Shown here: one piece after another, positions 1 through 50,860 of the stretch
Position numbering within the stretch: the stretch's first letter is position 1
Layout of the letters: every line of letters starts with the position of its first letter
Assembly: GCF_029953285.1 (NCBI RefSeq)
Contig: NZ_JASAOI010000089.1
Coordinates: 1-50,860 of the forward strand
DNA from: Yinghuangia seranimata
GTDB lineage: Bacteria > Actinomycetota > Actinomycetes > Streptomycetales > Streptomycetaceae
DNA length: 50,860 bases
Direction of reading: 5' to 3'
Notes under the pieces: generated by a model
Seen by the model: only the letters and a program-made list of their open reading frames with translations
Database searches by the model: none
Told to the model about the DNA's origin: nothing
Position numbers and translations under genes: made by a program

Positions 1-199
1 GGGCCGCGCCGCACCCCGAAAACCCGCCGCCCAGTCCCCGACCCACCACGTAGCCCCCAGAACAACGTTGGCGCGGCGCGGCCCGACAACACCCGCGCAC
101 CGCATGTGCAGGCCTGCACCGCCCACGGAGGTAGGGGATTGCGCGCCAACCAAAGGCGGCGCGCTGGAACAAACCCCGCCTGCCGGCGATGGAGCCTTG

Positions 200-239
200 G
201 TGTTTGTGCGCGCCGAGCAAGCTCGGTGCGCACAAACAC
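200..239. terminator. Strong 19-bp-arm hairpin, possible terminator
   Basis: An inverted repeat with 19-nt arms: GTGTTTGTGCGC pairs with GCGCACAAACAC and CCGAGC with GCTCGG, with one G-T wobble between the blocks and an AA centre. No T-run follows. Actinomycete terminators often lack one, so it may end transcripts coming from outside the window or from the minus-strand genes to its right. A REP-like palindrome is the alternative. Confidence 0.45.
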
Positions 240-292
240 GAACCCCGCCGCCTAGCCACTGGCCCGAACCCAGCGGCACAGGAACGAGCGTT

Positions 293-340
293 GGGGGGCG
301 GGGGGCCACCGCCCCCCCCCCCCCAACCGGGGGAGGGGGG
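293..340. repeat. Homopolymer G and C tracts
   Basis: Runs of six G (293-298 and 300-305), thirteen C (312-324) and further G runs (329-333, 335-340) lie within about 50 bases. Such tracts are slippage-prone in the cell and error-prone in sequencing, so lengths here may be unreliable. Confidence 0.6.
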
Positions 341-385
341 ACACGCCCACCTCGGTGGCGTTACAGGTCAGACCGATCTCCGCTG

Positions 386-556
386 CTACGCGCTGAAGGC
401 CGCGTCCGGCAGGTCGAACTCGCCGGCCTTCGCGCCGGCCAGGAACACCGTCCACTCGTCACGCGTGAACTGCATGACGGCGCCGGTCTTCGTGTCCTTC
501 AGGCCGACCGTGCCGGGGATGTTCGTCGCGACTTCGACGCACCCCTCGGTGCACAC
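386..556 (-). CDS. Short DUF397-domain protein, likely truncated
   Basis: The 56-residue product from the GTG at 556 matches the second half of DUF397 proteins: a CVEVA strand, then LKDTKTG, then FTRDEWTVFLAGAKAGEFD. The usual N-terminal W-x-K-S-S motif that precedes the CVEVA strand is missing, and no ribosome-binding site or in-frame extension supplies it. Full DUF397 proteins such as those at 2777-2998 and 48928-49155 are 73-75 residues and sit directly behind an XRE regulator; this copy has none upstream. It therefore looks like the surviving 3' half of a decayed locus, together with the remnant at 583-780. It could still be expressed as a mini-protein. Confidence 0.55.
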   Translation of the reverse strand: MCTEGCVEVATNIPGTVGLKDTKTGAVMQFTRDEWTVFLAGAKAGEFDLPDAAFSA

Positions 557-582
557 GCGGCCGTAACGGGTCGATGAGCGGT

Positions 583-780
583 CTCCTCGTCGGACCCGGA
601 GCTGCGTATGGGCTCGGGCACCGTCCGTTCGTATGTCCCGCGCAGCCACGCCACGGCGTCCTCCGGCGTGGTCGAGTGCGCGCGGATCAGCCTGCGCGGT
701 TTGTCGAGCCACTCGGCTACGACGAACGGCGGGACCTCGCTGCCCGTACTCCGCCGCTCCGCGTCGACAACGGTGCGGCA
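583..780 (-). pseudogene. Remnant of a short hypothetical protein gene
   Basis: In a minus-strand frame different from the DUF397 frame, the DNA reads as a well-behaved protein stretch of about 66 residues containing VVDAERR, EVPPFVVAEWLDKPRR, LIRAHSTTPEDAVAWL and a following TYERTVPEP. From memory this resembles short hypothetical proteins that often sit beside XRE/DUF397 loci in Streptomyces. The frame has no ATG or GTG before this segment (an in-frame stop lies at 847-849), and downstream it runs out of protein-like sequence into the DUF397 gene in the wrong frame. I call it a gene fragment. Indels in the nearby G/C tracts, real or artefactual, could be the cause. Confidence 0.45.
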
Positions 781-1039
781 TCGCGGAGATGCGACCCGCT
801 TGCCCGAACTTGCCGTCTGCCGGGCTGGCTGTGTGACCAGGATGGCTCAGGTGGCGCGGAAACGCCGAGGGGTGCGGGCGCGGGGGGGGGGCGGGCCCCC
901 CCGCGGGGCGTGGTGCGGGCGCGGGGGGCCCGGAGGCCGCTGGGGGCGCGGAACCGCCGGGGGGGCCGGCGGCTTGGGGCGTCCGGACCCCTCGGCGGTC
1001 CTTCGTCGGTGCGCGGCGGCCCGTGGCTGTGCGCCGGGG
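781..1039. other. GC-extreme non-coding stretch
   Basis: No supported gene. Sequence is extremely GC-rich with a ten-G run at 882-891 followed by a long C run, and simple GGCGGGC-type repeats continue to about 1090. The open frames across it are compositional artefacts. Confidence 0.45.
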
Positions 1040-1177
1040 TCATGCGGCGCGGCGGGCGGTGCGGCGGGCCCGGCGGGCGGCGCGGCGGGTGCGGAGAGCC
1101 GATCGGACCATCCGCTCGTGCGCGGCGACCTCGTGCATCTCGTGGGCCCGGGTCTGGAAGAGCTGGTACTCGATCAT
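1040..1177 (-). CDS. Small basic-tailed protein, 45 aa
   Basis: A short ORF starting MIEYQLFQTRAHEMHEVAAH from the ATG at 1177, with a clear AAGGGGAG ribosome-binding sequence a few bases upstream; that site decides the start. The first 27 residues look like an amphipathic helix similar to small Streptomyces proteins of the form M-x-x-EYxLxQxRxxELxxxA (from memory). The last 20 residues are almost only Arg and Ala (RRAARRARRTARRAA), encoded by repetitive GGCGGGC DNA, so the C-terminus may bind nucleic acid or may simply be repeat expansion. Function unknown. Confidence 0.6.
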   Translation of the reverse strand: MIEYQLFQTRAHEMHEVAAHERMVRSALRTRRAARRARRTARRAA

Positions 1178-1405
1178 GGTGACTCCCCTTGGGTCCTGCC
1201 CCTCGGCGGGCTTTCCGCTCCGGGCCCCCGGTGTCTTCCGGGGCATGACTCAAGATTCGTCTCCCAGTGAGGTGTCGGGCATCGGGCGGTTGCCCGATCT
1301 TGGACGGGCAGCTCGGCCGGGTGCCGGGCTGAGGTCCCTTGGGCCGCCCCTAAGGTGCCTGAGGCATGCCCTAAGGCATCCGCATGACCGGGACCTCGGA
1401 GCAGG

Positions 1406-1591
1406 TCAGCCGCGCCCTGGTGCGCGTAGGGCCAGCACGACGCCCGGCACGATCGCCACCAGGGACACGGCCGCCATTTCGCCGGTCGGGTTGGCGAAGA
1501 ACAGGCCGACGCCGAGCAGGATGAACACCAGGCCGCACACGGACGCGATCAGCTTCCGGTTGGTGCCGGCGTCCTCGATGCGCTTGGGCAC
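1406..1591 (-). CDS. Small two-helix membrane protein
   Basis: A 61-residue protein from a GTG at 1591, with GGGGGAAG just upstream as ribosome-binding site. After a short basic N-terminus (MPKRIEDAGTNRK) come two hydrophobic segments, about residues 14-33 (LIASVCGLVFILLGVGLFF) and 39-56 (MAAVSLVAIVPGVVLAL), joined by a short NPTGE turn, and a basic tail APGRG. This predicts a helical hairpin in the membrane with both ends inside. No family recognised beyond small actinobacterial membrane proteins. It is transcribed separately from its neighbours. Confidence 0.6.
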   Translation of the reverse strand: MPKRIEDAGTNRKLIASVCGLVFILLGVGLFFANPTGEMAAVSLVAIVPGVVLALRAPGRG

Positions 1592-1901
1592 GACTTCCCC
1601 CGTTTCGGACAGACGGAGCCGGCCGGACCACGCGCTGCGCGTGCCGGAGACGGCTCGGGTGCGCGGAGGCTACTGATCATCGCCGCAGGCGGGAAGGGCG
1701 ATCGCCGACGAGTCGGTGCATCGCGGATGTATGGGAGCCAACGCGACACGTGCCCACCTGCGGTGTACACGCGGCGGCGAAATCTGTACGAGCTGATCTG
1801 CCGTGTCGACCCAACGAGTTCGACGTTTCACAGCGTGTTCGAGCGACTACTCGATCTAGCCTGGGCTCGGCCGGAAATCGACCCTGGGGGTGTGAACGCG
1901 C
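1592..1901. other. Intergenic region upstream of XRE gene
   Basis: 310 bases between the divergent small membrane protein and the XRE regulator, holding promoters for both. I see short palindromes (for example GGCGATCGCC around 1697-1706) and a lower-GC segment near 1770-1870, but no motif I can assign with confidence. Confidence 0.4.
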
Positions 1902-2780
1902 ATGAGTGCCACGGGAGCAGGAGACGCCGGACAGGACGGGCACGAGGGAGTCGCCCGGCGGCGACGGCCGCGCCGGGAGAACGAGAACCCGCCGATCTGG
2001 ATCGGGTACGGCCGGATCGTGAAGCAGTTCCGCGAACGCCTGGGCATCACGCGGCAGGAGTTGGGCGACGCGGTGGGCTACTCGAAGGACCAGGTCGCGT
2101 CGATCGAGCTGGGCAGGCGGCCGGCCAAGGAGGCGTTCACGACCGCGGCCGAACGGGTCCTGGGAACCCAGGGCGCGCTGGCGGCCCTGCAGGACGAGGT
2201 CGACCTGGCCAAACTCCCGATCTTCTTCCAGGACTTCGCGCAGCTCGAGGCGGACGCGGTCAGTCGGTTCTCGTACGACCCGTTGTTGGTCCCCGGGCTG
2301 CTTCAGACCGAGGCCTACGCGAGGGCGGTCTTCGAGGGCCAGTGCCCGCCGATGAGTGCGGATGAGGTCGAGCAGAACGTTGAAGCGCGGCTGGCGCGGC
2401 AACGACTGCTTGGCCGCGAACCGCTGATCGAGCTCTCCTTCATCATCGGAGACACTGCTCTGCTGAACGTGATCGGGGGCGACGCGGCAATGGCGGAACA
2501 GCGCCGCCGACTTGTCGACGTGGTGCAGCAACGCAACATGGAGATTCAGGTGATGCGGCAGACGAACTGCTTTCATCCAGGCCTCAACGGCCCGTTCGTG
2601 CTGTTGGAGACCGACGGCAACCGGCGCTTCGGCTACATCGAGTCGCAAGGCCTCGGGCGCGTGGCCAGCGGCGTCCGAACCGTTGGCACGCTCGCGCTGC
2701 GCTATGGCAAGCTGCGGTCGCACGCACTCAACTGCGAAGAGTCCGCGCTGTTCATCCGGCGGCTGTTGGGAGAGCGATGA
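1902..2780 (+). CDS. XRE-family regulator with DUF5753 domain
   Basis: A 292-residue DNA-binding protein. After a basic N-terminal tail, residues about 35-85 form a helix-turn-helix of the XRE class (IVKQFRERLGITRQELGDAV followed by SKDQVASIELGRR). Residues about 105-285 match DUF5753, marked by DPLLVPGLLQTEAYARAV, VEARLARQ and a late FGYIESQG. Such proteins (WhiJ/AbaA-type loci in Streptomyces) are paired with a DUF397 partner and influence development or antibiotic production. Its stop overlaps the start of the DUF397 gene by ATGA, so the two are co-translated. A second such pair lies at 48928-50009. Confidence 0.9.
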   Translation: MSATGAGDAGQDGHEGVARRRRPRRENENPPIWIGYGRIVKQFRERLGITRQELGDAVGYSKDQVASIELGRRPAKEAFTTAAERVLGTQGALAALQDEVDLAKLPIFFQDFAQLEADAVSRFSYDPLLVPGLLQTEAYARAVFEGQCPPMSADEVEQNVEARLARQRLLGREPLIELSFIIGDTALLNVIGGDAAMAEQRRRLVDVVQQRNMEIQVMRQTNCFHPGLNGPFVLLETDGNRRFGYIESQGLGRVASGVRTVGTLALRYGKLRSHALNCEESALFIRRLLGER

Positions 2781-2998
2781 ACCGAGTCAGGCAGACCCAT
2801 GACGCGGCAGCTCTGGTCTGGCGCAAGAGCAGCCACAGCGGGTCCGACGGCGGCGACTGTGTTGAAGTCGCCACCGCCGCACGTGCGTTCCGCGTCCGCG
2901 ACTCGAAGCGGTCCGGGAGCGACACCCTGGCCTTCACGCATGAAGGCTGGGGTGCGCTCCTCGGCGCTCTCGGAAGCCGGGGCCGTCAGGCGTCGTAG
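2777..2998 (+). CDS. DUF397-domain protein
   Basis: A 73-residue protein with the complete DUF397 signature: VWRKSSHSGSDGGDCVEVA near residues 14-32, then RVRDSK and FTHEGWGALLGAL. It starts inside the last codon of the XRE gene (ATGA overlap) and is its expected partner. DUF397 proteins are thought to modulate the cognate XRE regulator, possibly toxin-antitoxin-like, but this is not settled. The 3' end overlaps the convergent small secreted protein gene by 13 bases. Confidence 0.88.
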   Translation: MNRVRQTHDAAALVWRKSSHSGSDGGDCVEVATAARAFRVRDSKRSGSDTLAFTHEGWGALLGALGSRGRQAS

Positions 2999-3222
2999 TT
3001 GATGTACAGCGCGTAGCCCGCGTCGTAGCCCGTCCATTTGCAGTTGTAGCTGGTCGCGCTCGTGTAGTGGACGTACATCTGCCCGACGCTCGCGCATTCG
3101 CTGTACGTCCGGTAGTACGCCACGGGTGACGCCGAAGCGGCGCCGGCCGTGGCGACGACGATGCCGGTCGCCGCCGCCGCGGCGAGGCCCGCGCTCGCGA
3201 TGCGCCGCGTGAACTTGGCCAT
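2986..3222 (-). CDS. Small secreted Tyr-rich protein
   Basis: A 78-residue precursor with a textbook Sec signal peptide: MAKFTRR basic start, a hydrophobic Ala/Gly/Val core and an AGAASAS cleavage region near residue 31. AAGGAG precedes the ATG by six bases. The mature peptide of about 47 residues is rich in Tyr (nine) and contains two Cys (in SECAS and YNCKW) that could form one disulphide. Small exported proteins with YRxY..EC..G.....W.C patterns are frequent in Streptomyces and have no known role. The gene converges on DUF397 and ends inside its tail. Confidence 0.75.
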   Translation of the reverse strand: MAKFTRRIASAGLAAAAATGIVVATAGAASASPVAYYRTYSECASVGQMYVHYTSATSYNCKWTGYDAGYALYINYDA

Positions 3223-3352
3223 GAAAACTCCTTGGTCCGGGATCCGGGGGGTGAGAGCTCATGATCAGCGCTGGGTTGCACGAAGGGTGAGGTCGCTGTG
3301 CGCGGTGAGCCCCACACTGTGCCGGGGGCAACCCGGGTCGGGCGCCAACCAC

Positions 3353-3358
3353 TAAGGT
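3353..3358 (+). promoter_or_regulatory. -10-like hexamer of a leaderless gene
   Basis: TAAGGT lies six bases before the ATG at 3365. That distance puts the transcription start at the ATG itself, and no ribosome-binding sequence is present. Confidence 0.45.
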
Positions 3359-3364
3359 CGGCGG

Positions 3365-3913
3365 ATGCGCGACGAGGTGAGCCCCGCGACGTACGAACCC
3401 CCGAAGCACCCGCGCCTGTTGACGGCACTGTGCATCGGGCTCGGCCTGCTTCTCGCGGTCGAACTGCCCGTCTGGCTATGGCACTTCATGACGGTCGTCC
3501 CGGATCACGAGGGACTGAACAGCAACACCTACTCCGACCCGCTGACCGGCCCGTTCCTCGGGCCGAGCCGGGTCGACGGCTACGGTGTCGCGTCGGACGG
3601 CCGGGACCTTTCGGCCGACATCGCGGTCGTCATGGCGGGCGCGGACTTCTGCGCGATCTTCGGGTTGGTCGTGCGCAGTGTGGCCTTGCGGTCCAGGGCC
3701 TTTACCTTTACCGCCGTTGCCCACAGTGCGCTGGCGGCCTGGTGCCTGGCCCTGTTCGCGGCCGGGTACACCGGATTCGCCGTGGCGGGCGGGTGGTTCG
3801 CGCTGATCACGGGCTACTGCGCGCTGATCCGGCGAGTCGCACCGGTTCAGCGCGCAGGGCCGCCGCGCCGGGGCGCGGGCCGCGGGTCGTCCGCGGCTAA
3901 CGCACCACGATGA
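3365..3913 (+). CDS. Four-helix membrane protein, unknown function
   Basis: A 182-residue protein with four hydrophobic segments: about residues 20-40 ([20 protein letters not shown]), 85-108 ([18 protein letters not shown]), 113-133 and 136-155. Between the first and second is a 45-residue loop containing [19 protein letters not shown], probably outside the membrane. The tail is basic. No family recognised. The start is the ATG placed six bases after a -10-like TAAGGT. Its 3' end overlaps fbiB (convergent) by 17 bases. Confidence 0.65.
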
Positions 3914-5225
3914 CGTCGTTCGCCGACCGCGCGGGCCGCTCCCGCGGCGGCTCGGCCGGGTGACCGACCGCGATGGCGCCCATCGGGTCCCAGCCGGACG
4001 GGAGTTCGAGCACGTCCCGCACCACGTCGCGGCAGAACATGGTCGACGACACCCACGCCGAACCGAGGCCCTCCGCCGTCAACGCGATCAGGAGGTTCTC
4101 GACCGCCGCGCCCGCCGACACGACGAACATCTCGCGTTCGGCGGCCGAGCGGACCGGGTCGGGATAGGTGTGCGCCCCGTCGGTGACGAGGCACGGGACG
4201 ACCAGGTACGGCGCGTTGCGCAGCAGGTCGCCCCGGGAGACCCGCCGGGCCACCGCCTCGTCGGAGAGGCCGTCGGCCCGCAGGTCGCGGATCCACGCGT
4301 CGCGCATCGCGTCCAGCAACGCGACCCGTGCGGAAGGCGATTCGAGGAGGACGAAGCGCCACGGCACCGTGTGGTGCGGTGCCGGGGCCGTGACCGCGGC
4401 GTCGACCGCGCGGCGGACGGCGTCGCCGTCGACCGGCTCGTCGGTGAAGGCGCGGATGGTGCGCCGCGCGGTAACGGCCCGGCGGGCGCCCTCGGCGAGC
4501 GCGTCGTCGGTGCCGAGCCGGAACATGTCGTCGGCCGAACTCCGCACGACGGCCCGGATCCCGGCACCGTCCTCCTCGGTCACCAGGTGGCCGAGCCCGC
4601 GCACGACGGCGACCGGCACGGCTCCCGACTTGCCCTTGACCAGCTCGGCGGCCGACGCCAGTTCGTCGACGACGGCGGTCACCGTGACGGCGAGTTCGTT
4701 GCCGTGCGTGTCGGTGCGCCCGCGGTGGTCGTCGAGCGCGTCCAGGCCCGCCACGCCGATCGCGACGTCGGTCAGCCCGGTGCGCCACGGCCGCCCGAAC
4801 GTGTCGCTGACCACGACGCCGACCCGCCGCCCGGTGCGGGCGAGCAGCCCGGCGCGGAGCGCACGCGCGGACGCGTCGGAGTCCTCGGGGAGGAGCAGCA
4901 GCGTCCCGGGCTCGGTGTTCGAGGCGTCGACGCCGGCCGCCGCCATCACGAATCCGTGCCGGGTCTCCACGATCCGGGTGTTGCCGCGCCGCGCGACGAC
5001 GCGCACGGCCTCGGAGTCGATGACCTTCTCGCGGTCGACGCCGCGCAGAAGGCGGCCCTCCGCCTTGCTGACGATCTTGGACGTGACGACCAGCACGTCG
5101 CCGTCGGCGAGGCCCACGCCGGAGGCCGCCGCGGCGTCCGCGACCAGCGCCGCGAGGTCGTCGCCGTCCCGCACCTCGGGGATGCCCGGCAGGCCGACGA
5201 CCTCGTAGCCGCTCGGCGGCGTCAC
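3897..5225 (-). CDS. fbiB: Coenzyme F420:L-glutamate ligase / FMN oxidoreductase
   Basis: A 442-residue two-domain protein. Residues 1-245 match CofE, the GTP-dependent F420-0:gamma-glutamyl ligase ([53 protein letters not shown]). Residues about 255-442 are a nitroreductase-fold FMN domain ([13 protein letters not shown], then a late EGLGSAWVS), as in actinobacterial FbiB. It adds the poly-glutamate tail to F420; in mycobacteria the C-terminal domain reduces dehydro-F420-0. The start is a GTG whose GTGA overlaps the fbiA stop, so the pair is translationally coupled. The open frame continues much further upstream, but only this segment is the gene. Confidence 0.95.
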
Positions 5226-6214
5226 GCGCCGGCCTCCGACGGGCCCGCGTCCACGCGCACCTCGGCGGCCAGGTCGAGCGCGGCCCGGGCCATCGCCGCC
5301 GTCGCCTCGACGTCCGTCATCATCAGCGGCACCGCGCGGCACGGGATCCCGGCCGCTTCGACGTCGGCGACCGCCGCCGCGTCGGTGCTGTCCACCAGCC
5401 AGCCGTCGAGCAGCCCGGGCCCGTAGTGCTTGGCGACCGCCGCGGCCGACGTCTCCACGCCGACCGCCTCCAGCACCTTGTCCGCCATGCCGCGCACCGG
5501 TGCGCCGCCGACGATCGGCGACAGGCCGACGACCGGCGCGGCCGCCTCGACCAGCGCGTCCCGGATCCCGGGGACACCCAGGATCGTGCCGACCGACACG
5601 ACCGGGTTGGACGGCGGGAGCAGGATCACGTCCGCCGCGGCGATGGCCGCCAGCACGCCGGGGGCCGGCTTGGCCTCCTCGATCCCGACCGCGACGATCG
5701 CGTGGGCGGTCGGCTCGGCGCGCAGCTTGACCCAGTACTCCTGGAAGTGGATCGCCTTGCGGGTCTCCGGGCGGTCGGGGTCGTCGACGACGACGTGTGT
5801 CTCGACCCGGTCGTCGGACATGGGGATCAGCCGCACCCCCGGGTTCCACCGCGCGCACAGCGCCTCGGTGACCGCGCTCAGCGGGTAGCCGGCGCCCATC
5901 ATCTGGGTGCGCACGATGTGCGTCGCGTAGTCGCGGTCGCCCAGCCCGAACCAGGTCGGCTCGACGCCGTACGCGCGCATCTCCTCGCGGATGCTCCACG
6001 TCTCGTCGCGACGGCCCCAGCCCTGCTCCTCGTTGATGCCCTCGCCCAGCGTGTACATCACGGTGTCGAGGTCCGGGCACACCTTCAGCCCGAACAGGTG
6101 GATGTCGTCGCCGGTGTTGCCGACGACAGTGATGTCCGCCTGGGGTTCCGCTGCCTTGAGGCCCCGCAGGAACCGTGCTCCGCCGATCCCGCCGGCCAGT
6201 ACCACGATGCGCAT
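5222..6214 (-). CDS. fbiA: F420 biosynthesis 2-phospholactate/PEP transferase
   Basis: A 330-residue CofD/FbiA protein that joins the guanylyl-activated phosphoenolpyruvate/lactate moiety to Fo, giving (dehydro-)F420-0. Diagnostic stretches: N-terminal [62 protein letters not shown] and [20 protein letters not shown] place the start at the ATG at 6214, which begins the conserved N-terminus; upstream codons are not protein-like. No ribosome-binding site is present and GAGACT lies seven bases before the ATG, so the mRNA may be leaderless. It is the first gene of an operon with fbiB. Confidence 0.95.
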
Positions 6215-6303
6215 ACCGACCAGTCTCGCAGGCCGGGCGCACGACCTCCCGCAGCGGGGCGACACCCGCGCCGATCACCCCGCACGACGCGCGCGGGCCA
6301 CCC

Positions 6304-6320
6304 CTTACGAAAGCCTGACG
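6304..6320 (+). promoter_or_regulatory. Direct-repeat operator, site A
   Basis: CTTACGAAAGCCTGACG: half-sites CTTACG and CTGACG start 11 bp apart, the spacing used by OmpR/PhoB-family regulators. The first base lies 55 bp upstream of the epimerase -10 hexamer (6359). Related sites occur at 9408-9424, 9459-9475 and 13341-13357; I infer binding by the response regulator encoded at 8608-9357. Confidence 0.55.
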
Positions 6321-6358
6321 TCCGGTCATGCCGCCGCCCCGGCAGGGCCCGCCGGGCC

Positions 6359-6364
6359 TAGCGT
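6359..6364 (+). promoter_or_regulatory. -10-like hexamer of epimerase
   Basis: TAGCGT followed by seven bases and the ATG at 6372, implying a leaderless transcript. The same CCTAGCGT-N7-ATG arrangement precedes the glycosyltransferase at 9523. Confidence 0.5.
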
Positions 6365-6371
6365 CGACGGC

Positions 6372-7406
6372 ATGAGGATCCTCGTCACCGGCGGAGCCGG
6401 GTTCATCGGATCGCATGTCACCGAGGCGCTGCTCGCCGCCGGGCACGAGGTGCGGGTGCTGGACGCGCTGCTGCCCGCCGTGCACCGCGCGGCCCCCGCG
6501 CTGCCGGGCGACGCCGAGTTCCGGCGGGGCGACGTCCGCGACCCGGACACCGTCGCCGCGGCCCTGCGCGGGGTCGACGCCGTCAGCCACCAGGCGGCGA
6601 TGGTCGGCCTCGGCCTCGACCTCGACGACGCCCCCGACTACGTGGGCTGCAACGACCTCGGCACCGCCGTCCTGCTCGCCGCCATGGCCCGCGCGGGCGT
6701 CGCGCGCCTGGTGCTCGCGGGGTCGATGGTCGTCTACGGCGAGGGCCGCTACGAGTGCGGCGAGCACGGCGCCGTCGTGCCGGGCCCGCGCCCCGCCGCC
6801 GACCTCGAACGCGGGCGCTTCGAACCGCGCTGCCCGGCGTGCGGCGGCGAGCTCGCGCCGGGCCGGGTCGCCGAGGAGGCCGCACCGGACCCGCGCAACG
6901 TCTACGCCGCCACCAAGCTCGCCCAGGAGCACCTCGCCGCCGCCTGGGCCCGTACCGTCGGCGGCACCGCCACCTCGCTGCGCTACCACAACGTGTACGG
7001 GCCGAGGATGCCTCGCGACACGCCCTATGCCGGGGTCGCGTCCATCTTCCGCTCCGCGCTCGCCGCCGGGACCGCCCCGCGCGTGTTCGAAGACGGAGGC
7101 CAACGCCGCGACTTCATCCACGTCGGGGATGTCGCCCGCGCCAACGTGGCCGCGCTCGGCCGTGAGGACGTCGGGCTGCGCACCTACAACGTCGGGACCG
7201 GCAACCCGCGCACGGTCGGCCAGATGGCGGACGCGCTGGCCGCCGCGCACGGCGGCCCCGAGCCCATGGTGACGGGACAGTTCCGGCTCGGAGACGTCCG
7301 GCACATCACGGCGTCCCCGGCCCGGCTGGAACGCGAGCTGGGCTGGCGGGCGGAAGTGGACTTCGAGGACGGTATGCGGGAGTTCGCGGCAGCCGGGATG
7401 CGGTGA
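6372..7406 (+). CDS. NAD-dependent sugar epimerase/dehydratase with Zn-like insertion
   Basis: A 344-residue extended SDR. Residues 7-13 carry the GGAGFIG dinucleotide-binding motif; S118 (AGSMVVYG) and Y178/K182 (NVYAATK) form the catalytic triad; [11 protein letters not shown] and [12 protein letters not shown] are typical of UDP/dTDP-sugar epimerases. An insertion at residues 126-170 has C129, H132, C154 and C157 (CGEH and CPAC), which could bind a metal; similar Cys-containing insertions occur in proteins annotated as dTDP-L-rhamnose 4-epimerase in actinomycetes. Substrate not provable here. It stands next to a glycosyltransferase block and is preceded by operator site A and a leaderless-type promoter. 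Confidence 0.85.
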
Positions 7407-7419
7407 CCGGAACGCCGAA

Positions 7420-7447
7420 GGCGGCCGGTCAGCGCATCCTGGCCGCC
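7420..7447. terminator. Convergent hairpin between epimerase and kinase
   Basis: GGCGGCC (7420-7426) and GGCCGCC (7441-7447) form an inverted repeat between two converging genes, a likely two-way terminator without T-run. Confidence 0.4.
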
Positions 7448-8611
7448 CTAGGCGAGGGCCCCTACATGAGGGCCCTGCACCGGCAGCCGCACCTCGAACC
7501 GGCAGCCGCCGGTGACGTTGACGACGCCCACCGACCCCCGGTGCGCCTCCACGATGCCGCGGACGATCGCCAGGCCGAGCCCCGCGCCGCCGTCGGGACC
7601 GGGGGTGCGGGCGTGCGAGCCGCGCCAGCCGGTGTCGAAGACGCGGTGCAGGTCGTCCTCGGGGATGCCGCCGCACGCGTCCGTCACCGTCACGACGACC
7701 GCGTCCGGCGCACTCTCCACGCCGACCACCACCGCGCCGTCGGACGGCGTGTGCCGGATCGCGTTGACCAGCAGGTTCGTGAGCGCCCGGGACATCTCCT
7801 TGCTGTCCACGCGCACCGGCACGGGCTCGATCGCGCCGCCCTCGAGCCGCACCGACCGGGACCGGGCGAGGACTTCGGTGCCCGCGAGGGCGTCGCCGAC
7901 CAGGTCGTACAGCGAGACCCGCGACAACGACAGCTGCAGCGCGCCGGCCTGGATGCGGGACAGCTCGAACAGGTCGTCCACCATGCCGCTCAGCCGGTCC
8001 ACCTCGACCCGGATGCGCCGGTGGTAGCGCGCGGGATCGGCCGCGACGCCGTCCTCCAGCGACTCCGCCATCGCCCGCAGGCCCGCCAACGGCGTGCGCA
8101 GGTCGTGCGAGATCCACGCGATCAGCTCGCGCCGCGACTGCTCGACCGCCCGTTCCCGGGCCCGGGCCTCGGTCAGCCGGGCGCTTGTGCGCTCCAACTC
8201 GCTGCTCAAGTCAGCCAGTTCCGCTATCGACGAGGGGCGCGGAGGCTGGTACGCGGCAGGCTCGCCGTCGGAGGACGCCGAGCCGAGCCCGTGCGCGGCC
8301 CGCTGCAGCGCCCGCACGTCGGCGACGACCGGACGCCCCAGCACCGCCGCGACGCCGACCGCCAGCACCGCGGCGACCCCGCACACCACCATCATCACGG
8401 TCAGGTCGTGGGAGGACAGGAACATCGCCTGCGCGACCCCGACCGTTCCCGCCGCCATCGCCGCGACCGTCACCACGGAGACCGCGGCCAGCGCGACGGA
8501 CAGCGGCCGATGCCGCGCCAGCCGCAGGGCGCCCATGCCGACGACCGTCACCACCAGGCCGCACAGGCTCGCGATGAGGCAGACCAGCAGGAAGTCGTCG
8601 AGCGGCATCAC
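7448..8611 (-). CDS. Two-component sensor histidine kinase
   Basis: A 387-residue membrane kinase. Residues about 7-30, 37-60 and 70-93 are hydrophobic, with little extracellular sequence, so the signal may be sensed in the membrane. The H-box [10 protein letters not shown] puts the phosphorylated His at residue 169; the N-box is [11 protein letters not shown], the G1-like box DACGGIP and the G2 box GAGLGLAIV. Its GTG start overlaps the response-regulator stop (GTGA), so regulator and kinase form one operon in that order. It is embedded in the glycosyltransferase block it probably controls. Confidence 0.93.
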
Positions 8612-9357
8612 GCGTCACTCGCAGCACCCGGGGACGCCACCGCCGGATCGGGGAGCTCCGGCTCCACCGCGTCCAGCCGATAGCCGACGCCCCAGACCGT
8701 CACCAGCATGCGCGGCGCCGCCGGATCGTCCTCGATCTTCTCCCGCAGCCGCCGCACGTGCACGGTCACGGTCGAGCGGTCGCCGAACGACCAGCCCCAC
8801 ACCTCGTGCATCAGCTCCTCGCGCGAGAACACCCGGCCGGGATGCTGCATCAGGAAGCACAGAAGATCGAACTCGCGTGCGGTCAAGGCGAGTTCCCGAC
8901 CCCCGCGGGTCGCCCGGTGCGCGCCGACGTCGACCTCGAGGAGCCCGTGCCGCAACGGCGCTCCACCCACCCCGGCGGCCGCGGCACCCGTGCGGCGCAG
9001 CACGGACCGGACCCGCAGCACCAGCTCGCGCGGGCTGAAGGGCTTCGTCACGTAGTCGTCCGCGCCGATCTCCAGGCCCAGCACGCGGTCGCTCTCCTCG
9101 CCGAGCGCCGTCAGCATCACCACCGGCACCGGCGCGCGCTCGCGCAGCCGGCGGCACACTTCGAGCCCGTCCATGCCGGGCAGCATCAGGTCGAGCACCA
9201 CGAGGTCCGGAGGCGTCGACTCCGCCATGGCGAGCGCGGTAGGCCCGTCCGGCGCGTGCGCCGTCGCGAAGCCCGCCGCGCGCAGGTAGTCGACCACCAC
9301 CTCGGCGACGGTCGGATCGTCGTCGACGACGAGAACGGTGCCCGCGGTGCCTGTCAT
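8608..9357 (-). CDS. OmpR-family response regulator
   Basis: A 249-residue regulator. The receiver domain (residues 5-120) has the acidic pair in VVDDD, phospho-acceptor D56 (LVVLDLMLPGMDG) and the conserved Lys in DDYVTKPFSP. Residues about 140-230 are a winged helix (LTAREFDLLCFL, GRVFSREELMHEVWGW, STVTVHVRRLREKIE, TVWGVGYRL). The ATG at 9357 is six bases after a -10-like TACACT, so the message is probably leaderless. An 11-bp-spaced direct repeat starts exactly 55 bp above that hexamer, suggesting autoregulation. It is co-transcribed with the kinase. Confidence 0.95.
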   Translation of the reverse strand: MTGTAGTVLVVDDDPTVAEVVVDYLRAAGFATAHAPDGPTALAMAESTPPDLVVLDLMLPGMDGLEVCRRLRERAPVPVVMLTALGEESDRVLGLEIGADDYVTKPFSPRELVLRVRSVLRRTGAAAAGVGGAPLRHGLLEVDVGAHRATRGGRELALTAREFDLLCFLMQHPGRVFSREELMHEVWGWSFGDRSTVTVHVRRLREKIEDDPAAPRMLVTVWGVGYRLDAVEPELPDPAVASPGAASDA

Positions 9358-9363
9358 GGGCCG

Positions 9364-9369
9364 AGTGTA
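9364..9369 (-). promoter_or_regulatory. -10-like hexamer of response regulator
   Basis: TACACT on the minus strand, six bases before the ATG at 9357. Operator site C starts 55 bp upstream of it, the same geometry as at the epimerase. Confidence 0.5.
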
Positions 9370-9407
9370 GGGATGCGCACGGGGGCGCCCGCCACTCACG
9401 ACGAGGC

Positions 9408-9424
9408 CGTTCGGAATCCGTAAG
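9408..9424 (-). promoter_or_regulatory. Direct-repeat operator, site C
   Basis: Minus-strand CTTACGGATTCCGAACG: half-sites CTTACG and CGAACG 11 bp apart. It matches site A at 12 of 17 positions and lies in the same orientation and at the same distance from the response-regulator -10 as site A does from the epimerase -10. Confidence 0.55.
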
Positions 9425-9458
9425 AAGCACCCGCCCCCCAACCCCGCCCCCAAGCCTC

Positions 9459-9475
9459 CGTACGAATTTCGTAAG
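9459..9475 (-). promoter_or_regulatory. Direct-repeat operator, site D
   Basis: Minus-strand CTTACGAAATTCGTACG, matching site A at 13 of 17 positions. It is nearly palindromic, so it also reads as CGTACG/CGTAAG on the plus strand, 51 bp upstream of the -10-like TAGCGT (9510) of the glycosyltransferase at 9523. It may serve the divergent glycosyltransferase promoter, the regulator promoter or both. Confidence 0.5.
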
Positions 9476-9522
9476 CACGCCGCGCACCGGAATCGCCCCG
9501 TTGGCTCCCTAGCGTGAAAGCC

Positions 9523-10263
9523 ATGGATGCCGCCTCTTCCGCCGGGGCCAAGCCCCCGCACACGCCGACACCCGCCCCGACCCCAGCACGCCGCCAGGCC
9601 GACGCCGCGGCGGCCGTGGACGTCGTCCTGCCGTGCCTCGACGAAGCCGGCGCCCTCCCGTGGGTCCTGAAACGCATGCCCCCGGGCTACCGCGCGATCG
9701 TCGTCGACAACGGGTCCACCGACGGCTCCGCCGACCTCGCCCGGGACCTCGGCGCCCTCGTCGTGCACGAGCCGGTCAAAGGCTTCGGCTCCGCCTGCCA
9801 CGCCGGCCTCACCGCCGCCACCGCGCCCGTGGTCTGCTTCTGCGACTGCGACGCTTCCCTCGACCCGCGCGAACTCCCGTACGTGGCCGAACCGGTCCGC
9901 GACGGCGACGCCGACCTCGTGCTCGGCCGCCGCCGCCCGGCCACGCGCGGCGCCTGGCCGCCCCACGCGCGCCTCGCCAACCGCGTCCTCGCCCACAAGC
10001 TCCGCGCCCGCACCGGAGCACGCCTCCACGACCTCGGCCCGATGCGCGCCGCCCGACGCGAAGACCTCCTCGCCCTGGGCCTCACCGACCGCAGATCGGG
10101 CTACCCGCTCGAAATGGTCGTCCGCGCGGCCGAGGCCTCCTGGCGCATCCAGGAGACCGACGTGCGGTACCTCCCGCGCACCGGGCGCTCCAAGGTGACC
10201 GGCACTCTACGCGGCACCCTCACCGCCGTCCGCGACATGAGCGCGGTGCTCGCCCATGTCTGA
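9523..10263 (+). CDS. GT2-family glycosyltransferase
   Basis: A 246-residue cytosolic GT-A fold enzyme of the dolichol-phosphate-mannose-synthase/UgtP type. It shows VVLPCLDEAGALPWVL at about residues 30-45, the nucleotide-sugar binding VVDNGSTDGSADLA, a CDCDASLDP acidic motif and late GYPLEMVVRAAEASWRI. No membrane helix is visible, so it likely transfers sugar to a lipid carrier at the inner face of the membrane. I choose ATG 9523, seven bases after TAGCGT; GTG 9514 is in frame but overlaps that hexamer. It opens an operon with the DUF2064 gene (8-base overlap) and the methyltransferase. Confidence 0.88.
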   Translation: MDAASSAGAKPPHTPTPAPTPARRQADAAAAVDVVLPCLDEAGALPWVLKRMPPGYRAIVVDNGSTDGSADLARDLGALVVHEPVKGFGSACHAGLTAATAPVVCFCDCDASLDPRELPYVAEPVRDGDADLVLGRRRPATRGAWPPHARLANRVLAHKLRARTGARLHDLGPMRAARREDLLALGLTDRRSGYPLEMVVRAAEASWRIQETDVRYLPRTGRSKVTGTLRGTLTAVRDMSAVLAHV

Positions 10264-10906
10264 CCACAGCCGCGACACCACGCTCCTGGTGATCGCCAAA
10301 TCCCCCGTGCCCGGACGGGTCAAGACGCGGCTGACGCCCGCGCTCACCCCGCACCAGGCGGCGGAGGTCGCCGAGGCGGCACTCGCCGACACCCTCGACG
10401 CGGTACGGGCGACCCCGGCCCGCCGCCGCGTCCTCGTCCTCGACGGAGCCCCGAGGCCGTGGTTCCCGGCCGGCTTCGAGGTCGTCCCGCAGTGCGCCGG
10501 CGGCCTCGACGTACGCCTCGCCGCCGCGTTCGCCCTGTGCGGCGGACCCGCGCTGCTGGTCGGCATGGACACCCCGCAGATCACGCCCGAACTCCTCGGC
10601 ACCGTCGACTGGGACACTGCCGACGCGTGGTTCGGCCCGGCCGCCGACGGAGGGTTCTGGGCGCTTGGCCTCCGGCGGCCCGACCCGGCACTGCTCCTCG
10701 GCGTCCCGATGTCGACTCCCCGCACCGGCGCCGTACAGCGGGCCAGGCTCACCGCGGCAGCCCTCACCGTGCGGGACCTGCCGACCCTCACGGACATCGA
10801 CACGGTGGCCGACCTCACCGACGTCGCCGCCACCGCACCGGACACCCGCAGCGCGCGCACCGCCCGCCTGTTCGGCGTCACCGAGCGCACGAAGGCCCTG
10901 GCGTGA
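10256..10906 (+). CDS. DUF2064 / TIGR04282 glycosyltransferase-like protein
   Basis: A 216-residue protein of the family annotated as transferase 1, rSAM/selenodomain-associated (TIGR04282). The N-terminal TLLVIAKSPVPGRVKTRLTP resembles nucleotidyltransferase P-loops, GGPALLVGMDTPQITPELL carries a probable metal-binding Asp, and ADGGFWALGL is the family hallmark. This suggests a GT-A-like fold that activates or transfers a sugar or related group; the substrate is unknown. It overlaps the upstream GT2 by eight bases and its TGA overlaps the GTG of the methyltransferase, so all three products are made together. Confidence 0.85.
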   Translation: MSDHSRDTTLLVIAKSPVPGRVKTRLTPALTPHQAAEVAEAALADTLDAVRATPARRRVLVLDGAPRPWFPAGFEVVPQCAGGLDVRLAAAFALCGGPALLVGMDTPQITPELLGTVDWDTADAWFGPAADGGFWALGLRRPDPALLLGVPMSTPRTGAVQRARLTAAALTVRDLPTLTDIDTVADLTDVAATAPDTRSARTARLFGVTERTKALA

Positions 10907-11586
10907 CAACCGCGATCATGGTCGGCCCCCACGCCGACCACCCCCGCCCCGGCCCACTCGCGCCCTACGAGACCGCGCTGCGCGACGGCGGCCCGCTCTA
11001 CCTCGTCAGGACGGACGGCCGCCGCGAACCCCTCGACGTCGACCGCTGGAAGGCCGCCGCCGACACCGCCGACGAGACCCTCCTCGCCCGCTGCGCCGGC
11101 CCGACCCTCGACATCGGCTGCGGCCCGGGTCGCCTCGTCGCCGCGCTCGTCCGACGCGGCACACCGGCCCTGGGCATCGACCTCGCCGCCACCGCCGTCC
11201 GCCTCACCGTCCACGCGGGCGGCGCGGCCCTGCGCCGCTCGGTCTTCGACCCGCTGCCGGGCGAAGGCCGCTGGTCCAGCGCCCTGTTGGCCGACGGCAA
11301 CATCGGTATCGGCGGCGACCCCGAGGCGCTTCTCACCCGAACCGCCGCCCTCCTGCGCCGCGACGGAGTCCTCCTCGTCGAGACCGACCCCCGCAACCCC
11401 GACCGCAGCGAACGCTTCGCCGCGCGCGTCGAGGACGCGGCGGGCCACCGAGGAACCCCGTTCCGCTGGGCCGCCCTAGGCCTCCACGCCCTCGAACGCC
11501 TCGCGCCGACATGCGGTTTCAAGACCACCGGGACCTGGCACACCGACGACCGTGCCTTCGCCGAGCTGATACGCATCGGCGTGTGA
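10903..11586 (+). CDS. Class I SAM-dependent methyltransferase
   Basis: A 227-residue protein with a Rossmann-type SAM site: TLDIGCGPGRLVAAL (motif I, about residues 69-83), ALGIDLAATAV (acidic motif II) and a late VLLVETDP. The stretch SSALLADGNIGIGGDPEALL is typical of small-molecule methyltransferases found with TIGR04282 genes. The start is the GTG of the GTGA overlap; ATG at 10918 is an alternative. As the last gene of the operon with GT2 and DUF2064 it probably modifies the same glycolipid or metabolite. Confidence 0.85.
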   Translation: MTTAIMVGPHADHPRPGPLAPYETALRDGGPLYLVRTDGRREPLDVDRWKAAADTADETLLARCAGPTLDIGCGPGRLVAALVRRGTPALGIDLAATAVRLTVHAGGAALRRSVFDPLPGEGRWSSALLADGNIGIGGDPEALLTRTAALLRRDGVLLVETDPRNPDRSERFAARVEDAAGHRGTPFRWAALGLHALERLAPTCGFKTTGTWHTDDRAFAELIRIGV

Positions 11587-11612
11587 CGCGGGTGTGACGC
11601 CACAGCGCATGG

Positions 11613-12086
11613 TCAGCGGTCACGCCGGAACAGCCCGGGGCGCCACGTCCGCAGCGCGATCACGATGCCCGTCGCCGCCGCCACGACCCCCCACACCACC
11701 GCGAGGTTCCGTCCGTAGTCCAGCGGCAGCACCGACGGGTTCTGCGTCGGAAGCGGCCGAAGCAGCGCCGGCAAGGTGATCAACGTCGCCGCCACGCCCG
11801 CCGCCAGACCGCCCAGCAACGTGCGGCGCACCCACGGAGCCGGACCCCTCGCCGGTACGGCCCGCATGACCACGAACCCCACGCCGAAGACCAGCGTGGC
11901 GAAGACCGCGTCGTGCAGCACGAGTCCACCGACGAGCCACCGGGCCACACCCCACTTGTCGACGTACGAGGGCTCGTCGAGCAGCCCCGCCGTCCCGTAG
12001 CCCATCAACGCCAACCCGCCCGCACCCAGCACCGCCCGCGACCACCACACCACGCGCGACCCACGCGCCCGCTCCGTCGTGCTCAC
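11613..12086 (-). CDS. Membrane protein partner of molybdopterin oxidoreductase
   Basis: A 157-residue protein with four hydrophobic segments: about residues 15-33, 47-68 (LVGGLVLHDAVFATLVFGVGF), 85-104 and 128-147. Its GTG start overlaps the stop of the molybdopterin enzyme (GTGA), so the two are translationally coupled. The HD in the second helix (LVLHDA) is its only striking polar feature. It could anchor the oxidoreductase or pass electrons from the membrane pool, but no family was recognised. It converges on the methyltransferase with a 26-base gap. Confidence 0.75.
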   Translation of the reverse strand: MSTTERARGSRVVWWSRAVLGAGGLALMGYGTAGLLDEPSYVDKWGVARWLVGGLVLHDAVFATLVFGVGFVVMRAVPARGPAPWVRRTLLGGLAAGVAATLITLPALLRPLPTQNPSVLPLDYGRNLAVVWGVVAAATGIVIALRTWRPGLFRRDR

Positions 12087-13294
12087 AGGACCACCTCCAT
12101 CCGCGACACCCACTTCGTCTGGAGCACACCCGGACGGTTCGGCGCGATGACCCGGGCCGGGTACCCGTGGTCCTCCGCGAGCGGCTCCCCGTTGAGGGAA
12201 AGGGCCAGCAGGCTCAAGGGATCGCGTGCGTACTCGCGCCGCATCTCCATGACCGCGTACGGGCTGAACCGCTCCAGCGAGAACACCCGCAAGGTCGCGT
12301 GCTCCGGCGCGCCCGCACGCTCCAGCAGGTCGCGGATCCGGACCCCCGTCCACGACGCCGACGCGCTCCAGCCCTCCACACACGCGATGGGCAACGTGAC
12401 GGTGTGCTGCGGCATGGCCAGCAACTCCTCGCGCGAGACGCTGAATCCGCGCGGCCCGACCACCGTGAGCCGCCACGCCGGATCGCGGATCGGCGCGAGG
12501 ACGCCCGCGCCCGCCGCCGTCTTGTTGACCGGCAGCCCCTGCGGACCGACCCCGGGCCGGCGCGGCGCAAGCAGCGAGACCTTGCCCAGCGGTGAGAACG
12601 ACTGCCCCACGGTCGCCAGCGTCACGACACCCACCGAGGCGCCCAGCGCCGCCATGAGCCCACGACGCGACGGCCCGTCCACAGCCTGTGGAACCGCAGT
12701 TCCCCGCGCTCGCCGCCAGTGCCCCACGATCGTCGGCAGCTGCACGGCGATGTGCAGCACCAGCGCGCCGGTCACCACCCACCCGATCCAGTAGTGCACC
12801 GGGACGAACGGGAACGGCCACGGGTACCACTGCACGATGTTGAGCAGCCCGCCGGCCAGTTCGAAGACCGCCGCGGCGACGAGCACCGCGACCGACAGCC
12901 GCTCCAGCGCGTGCCGCACCGACCGGGCCGGAGGCCACGCGAACAGCCGGGGGTAGACCACCCACAGCTTCACGAGCAACAGCGGGACCGCCGCGATGCC
13001 GGTGGCGACGTGCAGGCCCTGCGTCACGCGGTAGCCCCACACCGGTCGGCTCGGCAGCGCCAGCCAGCCCGGCTGATGCTGCATCAGGTGGCTGAGCACG
13101 CCGGTCAGGAAGCACACCGCGAAGGCCGGCCCGAGCAGCCGACCCACCACGACCGCAGTGCGCGGATCGTGCAGCGCGGAACCGAACGCGCCCTCCCGCA
13201 GTGGACCTCGGCGCAGCGCGGCGGGCGGCTCGGGCAGCGGAATGTCGGGTGCCCCGGCGGCGCGCGGCAGGCGGGGGATACGGATCCTGCTCAT
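12083..13294 (-). CDS. Membrane-bound molybdopterin-dependent oxidoreductase
   Basis: A 403-residue fusion. Residues about 45-200 hold four or five hydrophobic helices with several His (LSHLMQHQPG, VTQGLHVATG, PVHYWIGWV, VLHIAVQL), like cytochrome b561-type membrane domains. Residues about 255-403 are a sulfite-oxidase-type molybdopterin domain; C305 in PIACVEGWSASASWTGV is the expected molybdenum ligand and LAEDHGYPARVIAPNRPG is also typical. The catalytic domain may face outward, since a further hydrophobic segment (about 212-230) precedes it. Start is ATG 13294. The reaction is unknown; the family includes sulfoxide and sulfite enzymes. It leads an operon with the 157-aa membrane protein and is divergent from the GT87 gene. 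Confidence 0.88.
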   Translation of the reverse strand: MSRIRIPRLPRAAGAPDIPLPEPPAALRRGPLREGAFGSALHDPRTAVVVGRLLGPAFAVCFLTGVLSHLMQHQPGWLALPSRPVWGYRVTQGLHVATGIAAVPLLLVKLWVVYPRLFAWPPARSVRHALERLSVAVLVAAAVFELAGGLLNIVQWYPWPFPFVPVHYWIGWVVTGALVLHIAVQLPTIVGHWRRARGTAVPQAVDGPSRRGLMAALGASVGVVTLATVGQSFSPLGKVSLLAPRRPGVGPQGLPVNKTAAGAGVLAPIRDPAWRLTVVGPRGFSVSREELLAMPQHTVTLPIACVEGWSASASWTGVRIRDLLERAGAPEHATLRVFSLERFSPYAVMEMRREYARDPLSLLALSLNGEPLAEDHGYPARVIAPNRPGVLQTKWVSRMEVVL

Positions 13295-13340
13295 GTCCGC
13301 ACTCAACCCCCAAAGTGCCCCCGCTGCACCGCTTCGCCTC

Positions 13341-13357
13341 CTTACAGACTCCTGACG
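13341..13357 (+). promoter_or_regulatory. Direct-repeat operator, site B
   Basis: CTTACAGACTCCTGACG, identical to site A at 13 of 17 positions, with half-sites CTTACA and CTGACG 11 bp apart. Its first base is 55 bp upstream of CATGGT (13396-13401), a weak -10-like hexamer six bases before the GT87-like ATG. It could also act on the divergent molybdopterin gene. Confidence 0.5.
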
Positions 13358-13407
13358 CATCGACGAGGCGGACTCACAAGCCGGTCCGGGGCTGCCATGG
13401 TCGGGGC

Positions 13408-14952
13408 ATGCCAGCGGCGACACAGCCCGGAAACCGACCCGGGAAGACCTCAGGAACCCGACCCGGGGAGACCTCGGAAGCCCACCGCCCCAAGAGCCCC
13501 GAGACCCACCTGGCCACAGCGCTGGCCGTACTGCTCGTCGTCCTCCAGGCCGCGGTGCTCGCCTACGCGGTCCACGGCGCCCACACCCGGTCGGGCGACT
13601 ACGGCACGTACGTCGTCTACGCCGTCGCCTGGTCGGTCTTCGCCGTCGCGGCCTGGCTGACGATCCGCCGCGTCCCTCGTCGGGCAGCCGTCCCGCTGAT
13701 CCTCCTGGGCGCGGTCGCCTTCCAACTGATCGCCCTCTCCGCCCCACCCCAGACCAGCGACGACGCCTACCGCTACGCCTGGGACGGCCGCGTCCAGGCC
13801 GCCGGGATCTCGCCGTACCGCTACACCCCTCAGGACCCCGCCCTCGAACGCCTGCGCGACGACTGGCTGTTCCCGCCGCCGGAGCAGGGCCCCTGCGTCG
13901 GGTGGTTCAAACACCCGCTCCCCGACGGCGCCTGCACCCTCATGAACCGCCCCGCCGTCCACACGATCTATCCACCCGTCGCGCAGGCCTGGTACCGCCT
14001 GGTCCACGCGGCGACCCCGTCCGACGGCCGCGAACCCGTGCAGGCGGCAGCCGCGCTGACCGCGATCGCCGTCACGCTCGCGCTGCTCTGGTTGCTCCGC
14101 CGCATCGGTCGGGACCCCAGGCACGTCGTGCTGTGGGCGTGGTGCCCGATGGTCGCCCTGGAATGCGGCAACAACGCGCACGTGGACGCACTCGGAGTGT
14201 TCTTCCTCGTGCTCGGCCTCGGCGCGGTCGCCGCGAAGCGCCCCCTGCTCGGCGGCCTGCTGGCCGGTGCCGCGATCGCCACCAAGATGTTCCCCGCCGC
14301 ATCGCTCGTCGGGGCGGCCCGGAGGCGCCCGTGGCTCACGTGGGGGACGGCCGCCGCGACGGTGCTTCTCTCCTACGTCCCGTACCTGCTGATCTCCGGC
14401 TCGGCCGTCATCGGCTACCTGCCCGGCTACCTCAAGGAGGAGGACTACAACGACGGCGCCCGGTTCGGCCTGCTCGACCTCGTGCTGCCCGAGGCCGCCA
14501 CACCGTTCGCGGCGGTCGCGGTCCTCGTCGTCACCGCCGTCGTCGTGTCGCGCCGCTCCGACCCGGACCGCCCCTGGCACGCCGCCCTCACGATGACCGG
14601 CACGCTGCTGCTGGTGCTGGCCCCGAACTACCCCTGGTACTCACTCATCCTGGTGGCCCTCGTCGTCCTGGACGGCCGCGCGGAATGGCTCGCGGTAGGC
14701 CTCGCCGGGTACGCCCTCTACTTCACCTGGATGCTCGGCATCACCGACACCCAGATGGCGGCCGTGCACCACATCGCGTACGGCGCCGCGCTCGCCGTGG
14801 TGGTGTCCACCGCGGCACTGCGCGGCCGCCGCACACGCATGACGCACCGTCAGCCCGAGTGCGCCGCGGAACCCGTGCCGCCCTCCGAGGCCGAGGCCGT
14901 GGTGCCGGAGCCCGTCGGAACCACGGGCAACCCGGCCGCCCGCCAAGCCTGA
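13408..14952 (+). CDS. GT87-like membrane glycosyltransferase
   Basis: A 514-residue polytopic protein with about ten hydrophobic segments between residues 37 and 475. The first outside loop contains QTSDDAYRYAWDGRVQAAGISPYRY, whose paired acidic residues are the catalytic motif expected in polyprenol-phosphate-sugar-dependent enzymes of the GT-C fold; AGAAIATKMFP and NYPWYSLILVAL are shared with GT87 mannosyltransferases. It would add a sugar to an acceptor at the outer face of the membrane, complementing the cytosolic GT2. Start ATG 13408 follows a weak leaderless-type promoter with operator B upstream. The last 103 bases overlap the convergent rhodanese gene. Confidence 0.85.
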   Translation: MPAATQPGNRPGKTSGTRPGETSEAHRPKSPETHLATALAVLLVVLQAAVLAYAVHGAHTRSGDYGTYVVYAVAWSVFAVAAWLTIRRVPRRAAVPLILLGAVAFQLIALSAPPQTSDDAYRYAWDGRVQAAGISPYRYTPQDPALERLRDDWLFPPPEQGPCVGWFKHPLPDGACTLMNRPAVHTIYPPVAQAWYRLVHAATPSDGREPVQAAAALTAIAVTLALLWLLRRIGRDPRHVVLWAWCPMVALECGNNAHVDALGVFFLVLGLGAVAAKRPLLGGLLAGAAIATKMFPAASLVGAARRRPWLTWGTAAATVLLSYVPYLLISGSAVIGYLPGYLKEEDYNDGARFGLLDLVLPEAATPFAAVAVLVVTAVVVSRRSDPDRPWHAALTMTGTLLLVLAPNYPWYSLILVALVVLDGRAEWLAVGLAGYALYFTWMLGITDTQMAAVHHIAYGAALAVVVSTAALRGRRTRMTHRQPECAAEPVPPSEAEAVVPEPVGTTGNPAARQA

Positions 14953-15311
14953 AACCCCCCGACCACATCCGTCGCACGCGGCAGCCCCAGGTCCAGCAGC
15001 GACGCCGCCGCCAGGCTCGACGCGTAGCCCTCGTCGCACAGCACGATCACGCGGACGTCGTAGCCGGTCGCCTCCGGCAGCCGCGCCTCGCCCGCCGGGT
15101 CGAACCGCCACTCCAGGTGGTTGCGTTCGACGACGAGCGCGCCGGGCACGGTGCCGTCCGCGGCCCGCTGCCCGGCGTTGCGGGTGTCGACCAGCACGGC
15201 CCCCGAGCGGGTGACCTCGTCGTAGGCCTCCTCCGGGGTGACCCGCACGAAGCGCGCCCGCGAGGCCGCGAGCAGCCCGTCCACTCCGGGACGTACGGCC
15301 CGGGCGCTCAC
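14850..15311 (-). CDS. Rhodanese-domain protein
   Basis: A 153-residue single-domain rhodanese. AVLVDTRNAGQRAADGTVPGA opens the domain, HLEWRFDP is the mid-domain motif, and the active-site loop VLCDEGYASS provides the sulphur-carrying Cys. GGFQAWRAAGLPV ends the domain. The GTG start overlaps the cysteine dioxygenase stop by GTGA, and this dioxygenase-rhodanese pairing fits sulphur handling after cysteine oxidation. The low-complexity C-terminus (about 25 residues) runs antisense into the end of the GT87-like gene. Confidence 0.9.
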   Translation of the reverse strand: MSARAVRPGVDGLLAASRARFVRVTPEEAYDEVTRSGAVLVDTRNAGQRAADGTVPGALVVERNHLEWRFDPAGEARLPEATGYDVRVIVLCDEGYASSLAAASLLDLGLPRATDVVGGFQAWRAAGLPVVPTGSGTTASASEGGTGSAAHSG

Positions 15312-15871
15312 CAGTGCTCACCCGACCGCTCGACGCGCAGCTGCGGCAACGGGCCGTCGGAGCGCTCCAACGCCTCGTGGTCCGCCGCGTACAGCGTCAT
15401 CGAGGTCAGCCGCGGCGCGTACACGTGCACGCTCACCGCCGGCTCGGTCCCCATGTTGGTGACCTCGTGGACGTAGCTGGGCCCGAAGACCCGCTGGGTG
15501 CCCGGCCGCAGCACCCGCTCGCGGGCACCCGCCCGCCGCAGCGGCGTGACGACCAGGGAGCGCTCGTGCAGTTCGCCGGTGACGACGGTGAACACGCCGG
15601 ACGAGCCGCCGTGGTCGTGCAGCCCGGTGCCCTGTCCGGGCAGCCAGCTGAGCAGCCACACCTCGTGGTCGTCGGCGGAGTGCAGGAGCCGGTACCAGCG
15701 CGACACCGGGTCGAACTCCACGGTGTCGAGCGCGGCGGCGGCCTCGCGGGCGTAGCTGTCGGCGAGGCCGGCGAGCCGGGCCACGGTGGGACGGGTGACG
15801 GGGGCCGGCGGAACGGCCAGGTGCGGGGGAGCGGCGAGCGGGTCGCCGGCGACCGTGATGTCACTGGACAT
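15308..15871 (-). CDS. Cysteine dioxygenase (cupin)
   Basis: A 187-residue cupin of the bacterial cysteine dioxygenase family, which converts cysteine to cysteine sulfinate with a non-haem iron. Visible iron ligands: the two His in TGLHDHGGSSGVF and the later His in SYVHEVTN; RWYRLLH and VWLLSWLPGQ are also characteristic. It is first in a two-gene operon with the rhodanese. A GAGGA sequence lies upstream of the ATG as a possible ribosome-binding site. The molybdopterin enzyme at 12083-13294 could in principle act on sulphur compounds too, but the genes are in separate transcripts. Confidence 0.92.
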   Translation of the reverse strand: MSSDITVAGDPLAAPPHLAVPPAPVTRPTVARLAGLADSYAREAAAALDTVEFDPVSRWYRLLHSADDHEVWLLSWLPGQGTGLHDHGGSSGVFTVVTGELHERSLVVTPLRRAGARERVLRPGTQRVFGPSYVHEVTNMGTEPAVSVHVYAPRLTSMTLYAADHEALERSDGPLPQLRVERSGEHW

Positions 15872-16637
15872 GCGCGGGAGTCCTCGGGAGCGGTGGCGCG
15901 GCGGTGGCAGCCGGCGCGCGGGTACGGACTGGTTCCGGGGGTGGCGGGCGGGCCAGTGGCACCGGCGGGAGTCCGACGACCGCGCGCGTGTGGCGCGCCG
16001 ACTCGTCAGGTCGTCAACCGCGGGATCGAACCGGAGGGATGTGCCGGACGTACCTGGTCCAGGGCACCGCCTGCGCGGCGAGGGCGTGCGGGAAGGCCGC
16101 CCTCAGCTCGTACAGGTGCGACAACACAGCGCAGCGTCGGTCCTCGGGAGGTCGGCGGCGCGACTCCGGAGCGGCATGCGGTGTGCGGACATGCCCAAAA
16201 GGACACCTGGAAGGAGGCCCGTCTGTCAACTCGGGTTCGCCCGTCCGGGAGACCCTGGCTGCTCCGGCCGTGTCACGGATCGCCGATTCGGGTGACGAGA
16301 ATGTCGGGAGGGTTGAAATTGAAGGTGCTGGGGGAGTGATTTCCTGACATGTCGCCTGTGCGCGTCCCCCCTGGTTCTTCCTGCTGTGACGTCGGTCATT
16401 CCGGTGAGAATTTCGGCGGAAGCGGGGAACCCTGGTGGTCGCGCGGCGCGTAGGTCCATTACGAGTCGGCATCGGCCGGGTTGGCCCGGATCGTGTCGAC
16501 GGGGCCGGCGTGACGGGCGCGGTGCCGGACGGGGACTCGGGGTTGATTGATATGTCCGAGTTTGGTGGAATACGTCCAACCTCGCGGGGTGGTGTGGTCC
16601 CGGGGGGTGAATCCGAGCCCCAATAGCAGAGCTCGGC
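15872..16637. other. Long gene-free region upstream of whiB
   Basis: About 770 bases with no supported gene. Open frames on both strands lack ribosome-binding sites and normal codon bias. One AAGGAGG sequence (near 16210) is not followed by a start codon at a usable distance. GC content falls from about 16300 onward, as in promoter regions. A small RNA or extra whiB promoters could be hidden here. Confidence 0.45.
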
Positions 16638-16667
16638 TTGACGGGACAGTAACGACGCGCTTGTAAT
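16638..16667 (+). promoter_or_regulatory. Candidate whiB promoter
   Basis: TTGACG (16638-16643) and TGTAAT (16662-16667) are separated by 18 bp, close to a vegetative actinomycete promoter. Transcription would start near 16675 and leave a leader of about 65 bases before whiB. Confidence 0.55.
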
Positions 16668-16668
16668 T

Positions 16669-16683
16669 TCACACATGCTGTGA
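16669..16683. promoter_or_regulatory. Inverted repeat at whiB transcription start
   Basis: TCACA and TGTGA flank a five-base centre immediately after the -10 element, over the expected start point. This is a plausible repressor site; the binding protein is unknown. Confidence 0.4.
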
Positions 16684-16685
16684 CC

Positions 16686-16718
16686 ATGGCCGGTAACGGC
16701 TTAATAACGGGGACGTAA
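16686..16718 (+). CDS. Possible leader ORF with TTA codon
   Basis: A 10-codon frame in the predicted whiB leader reads MAGNGLITGT and stops at TAA, 22 bases before whiB. It contains TTA and ATA codons, both rare in DNA this GC-rich; TTA requires the bldA tRNA in Streptomyces. There is no ribosome-binding site, and the ATG is about 11 bases from the predicted transcript start. It may be chance; treated as speculative. Confidence 0.2.
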   Translation: MAGNGLITGT

Positions 16719-16739
16719 AACGGGTCGAGGAGGCACGCG

Positions 16740-17012
16740 ATGGGCGAGCTCTTGGAGCTGCTGGTCGAGGACGGCGTCATGGAAGGGGAGGAGGAACTCA
16801 CCTGGCAGGAGCGCGCGCTGTGCGCGCAGACCGACCCCGAGTCCTTCTTTCCGGAAAAGGGCGGTTCGACGCGCGAGGCCAAGAAGGTCTGCTTCTCCTG
16901 CGAGGTCCGCGACGAATGCCTGGAGTACGCGCTCGCGAACGACGAGCGCTTCGGCATCTGGGGCGGGCTCTCCGAGCGTGAGCGCCGTCGGCTGAAGAAG
17001 CGCGCGGTCTGA
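16740..17012 (+). CDS. whiB: Developmental regulator WhiB
   Basis: A 90-residue WhiB protein that very closely resembles Streptomyces WhiB, the iron-sulphur protein that works with WhiA to start sporulation septation (WhiB2 in mycobacteria). C28, C51, C54 and C60 are the four cluster ligands (ERALCAQTDPESFFPEKGG, VCFSCEVRDEC); FGIWGGLSERERRRLKK is the G[I/V]WGG turn plus basic C-terminal DNA-contact tail. GAGGAGG lies about 8 bases before the ATG. Its position between fbiA/fbiB and the manB group agrees with the order around mycobacterial whiB2. Confidence 0.95.
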   Translation: MGELLELLVEDGVMEGEEELTWQERALCAQTDPESFFPEKGGSTREAKKVCFSCEVRDECLEYALANDERFGIWGGLSERERRRLKKRAV

Positions 17013-17099
17013 CCGCAACCGCACCACCAACCCCCGGGTAGCCCGCCCGGATCCGGGGTCGGGGTCGCGGACCCGCCGGGAAGCACGGTCGCGGTGTCG

Positions 17100-17130
17100 T
17101 AGTGTGGGGCCGTCCAGCAGGGTGCTGGAC
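17100..17130 (+). promoter_or_regulatory. -10 hexamer and start-site hairpin of GT2 operon
   Basis: TAGTGT at 17100-17105 is a good -10 element. The perfect inverted repeat GTCCAGCA-GGG-TGCTGGAC (17112-17130) begins about where transcription should start, so it is either an operator or a 5' hairpin in a leader of about 60 bases. Confidence 0.45.
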
Positions 17131-17174
17131 GATCATCGCCGTCGCTCCCGAGCCTCCCGGGGTCCTTAGCCCTG

Positions 17175-20100
17175 ATGCCACTTTTCACGCAACAGTCGGC
17201 CTACGCGCACGCGCCGGCGTATCCGAGACATGTCGTCACCGCGATTCTCGTCGCCCACGACGGCGCCCGCTGGCTGCCCGGCACGCTGACCGGGCTGCTC
17301 GGCCAGGAACGCCCCGTCCAACGCGTCGTCGCCGTCGACACCGGCAGCACCGACGCCACGCCCCGGCTCCTCGAGGACGCCCTGGGCCCGGCCTCGGTCA
17401 TCACCACCGCACGCAACACCCGCTACGGCGACGCGCTCGCCGAGGCGGTGCGCACCGTCCCGGTCGCCGACGAGGCGTCGCTCCCGTACTCCATCGCCCA
17501 AAGCGGCGGCGGTTACGGCGCGGCGGACCCGTACGGCCCGGACTCCTTCGGCGCCTCCGACGAGTACCCCGGCGGCCCGCGCTCCGGCGAACTCGTCGAG
17601 TGGTTCTGGCTGCTGCACGACGACAGCGAGCCCGCGCCCGACGCGCTGCACCTGCTGCTGCGCGCCGCCGACGAACTCCCGTCCGCCGCCGTGCTCGGAC
17701 CCAAGCTGCGCAGCTGGTACGACCGCCGCCAGCTCCTCGAGGTCGGCACCACCATCGCGCGCAGCGGCCGCCGTTGGACCGGACTCGAACGCCGCGAGCA
17801 GGACCAGGGCCAGCACGACGCCGTCCGCGGCGTGCTCTCCGTCGGCAGCGCCGGCATGCTCGTGCGCCGCGACGTGTGGGAGGCCCTCGGCGGCCTCGAC
17901 TACCGGCTCTCCTTCGGCCGCGACGACACCGACTTCGGCTGGCGCGTCAACGCCGCCGGGCACCGCGTCGTGGTCGTCCCCGACGCCGTCGTGCTGCACG
18001 CCGAGGCCGTCACCCGCGAACGCCGCCCGATCGACGCCGGCCGCGTGCACCACGCGCACCGCGTCGACCGCGCGGGCGCCACCCTGACGCTGCTCGGCAA
18101 CGCCCCCGGCAAGACCCTTCCACTGGCGTGGCTGCGGCTGTTCTTCGGCAGCTTCGTCCGCGCGCTCGGCTACCTGGTCGGCAAGCTCCCGCGCATGGCC
18201 CTCGACGAGTTCCTGGGCTCGATGTCCGCGCTGCTGCGCCCCGTGCGCGTCATGGGCCTGCGCCGCTCGCGGGCGCGCACCCGCTCGGTCGACGACGCCG
18301 ACTTCCGCGACCTGTTCCCGCCACGCGGCGCCACCGTGCGGCTCGCGTTCGACTCGCTGGTCGGCAGCATCAGCCGCCGCGTCGAACCGGAGGGCACCCG
18401 CGGCCGGCACAGCGTGCTGGAGTCCGGGCCCACCTCGGAGGACGCCGAGGACCTCGAGGTCGAGAACTTCGCCCGGCTGCGCGCGCTCGCGCAGCGGCCC
18501 GGCATCCTCGTCACCGTCCTGCTCGCGCTCGTCACCCTGGTCGCCGCGCGCGACCTGCTGACCGGCGGCCGGCTGCTCGGCGGCGCCCTGCTGCCCGCCC
18601 CCGACTCGGCGGGCGACCTGTGGGGCCGCTTCACCGAGACCTGGCACGGCGTCGGCCTCGGCGGCGACGAGACCGCACCCCCTTATCTGGCCGTGGTCGC
18701 CGCGCTCGGCACGCTGCTGTTCGGCAGCGCGTCCGCCGCGGTCACCGTGCTGCTCGTCGGCAGCGTCCCGCTCGCCGGCCTCACCGCGTACCTCAGCGCG
18801 CGCCGACTCGTGCCCAACACCCTGGTCAGGGCGTGGGGCGCGGCGGTGTACGCGCTGCTGCCGGTGGCCACCGGCGCGATCGCCTCGGGCCGGATCGGCA
18901 CCGCCGTCGTCCTGGTCCTGGCACCGGTGATCGCCCGCGGCGCCGTCCAGGTCGCCGGGCTCGGCACCCTCGCCGCGTCGTGGCGGGCCGCGTGGGGGAC
19001 CGCGCTGGTGCTCGCGATCGCCACCGCGTTCGTCCCGCTGACGTGGGTCGTCGCGGTCGTGCTCGGACTGTGCGCGCTGCCCGCCGCGTTCCTCGCCGGA
19101 CGCCTCGGCACGGGCCTGGTGGCGCGGCTCGCCGTCGCACTGGGCCTGCCGCTCGTCCTGCTCATGCCGTGGACGCCCTCGATGTTCAGCGGCGACCGGC
19201 TCTTCCTCGAAGCGGGCCTCGCGCCCGCCGGGCTCGCCGAGAAGGGCGCCAACCCGTTCGGCCTGCTGCTCCTCGACCCGGGCGGCCCCGGCACCATCCC
19301 CGCCTTCCTCGGCGCGGGCCTGCTGCTCGCCGCGCTCGCCGCGCTGCTGCGCGACTCGCGCCGCCAGGCGGTGCTCGCCGCCTGGGCGGTCGCGCTCGTC
19401 GGCCTGGTGTTCGCCGTCGCGGTCAGCCGCCTCGACGTCGCCGGCACGGCCGACAGCGGCAAGGTCGCGGCCTGGCCCGGACTCGCCACCGTCGTCATCG
19501 GCCTCGGCTACGTCGCCGCGGCGATGGTCGGCGCCGAGGACGCCAAGGCCCGCGTCGCCGCGAGCAGCTTCGGCTGGCGGCAGCCCGCCTCCGTCGTGGT
19601 CGCGGCCGTCGCGGCGGCCACCCCGTTGCTCGCCGCGGCCGCCTGGGTGTGGCAGGGCACGGACGGTCCGGTCACCCGGGCCGACAGCCCGTACGTCCCG
19701 CCCTTCATCGCGTCCGAGAACGGCGGAGCCGACCGGGCCCGCACGCTCGTGCTGCGCACCGACGCGTCGGGCGCCATCACGACCAGCCTCGTGCGCGGCA
19801 GCGGCCTGCACCTCGGCGACGCCGAGGTCGCCCCGGACACCAAGCAGCACCAGGTCCTCGACGACTACGTCGCGGCCTTCCTCTCCGGCACCGGCAGCGC
19901 CGACGCACGCGGCCTGTCCGCCTTCGCGATCCGGTACGTGCTCCTCCAGTCGCCCGCCGACCCGCAGTTGGTCGCGCGCCTCGACGGCGCCCCCGGACTG
20001 CTGCGCAAGGCCGCCGAGAAGGACAGCACGCTGTGGCGCGTCGAAGGCGTCAACGCGCGCGTCACCATCCAGCAGGGCGACGGCCAGAGCATCCCGGTCG

Positions 20101-21095
20101 TCTCCGGCGAGGACACCGTCGGCACACGCATCGACGCCGGTCCCGAGGGCCGCAAGCTGCGCCTCGCCGAGCGCGCCGACTCCGGCTGGAGCGCGACGCT
20201 CGACGGCCGCAAGCTCACGCCCGTCACCCTCGACGGCTGGCAGCAGGGCTTCGAACTCCCCGCCGCCGGCGGCCGGCTGACGATCGAGCACTCCAGCGGC
20301 GCACGCCCGGTGTGGCTGATCGCCGAGGCGGTCCTGCTGCTCGTCGTGGTCGTGCTCGCGCTGCCCGCGCGGCGCCGCGCCAACGACGACGACCTGCCGG
20401 AGACCGCCGCGGCCGCCGTCAAGAGCACGGAGGAGCCCGGCGTCTCCGAGGTGTCCGCGTCGCTGCCCGGCGGGGGGCGGCGGGCCCGCCGCGCCCGTGC
20501 CGCGGCCGTGGCCGCCGGGACGGACGCACCCGTGTCCGACACCGACGAGCCGGACGCCACGGCGGACACCGACGGCCCGCCCACCGGCTCGCTGTTCGTG
20601 CCCGCGCCCAGCACCGCGCCCGACCCGCCGGTCAGCCCGGAGGACGACGACTGGGACCTCGGCCAGTACGCCCGCGGCTTCCAGCCCAGCGAGAGCCCCG
20701 TCTCCGCCGAGACCGGCCAGTCCGACGTCTCCAGCGGCGAGTACCCGGCCGTGCCCGGCTACGGCGCCGGCTACGAGCAGTACGACCAGGGCGGCTACGG
20801 CACCGGCTACGACAGCGGCGGCTACCCGGTGCCCGACCAGTACGCGCAGGCCGGCTACGCCGGGCAGCCGTACGACGCGGGCCGGCCGCAGCAGGGCTAC
20901 GGGCAGCCCGGGTACGACCAGGGCGGCTACGGCCAACCCGGCTACCCGCAGGACGGCTTCGTCCCGTACCAGCCGGACGGCACCGCGGGCTACCCGCCCG
21001 AGTCCGGTGACGACGCCGCGACCCGCGCGTGGCAGCCCGGCGAGGACGACCCCTGGCCCCCGCAGCAGCCGCCCCGACCCGGAGGCACCCGGTGA
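17175..21095 (+). CDS. Giant membrane GT2 glycosyltransferase
   Basis: A 1306-residue protein. Residues about 20-330 form a GT-A catalytic domain (VTAILVAHDGARWLPGTL, VVAVDTGSTDATP, WLLHDDSEPAPDAL, GMLVRRDVWEALGGLD, GRDDTDFGWRVNAAGH). A membrane part with roughly a dozen helices spans about 445-850, then an outside domain and a last helix near 1050 (VWLIAEAVLLLVVVVLAL). The cytosolic tail is acidic and ends in about 100 residues of YGxGY/GGYGQPGY-type repeats. The family is conserved beside whiB in actinomycetes and probably exports or builds a cell-envelope polysaccharide. Its stop overlaps the DUF5719 start (GTGA). No clear ribosome-binding site precedes the ATG. Confidence 0.88.
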   Translation: MPLFTQQSAYAHAPAYPRHVVTAILVAHDGARWLPGTLTGLLGQERPVQRVVAVDTGSTDATPRLLEDALGPASVITTARNTRYGDALAEAVRTVPVADEASLPYSIAQSGGGYGAADPYGPDSFGASDEYPGGPRSGELVEWFWLLHDDSEPAPDALHLLLRAADELPSAAVLGPKLRSWYDRRQLLEVGTTIARSGRRWTGLERREQDQGQHDAVRGVLSVGSAGMLVRRDVWEALGGLDYRLSFGRDDTDFGWRVNAAGHRVVVVPDAVVLHAEAVTRERRPIDAGRVHHAHRVDRAGATLTLLGNAPGKTLPLAWLRLFFGSFVRALGYLVGKLPRMALDEFLGSMSALLRPVRVMGLRRSRARTRSVDDADFRDLFPPRGATVRLAFDSLVGSISRRVEPEGTRGRHSVLESGPTSEDAEDLEVENFARLRALAQRPGILVTVLLALVTLVAARDLLTGGRLLGGALLPAPDSAGDLWGRFTETWHGVGLGGDETAPPYLAVVAALGTLLFGSASAAVTVLLVGSVPLAGLTAYLSARRLVPNTLVRAWGAAVYALLPVATGAIASGRIGTAVVLVLAPVIARGAVQVAGLGTLAASWRAAWGTALVLAIATAFVPLTWVVAVVLGLCALPAAFLAGRLGTGLVARLAVALGLPLVLLMPWTPSMFSGDRLFLEAGLAPAGLAEKGANPFGLLLLDPGGPGTIPAFLGAGLLLAALAALLRDSRRQAVLAAWAVALVGLVFAVAVSRLDVAGTADSGKVAAWPGLATVVIGLGYVAAAMVGAEDAKARVAASSFGWRQPASVVVAAVAAATPLLAAAAWVWQGTDGPVTRADSPYVPPFIASENGGADRARTLVLRTDASGAITTSLVRGSGLHLGDAEVAPDTKQHQVLDDYVAAFLSGTGSADARGLSAFAIRYVLLQSPADPQLVARLDGAPGLLRKAAEKDSTLWRVEGVNARVTIQQGDGQSIPVVSGEDTVGTRIDAGPEGRKLRLAERADSGWSATLDGRKLTPVTLDGWQQGFELPAAGGRLTIEHSSGARPVWLIAEAVLLLVVVVLALPARRRANDDDLPETAAAAVKSTEEPGVSEVSASLPGGGRRARRARAAAVAAGTDAPVSDTDEPDATADTDGPPTGSLFVPAPSTAPDPPVSPEDDDWDLGQYARGFQPSESPVSAETGQSDVSSGEYPAVPGYGAGYEQYDQGGYGTGYDSGGYPVPDQYAQAGYAGQPYDAGRPQQGYGQPGYDQGGYGQPGYPQDGFVPYQPDGTAGYPPESGDDAATRAWQPGEDDPWPPQQPPRPGGTR

Positions 21096-22561
21096 AGCGC
21101 ACCACCCTGTCCCTGGCCGTAGCGGTCGCCGTGCTCGCGCTGGTGGTCGGCATCGCGACGCTGACCAGGCCGTCCGCCGGGCACGCCGTCGAGGCCAAGC
21201 CGCCGCGCCAGGTGCCGATACAGCGCGCCGACGCGGTGTGCCCGCAGGTCGCCGCGATGCCCGGCGCCGCGACGCTCTACACGGCCGTCACGCCGAGCGC
21301 GTCGTCCGCCCAGCCGGGCGGCGCGCGGCTCGCCGAACTCGCCGACGCGACCAAGGAACGCGGCAAGCTCGAGACGGTCGGCAAGCCGGCCGCGGTCAAC
21401 GTCGAGACCGCCGAGGTCCCGGCGCTCGGCTGGGTCGCCACCGGCGGGTTCGCGCCCGGCTTCACCGCGCAGTCCACGACCCGGCTCGCGAGCGGGTCGG
21501 GCCGCGGGCTCAGCGGCGCGGTGTGCCAGGCGCCGGGCACCGACCAGTGGTTCGTGGGGACGTCGACCGCCGACAAGCGCAAGGCGTACCTGTACCTGAG
21601 CAACAGCACCAACGTGTCCGCGCAGGTCGACGTCGAGCTCTACGGCAAGGACGGCCAGGTACAGGTCGACGGCGTGCGCAGCCTGAACATCGAGCCGGGC
21701 AAGACCGAGAACATCCTGCTGTCGACGCTCAACCAGGCCACCAAGATCGACGCCGCCGCGGTCCACGTGCTGGTGCGCTCGGGGCGGATCGCCGCCGCGG
21801 TGCGCGACCAGGAGGACAACATGGGAGTCGACTGGCTCCCGCAAGCCGGCCTCCCGGGCCGCCAGTTCATCGTGCCGGGGCTGCCGGGCAACGCGACCGA
21901 CGTGACGCTGACGCTGTTCGGCGCGAGCGACACCGACACCGAGGTGTCCATCGAACTGGTCGGCAAGGCCAGCACGTTCAAGCCGGCCGGGCACGAGTCG
22001 GCGACGGTCAAGCGCGGTTCGGTCCTCGAGGTGGGTCTCGGCCCGATCACGCAGGGCGAGTCGTCCGCGCTCAAGCTGACCGCGGCCCGCGCCGACGTCC
22101 TCGTCGGCGTGAAGGTCCGCCGCGGCACCAACGACCAGGGCGACGTCGCCTTCCTGGCGCCCACCCCCGCCCTTGACGGCAAGGCGGTGTTCGCCGACAA
22201 CCGCGCGGGCGGGACGCAGACGAGCACCATGATGCTGACGGCCCCCGAGGGCAACGCGAAGGTGCGGCTGACCTCGACCGCGGGCGCCGACCCGGCCACC
22301 AGCGACGTGGAGGTCCCCGGCGGCACCACCGTCGAGGTCCCGGTGCCGGTCCCGGCCGGCGCCACGCAGTTCGCCGTGACCGTCGAGGCGCTCCCCGGCT
22401 CCGGGCCGGTGTACGGCGCCCGCATGATCGCCGAACAGGTCGACAAGCAGCAGATGTTCACGATCCAGGGCATGACCGGCGTGCGCGAGAAGGTGGCGCT
22501 GCCGACGGTGCGCGAGGACGTGGCGATCACGGTGCCGCAGCCCAAGGGCGCCGCCAAGTAG
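21092..22561 (+). CDS. DUF5719-family exported/anchored protein
   Basis: A 489-residue protein with an N-terminal signal anchor (LSLAVAVAVLALVVGIATL, about residues 5-23) and a beta-rich outside region. Visible family motifs include CPQVAAMPGAATLYTAV, WFVGTS, LYLSNSTNVSAQVDVELYGKDG and ARMIAEQ near the end. DUF5719 genes regularly follow the giant GT2 next to whiB; a role as extracellular partner in envelope glycan assembly is inference. The GTG start overlaps the GT2 stop. The convergent metallopeptidase gene ends 22 bases away. Confidence 0.85.
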   Translation: MKRTTLSLAVAVAVLALVVGIATLTRPSAGHAVEAKPPRQVPIQRADAVCPQVAAMPGAATLYTAVTPSASSAQPGGARLAELADATKERGKLETVGKPAAVNVETAEVPALGWVATGGFAPGFTAQSTTRLASGSGRGLSGAVCQAPGTDQWFVGTSTADKRKAYLYLSNSTNVSAQVDVELYGKDGQVQVDGVRSLNIEPGKTENILLSTLNQATKIDAAAVHVLVRSGRIAAAVRDQEDNMGVDWLPQAGLPGRQFIVPGLPGNATDVTLTLFGASDTDTEVSIELVGKASTFKPAGHESATVKRGSVLEVGLGPITQGESSALKLTAARADVLVGVKVRRGTNDQGDVAFLAPTPALDGKAVFADNRAGGTQTSTMMLTAPEGNAKVRLTSTAGADPATSDVEVPGGTTVEVPVPVPAGATQFAVTVEALPGSGPVYGARMIAEQVDKQQMFTIQGMTGVREKVALPTVREDVAITVPQPKGAAK

Positions 22562-22583
22562 CACGCGAGGGTCGGCCCGGACC

Positions 22584-23030
22584 TCAGTCGTCCGGGTCGA
22601 CCGCCTCGGGGTCGAGCCCCAGCAGGTCCGCGACCTGCTCGACGAGGATGTCGTGCACCAGCATCTCCAGCTCGCTGCGGCTCTCCGCGCGCAGTTCGAG
22701 CGGCCGCCGGTACAGGATGATCATCGCGGTCTCGTGCTGCGTCGCCGGCACCATGCGCCCGAGCGCGACCGGCTCGTCGGTCAGCAGCTCTGTCTCGGCC
22801 TCGGGGACGTCCAGCACGGCGAACCGCACGCGCTCCAACTCGGGCCAGCGCTTGGTCAGCCGCTCCACCGAGTCCGACGCCAGGTCGTCGAACTTCTCCG
22901 CGCGCGTCAGCGCGATCGGCACCGGGCGCGGCGCCAACGGGCCGCGCATACCCCGGCCGTGCCGGTCGCGGCGGCGCCGCCGCGGTGGTCGATCGCGGTG
23001 GGACGGGCCTGGCGGGTGCTCACTGTGCAC
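22584..23030 (-). CDS. Metallopeptidase-family protein lacking HExxH
   Basis: A 148-residue member of the actinobacterial zincin-like family (DUF1025 type) located beside whiB. It begins with a very basic stretch (PPRRRRRDRHGRGMRG), followed by the globular core (AEKFDDLASDSVERLTKRWPEL, VRFAVLDVP, IILYRRPLELRA). Where catalytic members have HExxH, this sequence reads LVHDILVEQVADLLGLDPE, so the zinc-binding His pair is missing and the protein is probably not a protease. From memory Streptomyces orthologues share this change. Start taken at GTG 23030; the ribosome-binding site is weak. Confidence 0.78.
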   Translation of the reverse strand: MHSEHPPGPSHRDRPPRRRRRDRHGRGMRGPLAPRPVPIALTRAEKFDDLASDSVERLTKRWPELERVRFAVLDVPEAETELLTDEPVALGRMVPATQHETAMIILYRRPLELRAESRSELEMLVHDILVEQVADLLGLDPEAVDPDD

Positions 23031-23153
23031 GCCTTCGAGCTTAGCCGCCCGGGTCCCACGATCGTGCGGTCGCCGCACGTCACGGCGACACGAGAGCCTG
23101 ACGTGGGGCGTATGTGACCCGTGCGCGCTCCGCGTGCGGTACCGTCCATCCCC

Positions 23154-23522
23154 GTGAGCCCTGTACGTCGCTGTTCGCGGACTGCATGCGGCCGCTCTGC
23201 GGTCGCGACGCTGACGTACGTCTACGCGGACTCCACGGCGGTGCTCGGGCCCCTGGCCACGTACGCCGAACCGCACTGCTACGACCTGTGCGCCGAGCAC
23301 TCCGAGCGGCTGACCGCGCCGCGCGGGTGGGAGGTCGTCCGCCTCGCGCCCGACCCCGCCGCAGGCAAGCCCAGCAGCGACGACCTCGAAGCGCTCGCCA
23401 ACGCGGTCCGCGAGGCCGCCCGCCCGCCGCAGCCCACCGTGCCCGAACCCGCCGACCGCGGCGGGCAGTCGGACTCCGGGCGCCGCGGCCACCTGCGTGT
23501 CCTGCGCTCACCCGACTCTTGA
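23154..23522 (+). CDS. DUF3499 family Cys-rich protein
   Basis: A 122-residue protein. The conserved part is the first 65 residues: VRRCSRTACGRSAVATLTYVYADSTAV, then YAEPHCYDLCAEHSERL and PRGWEVVRL. Two CxnC pairs (CSRTAC and CYDLC) plus His form a likely zinc site. The C-terminal third is Pro/Arg-rich and poorly conserved. DUF3499 genes sit between whiB and manB across actinobacteria; function unknown. GTG start lies eight bases after TACCGT, consistent with a leaderless mRNA, and no ribosome-binding sequence is seen. Confidence 0.85.
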   Translation: MSPVRRCSRTACGRSAVATLTYVYADSTAVLGPLATYAEPHCYDLCAEHSERLTAPRGWEVVRLAPDPAAGKPSSDDLEALANAVREAARPPQPTVPEPADRGGQSDSGRRGHLRVLRSPDS

Positions 23523-23660
23523 TCCGGCACCGCCACAATGGGACTGACATACGGTCAGATTCGGCGGCGGGCGCCACGGCGCTAGGGTTGTCCCGGCCGA
23601 AGGACACCGCAGCGGCCGTCCAGACAACCGTCGTATCTGCACACAACGAGCGGAGCCCCG

Positions 23661-25007
23661 GTGCGCGACCTCTCCCAGATCGTGAAGGCCTACGACGTCC
23701 GGGGCGTGGTCCCCGACCAATGGGACGAAGCCACCGCGCGCGCCCTCGGCGCCGCGTTCGCCAAGGTCACCGGCGCCGCCGCGATCGTCGTGGGCCGTGA
23801 CATGCGCCCCAGCTCGCCCGCGCTGTCCCGGGCCTTCGCCGAAGGCGCCGCCGCGCAGGGCGCCGACGTCACCGAGATCGGCCTCGCCTCCACGGACGAG
23901 CTCTACTACGCCAGCGGCAGCCTCGGCCTGCCCGGCGCGATGTTCACCGCGAGCCACAACCCGGCCCAGTACAACGGCATCAAGATGTGCCGCGCAGGCG
24001 CGTCCCCGATCGGCGCCGACACCGGGCTCGCCGAGATCCGCGCGCTCGCCGAGGCCGGCGTGCCCGACGCCGACGGCGCCGCCGGCACGATCACCGAGCA
24101 GGACGTGCTGCCCGGCTACGCCGACTACCTGCGCGGACTCGTCGACCTGACCGGCATCCGCCCGCTCAAGGTCGTCGTCGACGCGGGCAACGGCATGGGC
24201 GGCCACACCGTCCCCGCGGTGCTCGCCGGCCTCCCGCTGGAGGTCGTGCCGATGTACTTCGAGCTCGACGGCACGTTCCCCAACCACGAGGCCAACCCGC
24301 TCGACCCGAAGAACCTGGTCGACCTCCAGGCCAGGGTCCGCGAGACCGGCGCCGACATCGGCCTCGCGTTCGACGGCGACGCCGACCGCTGCTTCGTCGT
24401 CGACGAGAAGGGCGACCCCGTCTCGCCGTCCGCGATCACCGCGCTGGTCGCCGTCCGCGAGCTCGCCAAGGACCCGGGCGCCACGATCATCCACAACCTG
24501 ATCACGTCCGCCGCGGTCCCGGAGATCGTCCGCGAGCACGGCGGCACCCCGGTGCGCACCCGCGTCGGCCACTCCTTCATCAAGCAGGAGATGGCCGAGA
24601 CCAACGCGGTCTTCGGCGGCGAGCACTCCGCGCACTACTACTTCCGCGACTTCTGGCGCGCCGACACCGGCATGCTCGCCGCGATGCACGTGCTCGCCGC
24701 GCTCGGCGGGCAGCACGGCCCGCTGTCCGCGCTGGTCGCCGACTACGACCGGTACGCCGCGTCCGGCGAGATCAACAGCGAGGTCGCCGACCAGGCCGCC
24801 GCCACCGAGACCGTGCGCGCCGCGTTCGCGGACCGCCCCGGCGTCACGGTCGACGACATGGACGGCATGACCGTGGCCGGCGAGGGCTGGTGGTTCAACC
24901 TGCGCCCGTCCAACACCGAGCCGCTGCTGCGCCTGAACGTCGAGGCCAAGGACACCGCGACCATGTCGGCGCTGCGCGACGAGGTCCTCGCGCTCGTGCG
25001 CGGCTGA
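23661..25007 (+). CDS. manB: Phosphomannomutase/phosphoglucomutase
   Basis: A 448-residue alpha-D-phosphohexomutase that interconverts mannose-6-P and mannose-1-P, feeding GDP-mannose for envelope mannosides. Domain 1 carries VKAYDVRGVVP and the phosphoserine loop TASHNPAQYNGIK (S98); the metal loop is FDGDADRC; sugar-binding GGEHSAHYYF and the phosphate-binding loop RPSNTEPLLRLNVEA follow. Length is normal for bacterial ManB. The GTG start is preceded by GAGCGGAG. A TAGGGT (23583-23588) may be its -10 element. It heads the manB - Trm112 - SIS - manA group. Confidence 0.95.
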   Translation: MRDLSQIVKAYDVRGVVPDQWDEATARALGAAFAKVTGAAAIVVGRDMRPSSPALSRAFAEGAAAQGADVTEIGLASTDELYYASGSLGLPGAMFTASHNPAQYNGIKMCRAGASPIGADTGLAEIRALAEAGVPDADGAAGTITEQDVLPGYADYLRGLVDLTGIRPLKVVVDAGNGMGGHTVPAVLAGLPLEVVPMYFELDGTFPNHEANPLDPKNLVDLQARVRETGADIGLAFDGDADRCFVVDEKGDPVSPSAITALVAVRELAKDPGATIIHNLITSAAVPEIVREHGGTPVRTRVGHSFIKQEMAETNAVFGGEHSAHYYFRDFWRADTGMLAAMHVLAALGGQHGPLSALVADYDRYAASGEINSEVADQAAATETVRAAFADRPGVTVDDMDGMTVAGEGWWFNLRPSNTEPLLRLNVEAKDTATMSALRDEVLALVRG

Positions 25008-25089
25008 CGATCCGTCCTCCGTGTGAACCTCTTCGGCCCCCGCCGCGGAGCGCCGGACTCCGGCGTGTGCCTGCGGCGGGTGGCCGATC

Positions 25090-25117
25090 TTGGAATCCTG
25101 GAACCTGTCAGTAGGGT
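25090..25117 (+). promoter_or_regulatory. Candidate promoter for the Trm112-SIS-manA operon
   Basis: TTGGAA (25090-25095) and TAGGGT (25112-25117) with 16 bp between them lie in the 161-base gap after manB, so the downstream genes may be transcribed separately from manB. Confidence 0.4.
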
Positions 25118-25168
25118 GTGACGTTGTCCGTCCGGCCGCGGCCCCTGACCGTCCTCGTGGGAGAAGCC

Positions 25169-25372
25169 TTGAAGATCGAACCCTCGCTCCTTGCGATCTT
25201 CGCGTGCCCGGTGTGCCACTCCCCGCTGCGTGCGGACGACGGCGCCGCCGAGCTGGTCTGCACGTCCGACAGCTGCGGACTGGCCTACCCGGTACGCGAC
25301 GACATCCCCGTGCTGCTCGCCGACGAGGCGCGCCGCCCGGGCTCCGACACCCGCGGCACCGGCAAGGCATGA
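25169..25372 (+). CDS. Trm112-family zinc-ribbon protein
   Basis: A 67-residue protein: IEPSLLAIFACPVCHSPL, then ELVCTSDSCGLAYPVRDDIPVLL, with Cys pairs CPVC and CTSDSC that give a short zinc ribbon. I take TTG 25169 as the start because GGGAGAAG lies just before it and the length then matches the family; GTG 25157 and an ATG-less longer frame are alternatives. Trm112-like proteins stabilise methyltransferases, but in this actinobacterial position the role is unknown. The stop overlaps the SIS gene start (ATGA). Confidence 0.8.
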   Translation: MKIEPSLLAIFACPVCHSPLRADDGAAELVCTSDSCGLAYPVRDDIPVLLADEARRPGSDTRGTGKA

Positions 25373-26556
25373 TCCCCGTCGACGAGGCGCTGCTCGACGA
25401 CGCCGACGGCCTCGGCCGCGCCGACGGCGGGCAGGCGCTGCTCTCCCTCGCCGGCGCGGGCGCGCAGGTGCGCCGCGCCGCCTGGGCGGTCGCCGAGTCG
25501 GGCCTGCGCCCGGTCGCGCCCGGCGACCGGCCGCGCGTCCTCGCCGTCGCCGTGCCGCCGCAGTGCGGCCCGGTCGTGTCGGCGCTCGCCGCACTGACCG
25601 CCGCGTCCGCCGCGGTGCCCGTCGTCGCGGTGACCGGCGACATACTGCCCGGCTGGGTCGGCCCGCTCGACCTGCTGGTGCTGGCCGGTCCCGAGGGCAC
25701 CGAGCCCGAGCTGCTCCGGCTCGCCGAGCAGGCCTACCGGCGCGGCTGCGGCGTCGCCGCGGTCACCCGCGCCGGATCGCCGCTCGACGGCGCCGCCGAG
25801 CAGTCCCGCGGCCTGCGCGTTCACGCGCTCGCCCCGACCGCCGGCGGCCCCGACACGCTCGCCCCGAACACCGCGTTCTGGCCGCTGCTCGCCGCACTGC
25901 TCTCGATCGGGCAGTCGTGCGGCGTCGGCGGGTACGGGCCCGGCGAGGCGCTGGACGGCTTGGCCGACCGGCTCGACGCCGTCGGGCTGCGCTGCCGCCC
26001 CGCCGCCGACGCGTACTCCAACCCGGCGAAGGCGCTCGCCCTCGACCTGGCCGGCACCGTCCCCGTGGTCTGGGGCACCGGGCCGATCGCCGGTGTCGCG
26101 GCCGCCCGGTTCGCCGCCGCGCTCGGCTCGGTCGCGGGCCTGCCCGCACTGTCCGGCACGCTGCCGGACGCCGCCGTCACGTCCGGGAACCTGTTCGACG
26201 GCTCGCTCGGCGGCGCCGCGACCGACTCCGACGATTTCTTCCGCGACCGCGTCGAGGACCCCGAACCGATGCGGCTGCGCCCGGTGCTGTTCGTCGACGA
26301 CGACGCCCCGGCCGTCCGCCGCCAGGTCGACCACGTGCGGCGCGTCGCCGCCGACCTCGCGCTGCCGTGCAACGAGGTCACCGCCGAGGGCCGCGACCCG
26401 CTGGCCCGGCTCGGGGACCTCGTCGCGCTCGCCGACTTCACGGCCACCTACCTCGGACTGACCACGGGACACGACACGGGCGCGGGCGGCTGCTTCGCCG
26501 ACCTGCCCGGCGGCCCGGCGCGGCCGGACGGGCCAGGTAGGGACGGAGCCCGATAG
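25369..26556 (+). CDS. SIS-domain protein, phosphomannose isomerase-like
   Basis: A 395-residue protein of the bifunctional phosphoglucose/phosphomannose isomerase-like family always found beside manA in actinobacteria (the Rv3256c-type gene in mycobacteria, from memory). The central segment VLAVAVPPQCGPVVSALAAL and AVPVVAVTGDILPGWVGPLDLLVLAGPEGTEPE shows a SIS-like alternating fold; the late part includes PVVWGTGPIAGVAAARFA and RLRPVLFVDDDAP-like strands. The classical catalytic residues of PGI/PMI are not obvious, so it may be regulatory. It is translationally coupled to the Trm112 gene and separated from manA by two bases. Confidence 0.82.
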   Translation: MIPVDEALLDDADGLGRADGGQALLSLAGAGAQVRRAAWAVAESGLRPVAPGDRPRVLAVAVPPQCGPVVSALAALTAASAAVPVVAVTGDILPGWVGPLDLLVLAGPEGTEPELLRLAEQAYRRGCGVAAVTRAGSPLDGAAEQSRGLRVHALAPTAGGPDTLAPNTAFWPLLAALLSIGQSCGVGGYGPGEALDGLADRLDAVGLRCRPAADAYSNPAKALALDLAGTVPVVWGTGPIAGVAAARFAAALGSVAGLPALSGTLPDAAVTSGNLFDGSLGGAATDSDDFFRDRVEDPEPMRLRPVLFVDDDAPAVRRQVDHVRRVAADLALPCNEVTAEGRDPLARLGDLVALADFTATYLGLTTGHDTGAGGCFADLPGGPARPDGPGRDGAR

Positions 26557-26558
26557 CT

Positions 26559-27773
26559 ATGGACCGCCTGATCAACCGGGTGCGCGCCTACGGCTGGGGG
26601 TCCGCGACCGCGATCCCGGAGCTGCTGGGCGCAACGCCCACCGGCGAGCCGCAGGCCGAGCTGTGGATGGGCGCCCACCCCGGCGACCCGTCCCGCGTCG
26701 ACCGCGGCGCCGGCCCGCGCTCGCTGGTCGACGTCATCGCCGCCGACCCCGTGGACGAGCTGGGCGCGGCGACCGCCGCGCGGTTCGGCGCACAGCTGCC
26801 GTTCCTGTTCAAGGTGCTCGCGGTCGACAAGCCGCTGTCGCTCCAGGTGCACCCCAACGCCGCGCAGGCCGCCGCCGGGTTCGCCGACGAGGACGCGCGC
26901 GGCATCCCGCGCGAGGCGCCGTTCCGCAACTACGTCGACGCCAACCACAAGCCCGAGCTGGCCTGCGCGCTCACCGACCTGGAGGCGCTGTGCGGCTTCC
27001 GGGAGGTCGCCGCGACGGTCAAGCTGCTCGACCTGCTCGGCGTGCCCGAGCTGCAGCCGTGCGCCGACGCGCTGCGCGAGCGCCCCGAGTCCGAGGGCCT
27101 GCGCAGCGCGATGACGCAGGCGCTGACCCTTCCGGACAACCGCAAGGCCGCGGTCGTCGGCGAGGTCGCGTCGGCGTGCCTGCGGGTCGCCGGGACGCCG
27201 TCGCCGTTCGCCGCCGCGTGCCTGGCCGTCGCCGACCTGGCCCGTCGGCACCCGGCCGACCTGGGCGTGGTCGCGGCGCTGCTGCTGAACCACATGCGGC
27301 TGACCGAGGGGCAGGCGGTCTACTTCGCGGCGGGGCTGCCGCACTCGTACCTGAGCGGCACGTTCGTTGAGATCCTCGCGAACTCGGACAACGTGCTGCG
27401 CTGCGGACTGACGGACAAGCACATCGACGTGGCGGAGCTGCTGCGCGTGCTCGAGTTCCGGGCCGGGCCCGTCGACGTGCTCGCGCCGATCGAGGGGCCG
27501 GACGGCGAGCAGGTCTACCACACGCCGGTGCCCGACTTCCGGCTGTCGCGCTACGTCCTGGACGGCGGCGCGGCCCGCCTGCTGCCGGACGGGCGGCCGC
27601 AGATCCTGCTGTGCACCGCGGGCGGCGCCAAGCTGGCCGGTGCGCACGGCACGGTCGAGCTGGCGCGCGGCCAGTCGGTGTACGTGCCGGCGTCCGACCC
27701 GGCGGTGTCGCTGGCCGGCGACGGCCTGGTGTTCCGCGCGACGGTGCCGAGCCCGAACGGCGCCGCGGCCTGA
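26559..27773 (+). CDS. manA: Mannose-6-phosphate isomerase, class I
   Basis: A 404-residue type I phosphomannose isomerase, converting fructose-6-P to mannose-6-P. Zinc ligands are visible in QAELWMGAHPG, LSLQVHPN and the Glu/His of DANHKPELACAL; YFAAGLPHSYLSGTFVEILANSDNVLRCGLTDKHID is the conserved cupin core ending in the catalytic region. Together with manB it supplies mannose-1-P for GDP-mannose. Starts two bases after the SIS stop. Confidence 0.95.
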   Translation: MDRLINRVRAYGWGSATAIPELLGATPTGEPQAELWMGAHPGDPSRVDRGAGPRSLVDVIAADPVDELGAATAARFGAQLPFLFKVLAVDKPLSLQVHPNAAQAAAGFADEDARGIPREAPFRNYVDANHKPELACALTDLEALCGFREVAATVKLLDLLGVPELQPCADALRERPESEGLRSAMTQALTLPDNRKAAVVGEVASACLRVAGTPSPFAAACLAVADLARRHPADLGVVAALLLNHMRLTEGQAVYFAAGLPHSYLSGTFVEILANSDNVLRCGLTDKHIDVAELLRVLEFRAGPVDVLAPIEGPDGEQVYHTPVPDFRLSRYVLDGGAARLLPDGRPQILLCTAGGAKLAGAHGTVELARGQSVYVPASDPAVSLAGDGLVFRATVPSPNGAAA

Positions 27774-30494
<2,721 letters not shown>

Positions 30495-30542
30495 CGCACC
30501 GCGGCCGGGTCGTCGCCGACCCGGCCTCGCGAGAGCCCGACC

Positions 30543-30581
30543 CGAGTGGGCGTGTCCTGGACACCAGGACACGCCCACTCG
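30543..30581 (+). terminator. Strong terminator after ahcY
   Basis: A perfect inverted repeat with 18-nt arms (CGAGTGGGCGTGTCCTGG and its complement) and an ACA centre, 48 bases after the ahcY stop. No T-run, typical of actinomycete intrinsic terminators. Confidence 0.8.
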
Positions 30582-30650
30582 CGGCATTTCGGGACGAATC
30601 ACCCCAGGGTGGCTAGGGTTTTTCCCAAGATCCCTGCGGAAGGCCTGGCG

Positions 30651-30839
30651 ATGCGGTTCCGTGTCCCCCTGGCGGCGCTCGCCGCACTCGCGGAGTGCGT
30701 GCAGCCGACGCCGCTGACTGCCGACTGGGACACCGCACCGCGGGGTCCCGAACCAGAGGGGGAAAGCCTGCGCGTCGACCGCGAATCAGCGGGGGCGCGG
30801 CGGGTAGAGAGGTCGCGGCAGACGACGACTGACGAGTGA
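30651..30839 (+). CDS. Possible 62-aa protein, uncertain
   Basis: An ORF starting at ATG 30651 with GGAAGG seven bases upstream. The first 16 residues, MRFRVPLAALAALAEC, resemble the start of a signal peptide, but the hydrophobic core is short and a Glu precedes the Cys, so it is a poor lipobox. The remainder is polar and charged. A TAGGGT (30614-30619) upstream could be its -10. It ends just before the tandem repeat at 30842. It could be a real small secreted protein or chance. Confidence 0.3.
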   Translation: MRFRVPLAALAALAECVQPTPLTADWDTAPRGPEPEGESLRVDRESAGARRVERSRQTTTDE

Positions 30840-30841
30840 CG

Positions 30842-30905
30842 ACTGTCGACTGTCGACGAGACTGCGTCAACAAACTGACGACTGTCGACGAGACTGCGTC
30901 AACAA
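30842..30905. repeat. 32-bp tandem repeat, two copies
   Basis: Two 32-bp units (30842-30873 and 30874-30905) differ at only one position; 27 consecutive bases are identical (30847-30873 and 30879-30905). Each unit contains CTGTCGACGAGACTGCG, and an extra partial GACTGT copy precedes them. The repeat lies immediately upstream of the lipoprotein nuclease gene, where regulator binding sites would be expected. Confidence 0.85.
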
Positions 30906-30926
30906 CAGGTGAGGGGACTCGGGGAG

Positions 30927-31703
30927 ATGTCCAGGGGATGGGGACGCGGCCGCCGCATAGCCGCGGCGGCACTGCTGGTCACCGCGGCGCTGACCGCGTC
31001 CGGCTGCAAGAACGACGGCGACAAGGTCAGCCCCGGCGGAGCCGCCGCCCCCGTGGCCCCCGGTGCGGCCCGTCCCGGCGCCGTCCCGCTGACCAACACC
31101 GACGGCACCGCGCCCGGTCTAGGGCCCGTCACCGCCGACGCCGACCGGACCGCCGCGCGCGCCGTGATCGACAAGGTCCGCACCGCGGGGCGCGGCGCGA
31201 AGACCGGCTACGACCGGGACCAGTACGGGCCGGCCTGGACCGACAAGGCCGCCGGCGTCCCGATGAGCGGCAACGGCTGCGGGACGCGCGACGACATACT
31301 GAAGCGCGACGGCACCGGCGTGCAGTTCAAGAGCGGGTCCACGTGTGTCGTGAACACGATGACGCTGGCCGACCCGTACACCGGCAAGACCATCGCCTTC
31401 ACGAAGAGCAAGGCCAGCACCGTGCAGATCGACCACGTGGTGGCCCTCAGCGCCAGCTGGCAGATGGGCGCCGCGCGGTGGCCGGCCGACAAGCGCCAGC
31501 AACTGGCCAACGACCCCCTCAACCTGATCGCGGTCGACGGGCCGACCAACAATGCGAAGGGCGACGGCTCCCCGGCGACCTGGCTGCCGCCGAACAAGGA
31601 CATCCGCTGTGCGTACGTCGTGCGGTATGCGCAGGTGAGTCTGAAGTACGACCTGCCGGTGACGGATGCCGACAAGGTGGCTATGCAGCAGCAGTGTGCC
31701 TAG
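30927..31703 (+). CDS. Lipoprotein HNH-type nuclease (DUF1524)
   Basis: A 258-residue exported protein. From ATG 30927 the signal peptide MSRGWGRGRR plus an Ala/Leu core ends in the lipobox TASGC (Cys27), predicting lipid anchoring. The catalytic domain shows VQIDHVVALSASWQMGA, then ANDPLNLIAVDGPTNNAKGDGSPATWLPP, the DUF1524/GmrSD-C type HNH motif with its DH pair and N residues. Related Streptomyces proteins are secreted nucleases used in phosphate or nucleotide scavenging. GTG 30909 is an alternative start adding six residues. Only the 32-bp repeats and no clear ribosome-binding site lie upstream; GAGGGG (30911-30916) is the best candidate. Confidence 0.85.
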   Translation: MSRGWGRGRRIAAAALLVTAALTASGCKNDGDKVSPGGAAAPVAPGAARPGAVPLTNTDGTAPGLGPVTADADRTAARAVIDKVRTAGRGAKTGYDRDQYGPAWTDKAAGVPMSGNGCGTRDDILKRDGTGVQFKSGSTCVVNTMTLADPYTGKTIAFTKSKASTVQIDHVVALSASWQMGAARWPADKRQQLANDPLNLIAVDGPTNNAKGDGSPATWLPPNKDIRCAYVVRYAQVSLKYDLPVTDADKVAMQQQCA

Positions 31704-31792
31704 GCCTTGGACGGGGTGGCCTGGTCTTGCGGTGGCTGCACCGTTCCTGACCTGGCTTGTGGTGGTGGCCTGACGCCCCTCCCGCTTTGGGA

Positions 31793-32055
31793 TTTTCGCG
31801 CGGACGGCCCGCGCGTCAAGGCGCGTTGTCGCTGATGCGGGTCAGGTGACCTGTCTTGGCTTCGACGGGGCGCCTTGACCCGCGGGCCGTCCGCGCTGAC
31901 TACCTTGGCGACTGGCGGGAGGGGCGCGGGGTGTGGACGCACGTTGGGTTCGTTGCCCTGCCGGGCTGCGGTGTTGCTTGTGGTGCGGTGCGGCTTGGTC
32001 GCGGACGGCTTTCGCTGCCGTGTTGCGGTCCCAGCGTGGGGCGCGCCGGCTTCTC
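31793..32055 (+). repeat. Non-coding repeat element, copy 1
   Basis: Starts TTTTCGCG, contains GTCAAGGCGC (31815-31824) and its inverted copy GCGCCTTGAC (31870-31879), then TACC...GGCGGGAGGGG, a GTTGCC-CTGCCGGGCT section and GTGGGGCGCGCCGGCTTC at the end. The same series of landmarks recurs in copy 2 in the same order, which shows duplication rather than chance. Confidence 0.55.
31798..31896. repeat. Long inverted repeat within copy 1
   Basis: Arms of 27 nt (31798-31824 and 31870-31896) match at 26 positions and enclose 45 bases, predicting a very stable stem-loop. It could terminate transcription of the nuclease gene or be a transposition/REP-like palindrome. Confidence 0.8.
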
Positions 32056-32098
32056 TGCTGCTCCACACCTCCTCCCCCTCCCGCGCAGTCGCCGAGGT

Positions 32099-32325
32099 TT
32101 TTCGCGGGGGCGGGGCGGGGTCAAGGCGCCCCCTTGTGTCGGGGGGGAGGACGCGTGAACGGGCGTGCCCGCAGCGCGCCTTGACGCCGGTCCGGCCCCG
32201 CGTACCATCGCCACGCGGGAGGGGGAGGACGCCTCCGTTGCGGTGCGGATCGCGGTGCGGGTTGTGTTGCCGGGCTTCGTTGCGCTGCCAGGGCTTCGTT
32301 CCAGGGTGGCGCGCGCCAGGCTCTT
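32099..32325 (+). repeat. Non-coding repeat element, copy 2
   Basis: Starts TTTTCGCG, contains GGTCAAGGCGC (32119-32129) and inverted GCGCCTTGAC (32176-32185), then TACC, CGCGGGAGGGGG, TTGCCGGGCTTCGTTGC and GGGTGGCGCGCGCCAGGCTC. It parallels copy 1, but its stem is less perfect outside the ten-base GTCAAGGCGC core. Confidence 0.5.
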
Positions 32326-32433
32326 CCCCCTGGTCACTGTGCCGTCACGTATGCGAATCACCAGAACTCCCTCATCGGGGGGTCTCGGCGTCACACTCGC
32401 GTCACCGGGTGGGGCTCGGTGGCCGGGTTGGGT

Positions 32434-34152
32434 CTAGGGCTTCGCGGGGGCGGTCGGGGCCGTCGTGCCGGTGCCGCCTGTCGTCGCCGGGCCGCTTGCC
32501 GTCGGGCTCGTGGTCGGCTTCGGGCTCGTCGTCGGGTCCGTGGCGCCCGTGTTGCCCTCGATGGTGACCTGCGAACTGCCGGGCTGGATCCGTACGTTCG
32601 CACTCCAGGCTCCGGTCGGGGCCTTCGTCGAATCAACGGTCACCACGATCGTGTCGCTCGCGCCCGGGGCCAAGGTGCCCGAGGTGCGGCTGAGTTGGAG
32701 CCAGTTCGCCGTCGTGTCGGCGGTCCAGTCGACTGCCGTGGCGTTGGTGTTCCGCAGGGTCACGACGGTGCGGTTCTTGTCGTGGGTGACGTCGACCGCG
32801 GGCGGCACCGGCGTGACCGGAGGCCGCCCGCCCACCGGAGTGCCGGAGCCGCCCGCGGGGCCTGGGGCCGGGGCCTCGGCCGGCGGCGGGACGACGGCCT
32901 GGGGTGCGGCCGGGCCCAGGACGACCAGGCCCGGCATCGCCGCCGCCTGGGGGCCCGAGCGGGTGCCGGCTTGGGCCGCAGGGGCGCCGGTGCCCGCGGA
33001 CGGGACCGGGCGCTGTGCCGCGCTGCCTGCGGTCGGTTGGGCCGCGCCCGCGTGTCCGGCGCCCGCTTGGGTGATGTCCGCTTCGCCGGGGGCAGTCGGC
33101 ACGGTGACGACGCGCGCGGCGGAGATCGTGGTGTCTCGCGGCGCCGCGTCGTCTCCTCGCTGCGCCGCCTCCCACAGCACGATCGCCGGGACCGCGGCGA
33201 CGATCGCGATGACGGCGGCCGCGAACGCGGTGAGGCGCCGCCGTCCGCCGCGTCCCCGGCCCGCCCTGGAGCGGAACACCGGGAACCCGGCCCGGTCGAA
33301 CTCGGCTACGCGCCTGGTGAGTTCGGCGGGGCGGTGGGCGGCTCGGCCGCGTCCCACGTCGCCGAGGACCTGGTCGCGCAGTGCGTTCGGCGGCGGAATG
33401 GTCGGCAGTGATTCCGGTGTGGCGGCCGCGCCGGTGGTCGGCACCAGGCGGGCTGCGGCGAGCCGGACGTGCGGGCCGCAGCGGCGGCAGTCGTCGACGT
33501 GGGCCACGAGTTTGTCGCGCACGCCCGGCACCGACGCGTCGGCGGCGAGGGCGGGTCCGTCGGGGCAGCTGAGGGCGGCGGCCGCGCCTTCGAGGGCGGC
33601 GCGGGTGCGGTCGACTTCGCGGCCGGCGTGCAGGAGCGTGTGCCGGGCGGCCTCTTCGTTCCAGCCGAGCACGGCCGCGAGGCCCCTGGGCTCCAGGCCG
33701 TGCCGCACGGACAGTTCGAGGGCCTCGCGCTGCTCGGGTTCCAGGCCGATGGCCTCGGGCCAGGCCAGCGTGGCGAGTTCGGCGCGTTCTCGGGCCTCGC
33801 GGCGGGCCTGGAGCGGGATCACGCCCGTGTCGTCGTCGGCCTCCGGGGCGGGGGCGGGTTCGCTCGGGGGCAGGCCGCCGTCGAGCCGGACCAGGCACTC
33901 GTACCGGGCCAGCGCGTACAGCCAGGGCTTGAGCAGGCCGAGGTCCGGGAGCCGTCCGATGTGCCGGTCGGCGAGCACGAAGGTGCTGCGCAGCGACGAC
34001 GCGGCCGCGGCATGGTCGCGCAGGACGGAAAGGCAGTACGTGTACAGCCCTTCCGCGTACGCGTCGTACGCGGCCCGCCCCCAGGAGCGCGCCGCGTAGT
34101 GCGCCGCGCGCGTCGAAGCTGAGGGGGCTCCCGTCGTCACCGATTCCATCAC
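32434..34152 (-). CDS. Sigma-like membrane protein with BACON-type domain
   Basis: A 572-residue protein. Residues about 25-95 resemble sigma-70 region 2 (AAYDAYAEGLYTYCLSVLRD, LKPWLYALARYECL), 135-190 region 4 (LEPEQREALELSVRHGL, AAVLGWNEEAARHTL). A zinc-anti-sigma-like HVDDCRRC lies at 218-225, one transmembrane helix at about 307-330, a long Ala/Pro/Gly linker, and a beta-domain near 455-545 (VDWTADTTANWLQLSRTSGTL), a BACON-type fold probably outside the cell. The tail is Thr/Pro-rich. So sigma-like and anti-sigma-like parts and an outer sensor sit in one chain. Start GTG 34152 follows TACGTT by seven bases. Paralogue of the next gene. Confidence 0.8.
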   Translation of the reverse strand: MMESVTTGAPSASTRAAHYAARSWGRAAYDAYAEGLYTYCLSVLRDHAAAASSLRSTFVLADRHIGRLPDLGLLKPWLYALARYECLVRLDGGLPPSEPAPAPEADDDTGVIPLQARREARERAELATLAWPEAIGLEPEQREALELSVRHGLEPRGLAAVLGWNEEAARHTLLHAGREVDRTRAALEGAAAALSCPDGPALAADASVPGVRDKLVAHVDDCRRCGPHVRLAAARLVPTTGAAATPESLPTIPPPNALRDQVLGDVGRGRAAHRPAELTRRVAEFDRAGFPVFRSRAGRGRGGRRRLTAFAAAVIAIVAAVPAIVLWEAAQRGDDAAPRDTTISAARVVTVPTAPGEADITQAGAGHAGAAQPTAGSAAQRPVPSAGTGAPAAQAGTRSGPQAAAMPGLVVLGPAAPQAVVPPPAEAPAPGPAGGSGTPVGGRPPVTPVPPAVDVTHDKNRTVVTLRNTNATAVDWTADTTANWLQLSRTSGTLAPGASDTIVVTVDSTKAPTGAWSANVRIQPGSSQVTIEGNTGATDPTTSPKPTTSPTASGPATTGGTGTTAPTAPAKP

Positions 34153-34259
34153 AGGGGCGAACGTAGGCGGCGCACGCTCCGGAACTCAGGTGAATTGCAC
34201 TTTCATACTTCTTTCGGGAGCGATAATCACACTTGCGAGTGAATGGTGATCATCGGCGT

Positions 34260-36797
34260 TCATCGCGGACCGGATGACCTCCCAGGGCCTGTGACGGTGA
34301 TCGTTTGACCGCCGGGGCCGACCGCGATCGTGACCGTGACCGGCCCGCCCGCGGGTGCCCGCGCGGTGTCCCACGCGACCGTGACCGACACCGTGGCGCC
34401 CGCCCGCAAAGTGCCCGACGTGCGCGACAGCGAGACCCACGGCGCGCCCGACACGCCGAGCGTCCAGTTCACCGGAGCGTCGGCGGCCGAAAGGCGCAGT
34501 GTGCCGACCGGGTTTCCGGCGGTCAGGACGACCGACGGGGTGAGGACTCGCGGCCCGTTGCCGCCTCCGGTGTCGGCGCCGTCCATCGCGCCGGCGATCC
34601 GCGCGTCGCCGCCGGGCTTGCCGTTGCCGTTTCCGGAGCCCTTGGTCGCGCCGGCGGTGGTCCTGTCGGACGGGCGGGCGGTCGGGGACGGTGTGCTCGA
34701 CGGGCTCGGCGGCTGCGTCGTGGCCGCTGCGGCACCGTCGTCGCGTGCCGGGGGCGGCAGTTCGACGCCGGCGCCCGGCCCGCCCGCGCCCGCGACGCCC
34801 GGGCCCGGCGTGGGTTCGGTGGACTCGGCGCCTGTGTGCGTGGCCAGGGCCACCGGCGCGTCGGCCTGGGTGCTCGGATGCGCGTCGCCGCCGGTGGTCA
34901 GGGCCACGCCGAGCAGCACAGCGGCGGCCGCCGCTGCCGCGGTGGTCGCGAGCGGCGTGCGTATCCGGCGCTTCTTGGTGCGCGGGAACCCGTCGCGCCC
35001 GGCGCGCACCGCGCGTGCGACGACGAGCCCGTGCGCGGCGCGTGCGCCGTGCGAGGTGGTACGGAGCAGTTCGGCCCGCACCGCCAGGGGCGCCGGCCGC
35101 GCGGGCCCGGTGCCCAGCAACGCGTCCACGGTCGCCGCGAGGCCCGGCGAGCCGGACTCCGCGGTGGCCTCGACCTGGCCGAACACGACTGTCGGGGCGA
35201 GGGGTTGGGTGGCTTCGCGGGATGCCTTCGCCCGACGCCTCGGCCCGGGGACCGTCGAACGACGCGTTGCTGACGACAGATCAGGCGCCCCGCCGAGGCT
35301 TCTCCCCCGCGCCGCGCCTTCCGTTGCCGCGTCGCCGAGGTTCAGGGCACTGTCCGGCCGAGTCCGCCTCGCTGCGGATCCGGCGCCCGCCCCCTGCCAC
35401 GCGGATTCGCCCCCGGGACCGCGCGAACCATGGTGCGCGGAGCCTCCCTCGGCGGAATGACGGCCGGCGGCCCGACCGTCTCCCCGCCGGGCGCTCTCCG
35501 CGCTCGGGTCCTCGGCCCCGGCCGTGCCGCTGCGCCGTGCGGAACCTCCGGGCGCCTGCGCGCCGCTCGCGTCCACACCTCGCGCCCGAAATCCCGGCGG
35601 GACGCCGGGTCCCGCGCTGAACGGGCTCTGCTCGCCCGGGGATCGCGGGTAGGTGCGTCGGGTGCCGGTTTCGTCAGGGCGCCGCTCCGCGGTGACGGCG
35701 GCGGCGGATTCGCGGTCCGGGTGCGGCGGTGCCGTCGTGCCCGAGTGCGTTGTCGCGGTGGTTCCCGTCTGCCGGTCCCTGGCCGGGCCTCCCGCGCCCC
35801 GCCCAAGCTCCGTGGCGCCGACGTGCACGGCTCCCGCGTCGGGCGCGACGGCTCCGTGTGCCCGTGACTCCGCGCGCGGTCCCGTGTACCGCGCACCGTC
35901 CTCCCGCAGCCCCTCCGGGATGAACGGCCTGCACGCGCCGCACGATTCGACGTGCAGCCGGGCCGGTACGCGCAGTTCCGGCTCGATCGGTCCCGGCAGC
36001 GCGGCGCCCGACACCACGCCGGACGGGAGCAGCACGGCAAGTTCGGCGCACTCCTGGTCGGGGTGCACGCACACGGCGTGCACCACCAGGCATTCGGCGA
36101 ACTGCGTGCGCCCGCGCGCGACCAGGCGCACGGCCTGGCGCTCGGACAGTTCCAGGACGCGCCCCAGCTCGGCCGCGTCCAGCCCGTGCCGGACGGTCAG
36201 TTCGAGGGCCTCGCGTTCGGCGGGCTCGACGCCCTTCAGCGCGGTCGGCACCAGCGGCAGCAGCCGCGCCCGGTCCCTTACCGCGCCGAGGTCGACCACG
36301 CCCGGCCGCCAGACCTGACCGAATTCCGCCGCCCTTGCGTCGGGGCGGGCCGGGGCTCCCGTCGCGCTGGCGGCCCCGAATCCGTCCGACGCCGCCGCGC
36401 CCACCGCGACGCCGCCGTGCCGTGCCGCCTCGCTGCGCGCGACCGCGTACAGCAGCGCCCGCAGGGTGCCGTCCCCACGCCCCGCCGCACGGCCGCCGAC
36501 GCCCTCGGGGCCGCCGGCCGTACGCCCGGGACCACGGCCCCCGCCGGAGGCGCCGGCGCCCCCCGCGCCCGCGCTTCCGCCGAGGCCGCGTGCCCGTGAG
36601 CGGACGACGACCACGGTGTCGTGCAGCAGTTCGCCCGCGATCCGGTCGTCGCCGGTCAGCGTGCGCAGGTACGCGAACAGCTCGTCCGCGTAGGTGTCGT
36701 AGAGCTCCGCGACGCCTTCCGGCGTCCCCTCCTCGTGGCCGCGGGCAAGCGCCGCGGCAAGCCCGGGCCCCACGCCCGGTGCTCCCCCACCATGCAT
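34260..36797 (-). CDS. Sigma-like membrane protein with BACON-type domain, paralogue
   Basis: An 845-residue protein with the same architecture as its neighbour. Sigma region 2-like residues about 28-75 (VAELYDTYADELFAYLRTL, IAGELLHDTVVVV) are followed by a Gly-rich insertion; region 4-like sequence spans about 185-235 (VEPAEREALELTVRHGLDAAELGRVLELSERQAVRLV). HVESCGAC is the zinc-like motif; then about 300 disordered residues, a helix near 615-636 (ATTAAAAAAAVLLGVALTTG) and a C-terminal domain with VNWTLGVSGAPWVSLSRTSGTL. ATG 36797 is eight bases after TACGGT. The 107-base AT-richer gap between the two genes suggests separate promoters. It diverges from radA. Confidence 0.8.
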   Translation of the reverse strand: MHGGGAPGVGPGLAAALARGHEEGTPEGVAELYDTYADELFAYLRTLTGDDRIAGELLHDTVVVVRSRARGLGGSAGAGGAGASGGGRGPGRTAGGPEGVGGRAAGRGDGTLRALLYAVARSEAARHGGVAVGAAASDGFGAASATGAPARPDARAAEFGQVWRPGVVDLGAVRDRARLLPLVPTALKGVEPAEREALELTVRHGLDAAELGRVLELSERQAVRLVARGRTQFAECLVVHAVCVHPDQECAELAVLLPSGVVSGAALPGPIEPELRVPARLHVESCGACRPFIPEGLREDGARYTGPRAESRAHGAVAPDAGAVHVGATELGRGAGGPARDRQTGTTATTHSGTTAPPHPDRESAAAVTAERRPDETGTRRTYPRSPGEQSPFSAGPGVPPGFRARGVDASGAQAPGGSARRSGTAGAEDPSAESARRGDGRAAGRHSAEGGSAHHGSRGPGGESAWQGAGAGSAARRTRPDSALNLGDAATEGAARGRSLGGAPDLSSATRRSTVPGPRRRAKASREATQPLAPTVVFGQVEATAESGSPGLAATVDALLGTGPARPAPLAVRAELLRTTSHGARAAHGLVVARAVRAGRDGFPRTKKRRIRTPLATTAAAAAAAVLLGVALTTGGDAHPSTQADAPVALATHTGAESTEPTPGPGVAGAGGPGAGVELPPPARDDGAAAATTQPPSPSSTPSPTARPSDRTTAGATKGSGNGNGKPGGDARIAGAMDGADTGGGNGPRVLTPSVVLTAGNPVGTLRLSAADAPVNWTLGVSGAPWVSLSRTSGTLRAGATVSVTVAWDTARAPAGGPVTVTIAVGPGGQTITVTGPGRSSGPR

Positions 36798-37014
36798 GAG
36801 GCCTCACCGTACGCACGCGCGAGCGGGCCCACCATGGTTTTGGCGGAGGACCACCCGATTCCGGTCGCGCTGTCACCCTCCCGTGACAAACCCGCCCTCC
36901 GGGCGCCACCTGGCGCCACCCGGACACTCCCCACACGAGCCCCCGTACCCCCGTGGTGACCCCGCTGGCGGGTCGCCCCGCACGGTGTCGGTTCGGGCGG
37001 CTACCGTGCCGCGT

Positions 37015-38397
37015 ATGGCCAAGACCGCCGGTACGACCGGTAAAGCCCGCCCGTCGTACCGCTGCACCGAGTGCGGTTGGACCACGCCCAAGTGGCTCGG
37101 CAGGTGCCCCGAGTGCCAGGCCTGGGGCAGCGTCGAGGAGTACGGCTCGGCGTCGAAGCTGCGTACCGTCACGGCGGGTCCGGTGACTTCGCCCGCGCTG
37201 CCGATCCCGCGGATCGACGTGGAGGCGGCCCGCTTCCACTCGACGGGCGTCGACGAGCTGGACCGGGTGCTCGGCGGCGGTGTCGTGCCCGGCGCGGTGA
37301 TCCTGCTGGCCGGCGAGCCCGGCGTCGGGAAGTCGACGCTGCTGCTCGAGGTCGCGAGCGCGTTCGCCACCCCCGGGGCCCCGACGCTGTACGTGACCGG
37401 TGAGGAGTCCGCGTCGCAGGTGCGCCTGCGCGCGGGCCGGATCGGCGCGTTGAACGACCACCTGTACCTGGCGGCGGAGACCGACCTTTCGGCGGTGCTC
37501 GGCCACGTCGACGCGGTGAAGCCCGCGCTGATGGTGGTCGACTCGGTGCAGACGATCGCCTCGCCGGAGATCGACGGCGCGCCGGGCGGGGTGTCGCAGG
37601 TGCGCGAGGTCGCCGGCGGCCTCATCCGGGTCGCGAAGGAACGCGGCATCGCGACGATCATCGTCGGCCACGTGACGAAGGACGGCTCGATCGCCGGCCC
37701 GCGGCTCCTCGAGCACCTCGTGGACGTCGTGCTGTCGTTCGAGGGCGACCGGCACGCGCGGCTGCGCCTGGTCCGCGCGGTGAAGAACCGCTACGGCGCC
37801 GCCGACGAGGTCGGGTGCTTCGAGCTGCACGACGAGGGCATCAAGGGCCTGCCCGACCCGAGCGGCCTGTTCCTCACCCAGCGGCAGGTTCCGGTCGCGG
37901 GCACCTGCGTCACGGTGACGCTGGAGGGCAAGCGGCCGCTGGTGGCCGAGGTGCAGGCGCTGGTGGCGCCGTCCCAGATCCCCACCCCCCGGCGCGCGAC
38001 GTCCGGCCTGGACTCGGCGCGCATGTCGATGGTGCTCGCGGTGCTGGAGCGGCGCGGCGGCGTGCGCCTCGACAAGACCGAGATCTACACGGCGACGGTC
38101 GGCGGCGTGCGGCTGACCGAGCCGGCCGCCGACCTGGCCGCCGCGCTCGCGCTCGCCGGGGCCGCCGCGGACCATCCGCTGCCGCCCAAGCTGGTCGCGA
38201 TCGGCGAGGTCGGACTGGCCGGCGAGGTGCGCCGCGTGACCGGCGTCCAGCGGCGACTCGCCGAGGCGCACCGGCTCGGTTTCACGCACGCGCTGGTGCC
38301 GCCGGACCCCGGCAAGGTGCCCGACGGAATGCGTGTGACGGAAGTGGCCGACATCTCCGAGGCGCTGCGCGCATTCTCCCTTGTGTCTCACCGGTAG
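37015..38397 (+). CDS. radA: DNA repair protein RadA
   Basis: A 460-residue RadA/Sms helicase that drives branch migration in recombinational repair. The N-terminal zinc finger is CTECGWTTPKWLGRCPEC; Walker A GEPGVGKST is near residue 100; the RadA-specific VKNRYGAADEVGCFEL motif follows the ATPase core; the C-terminal Lon-protease-like domain includes GLDSARMSMVLAVLERRGG. ATG 37015 lies seven bases after TACCGT, so the mRNA is probably leaderless. disA follows after 107 bases, the usual partnership. Confidence 0.97.
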   Translation: MAKTAGTTGKARPSYRCTECGWTTPKWLGRCPECQAWGSVEEYGSASKLRTVTAGPVTSPALPIPRIDVEAARFHSTGVDELDRVLGGGVVPGAVILLAGEPGVGKSTLLLEVASAFATPGAPTLYVTGEESASQVRLRAGRIGALNDHLYLAAETDLSAVLGHVDAVKPALMVVDSVQTIASPEIDGAPGGVSQVREVAGGLIRVAKERGIATIIVGHVTKDGSIAGPRLLEHLVDVVLSFEGDRHARLRLVRAVKNRYGAADEVGCFELHDEGIKGLPDPSGLFLTQRQVPVAGTCVTVTLEGKRPLVAEVQALVAPSQIPTPRRATSGLDSARMSMVLAVLERRGGVRLDKTEIYTATVGGVRLTEPAADLAAALALAGAAADHPLPPKLVAIGEVGLAGEVRRVTGVQRRLAEAHRLGFTHALVPPDPGKVPDGMRVTEVADISEALRAFSLVSHR

Positions 38398-38504
38398 ACT
38401 TTTCCACCGATCTTTCTCAGCGGCAGCGGCGCCGTATCCCCGGGCGACACCCGGGCCCGGCACCGCCGTCGTAGCCGGGGACGGCGACGACCACGGGGAG
38501 TTCT

Positions 38505-39611
38505 GTGGCAACGAATGACCGGACCGACAGGGGCACGACCGACCAGGCGCTGGTACGGGCTTCGCTGATGGCTGTCGCGCCGGGTACACCGCTGCGGGAC
38601 GGGCTCGAACGCATCCTGCGCGGGAAGACCGGCGGCCTCATCATTCTCGGCTTCGACAAGACCGTCGAGGCGCTGTGCACCGGCGGTTTCGTGCTGGACG
38701 TCGAGTTCAGCGCGACCCGGCTGCGCGAGCTGTGCAAGCTGGACGGCGGCCTGGTCGTCGACAAGGACTGCACCAAGATCGTGCGGGCCGGCGTGCAGTT
38801 CGTGCCGGACCCGTCGATCCCGACCGAGGAGACCGGCACGCGGCACCGCACCGCGGAGCGGGTCAACAAGCAGACCGGTTACCCGGTGGTGTCGGTCAGC
38901 CAGTCGATGAGCCTCATCGCGCTGTACGTGAACGGGCGCCGCTACGTCCTGGAGGACTCCGCGGCGATCCTGTCCCGCGCCAACCAGGCGTTGGCCACGC
39001 TCGAGCGCTACAAGCTGCGCCTCGACGAGGTGGCGGGCACGCTGTCGGCGCTGGAGATCGAGGACCTGGTCACGGTGCGCGACGTGTGCGCCGTGTCGCA
39101 GCGCCTCGAGATGGTCCGTCTGATCGCGCGTGAGATCGACGGGTACGTCGCGGAACTGGGTACCGACGGGCGGCTCCTCTCGCTCCAGCTCGAGGAGTTG
39201 ATCGCGGGCGTCGAGCCGGACCGCTCGCTGGTGTCGCGCGACTACATCCCGGAGCGGGCGCTCAAGCGCGGCCGCACCGAGGCGGACGTCCTCGACGAAC
39301 TCGACGGCCTGACCCACACCGACCTGCTCGACCTGCCGACGGTGGCCCGCGCGCTGGGCTTCACCTCCAGCGCCGAGGTGCTGGACTCGGCGGTCAGCCC
39401 GCGCGGCTACCGGCTGCTGGCCAAGGTGCCGCGGCTGCCACCGGTGGTCATCGAGCGGCTCGTGGAGCACTTCGGCGGCCTGCAGAAGCTGCTCGCGGCG
39501 AGCGTCGACGACCTCCAGGCGGTCGACGGCGTGGGCGAGGCCCGGGCGCGCAGCGTGCGCGAGGGGCTGTCGCGGCTCGCGGAGTCGTCGATCCTCGAAC
39601 GCTACGTCTGA
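38505..39611 (+). CDS. disA: Diadenylate cyclase DisA
   Basis: A 368-residue DNA-integrity scanning protein making c-di-AMP. The N-terminal DAC domain has [18 protein letters not shown] and the RHR motif at residues 113-115 ([10 protein letters not shown]). The usual DGA motif reads D80-G81-G82 here ([11 protein letters not shown]), an Ala-to-Gly change in a catalytic motif. A helical spine and the C-terminal helix-hairpin-helix DNA-binding part ([22 protein letters not shown]) complete the protein. The GTG start has GGGGAG four bases upstream. c-di-AMP controls osmotic and potassium balance and development in Streptomyces. Confidence 0.95.
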
Positions 39612-39961
39612 CGGGACACACCGGCCCGGCCCGCCGAGGGCCGGGCCCGGGTGGACCGGAGCACCGTGCGCCGAAGCTCGCGCGGCCGTCGTCGGCCGCG
39701 CACGGCGCTGCGGCTGGTCCGGCCGACCGCGGACACCGAGCCCGCGCCGCCCTTCCGGGGGCGTGCGCGGGCTCCGGCGTATCCGCGGGGTGTCCCGGGG
39801 TGTCTCAGCGCCTCACGGCTCCGTCCCGCGCATGCGACGCGAAAGGGCCCCCACCGTCGGTGGGGGCCCTTTCGTGTTGTCGGCCTCTGTCCGTCACGCC
39901 CGGCCGGTCCACGCGCCGTGCCCGGAGGCCGGCCGGGCCGGGCCCGGCCGGCTCGTCGGAC
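39612..39961. other. Gene-free gap between disA and the convergent gene
   Basis: 350 bases with no supported gene. The only structure seen is the strong hairpin at 39840-39874; the flanks are GC-rich and repetitive (GGGCCGGGC-type). Confidence 0.5.
39840..39874. terminator. Bidirectional terminator after disA
   Basis: A perfect palindrome with 17-nt arms (CGAAAGGGCCCCCACCG and its complement) around a single T. It lies between disA and the convergent gene at 39962 and begins with AAAG and ends in CTTTCG, so T-rich bases occur on both sides. Confidence 0.8.
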
Positions 39962-40852
39962 CTACTGCGCGACGGTCCACTGGTACTGCTTGGTCGCCCA
40001 CTGCATGCCCGAGACCTTGCCCGAGGCGCTGAAGAGCGAGCCGGCGGCCGGCGGGGACAGCGCGGGGGCGGCGCCGGTGCAGTGCGCGGGGTCCGAGCGG
40101 GTCCAGGTGAAGGTGAAGTTGCGCGCGGCGGACTGGCCGGGCTGCACCTGCACGATCTCCGGCTTGTTGGCGGGCGCGCAGTCGGCGGGCGACCAGATGT
40201 GGTCCCTGCCCGACGTGACCTCGACGGTGGCGGACTTGGCCGACAGGTCGACGGCGCAGGTCTGCGTGCCGACGTTGCGCACGTTCAGGGTCAGCTGGAC
40301 CTGCTCGCCCACCCGGTACTTGGTGTCCGCGGGACGGTCGCCGGAGAGCGTCAGCTCCGCGTTGCCGCCCTGCTGGTAGGTGCACGCCGGAATGCCGCCC
40401 AGCATCGGCGGCGCACCGCCGCCCGACGCGGCACCGCCGGTCGCCGGGACGCCCTGCTGGCCCGCGGTCGCACCCGCGGTCGCGCCAGTGGTCGCACCGC
40501 CGTTGGAGCCTCCGGCGGCCGTACCGCCGCCCGCCGCACCGCCGTTGCCCGCCGAGCCGCCCGACGCGGCGCCCGGCTGCTGGCCGTTCGTGCCGCCGGT
40601 CGCCCCGGTCGACGAACCCGCCGCGGCACCAGCGGTGCCGCCGGGCGTGATCTGGCCGGGCGCGGGCGCGACGCCGCTCGGCGACGCCGAACTCTCAGCG
40701 GCGGCCTTGCCCTTGTCGTCACCGCTGTCGCCCCCGCTGCACGCCCACGCGACGAGCGCGATGAGCACAGCGAGGCCGACCAACACGATGGCTCGCCGGC
40801 GCCAGTACACGGACGGGGGAAGATGTCCAACGGGGCGGGTTACAGAGTCCAC
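39962..40852 (-). CDS. Membrane-anchored protein with Gly/Ala/Thr-rich linker
   Basis: A 296-residue protein: a basic N-terminus, one helix at about residues 20-38 (AIVLVGLAVLIALVAWACSG), then about 110 residues of low-complexity Gly/Ala/Ser/Thr linker, and a beta-rich outer domain of about 135 residues with four Cys (ACTYQQ, QTCAVD, ADCAPAN, AHCTGA) that may form two disulphides. TLNVRNVGTQTC and NFTFTWTRSD suggest an immunoglobulin-like fold. Function unknown; similar proteins occur beside disA/mutY in Streptomyces (from memory). GTG start lies six bases after TAGAGT, pointing to a leaderless message. Confidence 0.75.
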   Translation of the reverse strand: MDSVTRPVGHLPPSVYWRRRAIVLVGLAVLIALVAWACSGGDSGDDKGKAAAESSASPSGVAPAPGQITPGGTAGAAAGSSTGATGGTNGQQPGAASGGSAGNGGAAGGGTAAGGSNGGATTGATAGATAGQQGVPATGGAASGGGAPPMLGGIPACTYQQGGNAELTLSGDRPADTKYRVGEQVQLTLNVRNVGTQTCAVDLSAKSATVEVTSGRDHIWSPADCAPANKPEIVQVQPGQSAARNFTFTWTRSDPAHCTGAAPALSPPAAGSLFSASGKVSGMQWATKQYQWTVAQ

Positions 40853-41108
40853 CGGGCAACTCTAGGGCCGCCCGTTAGGCCGTCTGGCGCAGCCGCGCCG
40901 CATGCGACGTGGGATTTTGGATGTTGAGACGGTCGCACGCGGGGCGTTCCCGGGCAAAAACGAGCAACCCGCGCGCCCCTCCGCACGCTCCCCCACAGGA
41001 GTGAGGCGCGTGATCCCGCTCACGTTGTCGATCTTGGTCCGAACGGCGAGACGGACGTCCCACCGGCGCGCCTCGGCGGACCGCCGGCCGTGGGAGGATC
41101 GAGGCCTC

Positions 41109-41999
41109 ATGCCGCACGCACTCAACGACCCCATCCTCGACTGGTACACCGAGCACGCCCGCGAGCTGCCCTGGCGCACCGAGGACGCGACGCCGTGGGC
41201 GGTGATGGTCAGCGAGTTCATGCTCCAGCAGACCCCCGTCAACCGCGTCCTGCCGATGTACGAGGCGTGGCTTGCCCGTTGGCCCACGCCCACCGCGCTC
41301 GCCGACGACGAGCCCGGCGAGGCCGTCCGGGCGTGGGGCCGCCTCGGCTACCCGCGCCGTGCGCTGCGCCTGCACGCGGCCGCCACCGCCATCCGCGACC
41401 TGCACGCCGGGGAAGTGCCCGACGTGCACGCCAACTTGCTGGCCCTGCCCGGGGTCGGCGAGTACACCGCCGCGGCGATCGCGTCGTTCGCGTTCCGGCA
41501 GCGGCACGCGGTGCTGGACACCAACGTGCGCCGCGTCTTCGCGCGAACCGTCGACGGCACCGAGTACCCGCCGCAGTCGACCACTCCGGCGGAACGCAAG
41601 ACCGCCGCCTCCGCCATGCCGGACGTCGACGAGACCGCCGCCACCTGGGCCGTCGCGATCATGGAGCTCGGCGCCCTGGTCTGCACCGCCCGCACGCCCC
41701 GGTGCGGGGACTGCCCCGTGGCCGCCCTGTGCGCCTGGCGCCTGGCGGGGAAGCCCGCGTACGACGGCCCGCCCCGACGGGGCCAGACCTACGCGGGCAC
41801 CGACCGCCAGGTCCGCGGCAAGCTCCTGGCCGTGCTGCGCGAGGCCAGCGAACCGGTCCCGCAGGCGCTGCTCGACGAGGTCTGGGAGGACGCCGTCCAG
41901 CGCGCACGGGCGTTGGACGGCCTGGTCGCCGACGGACTGGTCGAGCCGGTGGCCGAGGGCGTCTACCGGCTGCCGACGGGGGCGCCTGTTTCACCGTGA
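41109..41999 (+). CDS. mutY: A/G-specific adenine glycosylase
   Basis: A 296-residue MutY that removes adenine opposite 8-oxoguanine. LPWRTEDATPWAVMVSEFMLQQTPVNRV begins the catalytic domain, the helix-hairpin-helix LLALPGVGEYTAAAIASFAF is followed by the catalytic Asp in VLDTNVRRV, and the 4Fe-4S cluster is C-x6-C-x2-C-x5-C (CTARTPRCGDCPVAALC). The C-terminal NUDIX-like recognition domain of E. coli MutY is replaced by a short winged-helix-like tail, normal for actinobacteria. ATG 41109 is the conserved start. It diverges from the upstream gene over 256 bases. Confidence 0.95.
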   Translation: MPHALNDPILDWYTEHARELPWRTEDATPWAVMVSEFMLQQTPVNRVLPMYEAWLARWPTPTALADDEPGEAVRAWGRLGYPRRALRLHAAATAIRDLHAGEVPDVHANLLALPGVGEYTAAAIASFAFRQRHAVLDTNVRRVFARTVDGTEYPPQSTTPAERKTAASAMPDVDETAATWAVAIMELGALVCTARTPRCGDCPVAALCAWRLAGKPAYDGPPRRGQTYAGTDRQVRGKLLAVLREASEPVPQALLDEVWEDAVQRARALDGLVADGLVEPVAEGVYRLPTGAPVSP

Positions 42000-42123
42000 A
42001 CAGGCCGTGACCGGCCCTGTCCTCGAAGTCACGACGGGTGGCTTCGAGGGGTCTTCTTCACCCACCACTCCGTCGGGAAGTGACGTCTTCCCCCCGGGGC
42101 TACCCGCGAGTAATCTCCGGATC

Positions 42124-42990
42124 ATGGACCTCACGACGTACGCGATCCCGGCATTTGTGCTGCTTCTCGCCGTCGAGATCCTGGCCTACAAGTACTCACC
42201 GGACGACGACAAGCGCGGCTACACCGTCAAGGACACGGTCACCAGCCTCTCCATGGGCGTCGGCAGCATCGCGGCGAACCTCGTCTGGGGTCTGCTCGCC
42301 GCGCTTCTCTGGGTGGCCGGGTACCACCTGACGCCGTTGGACGTGCCCGGGGCGTGGTGGGGCTGGGCGCTGGCGGTGCTCGCGGTGGACTTCTTCTACT
42401 ACTGGGAACACCGCGCGATGCACGAGATCCGGCTGCTGTGGGCCAGCCACGTCGTGCACCACTCGAGCCAGCACTACAACCTGTCGACCGCCCTGCGGCA
42501 GAGCTGGACCGGCGCGCACCACATGGTGTTCATGCTGCCGGTGGCGCTGCTCGGGTTCCGGCCGGAGATGGTGTTCGCGGCGTACTCGGTGAACCTGATC
42601 TACCAGTTCTGGTTCCACACCGAGCGTGTCCACAGGCTGTGGAAACCGATCGAGTACGTGTTCAACACGCCGTCGCACCACCGCGTGCACCACGGGTCGA
42701 ACCGGCAGTACCTGGACCGCAACTACGGCGGCATCCTGATCGTGTGGGACCGGCTGTTCCGTTCCTTCGAGCCGGAGGGCGAGAAGGTGGACTACGGCCT
42801 GACCAAGAACATCTCGACGTACAACCCGCTCCGGGTCGCGGTGCACGAATACTGGGCGATCGGGCGCGACGTGCGGCACGCGACGACCTGGCGCGAGCGG
42901 TTCGGCCGGGTGTTCCGCGGGCCCGGGTGGAGTCCCGAGCCGAAGGCCCCCGTCGCCGCCGCGCCGAGTGCCGCCGAGGCCGCCGCGTGA
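42124..42990 (+). CDS. Fatty acid hydroxylase / sterol desaturase family protein
   Basis: A 288-residue di-iron membrane enzyme. Helices lie at about residues 5-22, 40-68 and 80-95. The His clusters are HRAMHE, HVVHHSSQHYN and HHRVHHGSN, with further His in HTERVHRL, matching the eight-His iron site of the family. Bacterial members hydroxylate or cleave ether or acyl lipids. It is translationally coupled (GTGA) to a YhhN/TMEM86-type lysoplasmalogenase; alkylglycerol monooxygenase plus lysoplasmalogenase would make sense as an ether-lipid pair, which is inference. ATG 42124 lies seven bases after TAATCT, a leaderless-type promoter. Confidence 0.88.
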   Translation: MDLTTYAIPAFVLLLAVEILAYKYSPDDDKRGYTVKDTVTSLSMGVGSIAANLVWGLLAALLWVAGYHLTPLDVPGAWWGWALAVLAVDFFYYWEHRAMHEIRLLWASHVVHHSSQHYNLSTALRQSWTGAHHMVFMLPVALLGFRPEMVFAAYSVNLIYQFWFHTERVHRLWKPIEYVFNTPSHHRVHHGSNRQYLDRNYGGILIVWDRLFRSFEPEGEKVDYGLTKNISTYNPLRVAVHEYWAIGRDVRHATTWRERFGRVFRGPGWSPEPKAPVAAAPSAAEAAA

Positions 42991-43691
42991 CCGGCTCGCG
43001 CGCGTCGCGCGGGTGGCTGGCCGCGTACCTCGTCCTCGGCACGCTGGACACGGTGCTCGCCGCGGTCGACGCGGGCCCGGTGCGCTGGGCGACGAAGCCC
43101 CTGCTGATGCCGCTGCTGGCGGCGTTCGTGGTCACCGCCGCGCGGCGGCCCGTCAAAGAGCTGCGGCTGCCGCTGATCGCGCTCGCGGGCGGGTTCGTCG
43201 GGGACGTCGGCCTGCTGCCCGACAAGCAGGGCCTGTTCATGGTGGGCATGGGCGGGTTCGCGGTCGGGCACGTCGCGTACGTCCGGGCGTTCGCCAAGGC
43301 CGGCGCCGGGCGCAGGCTGGTCGAGAACGCGTGGATCCCGGTCGGTTACGGGCTGGCCTGGGCGGCGATGATCGCCGTCCTGTGGCGCGGCCTCGACGAC
43401 CTGCTGGTGCCGGTGATCGGCTACAGCCTGCTGCTGACCACGATGGCGGCGTTCGCGGCCGGCATGGACCGGCTGACCGCGCTCGGCGGGGCGGCGTTCC
43501 TGGTGTCGGACACCGTGATCGCGTTCGGGATCGCCGACCTGGACGTCGTGCCCGGCCAGGACGCGCTGGTCATGCCGCTCTACCTGGCCGCGCAGCTGCT
43601 GCTGATGACGTCGTGGGCGCCGTGGCCGTACGGGAAGGCCGTCGCCGGAAACGCGACGGCGGCGGACCCGGGCAGGTCCGCCGCCGTCTGA
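42987..43691 (+). CDS. YhhN/TMEM86-family membrane protein (lysoplasmalogenase-like)
   Basis: A 234-residue protein with about eight hydrophobic segments. KPLLMPLLAAFV near residue 30 and GGFVGDVGLLPDKQGLFMVGMGGFAVGHVAYV hold the conserved Asp residues of the YhhN family; LVSDTVIAF and VMPLYLAAQLLLMTSW are the late motifs. Eukaryotic TMEM86B hydrolyses the vinyl-ether bond of lysoplasmalogens. Its GTG start overlaps the preceding stop, so it is made with the hydroxylase-type enzyme. Only ten bases separate it from the convergent TPR gene. Confidence 0.88.
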   Translation: MTGSRASRGWLAAYLVLGTLDTVLAAVDAGPVRWATKPLLMPLLAAFVVTAARRPVKELRLPLIALAGGFVGDVGLLPDKQGLFMVGMGGFAVGHVAYVRAFAKAGAGRRLVENAWIPVGYGLAWAAMIAVLWRGLDDLLVPVIGYSLLLTTMAAFAAGMDRLTALGGAAFLVSDTVIAFGIADLDVVPGQDALVMPLYLAAQLLLMTSWAPWPYGKAVAGNATAADPGRSAAV

Positions 43692-43701
43692 GCGCCGTGC
43701 G

Positions 43702-44085
43702 TCAGTCGGTGCCCTCGGGGCTGGGCGTGTAGCGCCACGCGGCCGTCACGTACTCGGGCTCGGGGCACATGGCCGCGGCGAGCCGGAAGTACGGCCCCGC
43801 CTCGGACCCGCGCCCGGCGCGCTCCAGCGTGCGCCCGAGCGCGTGCAGCGCCCAGGCGTCGCGCGGGTCGAGCTCGATGACGCGGCGCAGCGTGGCCTCC
43901 GCGCGGCCGAGCTGGGCGGATCCGAAGTAGGCGCGGGCGGCGAGGAGTTGCACGGCGACGTTGTCGCGCTCGTCGTCGAGGACCGGCTCGATGAGCTTGA
44001 GCGCGCCGAGCGGGTCGCGGGCTTCGACCAGCTGTTCTGCCCAGCGGTAGTTCTCCAGGGTCATGCCGGTGGTCTGCATCGTCAC
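43702..44085 (-). CDS. TPR-repeat protein
   Basis: A 127-residue all-helical protein with about three tetratricopeptide repeats: residues 12-40 (YRWAEQLVEARDPLGALKLIEPVL), 44-76 (VAVQLLAARAYFGSAQLGRAEATLRRVIELDP) and 78-108 (DAWALHALGRTLERAGRGSEAGPYFRLAAAM). Such small TPR proteins act as adaptors; no partner is evident here. AAGGAG is five bases before the GTG start. It ends ten bases from the convergent YhhN gene. Confidence 0.85.
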   Translation of the reverse strand: MTMQTTGMTLENYRWAEQLVEARDPLGALKLIEPVLDDERDNVAVQLLAARAYFGSAQLGRAEATLRRVIELDPRDAWALHALGRTLERAGRGSEAGPYFRLAAAMCPEPEYVTAAWRYTPSPEGTD

Positions 44086-44218
44086 GTGCGCTCCTTTCGG
44101 CGCCGAGGGCGGTCGTCGCGCGGGGGTCGGCCGCGGACAGTGCCGTCAACGGGATGTGGCCCGATTGTGTTCCCGGGCCCGGCGCGGGCGCGATCGGTTA
44201 TCCGGCGGGGCGCGGACC

Positions 44219-45001
44219 TCAGCGCGCGGTGTAGCCGCCGTCGACGGCGTGGGTGCTGCCCGTGATGAAGGCGGCGCGGTCGGAGAGCAGGAACGCGACG
44301 AGCTCGGCGACCTCGTCGGGGCGGCCGAAGCGGTCGAGCGGGTGGGCGGCGCGGAGCGCGGCCTTGGCGTCGTCGTCGAAGCCGCCGAGCAGCGGGGTGT
44401 CCACCACGCCCGGGGCGACGGCGTTGACGCGGATGCCGCGGTCGGCGTATTCGAGGGCGGCGCAGCGGGTGAGGCCGACGACGGCGTGCTTGGCGGCGAC
44501 GTACGGCGCGGCGCGGTCGGTGCCCACGAGGCCGTGTATGGAGGCGGTGTTGACGATGGCGCCGCCCTCGCCGTGGGCGAGCAGCGCGGGGATCTCGTAA
44601 CGGAGGCAGTAGAAGACCCCGTCGAGGTCGACCGCCAGGACGCGGCGCCAGTCGTCGAGCGGGTAGTCGGCGGTCTCCTCGACGGGCCCGGCGACGCCCG
44701 CGTTGTTGACGGCGAGGTGCAGGTCGCCGAACGTCTCGACGGCGGCGTCGACGAGGGCCTCGACGGACTCGGGGCGGGCGACGTCGACGCTCAGCGCGCG
44801 GGCCCGGCCGCCGGCGTCGTTGATGCGGGACGCGGTGCGCGCGGCCCCGACGTCGTCGATGTCGGCGACGACGACGTTGGCTCCGCCGCGCGCGAGGCGG
44901 AGCGCGACGGCGGCTCCTATGCCGGACGCCGCGCCGGTGACCAGCGCGGTCCGGCCCTCGAACTCCGCGTAGTCGCTGCCCACACCGGCCAGAGTGCCCA
45001 T
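44219..45001 (-). CDS. Short-chain dehydrogenase/reductase
   Basis: A 260-residue classical [11 protein letters not shown] near residue 23 binds the nicotinamide cofactor, an Asp in VVVADIDD suggests preference for NAD(H), NNAG follows, and the catalytic Ser and YVAAKH are in place; [12 protein letters not shown] and [13 protein letters not shown] close the fold. Substrate unknown. Start ATG 45001; GTG 45016 is in frame. It is separated from the TetR gene by 86 bases and may be read through from that promoter. Confidence 0.9.
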
Positions 45002-45087
45002 AGCGTCCAGGGTCACACCGGGTCGGGGGCGGCGGCAGCCCGGGTGAGCCGATCGTGTCGCGCGGGGGTCGGGCCGGCGGGGCGCGC

Positions 45088-45804
45088 TCAGCCGGCCGGG
45101 GGCGGCTCGCGGTCGTCGATGCCGCGCAGCAGGACGTCGAAGGTGCGTTCGACGGCGGCCTGCTTGGCCTCCTCGGGCAGCGCGGCGAGGTCCGACTCCA
45201 GCAGGAGCGTGCAGATGCCGTGTACGGCGGACCACAGCGCGACGTCGGCGAACGGCCGCCGCGCGGGGCTGAGCACGCCGTGGACGACCAAGTCGTCGAG
45301 GGCCTCGGCGAGGATCGTGTAGGACGCGTCCTTCTTCACGCCTCCGTCGATGCCCTCGTCGGAGACCCCGCGGAGGTGCTTGATCACCGGGTCCTCGCAG
45401 GGCTTCTCGCCGCCGCGGAACATGATCCGGAACAGCCCGGGCTCGGCGCGCGCGAAGCTGACGTAGCCGCTTCCGGCCGCGCGGACGCGCCGCAGGGCCT
45501 CCTCGGCGGGGTCGGCGCTCGGCGGTGCGGCGGCGAGCTCGGCGCGGACGCTGGCGGCCATCAGGTCCGACGCGGTCTGCTTGACCGCCTCGATGAGGTC
45601 CTGGTGGTTCGCGAAGTGCCGGTACGCGGCGGTCGAGGACACTCCCGTCGCACGGGCCACCTCACGCAGCACCACGGCGTCGGGCCCGTTCTCGCGGACC
45701 TGCCGCACCGCGGCCTCGAGCAGCGCGTTGCGCAGGTCGCCGTGGTGGTACGCGCGCCGTCTGCGGCCTGTGCCGCCACTGTCCGGCTCGTGCTGTTCCG
45801 CCAT
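45088..45804 (-). CDS. TetR-family repressor
   Basis: A 238-residue regulator. The N-terminal helix-turn-helix is at about residues 20-65 ([51 protein letters not shown]); the remainder, with [13 protein letters not shown] and [15 protein letters not shown], matches the WHG-type TetR C-terminal domain. I choose ATG 45804 because GAGG lies six bases upstream; GTG 45816 is in frame. It diverges from an MMPL exporter and very likely represses it through the palindromes between the two genes. Confidence 0.92.
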
Positions 45805-45818
45805 TCCCCGCCTCACCT

Positions 45819-45836
45819 CCGGTGATCGTTCACCGG
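45819..45836. promoter_or_regulatory. Perfect 18-bp palindrome, tetR leader
   Basis: CCGGTGA-TCGT-TCACCGG, seven-base arms around four bases, just upstream of tetR. A good operator candidate for the TetR protein acting on its own gene. Confidence 0.5.
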
Positions 45837-45840
45837 TTCC

Positions 45841-45891
45841 ATGTTGACAGCGGCAACATTGGATGCCAAGTTATCAGTGACAACATTGTTG
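45841..45891. promoter_or_regulatory. Two ATGTTG/CAACAT-type palindromes, tetR-MMPL
   Basis: ATGTTG-N7-CAACAT (45841-45859) overlaps a TTGACA -35 element (45844-45849) reading toward the MMPL gene, and CAACA-T-TGTTG (45881-45891) lies 22 bp further on. Both share the CAACA half-site. The segment is AT-rich compared with the surroundings. Confidence 0.5.
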
Positions 45892-45914
45892 ACGGCATAA
45901 ACATCGAGGCTCCC

Positions 45915-48104
45915 ATGCTTGAGCGCATCGGCACACTCGCCGCCCACCGGGCCCGCACCGTCCTCGTCACCGCCCTGGTCCTGCTCGTCGCGGCCGCCGG
46001 CCTCGGCTTCGGCGCGTTCGGCGTCCTCAAGTCCGAGGGCTTCGACGACCCGGGCTCGGACTCCTACAAGGCCAAACACACCGTTTCGGAGACCTTCGGC
46101 GGCACCCCGAACCTCGTCGTCGAGGTCCGCACCGGCGGCCGCCCGGTCGACGACCCGGCGATCGCCGACGCCGGACGCCGCCTCACCCAGGCGCTCGCCG
46201 CCCAGCCCGACTACAAGGACGTCGCCTCCTACTGGACGACCGGCTCGCCGGCGCTCAAGTCCAAGGACGGCACCAAGGCGCTCCTCGTCGCCCGCTCCCC
46301 CGACGACGTCGAGAAGCTGCCCGCCCCGGTGCGCGAAGCGATGGCCGCCGACCTCGCCCCCAAGGGCCCGATCACCCTCGAACTCGGCGGCGACGCGCCG
46401 CTCTCCCCGACGGTCACCGGCCAGGTCGGCAAGAGCCTCGCCATCGCCGAGGCGATCGCCGTGCCGCTCACCATGCTGCTGCTGGTGCTCGCGTTCGGCA
46501 GCGTCGTCGCCGCGCTCGTGCCGCTCGCCATCGGATTCGTCGCGATCATGGGCACGTTCGCCGAACTCTTCGTGCTCGGCAACATCACCGACGTGTCGGT
46601 CTTCTCGATCAACCTGACCACCGCGCTCGGGCTCGGCCTCGCCATCGACTACGCGCTGCTGATCGTCGCCCGGCACCGCGAACTCGTGCACGGCGGAATG
46701 AGCGTGCCCGACGCCGTCGTCCGCACCGTCCAGACGGCGGGTCGCACCATCGTCTTCTCCGCCGCCACCGTGGCCGCCGCGCTCGCCGTGATGCTGGTCT
46801 TCCCGATGTACTTCCTGCGCTCGTTCGCCTACGCCGGCATCGGCGTGGTGATCATCTCCGCGCTCGCCGCGCTGTTCGTCGCCCCCGCGCTGCTGTCGGT
46901 GCTCGGGCCGCGCGTCGAGGCCGGGCGCATCCGCGGCATCAAGGGCGTGCAGGGCGCCGAGACGCCGTTCTGGGCACGGCTCGCCGGCACCGTCGCCAAG
47001 CGCCCGGTGCTGACCGCGCTGCCCGTGCTCGCGGCGCTGCTGCTGGCCGCGTCGCCGCTGCTGGGCGTCAAGTTCGGCACCCCGGACGAGCGGGTGCTGC
47101 CGAGCAGCGCGTCGCTGTACAAGGTCGGCGAGTCACTGCGGAACGACTACTCCTCCAACGAGGCGCACGCGATCGACGTCATCGTCGAGGGCAAGGGCGC
47201 CGGCGGCGACCTGTCCGGGTACGCCGTCCGGATCTCCGGCCTGGAGGGCGTCGCCCGCGTCGACACCTCGACCGGCAGCTACGCGCACGGCACCGCCGTC
47301 CCCGCGCCCGGCAACCCCAGGCTCGCCGCCCGGGACGCGCAGCTGTTCTCCGTCTCCAGCACGCTCGTTCCCAAGTCGGACGCCGCGCAGAGCCTCGTGA
47401 AGGACATCCGCGCGCTCGACGGCCCGCAGAACACCCACGTCATGGTCGGCGGCGTCGACGCGCAGCTCATCGACACGAAGAAGGCGATCGCCGACCGCGT
47501 ACCGCTCGCCCTCGGACTCATCGCCCTGACCACGTTCGTCGTGCTGTTCCTGTTCACCGGCAGCGTCGTCCAGCCGCTGCGCGCCCTGCTGCTCAACGGG
47601 CTCAGCATCGCCGCGGCCATGGGCGTCGCCGTGTGGGTGTTCCAGAGCGGACACCTGTCCGGCCCGCTCGGCTTCACGCCGCTGCCGATGGACACGTCGA
47701 TGACGGTGCTGCTGTTCTGCATCGCCTTCGGACTGTCCATGGACTACGAGGTGTTCGTCATGAGCCGCATCAAGGAGCTGCACGACGCGGGCGCCTCCGA
47801 CACCGACGCGGTGACCTACGGCCTCGCCCGCACCGGCCGCATCGTCAGCACCGCCGCCATGCTGCTGGCCGTCACGTTCATCGCGTTCGTCACCAGCAGC
47901 GTCAGCTTCCTCCAGCTGTTCGGCCTCGGCGCCGCGGTCGCCATCCTGATCGACGCCAGCCTGATCCGCGGCGTCCTCGTGCCGGCCTCCATGCGCCTGC
48001 TCGGCCCCACCGCCTGGTACGCGCCGCGCGGCCTGCGCCGCCTGCACGCCAAGGTCGGCGTCAGCGAGAGCCCGTCCGACACGGACGAGCGGATCCTGGT
48101 CTGA
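45915..48104 (+). CDS. MMPL/RND-family transporter
   Basis: A 729-residue membrane protein with the two-fold RND plan: helix 1 (about 12-34), an outer domain, helices 2-6 (about 175-345) with GLAIDYALLIVARHRE, a second outer domain, then helices 8-12 (about 530-700) with FGLSMDYEVFVMSRIKE. The Asp-Tyr pairs in these two helices are the MmpL proton-relay signature. Related proteins export lipids, siderophores or antibiotics. ATG 45915 is the conserved start, with GAGG upstream. Regulated by the divergent TetR, so substrate-induced expression is expected. Confidence 0.93.
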   Translation: MLERIGTLAAHRARTVLVTALVLLVAAAGLGFGAFGVLKSEGFDDPGSDSYKAKHTVSETFGGTPNLVVEVRTGGRPVDDPAIADAGRRLTQALAAQPDYKDVASYWTTGSPALKSKDGTKALLVARSPDDVEKLPAPVREAMAADLAPKGPITLELGGDAPLSPTVTGQVGKSLAIAEAIAVPLTMLLLVLAFGSVVAALVPLAIGFVAIMGTFAELFVLGNITDVSVFSINLTTALGLGLAIDYALLIVARHRELVHGGMSVPDAVVRTVQTAGRTIVFSAATVAAALAVMLVFPMYFLRSFAYAGIGVVIISALAALFVAPALLSVLGPRVEAGRIRGIKGVQGAETPFWARLAGTVAKRPVLTALPVLAALLLAASPLLGVKFGTPDERVLPSSASLYKVGESLRNDYSSNEAHAIDVIVEGKGAGGDLSGYAVRISGLEGVARVDTSTGSYAHGTAVPAPGNPRLAARDAQLFSVSSTLVPKSDAAQSLVKDIRALDGPQNTHVMVGGVDAQLIDTKKAIADRVPLALGLIALTTFVVLFLFTGSVVQPLRALLLNGLSIAAAMGVAVWVFQSGHLSGPLGFTPLPMDTSMTVLLFCIAFGLSMDYEVFVMSRIKELHDAGASDTDAVTYGLARTGRIVSTAAMLLAVTFIAFVTSSVSFLQLFGLGAAVAILIDASLIRGVLVPASMRLLGPTAWYAPRGLRRLHAKVGVSESPSDTDERILV

Positions 48105-48142
48105 TTTTGGTCCGAACCTGGACTGTGTGACCCTCGCGCCGA

Positions 48143-48204
48143 CAGGCAGGGGCGACTACTGTGGGGCAACGTCCGGACACCCACAGGTAGTTGGCCCCTG
48201 CCTG
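48143..48204. terminator. Long composite hairpin after MMPL
   Basis: CAGGCAGGGGC pairs with GCCCCTGCCTG (11 bp), and inside it ACTAC/GTAGT and TGTGGG/CCCACA continue the stem with one bulge, giving about 22 paired bases around a 14-base loop. It is 39 bases after the MMPL stop and 39 before the next start: a terminator or an attenuator for the downstream gene. Confidence 0.6.
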
Positions 48205-48242
48205 ACCGCGCACCGCACCACACACAGACCGAGGAGAGCGCG

Positions 48243-48959
48243 ATGGGACCGCACGCCCCGCAGCCGCCCGCCCGGACGGTGCCCGGAAGCGGCCCCGACC
48301 GGACCGCCGAGACCCTCGACCACCTGCTGCGCGACCGCGTCGCGGTGCACCCCGACGAGCCGGCCGTCACCGACCCGCCGGGCATCCGCGAACTGACCGG
48401 ACGCGGCCCCGCGACGTGGACCTGGAGCCGGCTCGACCAGGAGGTCGACCGGCTCGCCGCGCTCCTGCTCACCCACGGCCTACGCCGCGGCGACACGCTC
48501 GCGATCCAGCTCCCCGGCGGCGTCGAACTCGCCCAGGCCGTCCTGGCCTGCTGGCGGATCGGCGCCGCCGCCATGCCGCTGCCGGCCCGGCTCAGCGACC
48601 GGTCGCTCACCTACCGCTCACTGCGCACCGGCGCACGCGTCATCGTGACCAGCACCCGCATAGGGCCGCACCGCCCGGCGTCCACCGCCGTCGCCCTGCC
48701 CTGTCTGCGGACGGTACTGGCCTGGGGCCCGGACGTCCCGGACGGCGCACTCGACCTGGACGCCGCCGCACCCATCCCCGACGAACCCGCCGCGTACCTG
48801 GCCGCGGTCGCGGTTCACCCGGAGGACCGGGCGGCGGTTTCGTGGACTCCGTGCGACAGCGAACTCGCCTACTCGCACCGGGATATGCGCTCACGCGCGA
48901 GCGATCTGCACGACGCTCTGGCGGCCGTCACAGGAAGTGGTCGAATTCCCCGGCTTTGA
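48243..48959 (+). CDS. Truncated AMP-binding (acyl-CoA synthetase-like) protein
   Basis: A 238-residue protein resembling the N-terminal third of acyl-CoA synthetases: LDHLLRDRVAVHPDEPAVTD, TWSRLDQEVDRLAALLLTHGLRRGDTLAIQLPGGVELAQAVLACWRIGAAAMPL. The adenylation core motif (TSGTTGxPKG) is missing: where it should be the sequence reads AAVSWTPCDSELAYSHRDM, the final part matching what follows that motif in intact enzymes. The protein stops soon after, with no C-terminal ATP/CoA parts. GAGGAGA before the ATG and good codon bias indicate it is still translated. Catalysis as an AMP-forming ligase is unlikely. Its end overlaps the convergent DUF397 gene by 32 bases. Confidence 0.75.
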   Translation: MGPHAPQPPARTVPGSGPDRTAETLDHLLRDRVAVHPDEPAVTDPPGIRELTGRGPATWTWSRLDQEVDRLAALLLTHGLRRGDTLAIQLPGGVELAQAVLACWRIGAAAMPLPARLSDRSLTYRSLRTGARVIVTSTRIGPHRPASTAVALPCLRTVLAWGPDVPDGALDLDAAAPIPDEPAAYLAAVAVHPEDRAAVSWTPCDSELAYSHRDMRSRASDLHDALAAVTGSGRIPRL

Positions 48960-49155
48960 CACCGGCGATGAAGGCCGCGAGTTCGTCACGGGTGTAGCAG
49001 AGTGCCGGACGCGCGATGTCCTTGGAGTCACGCATCGCGACACCGCCGGGGATCCGCGCGAGTTCGACACAACAGCCGTGCTGGTCCGCCGAGAAGGTCG
49101 ACTTGACCCATGTGACGCCGGTCGTATCGGCCTTGTACAGCGAGGACTTGTTCAT
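48928..49155 (-). CDS. DUF397-domain protein
   Basis: A 75-residue protein with the full DUF397 pattern: VTWVKSTFSADQHGCCVELARI, VAMRDSK, then YTRDELAAFIAGVKAGEFDHF. The start overlaps the XRE stop by ATGA. Its C-terminal KAGEFD is the same as in the fragment at 386-556, hinting that these two copies are closer relatives than the copy at 2777-2998. Confidence 0.9.
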   Translation of the reverse strand: MNKSSLYKADTTGVTWVKSTFSADQHGCCVELARIPGGVAMRDSKDIARPALCYTRDELAAFIAGVKAGEFDHFL

Positions 49156-50009
49156 TCCAGACTTTCCGCTCGTTCGAGAAGCAGCGCGACCGTGTCGTCC
49201 GGCGACAGCGCCGCAGCCTCGATCGTGTGGAACAGCCGGTCAAATCGCTGGACTTCGCGTCGCGCGTCTCGCGGGATCATACCGCCGAGGCCTTCCATGA
49301 ACGCGACGTCGGGATCGGCCGAATCAGCGAACCCGAGGGTGACAAATCCCGTCGCATACGCCGCCCTTCGCGGCCCGTTGAAGGGCACTACCTGGAACGT
49401 GACATTGGGCAGCTTCGCCATCTCGACGAGGTGCAGCATCTGCTGCCGCATCACGTCGCGGCCGCCCGTGTCGATGTGCAGTGCCGCCTCCGTCACGATG
49501 CCGTGGTACTCCAAGACCCGCTGGTCAACGAGCCGCCGCTGTCGGCCGAGGCGTACCGCTATGAGGCTCTCGATCTGGTCCGGCCCCAGCGCGAAGAGCC
49601 CCGTCTCCATGACCGCCGCCATGTAGTCGACCACTTGCAGGAGCCCGGTGACCACCATCGGCTGATACTCACGCTCGACGACCGCATCGTCCTCCAGCGC
49701 GACGAACTCGGCCAGGTGCGTATTCATCACATCGGAGTACTCGCGCCACCAATGTCGCGGGCGCTTCTCCACAATCAACTGCTCTAGTTCGAACTGTTGT
49801 TGAGGCGGCACGTCGTACAGCCGGCACAGCGTGTTCAGGTCGTGCGGGCTCACGTAGGCGCGCGCGAGCTCCATACGGCTGATCTTGGTGACGTCGCCTT
49901 TGATCGCCGCGGCCGCCGCGCTGCGGGTGATCTCGCGTTCCTCGCGGATGCGACGCAGCTCCTGACCGAGCCTCTTGCGCTTCAACGTGTGCTGAGAGTC
50001 GGTCGCCAT
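49152..50009 (-). CDS. XRE-family regulator with DUF5753 domain
   Basis: A 285-residue regulator: helix-turn-helix at about residues 12-65 (LGQELRRIREEREITRSAAA, VTKISRMELAR, LCRLYDVPP), then DUF5753 from about 95 (EYQPMVVTGLLQVVDYMAAVM, ESLIAVRLGRQRRL, LHLVEMAKLPNVTFQVVPF, GFADSADPDVAFMEGLGG). It is coupled to DUF397 and divergent from an anti-sigma-like ATPase, the arrangement seen at whiJ-type loci of Streptomyces. The AT-rich divergent region with a TGCACGTGCA palindrome is its probable operator. Confidence 0.92.
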   Translation of the reverse strand: MATDSQHTLKRKRLGQELRRIREEREITRSAAAAAIKGDVTKISRMELARAYVSPHDLNTLCRLYDVPPQQQFELEQLIVEKRPRHWWREYSDVMNTHLAEFVALEDDAVVEREYQPMVVTGLLQVVDYMAAVMETGLFALGPDQIESLIAVRLGRQRRLVDQRVLEYHGIVTEAALHIDTGGRDVMRQQMLHLVEMAKLPNVTFQVVPFNGPRRAAYATGFVTLGFADSADPDVAFMEGLGGMIPRDARREVQRFDRLFHTIEAAALSPDDTVALLLERAESLE

Positions 50010-50069
50010 CGCTGCTCGCCTTCCCCGGAGGACGATTCATGATTCTTGTGCGACTTTTCCGCATCTACT

Positions 50070-50079
50070 TGCACGTGCA
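50070..50079. promoter_or_regulatory. Palindrome in XRE-ATPase divergent promoter
   Basis: TGCACGTGCA within ACTTGCACGTGCAGTTTCAC, in a 147-base AT-rich divergent region. XRE proteins bind short palindromes like this; assignment is inference. Confidence 0.4.
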
Positions 50080-50156
50080 GTTTCACGAGTGCTTCACTCA
50101 TCTTGACTACACAATGCTCTTACGTCAATACAGAGAGCAACCATCAGGGAGAGTCT

Positions 50157-50567
50157 GTGCACGCCACCGCCGCGTACTCAGAGCCCGTGTACATCGTCCG
50201 GCTGCCCCCGGCCCCGACGTCCGTGGCGATGGCCCGCGACCACGTCGAAACGTTGTGCCACAAGTTCGGCGTGGACAGCTTCGGCCCCGTCCAGGTCGTC
50301 TCGGAGCTCGCCGGCAACGCGGTGGAGCACGCCGGGATGTGCGGCGGTATAGAGGTCTGGGTCTCGGTCGGCCCCGGGGTGCTGTGGATCGAGGTGGTCG
50401 ACTTCGCACCGGAGTTCGTGCCCGACCTGACGGGGCTCCACGAACCGGGGGACGAGCAGGAGCGCGGCCGCGGGCTGCTCATCGCGCAGACGCTCGCGTC
50501 GCGCGTCGAAGCGCTCGTCCTGGGTGACCGCAAGGCGCTGTGCGCGTGCTTCCCGGTCCCCGCGTAG
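50157..50567 (+). CDS. Anti-sigma-like ATP-binding protein (HATPase_c)
   Basis: A 136-residue single-domain GHKL ATPase of the RsbW/SpoIIAB-like type common in Streptomyces. N-box VVSELAGNAVEHAG, G1-like WIEVVDFAPEFVP and G2-like ERGRGLLIAQTLA are visible. Such proteins act as serine kinases or anti-sigma factors, and commonly lie divergent to XRE/DUF397 pairs. Start GTG 50157 has GGGAGA four bases upstream; the open frame runs 111 bases further back but that part is not protein-like. Confidence 0.88.
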   Translation: MHATAAYSEPVYIVRLPPAPTSVAMARDHVETLCHKFGVDSFGPVQVVSELAGNAVEHAGMCGGIEVWVSVGPGVLWIEVVDFAPEFVPDLTGLHEPGDEQERGRGLLIAQTLASRVEALVLGDRKALCACFPVPA

Positions 50568-50594
50568 GCCCTCCATATGCGGGGCCCGAAAGGC

Positions 50595-50630
50595 CGAGGG
50601 CCGCCCCCGGTTTCCCGGGGGCGGCCCTCG
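50595..50630. terminator. Bidirectional terminator before clpC
   Basis: Perfect palindrome with 16-nt arms (CGAGGGCCGCCCCCGG and its complement) around TTTC, between the converging ATPase and clpC genes. Confidence 0.8.
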
Positions 50631-50669
50631 CGTGTCGCCTAGGTGTCGCGACGGAGCGTCAGAGCGGGG

Positions 50670-50860
50670 TCAGTTCGCCTCGCCCTTGGTGAGGTCCGGA
50701 CCGGAGCCCGCGGCCTCGACCGGCGGGACGTCCGGCAGTGCGGCCTTCTCCTCGCCGACGAAGGTGAACTTCTCGTTCTCCCCGTCGCCCTCGGTGCCGA
50801 CCACCACGATCGAGCCCGGGCGCAGCTCCGCGTACAGGATCTTCTCGGACAGCGTGTCCT
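50670..50860 (-). CDS. clpC: ClpC ATPase, C-terminal end (partial)
   Basis: The last 62 residues of a Clp ATPase cut by the window edge: DTLSEKILYAELRPGSIVVV, then EKFTFVGEEKAALPDVPPVE and a short polar tail ending KGEAN. This closely resembles the C-terminus of actinobacterial ClpC, the unfoldase that feeds ClpP. The stop is at 50670-50672. Beginning and ATPase domains lie outside the window. Confidence 0.88.
   Translation of the reverse strand, partial: DTLSEKILYAELRPGSIVVVGTEGDGENEKFTFVGEEKAALPDVPPVEAAGSGPDLTKGEAN

Follow-up and report, generated by a model that had tools for sequence, protein, structure and literature searches.

Streptomyces PhoP binds head-to-tail 11-bp direct-repeat PHO boxes with the core GTTCACC. 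MtrA, the regulator of the Streptomyces MtrAB system, is of the OmpR/PhoB type and recognizes a 17-bp site in which two half-sites of 6 bp, built around a TTAC/GTAAC core, are spaced 11 bp; PMC12323332 gives its consensus as GTAACCNNNNNGTAACC and describes MtrA as a broad regulator. In the GlnR box of actinomycetes, GTnAC-n6-GTnAC, two units of 5 bp repeat at a distance of 11 bp (PMC10704036). CutRS, a two-component system conserved in Streptomyces, has a regulator of the OmpR type whose targets are few in S. venezuelae (PMC12802291, PMC9739842). CutR binds TAWATAAA, and at its own promoter no binding site was identified (PMC12802291).

We compared these systems with a locus of Yinghuangia seranimata. 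The window, the whole 50,860-nucleotide stretch of DNA that was analyzed, belongs to an assembly of 113 contigs (9,795,748 bases, 98% complete). Its minus strand encodes a response regulator of the OmpR/PhoB type (8608–9357; Response_reg PF00072, 2.8e-31; Trans_reg_C PF00486, 1.8e-30), the candidate binder of the sites described below, and a partner sensor histidine kinase (7448–8611; HisKA PF00512, HATPase_c PF02518). One end of the kinase gene overlaps the regulator gene at 8608–8611, which suggests that both lie in one operon. The kinase has three N-terminal hydrophobic segments and a short loop, AMFLSxHD, conserved in 89 sequences. Read from sequence alone, these features may fit the intramembrane-sensing type, the class of histidine kinases with few residues between the membrane helices and no extracytoplasmic sensor domain.

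The other genes described here are on the plus strand. An SDR-family sugar-nucleotide epimerase/dehydratase lies at 6372–7406 (PF01370, 3.6e-49). A GT2 glycosyltransferase at 9523–10263 (PF00535, 1.6e-18) is similar to polyprenyl/dolichyl-phosphate hexose synthases, and matches NF041391 of NCBIfam at 9.2e-24 with 83.6 bits, below the cut-off of 375. The end of its gene overlaps that of a CofC-like TIGR04282/DUF2064 protein (10256–10906; PF09837, 5e-20; TIGR04282, 1.8e-34, with 119.2 bits missing the cut-off of 134), and this overlap points to a single operon. The last gene of the operon encodes a putative SAM methyltransferase (10903–11586; PF13489, 1e-06), whose start codon is uncertain. A GT87 membrane glycosyltransferase follows at 13408–14952 (PF09594, 2.6e-08), a family that presumably depends on polyprenol-phosphate sugars.

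Four 17-bp sites accompany these genes, each a direct repeat of half-sites 11 bp apart as for OmpR/PhoB-type regulators, a geometry also seen at the candidate target sites of orthologous loci. The sequence-only reading had reported all four, and direct reading reproduced them exactly to the base, far beyond chance. Site A (6304–6320, plus strand, CTTACGAAAGCCTGACG) belongs to the epimerase promoter and starts 55 bp from the −10 hexamer TAGCGT (6359–6364, plus), which is followed by 7 bases and the ATG at 6372. Site B (9408–9424, minus, CTTACGGATTCCGAACG), proposed to serve autoregulation, starts 55 bp from the hexamer TACACT of the regulator promoter (9364–9369, minus), 6 bases ahead of the ATG at 9357. 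Site D (13341–13357, plus, CTTACAGACTCCTGACG) is likewise 55 bp from the GT87 hexamer, a weak CATGGT (13396–13401, plus), with 6 bases to the ATG at 13408. The claim of an exact 55-bp distance and of 6–7 bases before the ATG at these three genes was thus borne out. A common orientation had also been claimed; it holds for these three genes and fails as a general rule, since site C (9459–9475, minus, CTTACGAAATTCGTACG) of the GT2-operon promoter is inverted relative to GT2. Measured from 9459, it is 51 bp from the hexamer TAGCGT (9510–9515, plus), within the 50–51 bp of inverted GT2 sites, and 7 bases separate this hexamer, for which the sequence-only reading had no entry, from the ATG at 9523. 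Site C may additionally serve the regulator promoter.

The strict pattern CTTACRNANNNSKDACR, derived from the window sites and their orthologues, has four matches in the 9,795,748-base assembly, all inside the locus; the backwards pattern has two. The reported absence of such sites from the rest of the window therefore extends, at this stringency, to the whole assembly, and the motif was not found to be common at unrelated promoters genome-wide. Allowing one mismatch raises the count in this assembly to 92, with 74 for the backwards control, and because this is near background the looser matches are mostly noise; further weak targets in this genome are neither demonstrable nor excludable by the one-mismatch scan. 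Scanning relatives with a matrix gave 182 hits in 1.28 Mb of 99 non-redundant loci (one with the reversed matrix), concentrated at cluster gene starts: only 6 of the 182 fall outside −320 to +60 of such a start, and 12 of the 99 loci have no hit. Pattern and matrix were trained on the same loci, which makes raw match counts partly circular; the tests of spacing, of unlinked genes and of genomes lacking the pair are less so.

Among 60 orthologous, kinase-linked epimerase promoters, 54 have a site (at least 9/12 matching) at −69 to −67; the remaining offsets on that strand together give 6 matches, and the opposite strand gives one. The six promoters that have no site at this position include one with a site at −78, about one turn further. 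From the site start, the −10 is offset by 55 bp in 48 of the 54, by 56 in five and by 54 in one, and TAnnnT stands at 55 in 48/54. The best TTGACA match in 58 promoters was no better than in shuffles, giving no indication of a −35. Intergenic sequence is common to close relatives, which could leave a site conserved for a non-regulatory cause such as recombination, structural DNA or neutral inheritance. However, different genera preserve the site, its spacing and the −10, with almost no conservation in the columns between site and −10 of the epimerase promoters; moreover, sites accompany the same genes where these are unlinked, and mostly fade where the regulator is missing. We regard a non-regulatory cause as scarcely credible.

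Spacing was also compared at the other promoters, with the −10 of GT87 and of the regulator judged by the loose pattern.A...T, for the regulator ahead of an in-frame start. At the regulator promoter, 73 of 80 site-bearing loci (73 of 93 sites) have the −10 at 54–56 bp (43) or at 65–66 bp (30), and seven match neither; 18 of 98 loci have no site before the regulator at a matrix score of at least 16. The 65–66 spacing is one helical turn beyond 54–56. GT87 keeps 54–57 bp in 31/34 orthologous sites, and the inverted GT2 site has its −10 offset of 50–51 bp in 67/82. For the molybdopterin gene, 25 sites, considered in the inverted orientation only, showed no fixed spacing. Control had been predicted for the regulator itself, the epimerase and GT87, and as probable for the GT2 and molybdopterin operons. 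The first three keep their spacing and the GT2 operon proves a full member, while for the molybdopterin gene the prediction finds no support.

Sites away from the main locus allow the same rule to be read at unlinked genes. Of 28 strict sites found there, 15 adjoin a cluster gene, and all 15 have the expected −10, at 55–56 bp when forward and 49–50 bp when inverted. None of the 12 sites that have no cluster gene beside them has a −10 at the expected place, and one site, at a contig end, is ambiguous. In genome G214 the cluster lies 0.6 Mb from the kinase–regulator pair, and both its sites are at 55 bp. The inverted 50–51 bp spacing is also seen at GT2 operons far from the regulator.

The motif also follows the kinase, which was detected in 322 of the 394 genomes sampled from the Streptomycetaceae. 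Strict matches average 2.85 per genome in the 322 kinase-positive and 0.69 in the 72 negative genomes (Mann-Whitney p=1.9e-23, a value inflated, like the other p-values here, by relatedness of the genomes), whereas a control pattern averages 1.43 and 1.22 (p=0.45). A strict match is missing from about 7% of the genomes with the kinase, and 47% of kinase-negative genomes have at least one.

How promoters drift once their regulator is gone can be followed in genomes that retain the enzymes without the pair. In 20 epimerase-bearing genomes without the kinase, no regulator orthologue was found. The −10 is kept in 20/20, and the site (at least 9/12) in 6/20 compared with 54/60 (Fisher p=5.7e-7, inflated by relatedness); where pair and site are both gone, no −35 has been gained. 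Five of the 20 retain a site of at least 10/12: L195 beside a piece of the kinase, L201 beside a piece of the regulator, L197 at a contig end, and L194 and L211 with neither piece. From these sequences, it appears that the site mostly decays where kinase and regulator are lost.

These data bear on which protein binds the sites. The conserved actinobacterial MtrA, or a paralogue such as PhoP or GlnR, might bind them in place of the locus regulator: the MtrA consensus has the same 6-5-6 layout, with its TTAC core on the other strand (PMC12323332), and among NCBIfam models MtrA gives the locus regulator its highest score (246.6 bits, below the cut-off of 300), ahead of PhoB (TIGR02154, 223.5 bits, below 296.2). 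MtrA, however, regulates broadly according to the same paper, whereas the strict motif is confined to the locus, and the motif count tracks the kinase across the 394 genomes. Furthermore, 16 of the 20 pair-less genomes carry a 50–53% identical regulator paralogue at E≤1e-62 (which one is not established), yet their sites are mostly gone. Binding by MtrA or a paralogue is thus quite improbable, and the locus regulator is the preferred candidate.

A regulator that binds these sites might still repress, or activate some promoters and repress its own. Repression can act through autoregulatory sites, and in the genus Yinghuangia the regulator is preceded by two sites in tandem; the pair-less promoters described above must work, if they work, without site or −35. 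Against this, the position of the sites, upstream of the −10 at a fixed helical phase (54–56, 65–66), and the absence of a −35 from the epimerase promoters are together the signature of activation. We infer activation because of this position and the missing −35, and consider repression, whole or partial, unlikely.

The combined evidence supports a dedicated regulon because the strict motif is private to the locus, tracks the kinase, keeps its spacing, is found at unlinked genes and mostly decays without the regulator. We propose, with a probability of roughly 0.88, that kinase, regulator, sites and four target units make up a self-contained two-component regulon. Very probably, the OmpR/PhoB-type regulator switches on its own promoter as well as those of the epimerase, GT87 and the GT2 operon, all of them leaderless and lacking a −35. 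The kinase, whose three putative membrane segments would leave hardly any extracytoplasmic domain, would sense a membrane or envelope signal and, judging by the protein families, phosphorylate the response regulator. The latter would bind in head-to-tail fashion to a pair of half-sites spaced 11 bp (CTTACG-N5-CTGACG/CGAACG/CGGACG) and recruit RNA polymerase to promoters with a −10 and no −35. For a site facing its gene, the distance from site start to −10 would be 55 bp, or one helical turn more in the case of the regulator promoter, and an inverted site, as at GT2, would lie 50–51 bp away; the 6–8 bases between −10 and ATG suggest leaderless mRNAs. The predicted targets are the regulator–kinase operon, the SDR epimerase, GT87 and the GT2-TIGR04282-methyltransferase operon, whose families point to a pathway in which a nucleotide sugar is made, loaded on a polyprenyl-phosphate carrier and transferred outside the membrane.

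More tentatively, and with the odds slightly against us, the head-to-tail dimer may activate in both orientations by two stereospecific rules and, through a membrane-sensing kinase, run a distributed envelope-glycan pathway, so far undescribed, in most of the Streptomycetaceae sampled. The two rules are 55 bp (or one turn more) when facing the gene, and 50–51 bp when inverted, the latter seen at most GT2 operons examined. If true, loci with only one site between regulator and GT2 would use it for the two promoters simultaneously. The inverted-site rule at GT2 offers a clean test case for the contact of OmpR-family activators with RNA polymerase. Under the main proposal, a regulator pair of 322/394 sampled Streptomycetaceae gains a predicted DNA address, a short target list and a testable spacing rule, and the SDR, GT2, TIGR04282 and GT87 families are tied into one proposed pathway, a handle on a probably lipid-linked glycan.

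Literature searches aimed at the regulon found no description of the regulator pair and no S. coelicolor gene numbers for it. SCO6353/SCO6354 was rejected as the S. coelicolor orthologue; that pair lies in a five-gene operon with a phosphatase, on a genomic island (PMC3599759, PMC1934918). In the papers searched, SCO0551, SCO0552, SCO7230, SCO7231, SCO7533 and SCO7075 are mentioned in one review only.

Comparison with the described systems sets the locus apart from each. By sequence, its regulator shares the fold of PhoB, RegX3 and Streptomyces PhoP, the best-scoring solved chains being RegX3 2oqr and MtrA 2gwr, and its sites share the head-to-tail 11-bp repeats of PhoP; but the PHO-box core differs from the locus core and the targets include no phosphate genes. 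GlnR, which regulates nitrogen genes globally, has no partner kinase (PMC10704036, PMC9739842), and its core sequence is different. The CutRS kinase, unlike what is predicted for that of the locus, has an extracellular sensor domain (PMC12802291), and TAWATAAA is not in the four window sites. MtrA has the half-site GTAACC or its complement GGTTAC (PMC12323332), both absent from all four window sites, which leave GTAACCNNNNNGTAACC unmatched; the locus half-site is CTTACG/CTGACG. Unlike MtrA, the locus pair is not in all genomes of the family (322/394 by kinase), and its regulator has a small target set that, at strict stringency, is confined to one gene set.

Direct reading of the sequence located four 17-bp sites, each with two CTTACG-like half-sites 11 bp apart, exactly as the sequence-only reading had claimed: at 6304-6320 (+) ahead of the SDR epimerase gene (6372-7406, +), at 9408-9424 (-) ahead of an OmpR/PhoB-type response regulator gene (8608-9357, -), at 9459-9475 (-) by GT2 (9523-10263, +) and at 13341-13357 (+) ahead of GT87 (13408-14952, +). 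The claimed 55-bp offset from site start to a -10-like hexamer was exact for the epimerase, regulator and GT87. The GT2 site had been left without a -10; we found TAGCGT at 9510-9515, 51 bp off and 7 bases ahead of the GT2 start (9523), the site here being inverted relative to GT2. The regulator is paired with a sensor histidine kinase (7448-8611, -), and the locus also holds cofD (5222-6211, -), TIGR04282/DUF2064 (10256-10906, +), a putative methyltransferase gene ending at 11586 (+) and a molybdopterin oxidoreductase gene (Oxidored_molyb, 12083-13294, -). A cysteine dioxygenase family gene (PF05995, 15308-15871) adjoins it.

The kinase is 89% identical to that of Yinghuangia soli (L039), its closest named relative; 322 of the 394 family genomes sampled contain an orthologue of it (E<=1e-60, four best candidates scored per genome). 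Among 80 named loci, stretches of up to 17 kb around the kinase and many cut by contig ends, GT2 lies nearby in 59, TIGR04282 in 54, the methyltransferase in 53, the epimerase in 51 and GT87 in 37; the first four occur together in 45.

We derived a strict pattern, CTTACRNANNNSKDACR, from the four sites and orthologous sites. Since the four helped to define it, their recovery is no test, but the absence of others in 9.8 Mb is: the genome holds 4 matches, every one in this locus, which agrees with the earlier remark that the window has no other such site. A second genome of the genus (G001) has 5 matches, 4 inside its locus. A third (G002), which lacks the kinase, has 1, located 55 bp ahead of a -10 at the epimerase start. 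There (L165, G002:C1:1850000-1865000, about 6189-7249), epimerase codons 1-204 are shortly followed by the GT87 tail, codons 350-459, as if one deletion had removed the intervening block and left the match as a relic. Across the 394 genomes, strict matches averaged 2.85 in kinase-positives versus 0.69 in the 72 negatives, 20 explicitly listed and 52 inferred from non-appearance among positives (Mann-Whitney p=1.9e-23), whereas the backwards control pattern gave 1.43 versus 1.22 (p=0.45). One or more matches were present in 93% of the kinase-positive genomes and in 47% of the negative ones. One genome (G361) has no strict match, yet carries CTTACGAAGCCATGACG at -68 of its epimerase; thus, the strict pattern overlooks real sites.

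The sequence-only reading had proposed a matrix scan of relatives. A matrix trained on 144 strict sites was run over 99 of 110 loci (1.28 Mb), those with >=95% kinase DNA identity having been removed. It gave 182 matches, all but 6 of them within -320 to +60 of a cluster gene start; the reversed matrix gave 1. No match was found in 12 of the 99 loci.

Comparison also established the spacing. Among 60 epimerase orthologues with 300 bp upstream, 54 have a site scoring >=9/12 at -69 to -67, compared with 6 same-strand and 1 opposite-strand matches at every other offset combined. The exceptions are L058, L093, L111, L088, L022 and L085; in L085 a site scoring 11/12 lies at -78, roughly one helical turn more distant. 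In the 54, TAnnnT lies at 55 (48 promoters), 56 (5) or 54 (1). For GT87, 31 of 34 sites lie 54-57 from a loose -10 (.A...T) preceding an in-frame start. By the same measure, 43 of 93 regulator sites lie at 54-56 and 30 at 65-66, one turn more; these 73 represent 73 of the 80 loci with a site, while 7 fit neither spacing and another 18 loci lack a site at this promoter. Inverted GT2 sites have TAnnnT at 50-51 in 67 of 82 cases, and in L174, L175 and L182 a single site, located between regulator and GT2, suits both promoters, at 54 or 65 toward the regulator and 50 toward GT2. The prediction that the molybdopterin gene is probably also a target gained no support, none of the offsets being prominent among 25 inverted sites. 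Its upstream region is common with GT87 and has no site spacing of its own.

Four Planotetraspora and Rhizohabitans loci (L104, L105, L108, L109) have the pair without any sugar gene in the 17-kb stretch and still carry a CTTACGG-N5-TGAC-like site ahead of the regulator, which suggests that autoregulation may predate the connection with the sugar pathway. Three of the four remained once redundant loci had been removed, and L105 alone among them passes the matrix at 14.

In epimerase promoters, the stretch from site to -10 is almost unconserved. Their -35 region matches TTGACA no better than shuffled sequence does (mean 2.40 versus 2.58, 58 promoters). Activator-dependent promoters have an upstream site in fixed helical phase and an absent -35, which these promoters resemble. 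The -10 lies 6-8 bases from the ATG, pointing to leaderless mRNA.

Sites also occur away from the pair. In G214, an epimerase-GT2-GT87 cluster 0.6 Mb away retains a site at offset 55 in both its epimerase and its GT87 promoter, and GT87 in G126, 0.8 Mb away, is similar. We picked by eye 28 strict sites in 25 stretches distant from the main kinase locus, one of which (L225) itself contains a kinase-regulator locus. Fifteen lie at epimerase, GT2 or GT87 starts, and for every one of these a hexamer with its start is found at 55-56 if the site is forward or at 49-50 if it is inverted. None of the 12 without a cluster gene has one at those offsets; L178, among these, has one at 61, opening 14 codons only. 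The remaining site, L220, lies where a contig ends and is ambiguous. Several GT2-led operons distant from the kinase have the inverted site at 49-50 in G114 and G093 (L219, L227); the two in G114 (L217, L218; 0.2 and 0.3 Mb) both at 50.

Twenty kinase-negative genomes, not counting G002, retain the epimerase and 19 also GT2. They yielded no regulator orthologue: at E<=1e-62 the best match was a 50-53% paralogue in 16 genomes, and the other 4 gave no match, versus 68-71% in four positive controls. All 20 keep TAnnnT ahead of the epimerase start; the site scores >=9/12 in 6 (5 at >=10) and <=7 in 13. Sites of >=9/12 are thus in 6/20 genomes without the pair versus 54/60 with it (Fisher p=5.7e-7), the wider span searched in the 20 (-71 to -64, against -69 to -67) favouring the null; some of the 20 are closely related, so several losses are counted rather than 20. 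Of the five well-kept sites, L195 lies by a kinase piece and L201 by a regulator piece, L197 has a contig end after the epimerase, and L194 and L211 have neither.

The comparison itself demonstrates the sites, their spacing, the set of genes and their association with the kinase-regulator pair; binding, activation, leaderless starts, a membrane signal and the product are inferences. We propose that a head-to-tail dimer of the regulator most likely occupies each site and would then recruit polymerase. Since the kinase shows three hydrophobic segments, with a conserved AMFLSxHD in a very short loop (M63 in practically all of 89 sequences, H68 94%, D69 97%), sensing probably takes place in or at the membrane. 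The kinase appears to lack a sensor domain, and this motif (residues 62-69), lying in its single short loop, which joins segments two and three, is a candidate signal-sensing spot. The product would probably be a sugar moved via a polyprenyl-phosphate carrier.

No description of this regulon was found in the literature searched, most subscription papers lying outside it. A 2022 review notes many unnamed OmpR-type pairs in S. coelicolor (PMC9739842), and CutR binds TAWATAAA (PMC12802291). MtrA has the same 17-bp layout but a different core, GTAACCNNNNNGTAACC (PMC12323332), and the locus regulator scores under the MtrA and PhoB cut-offs.
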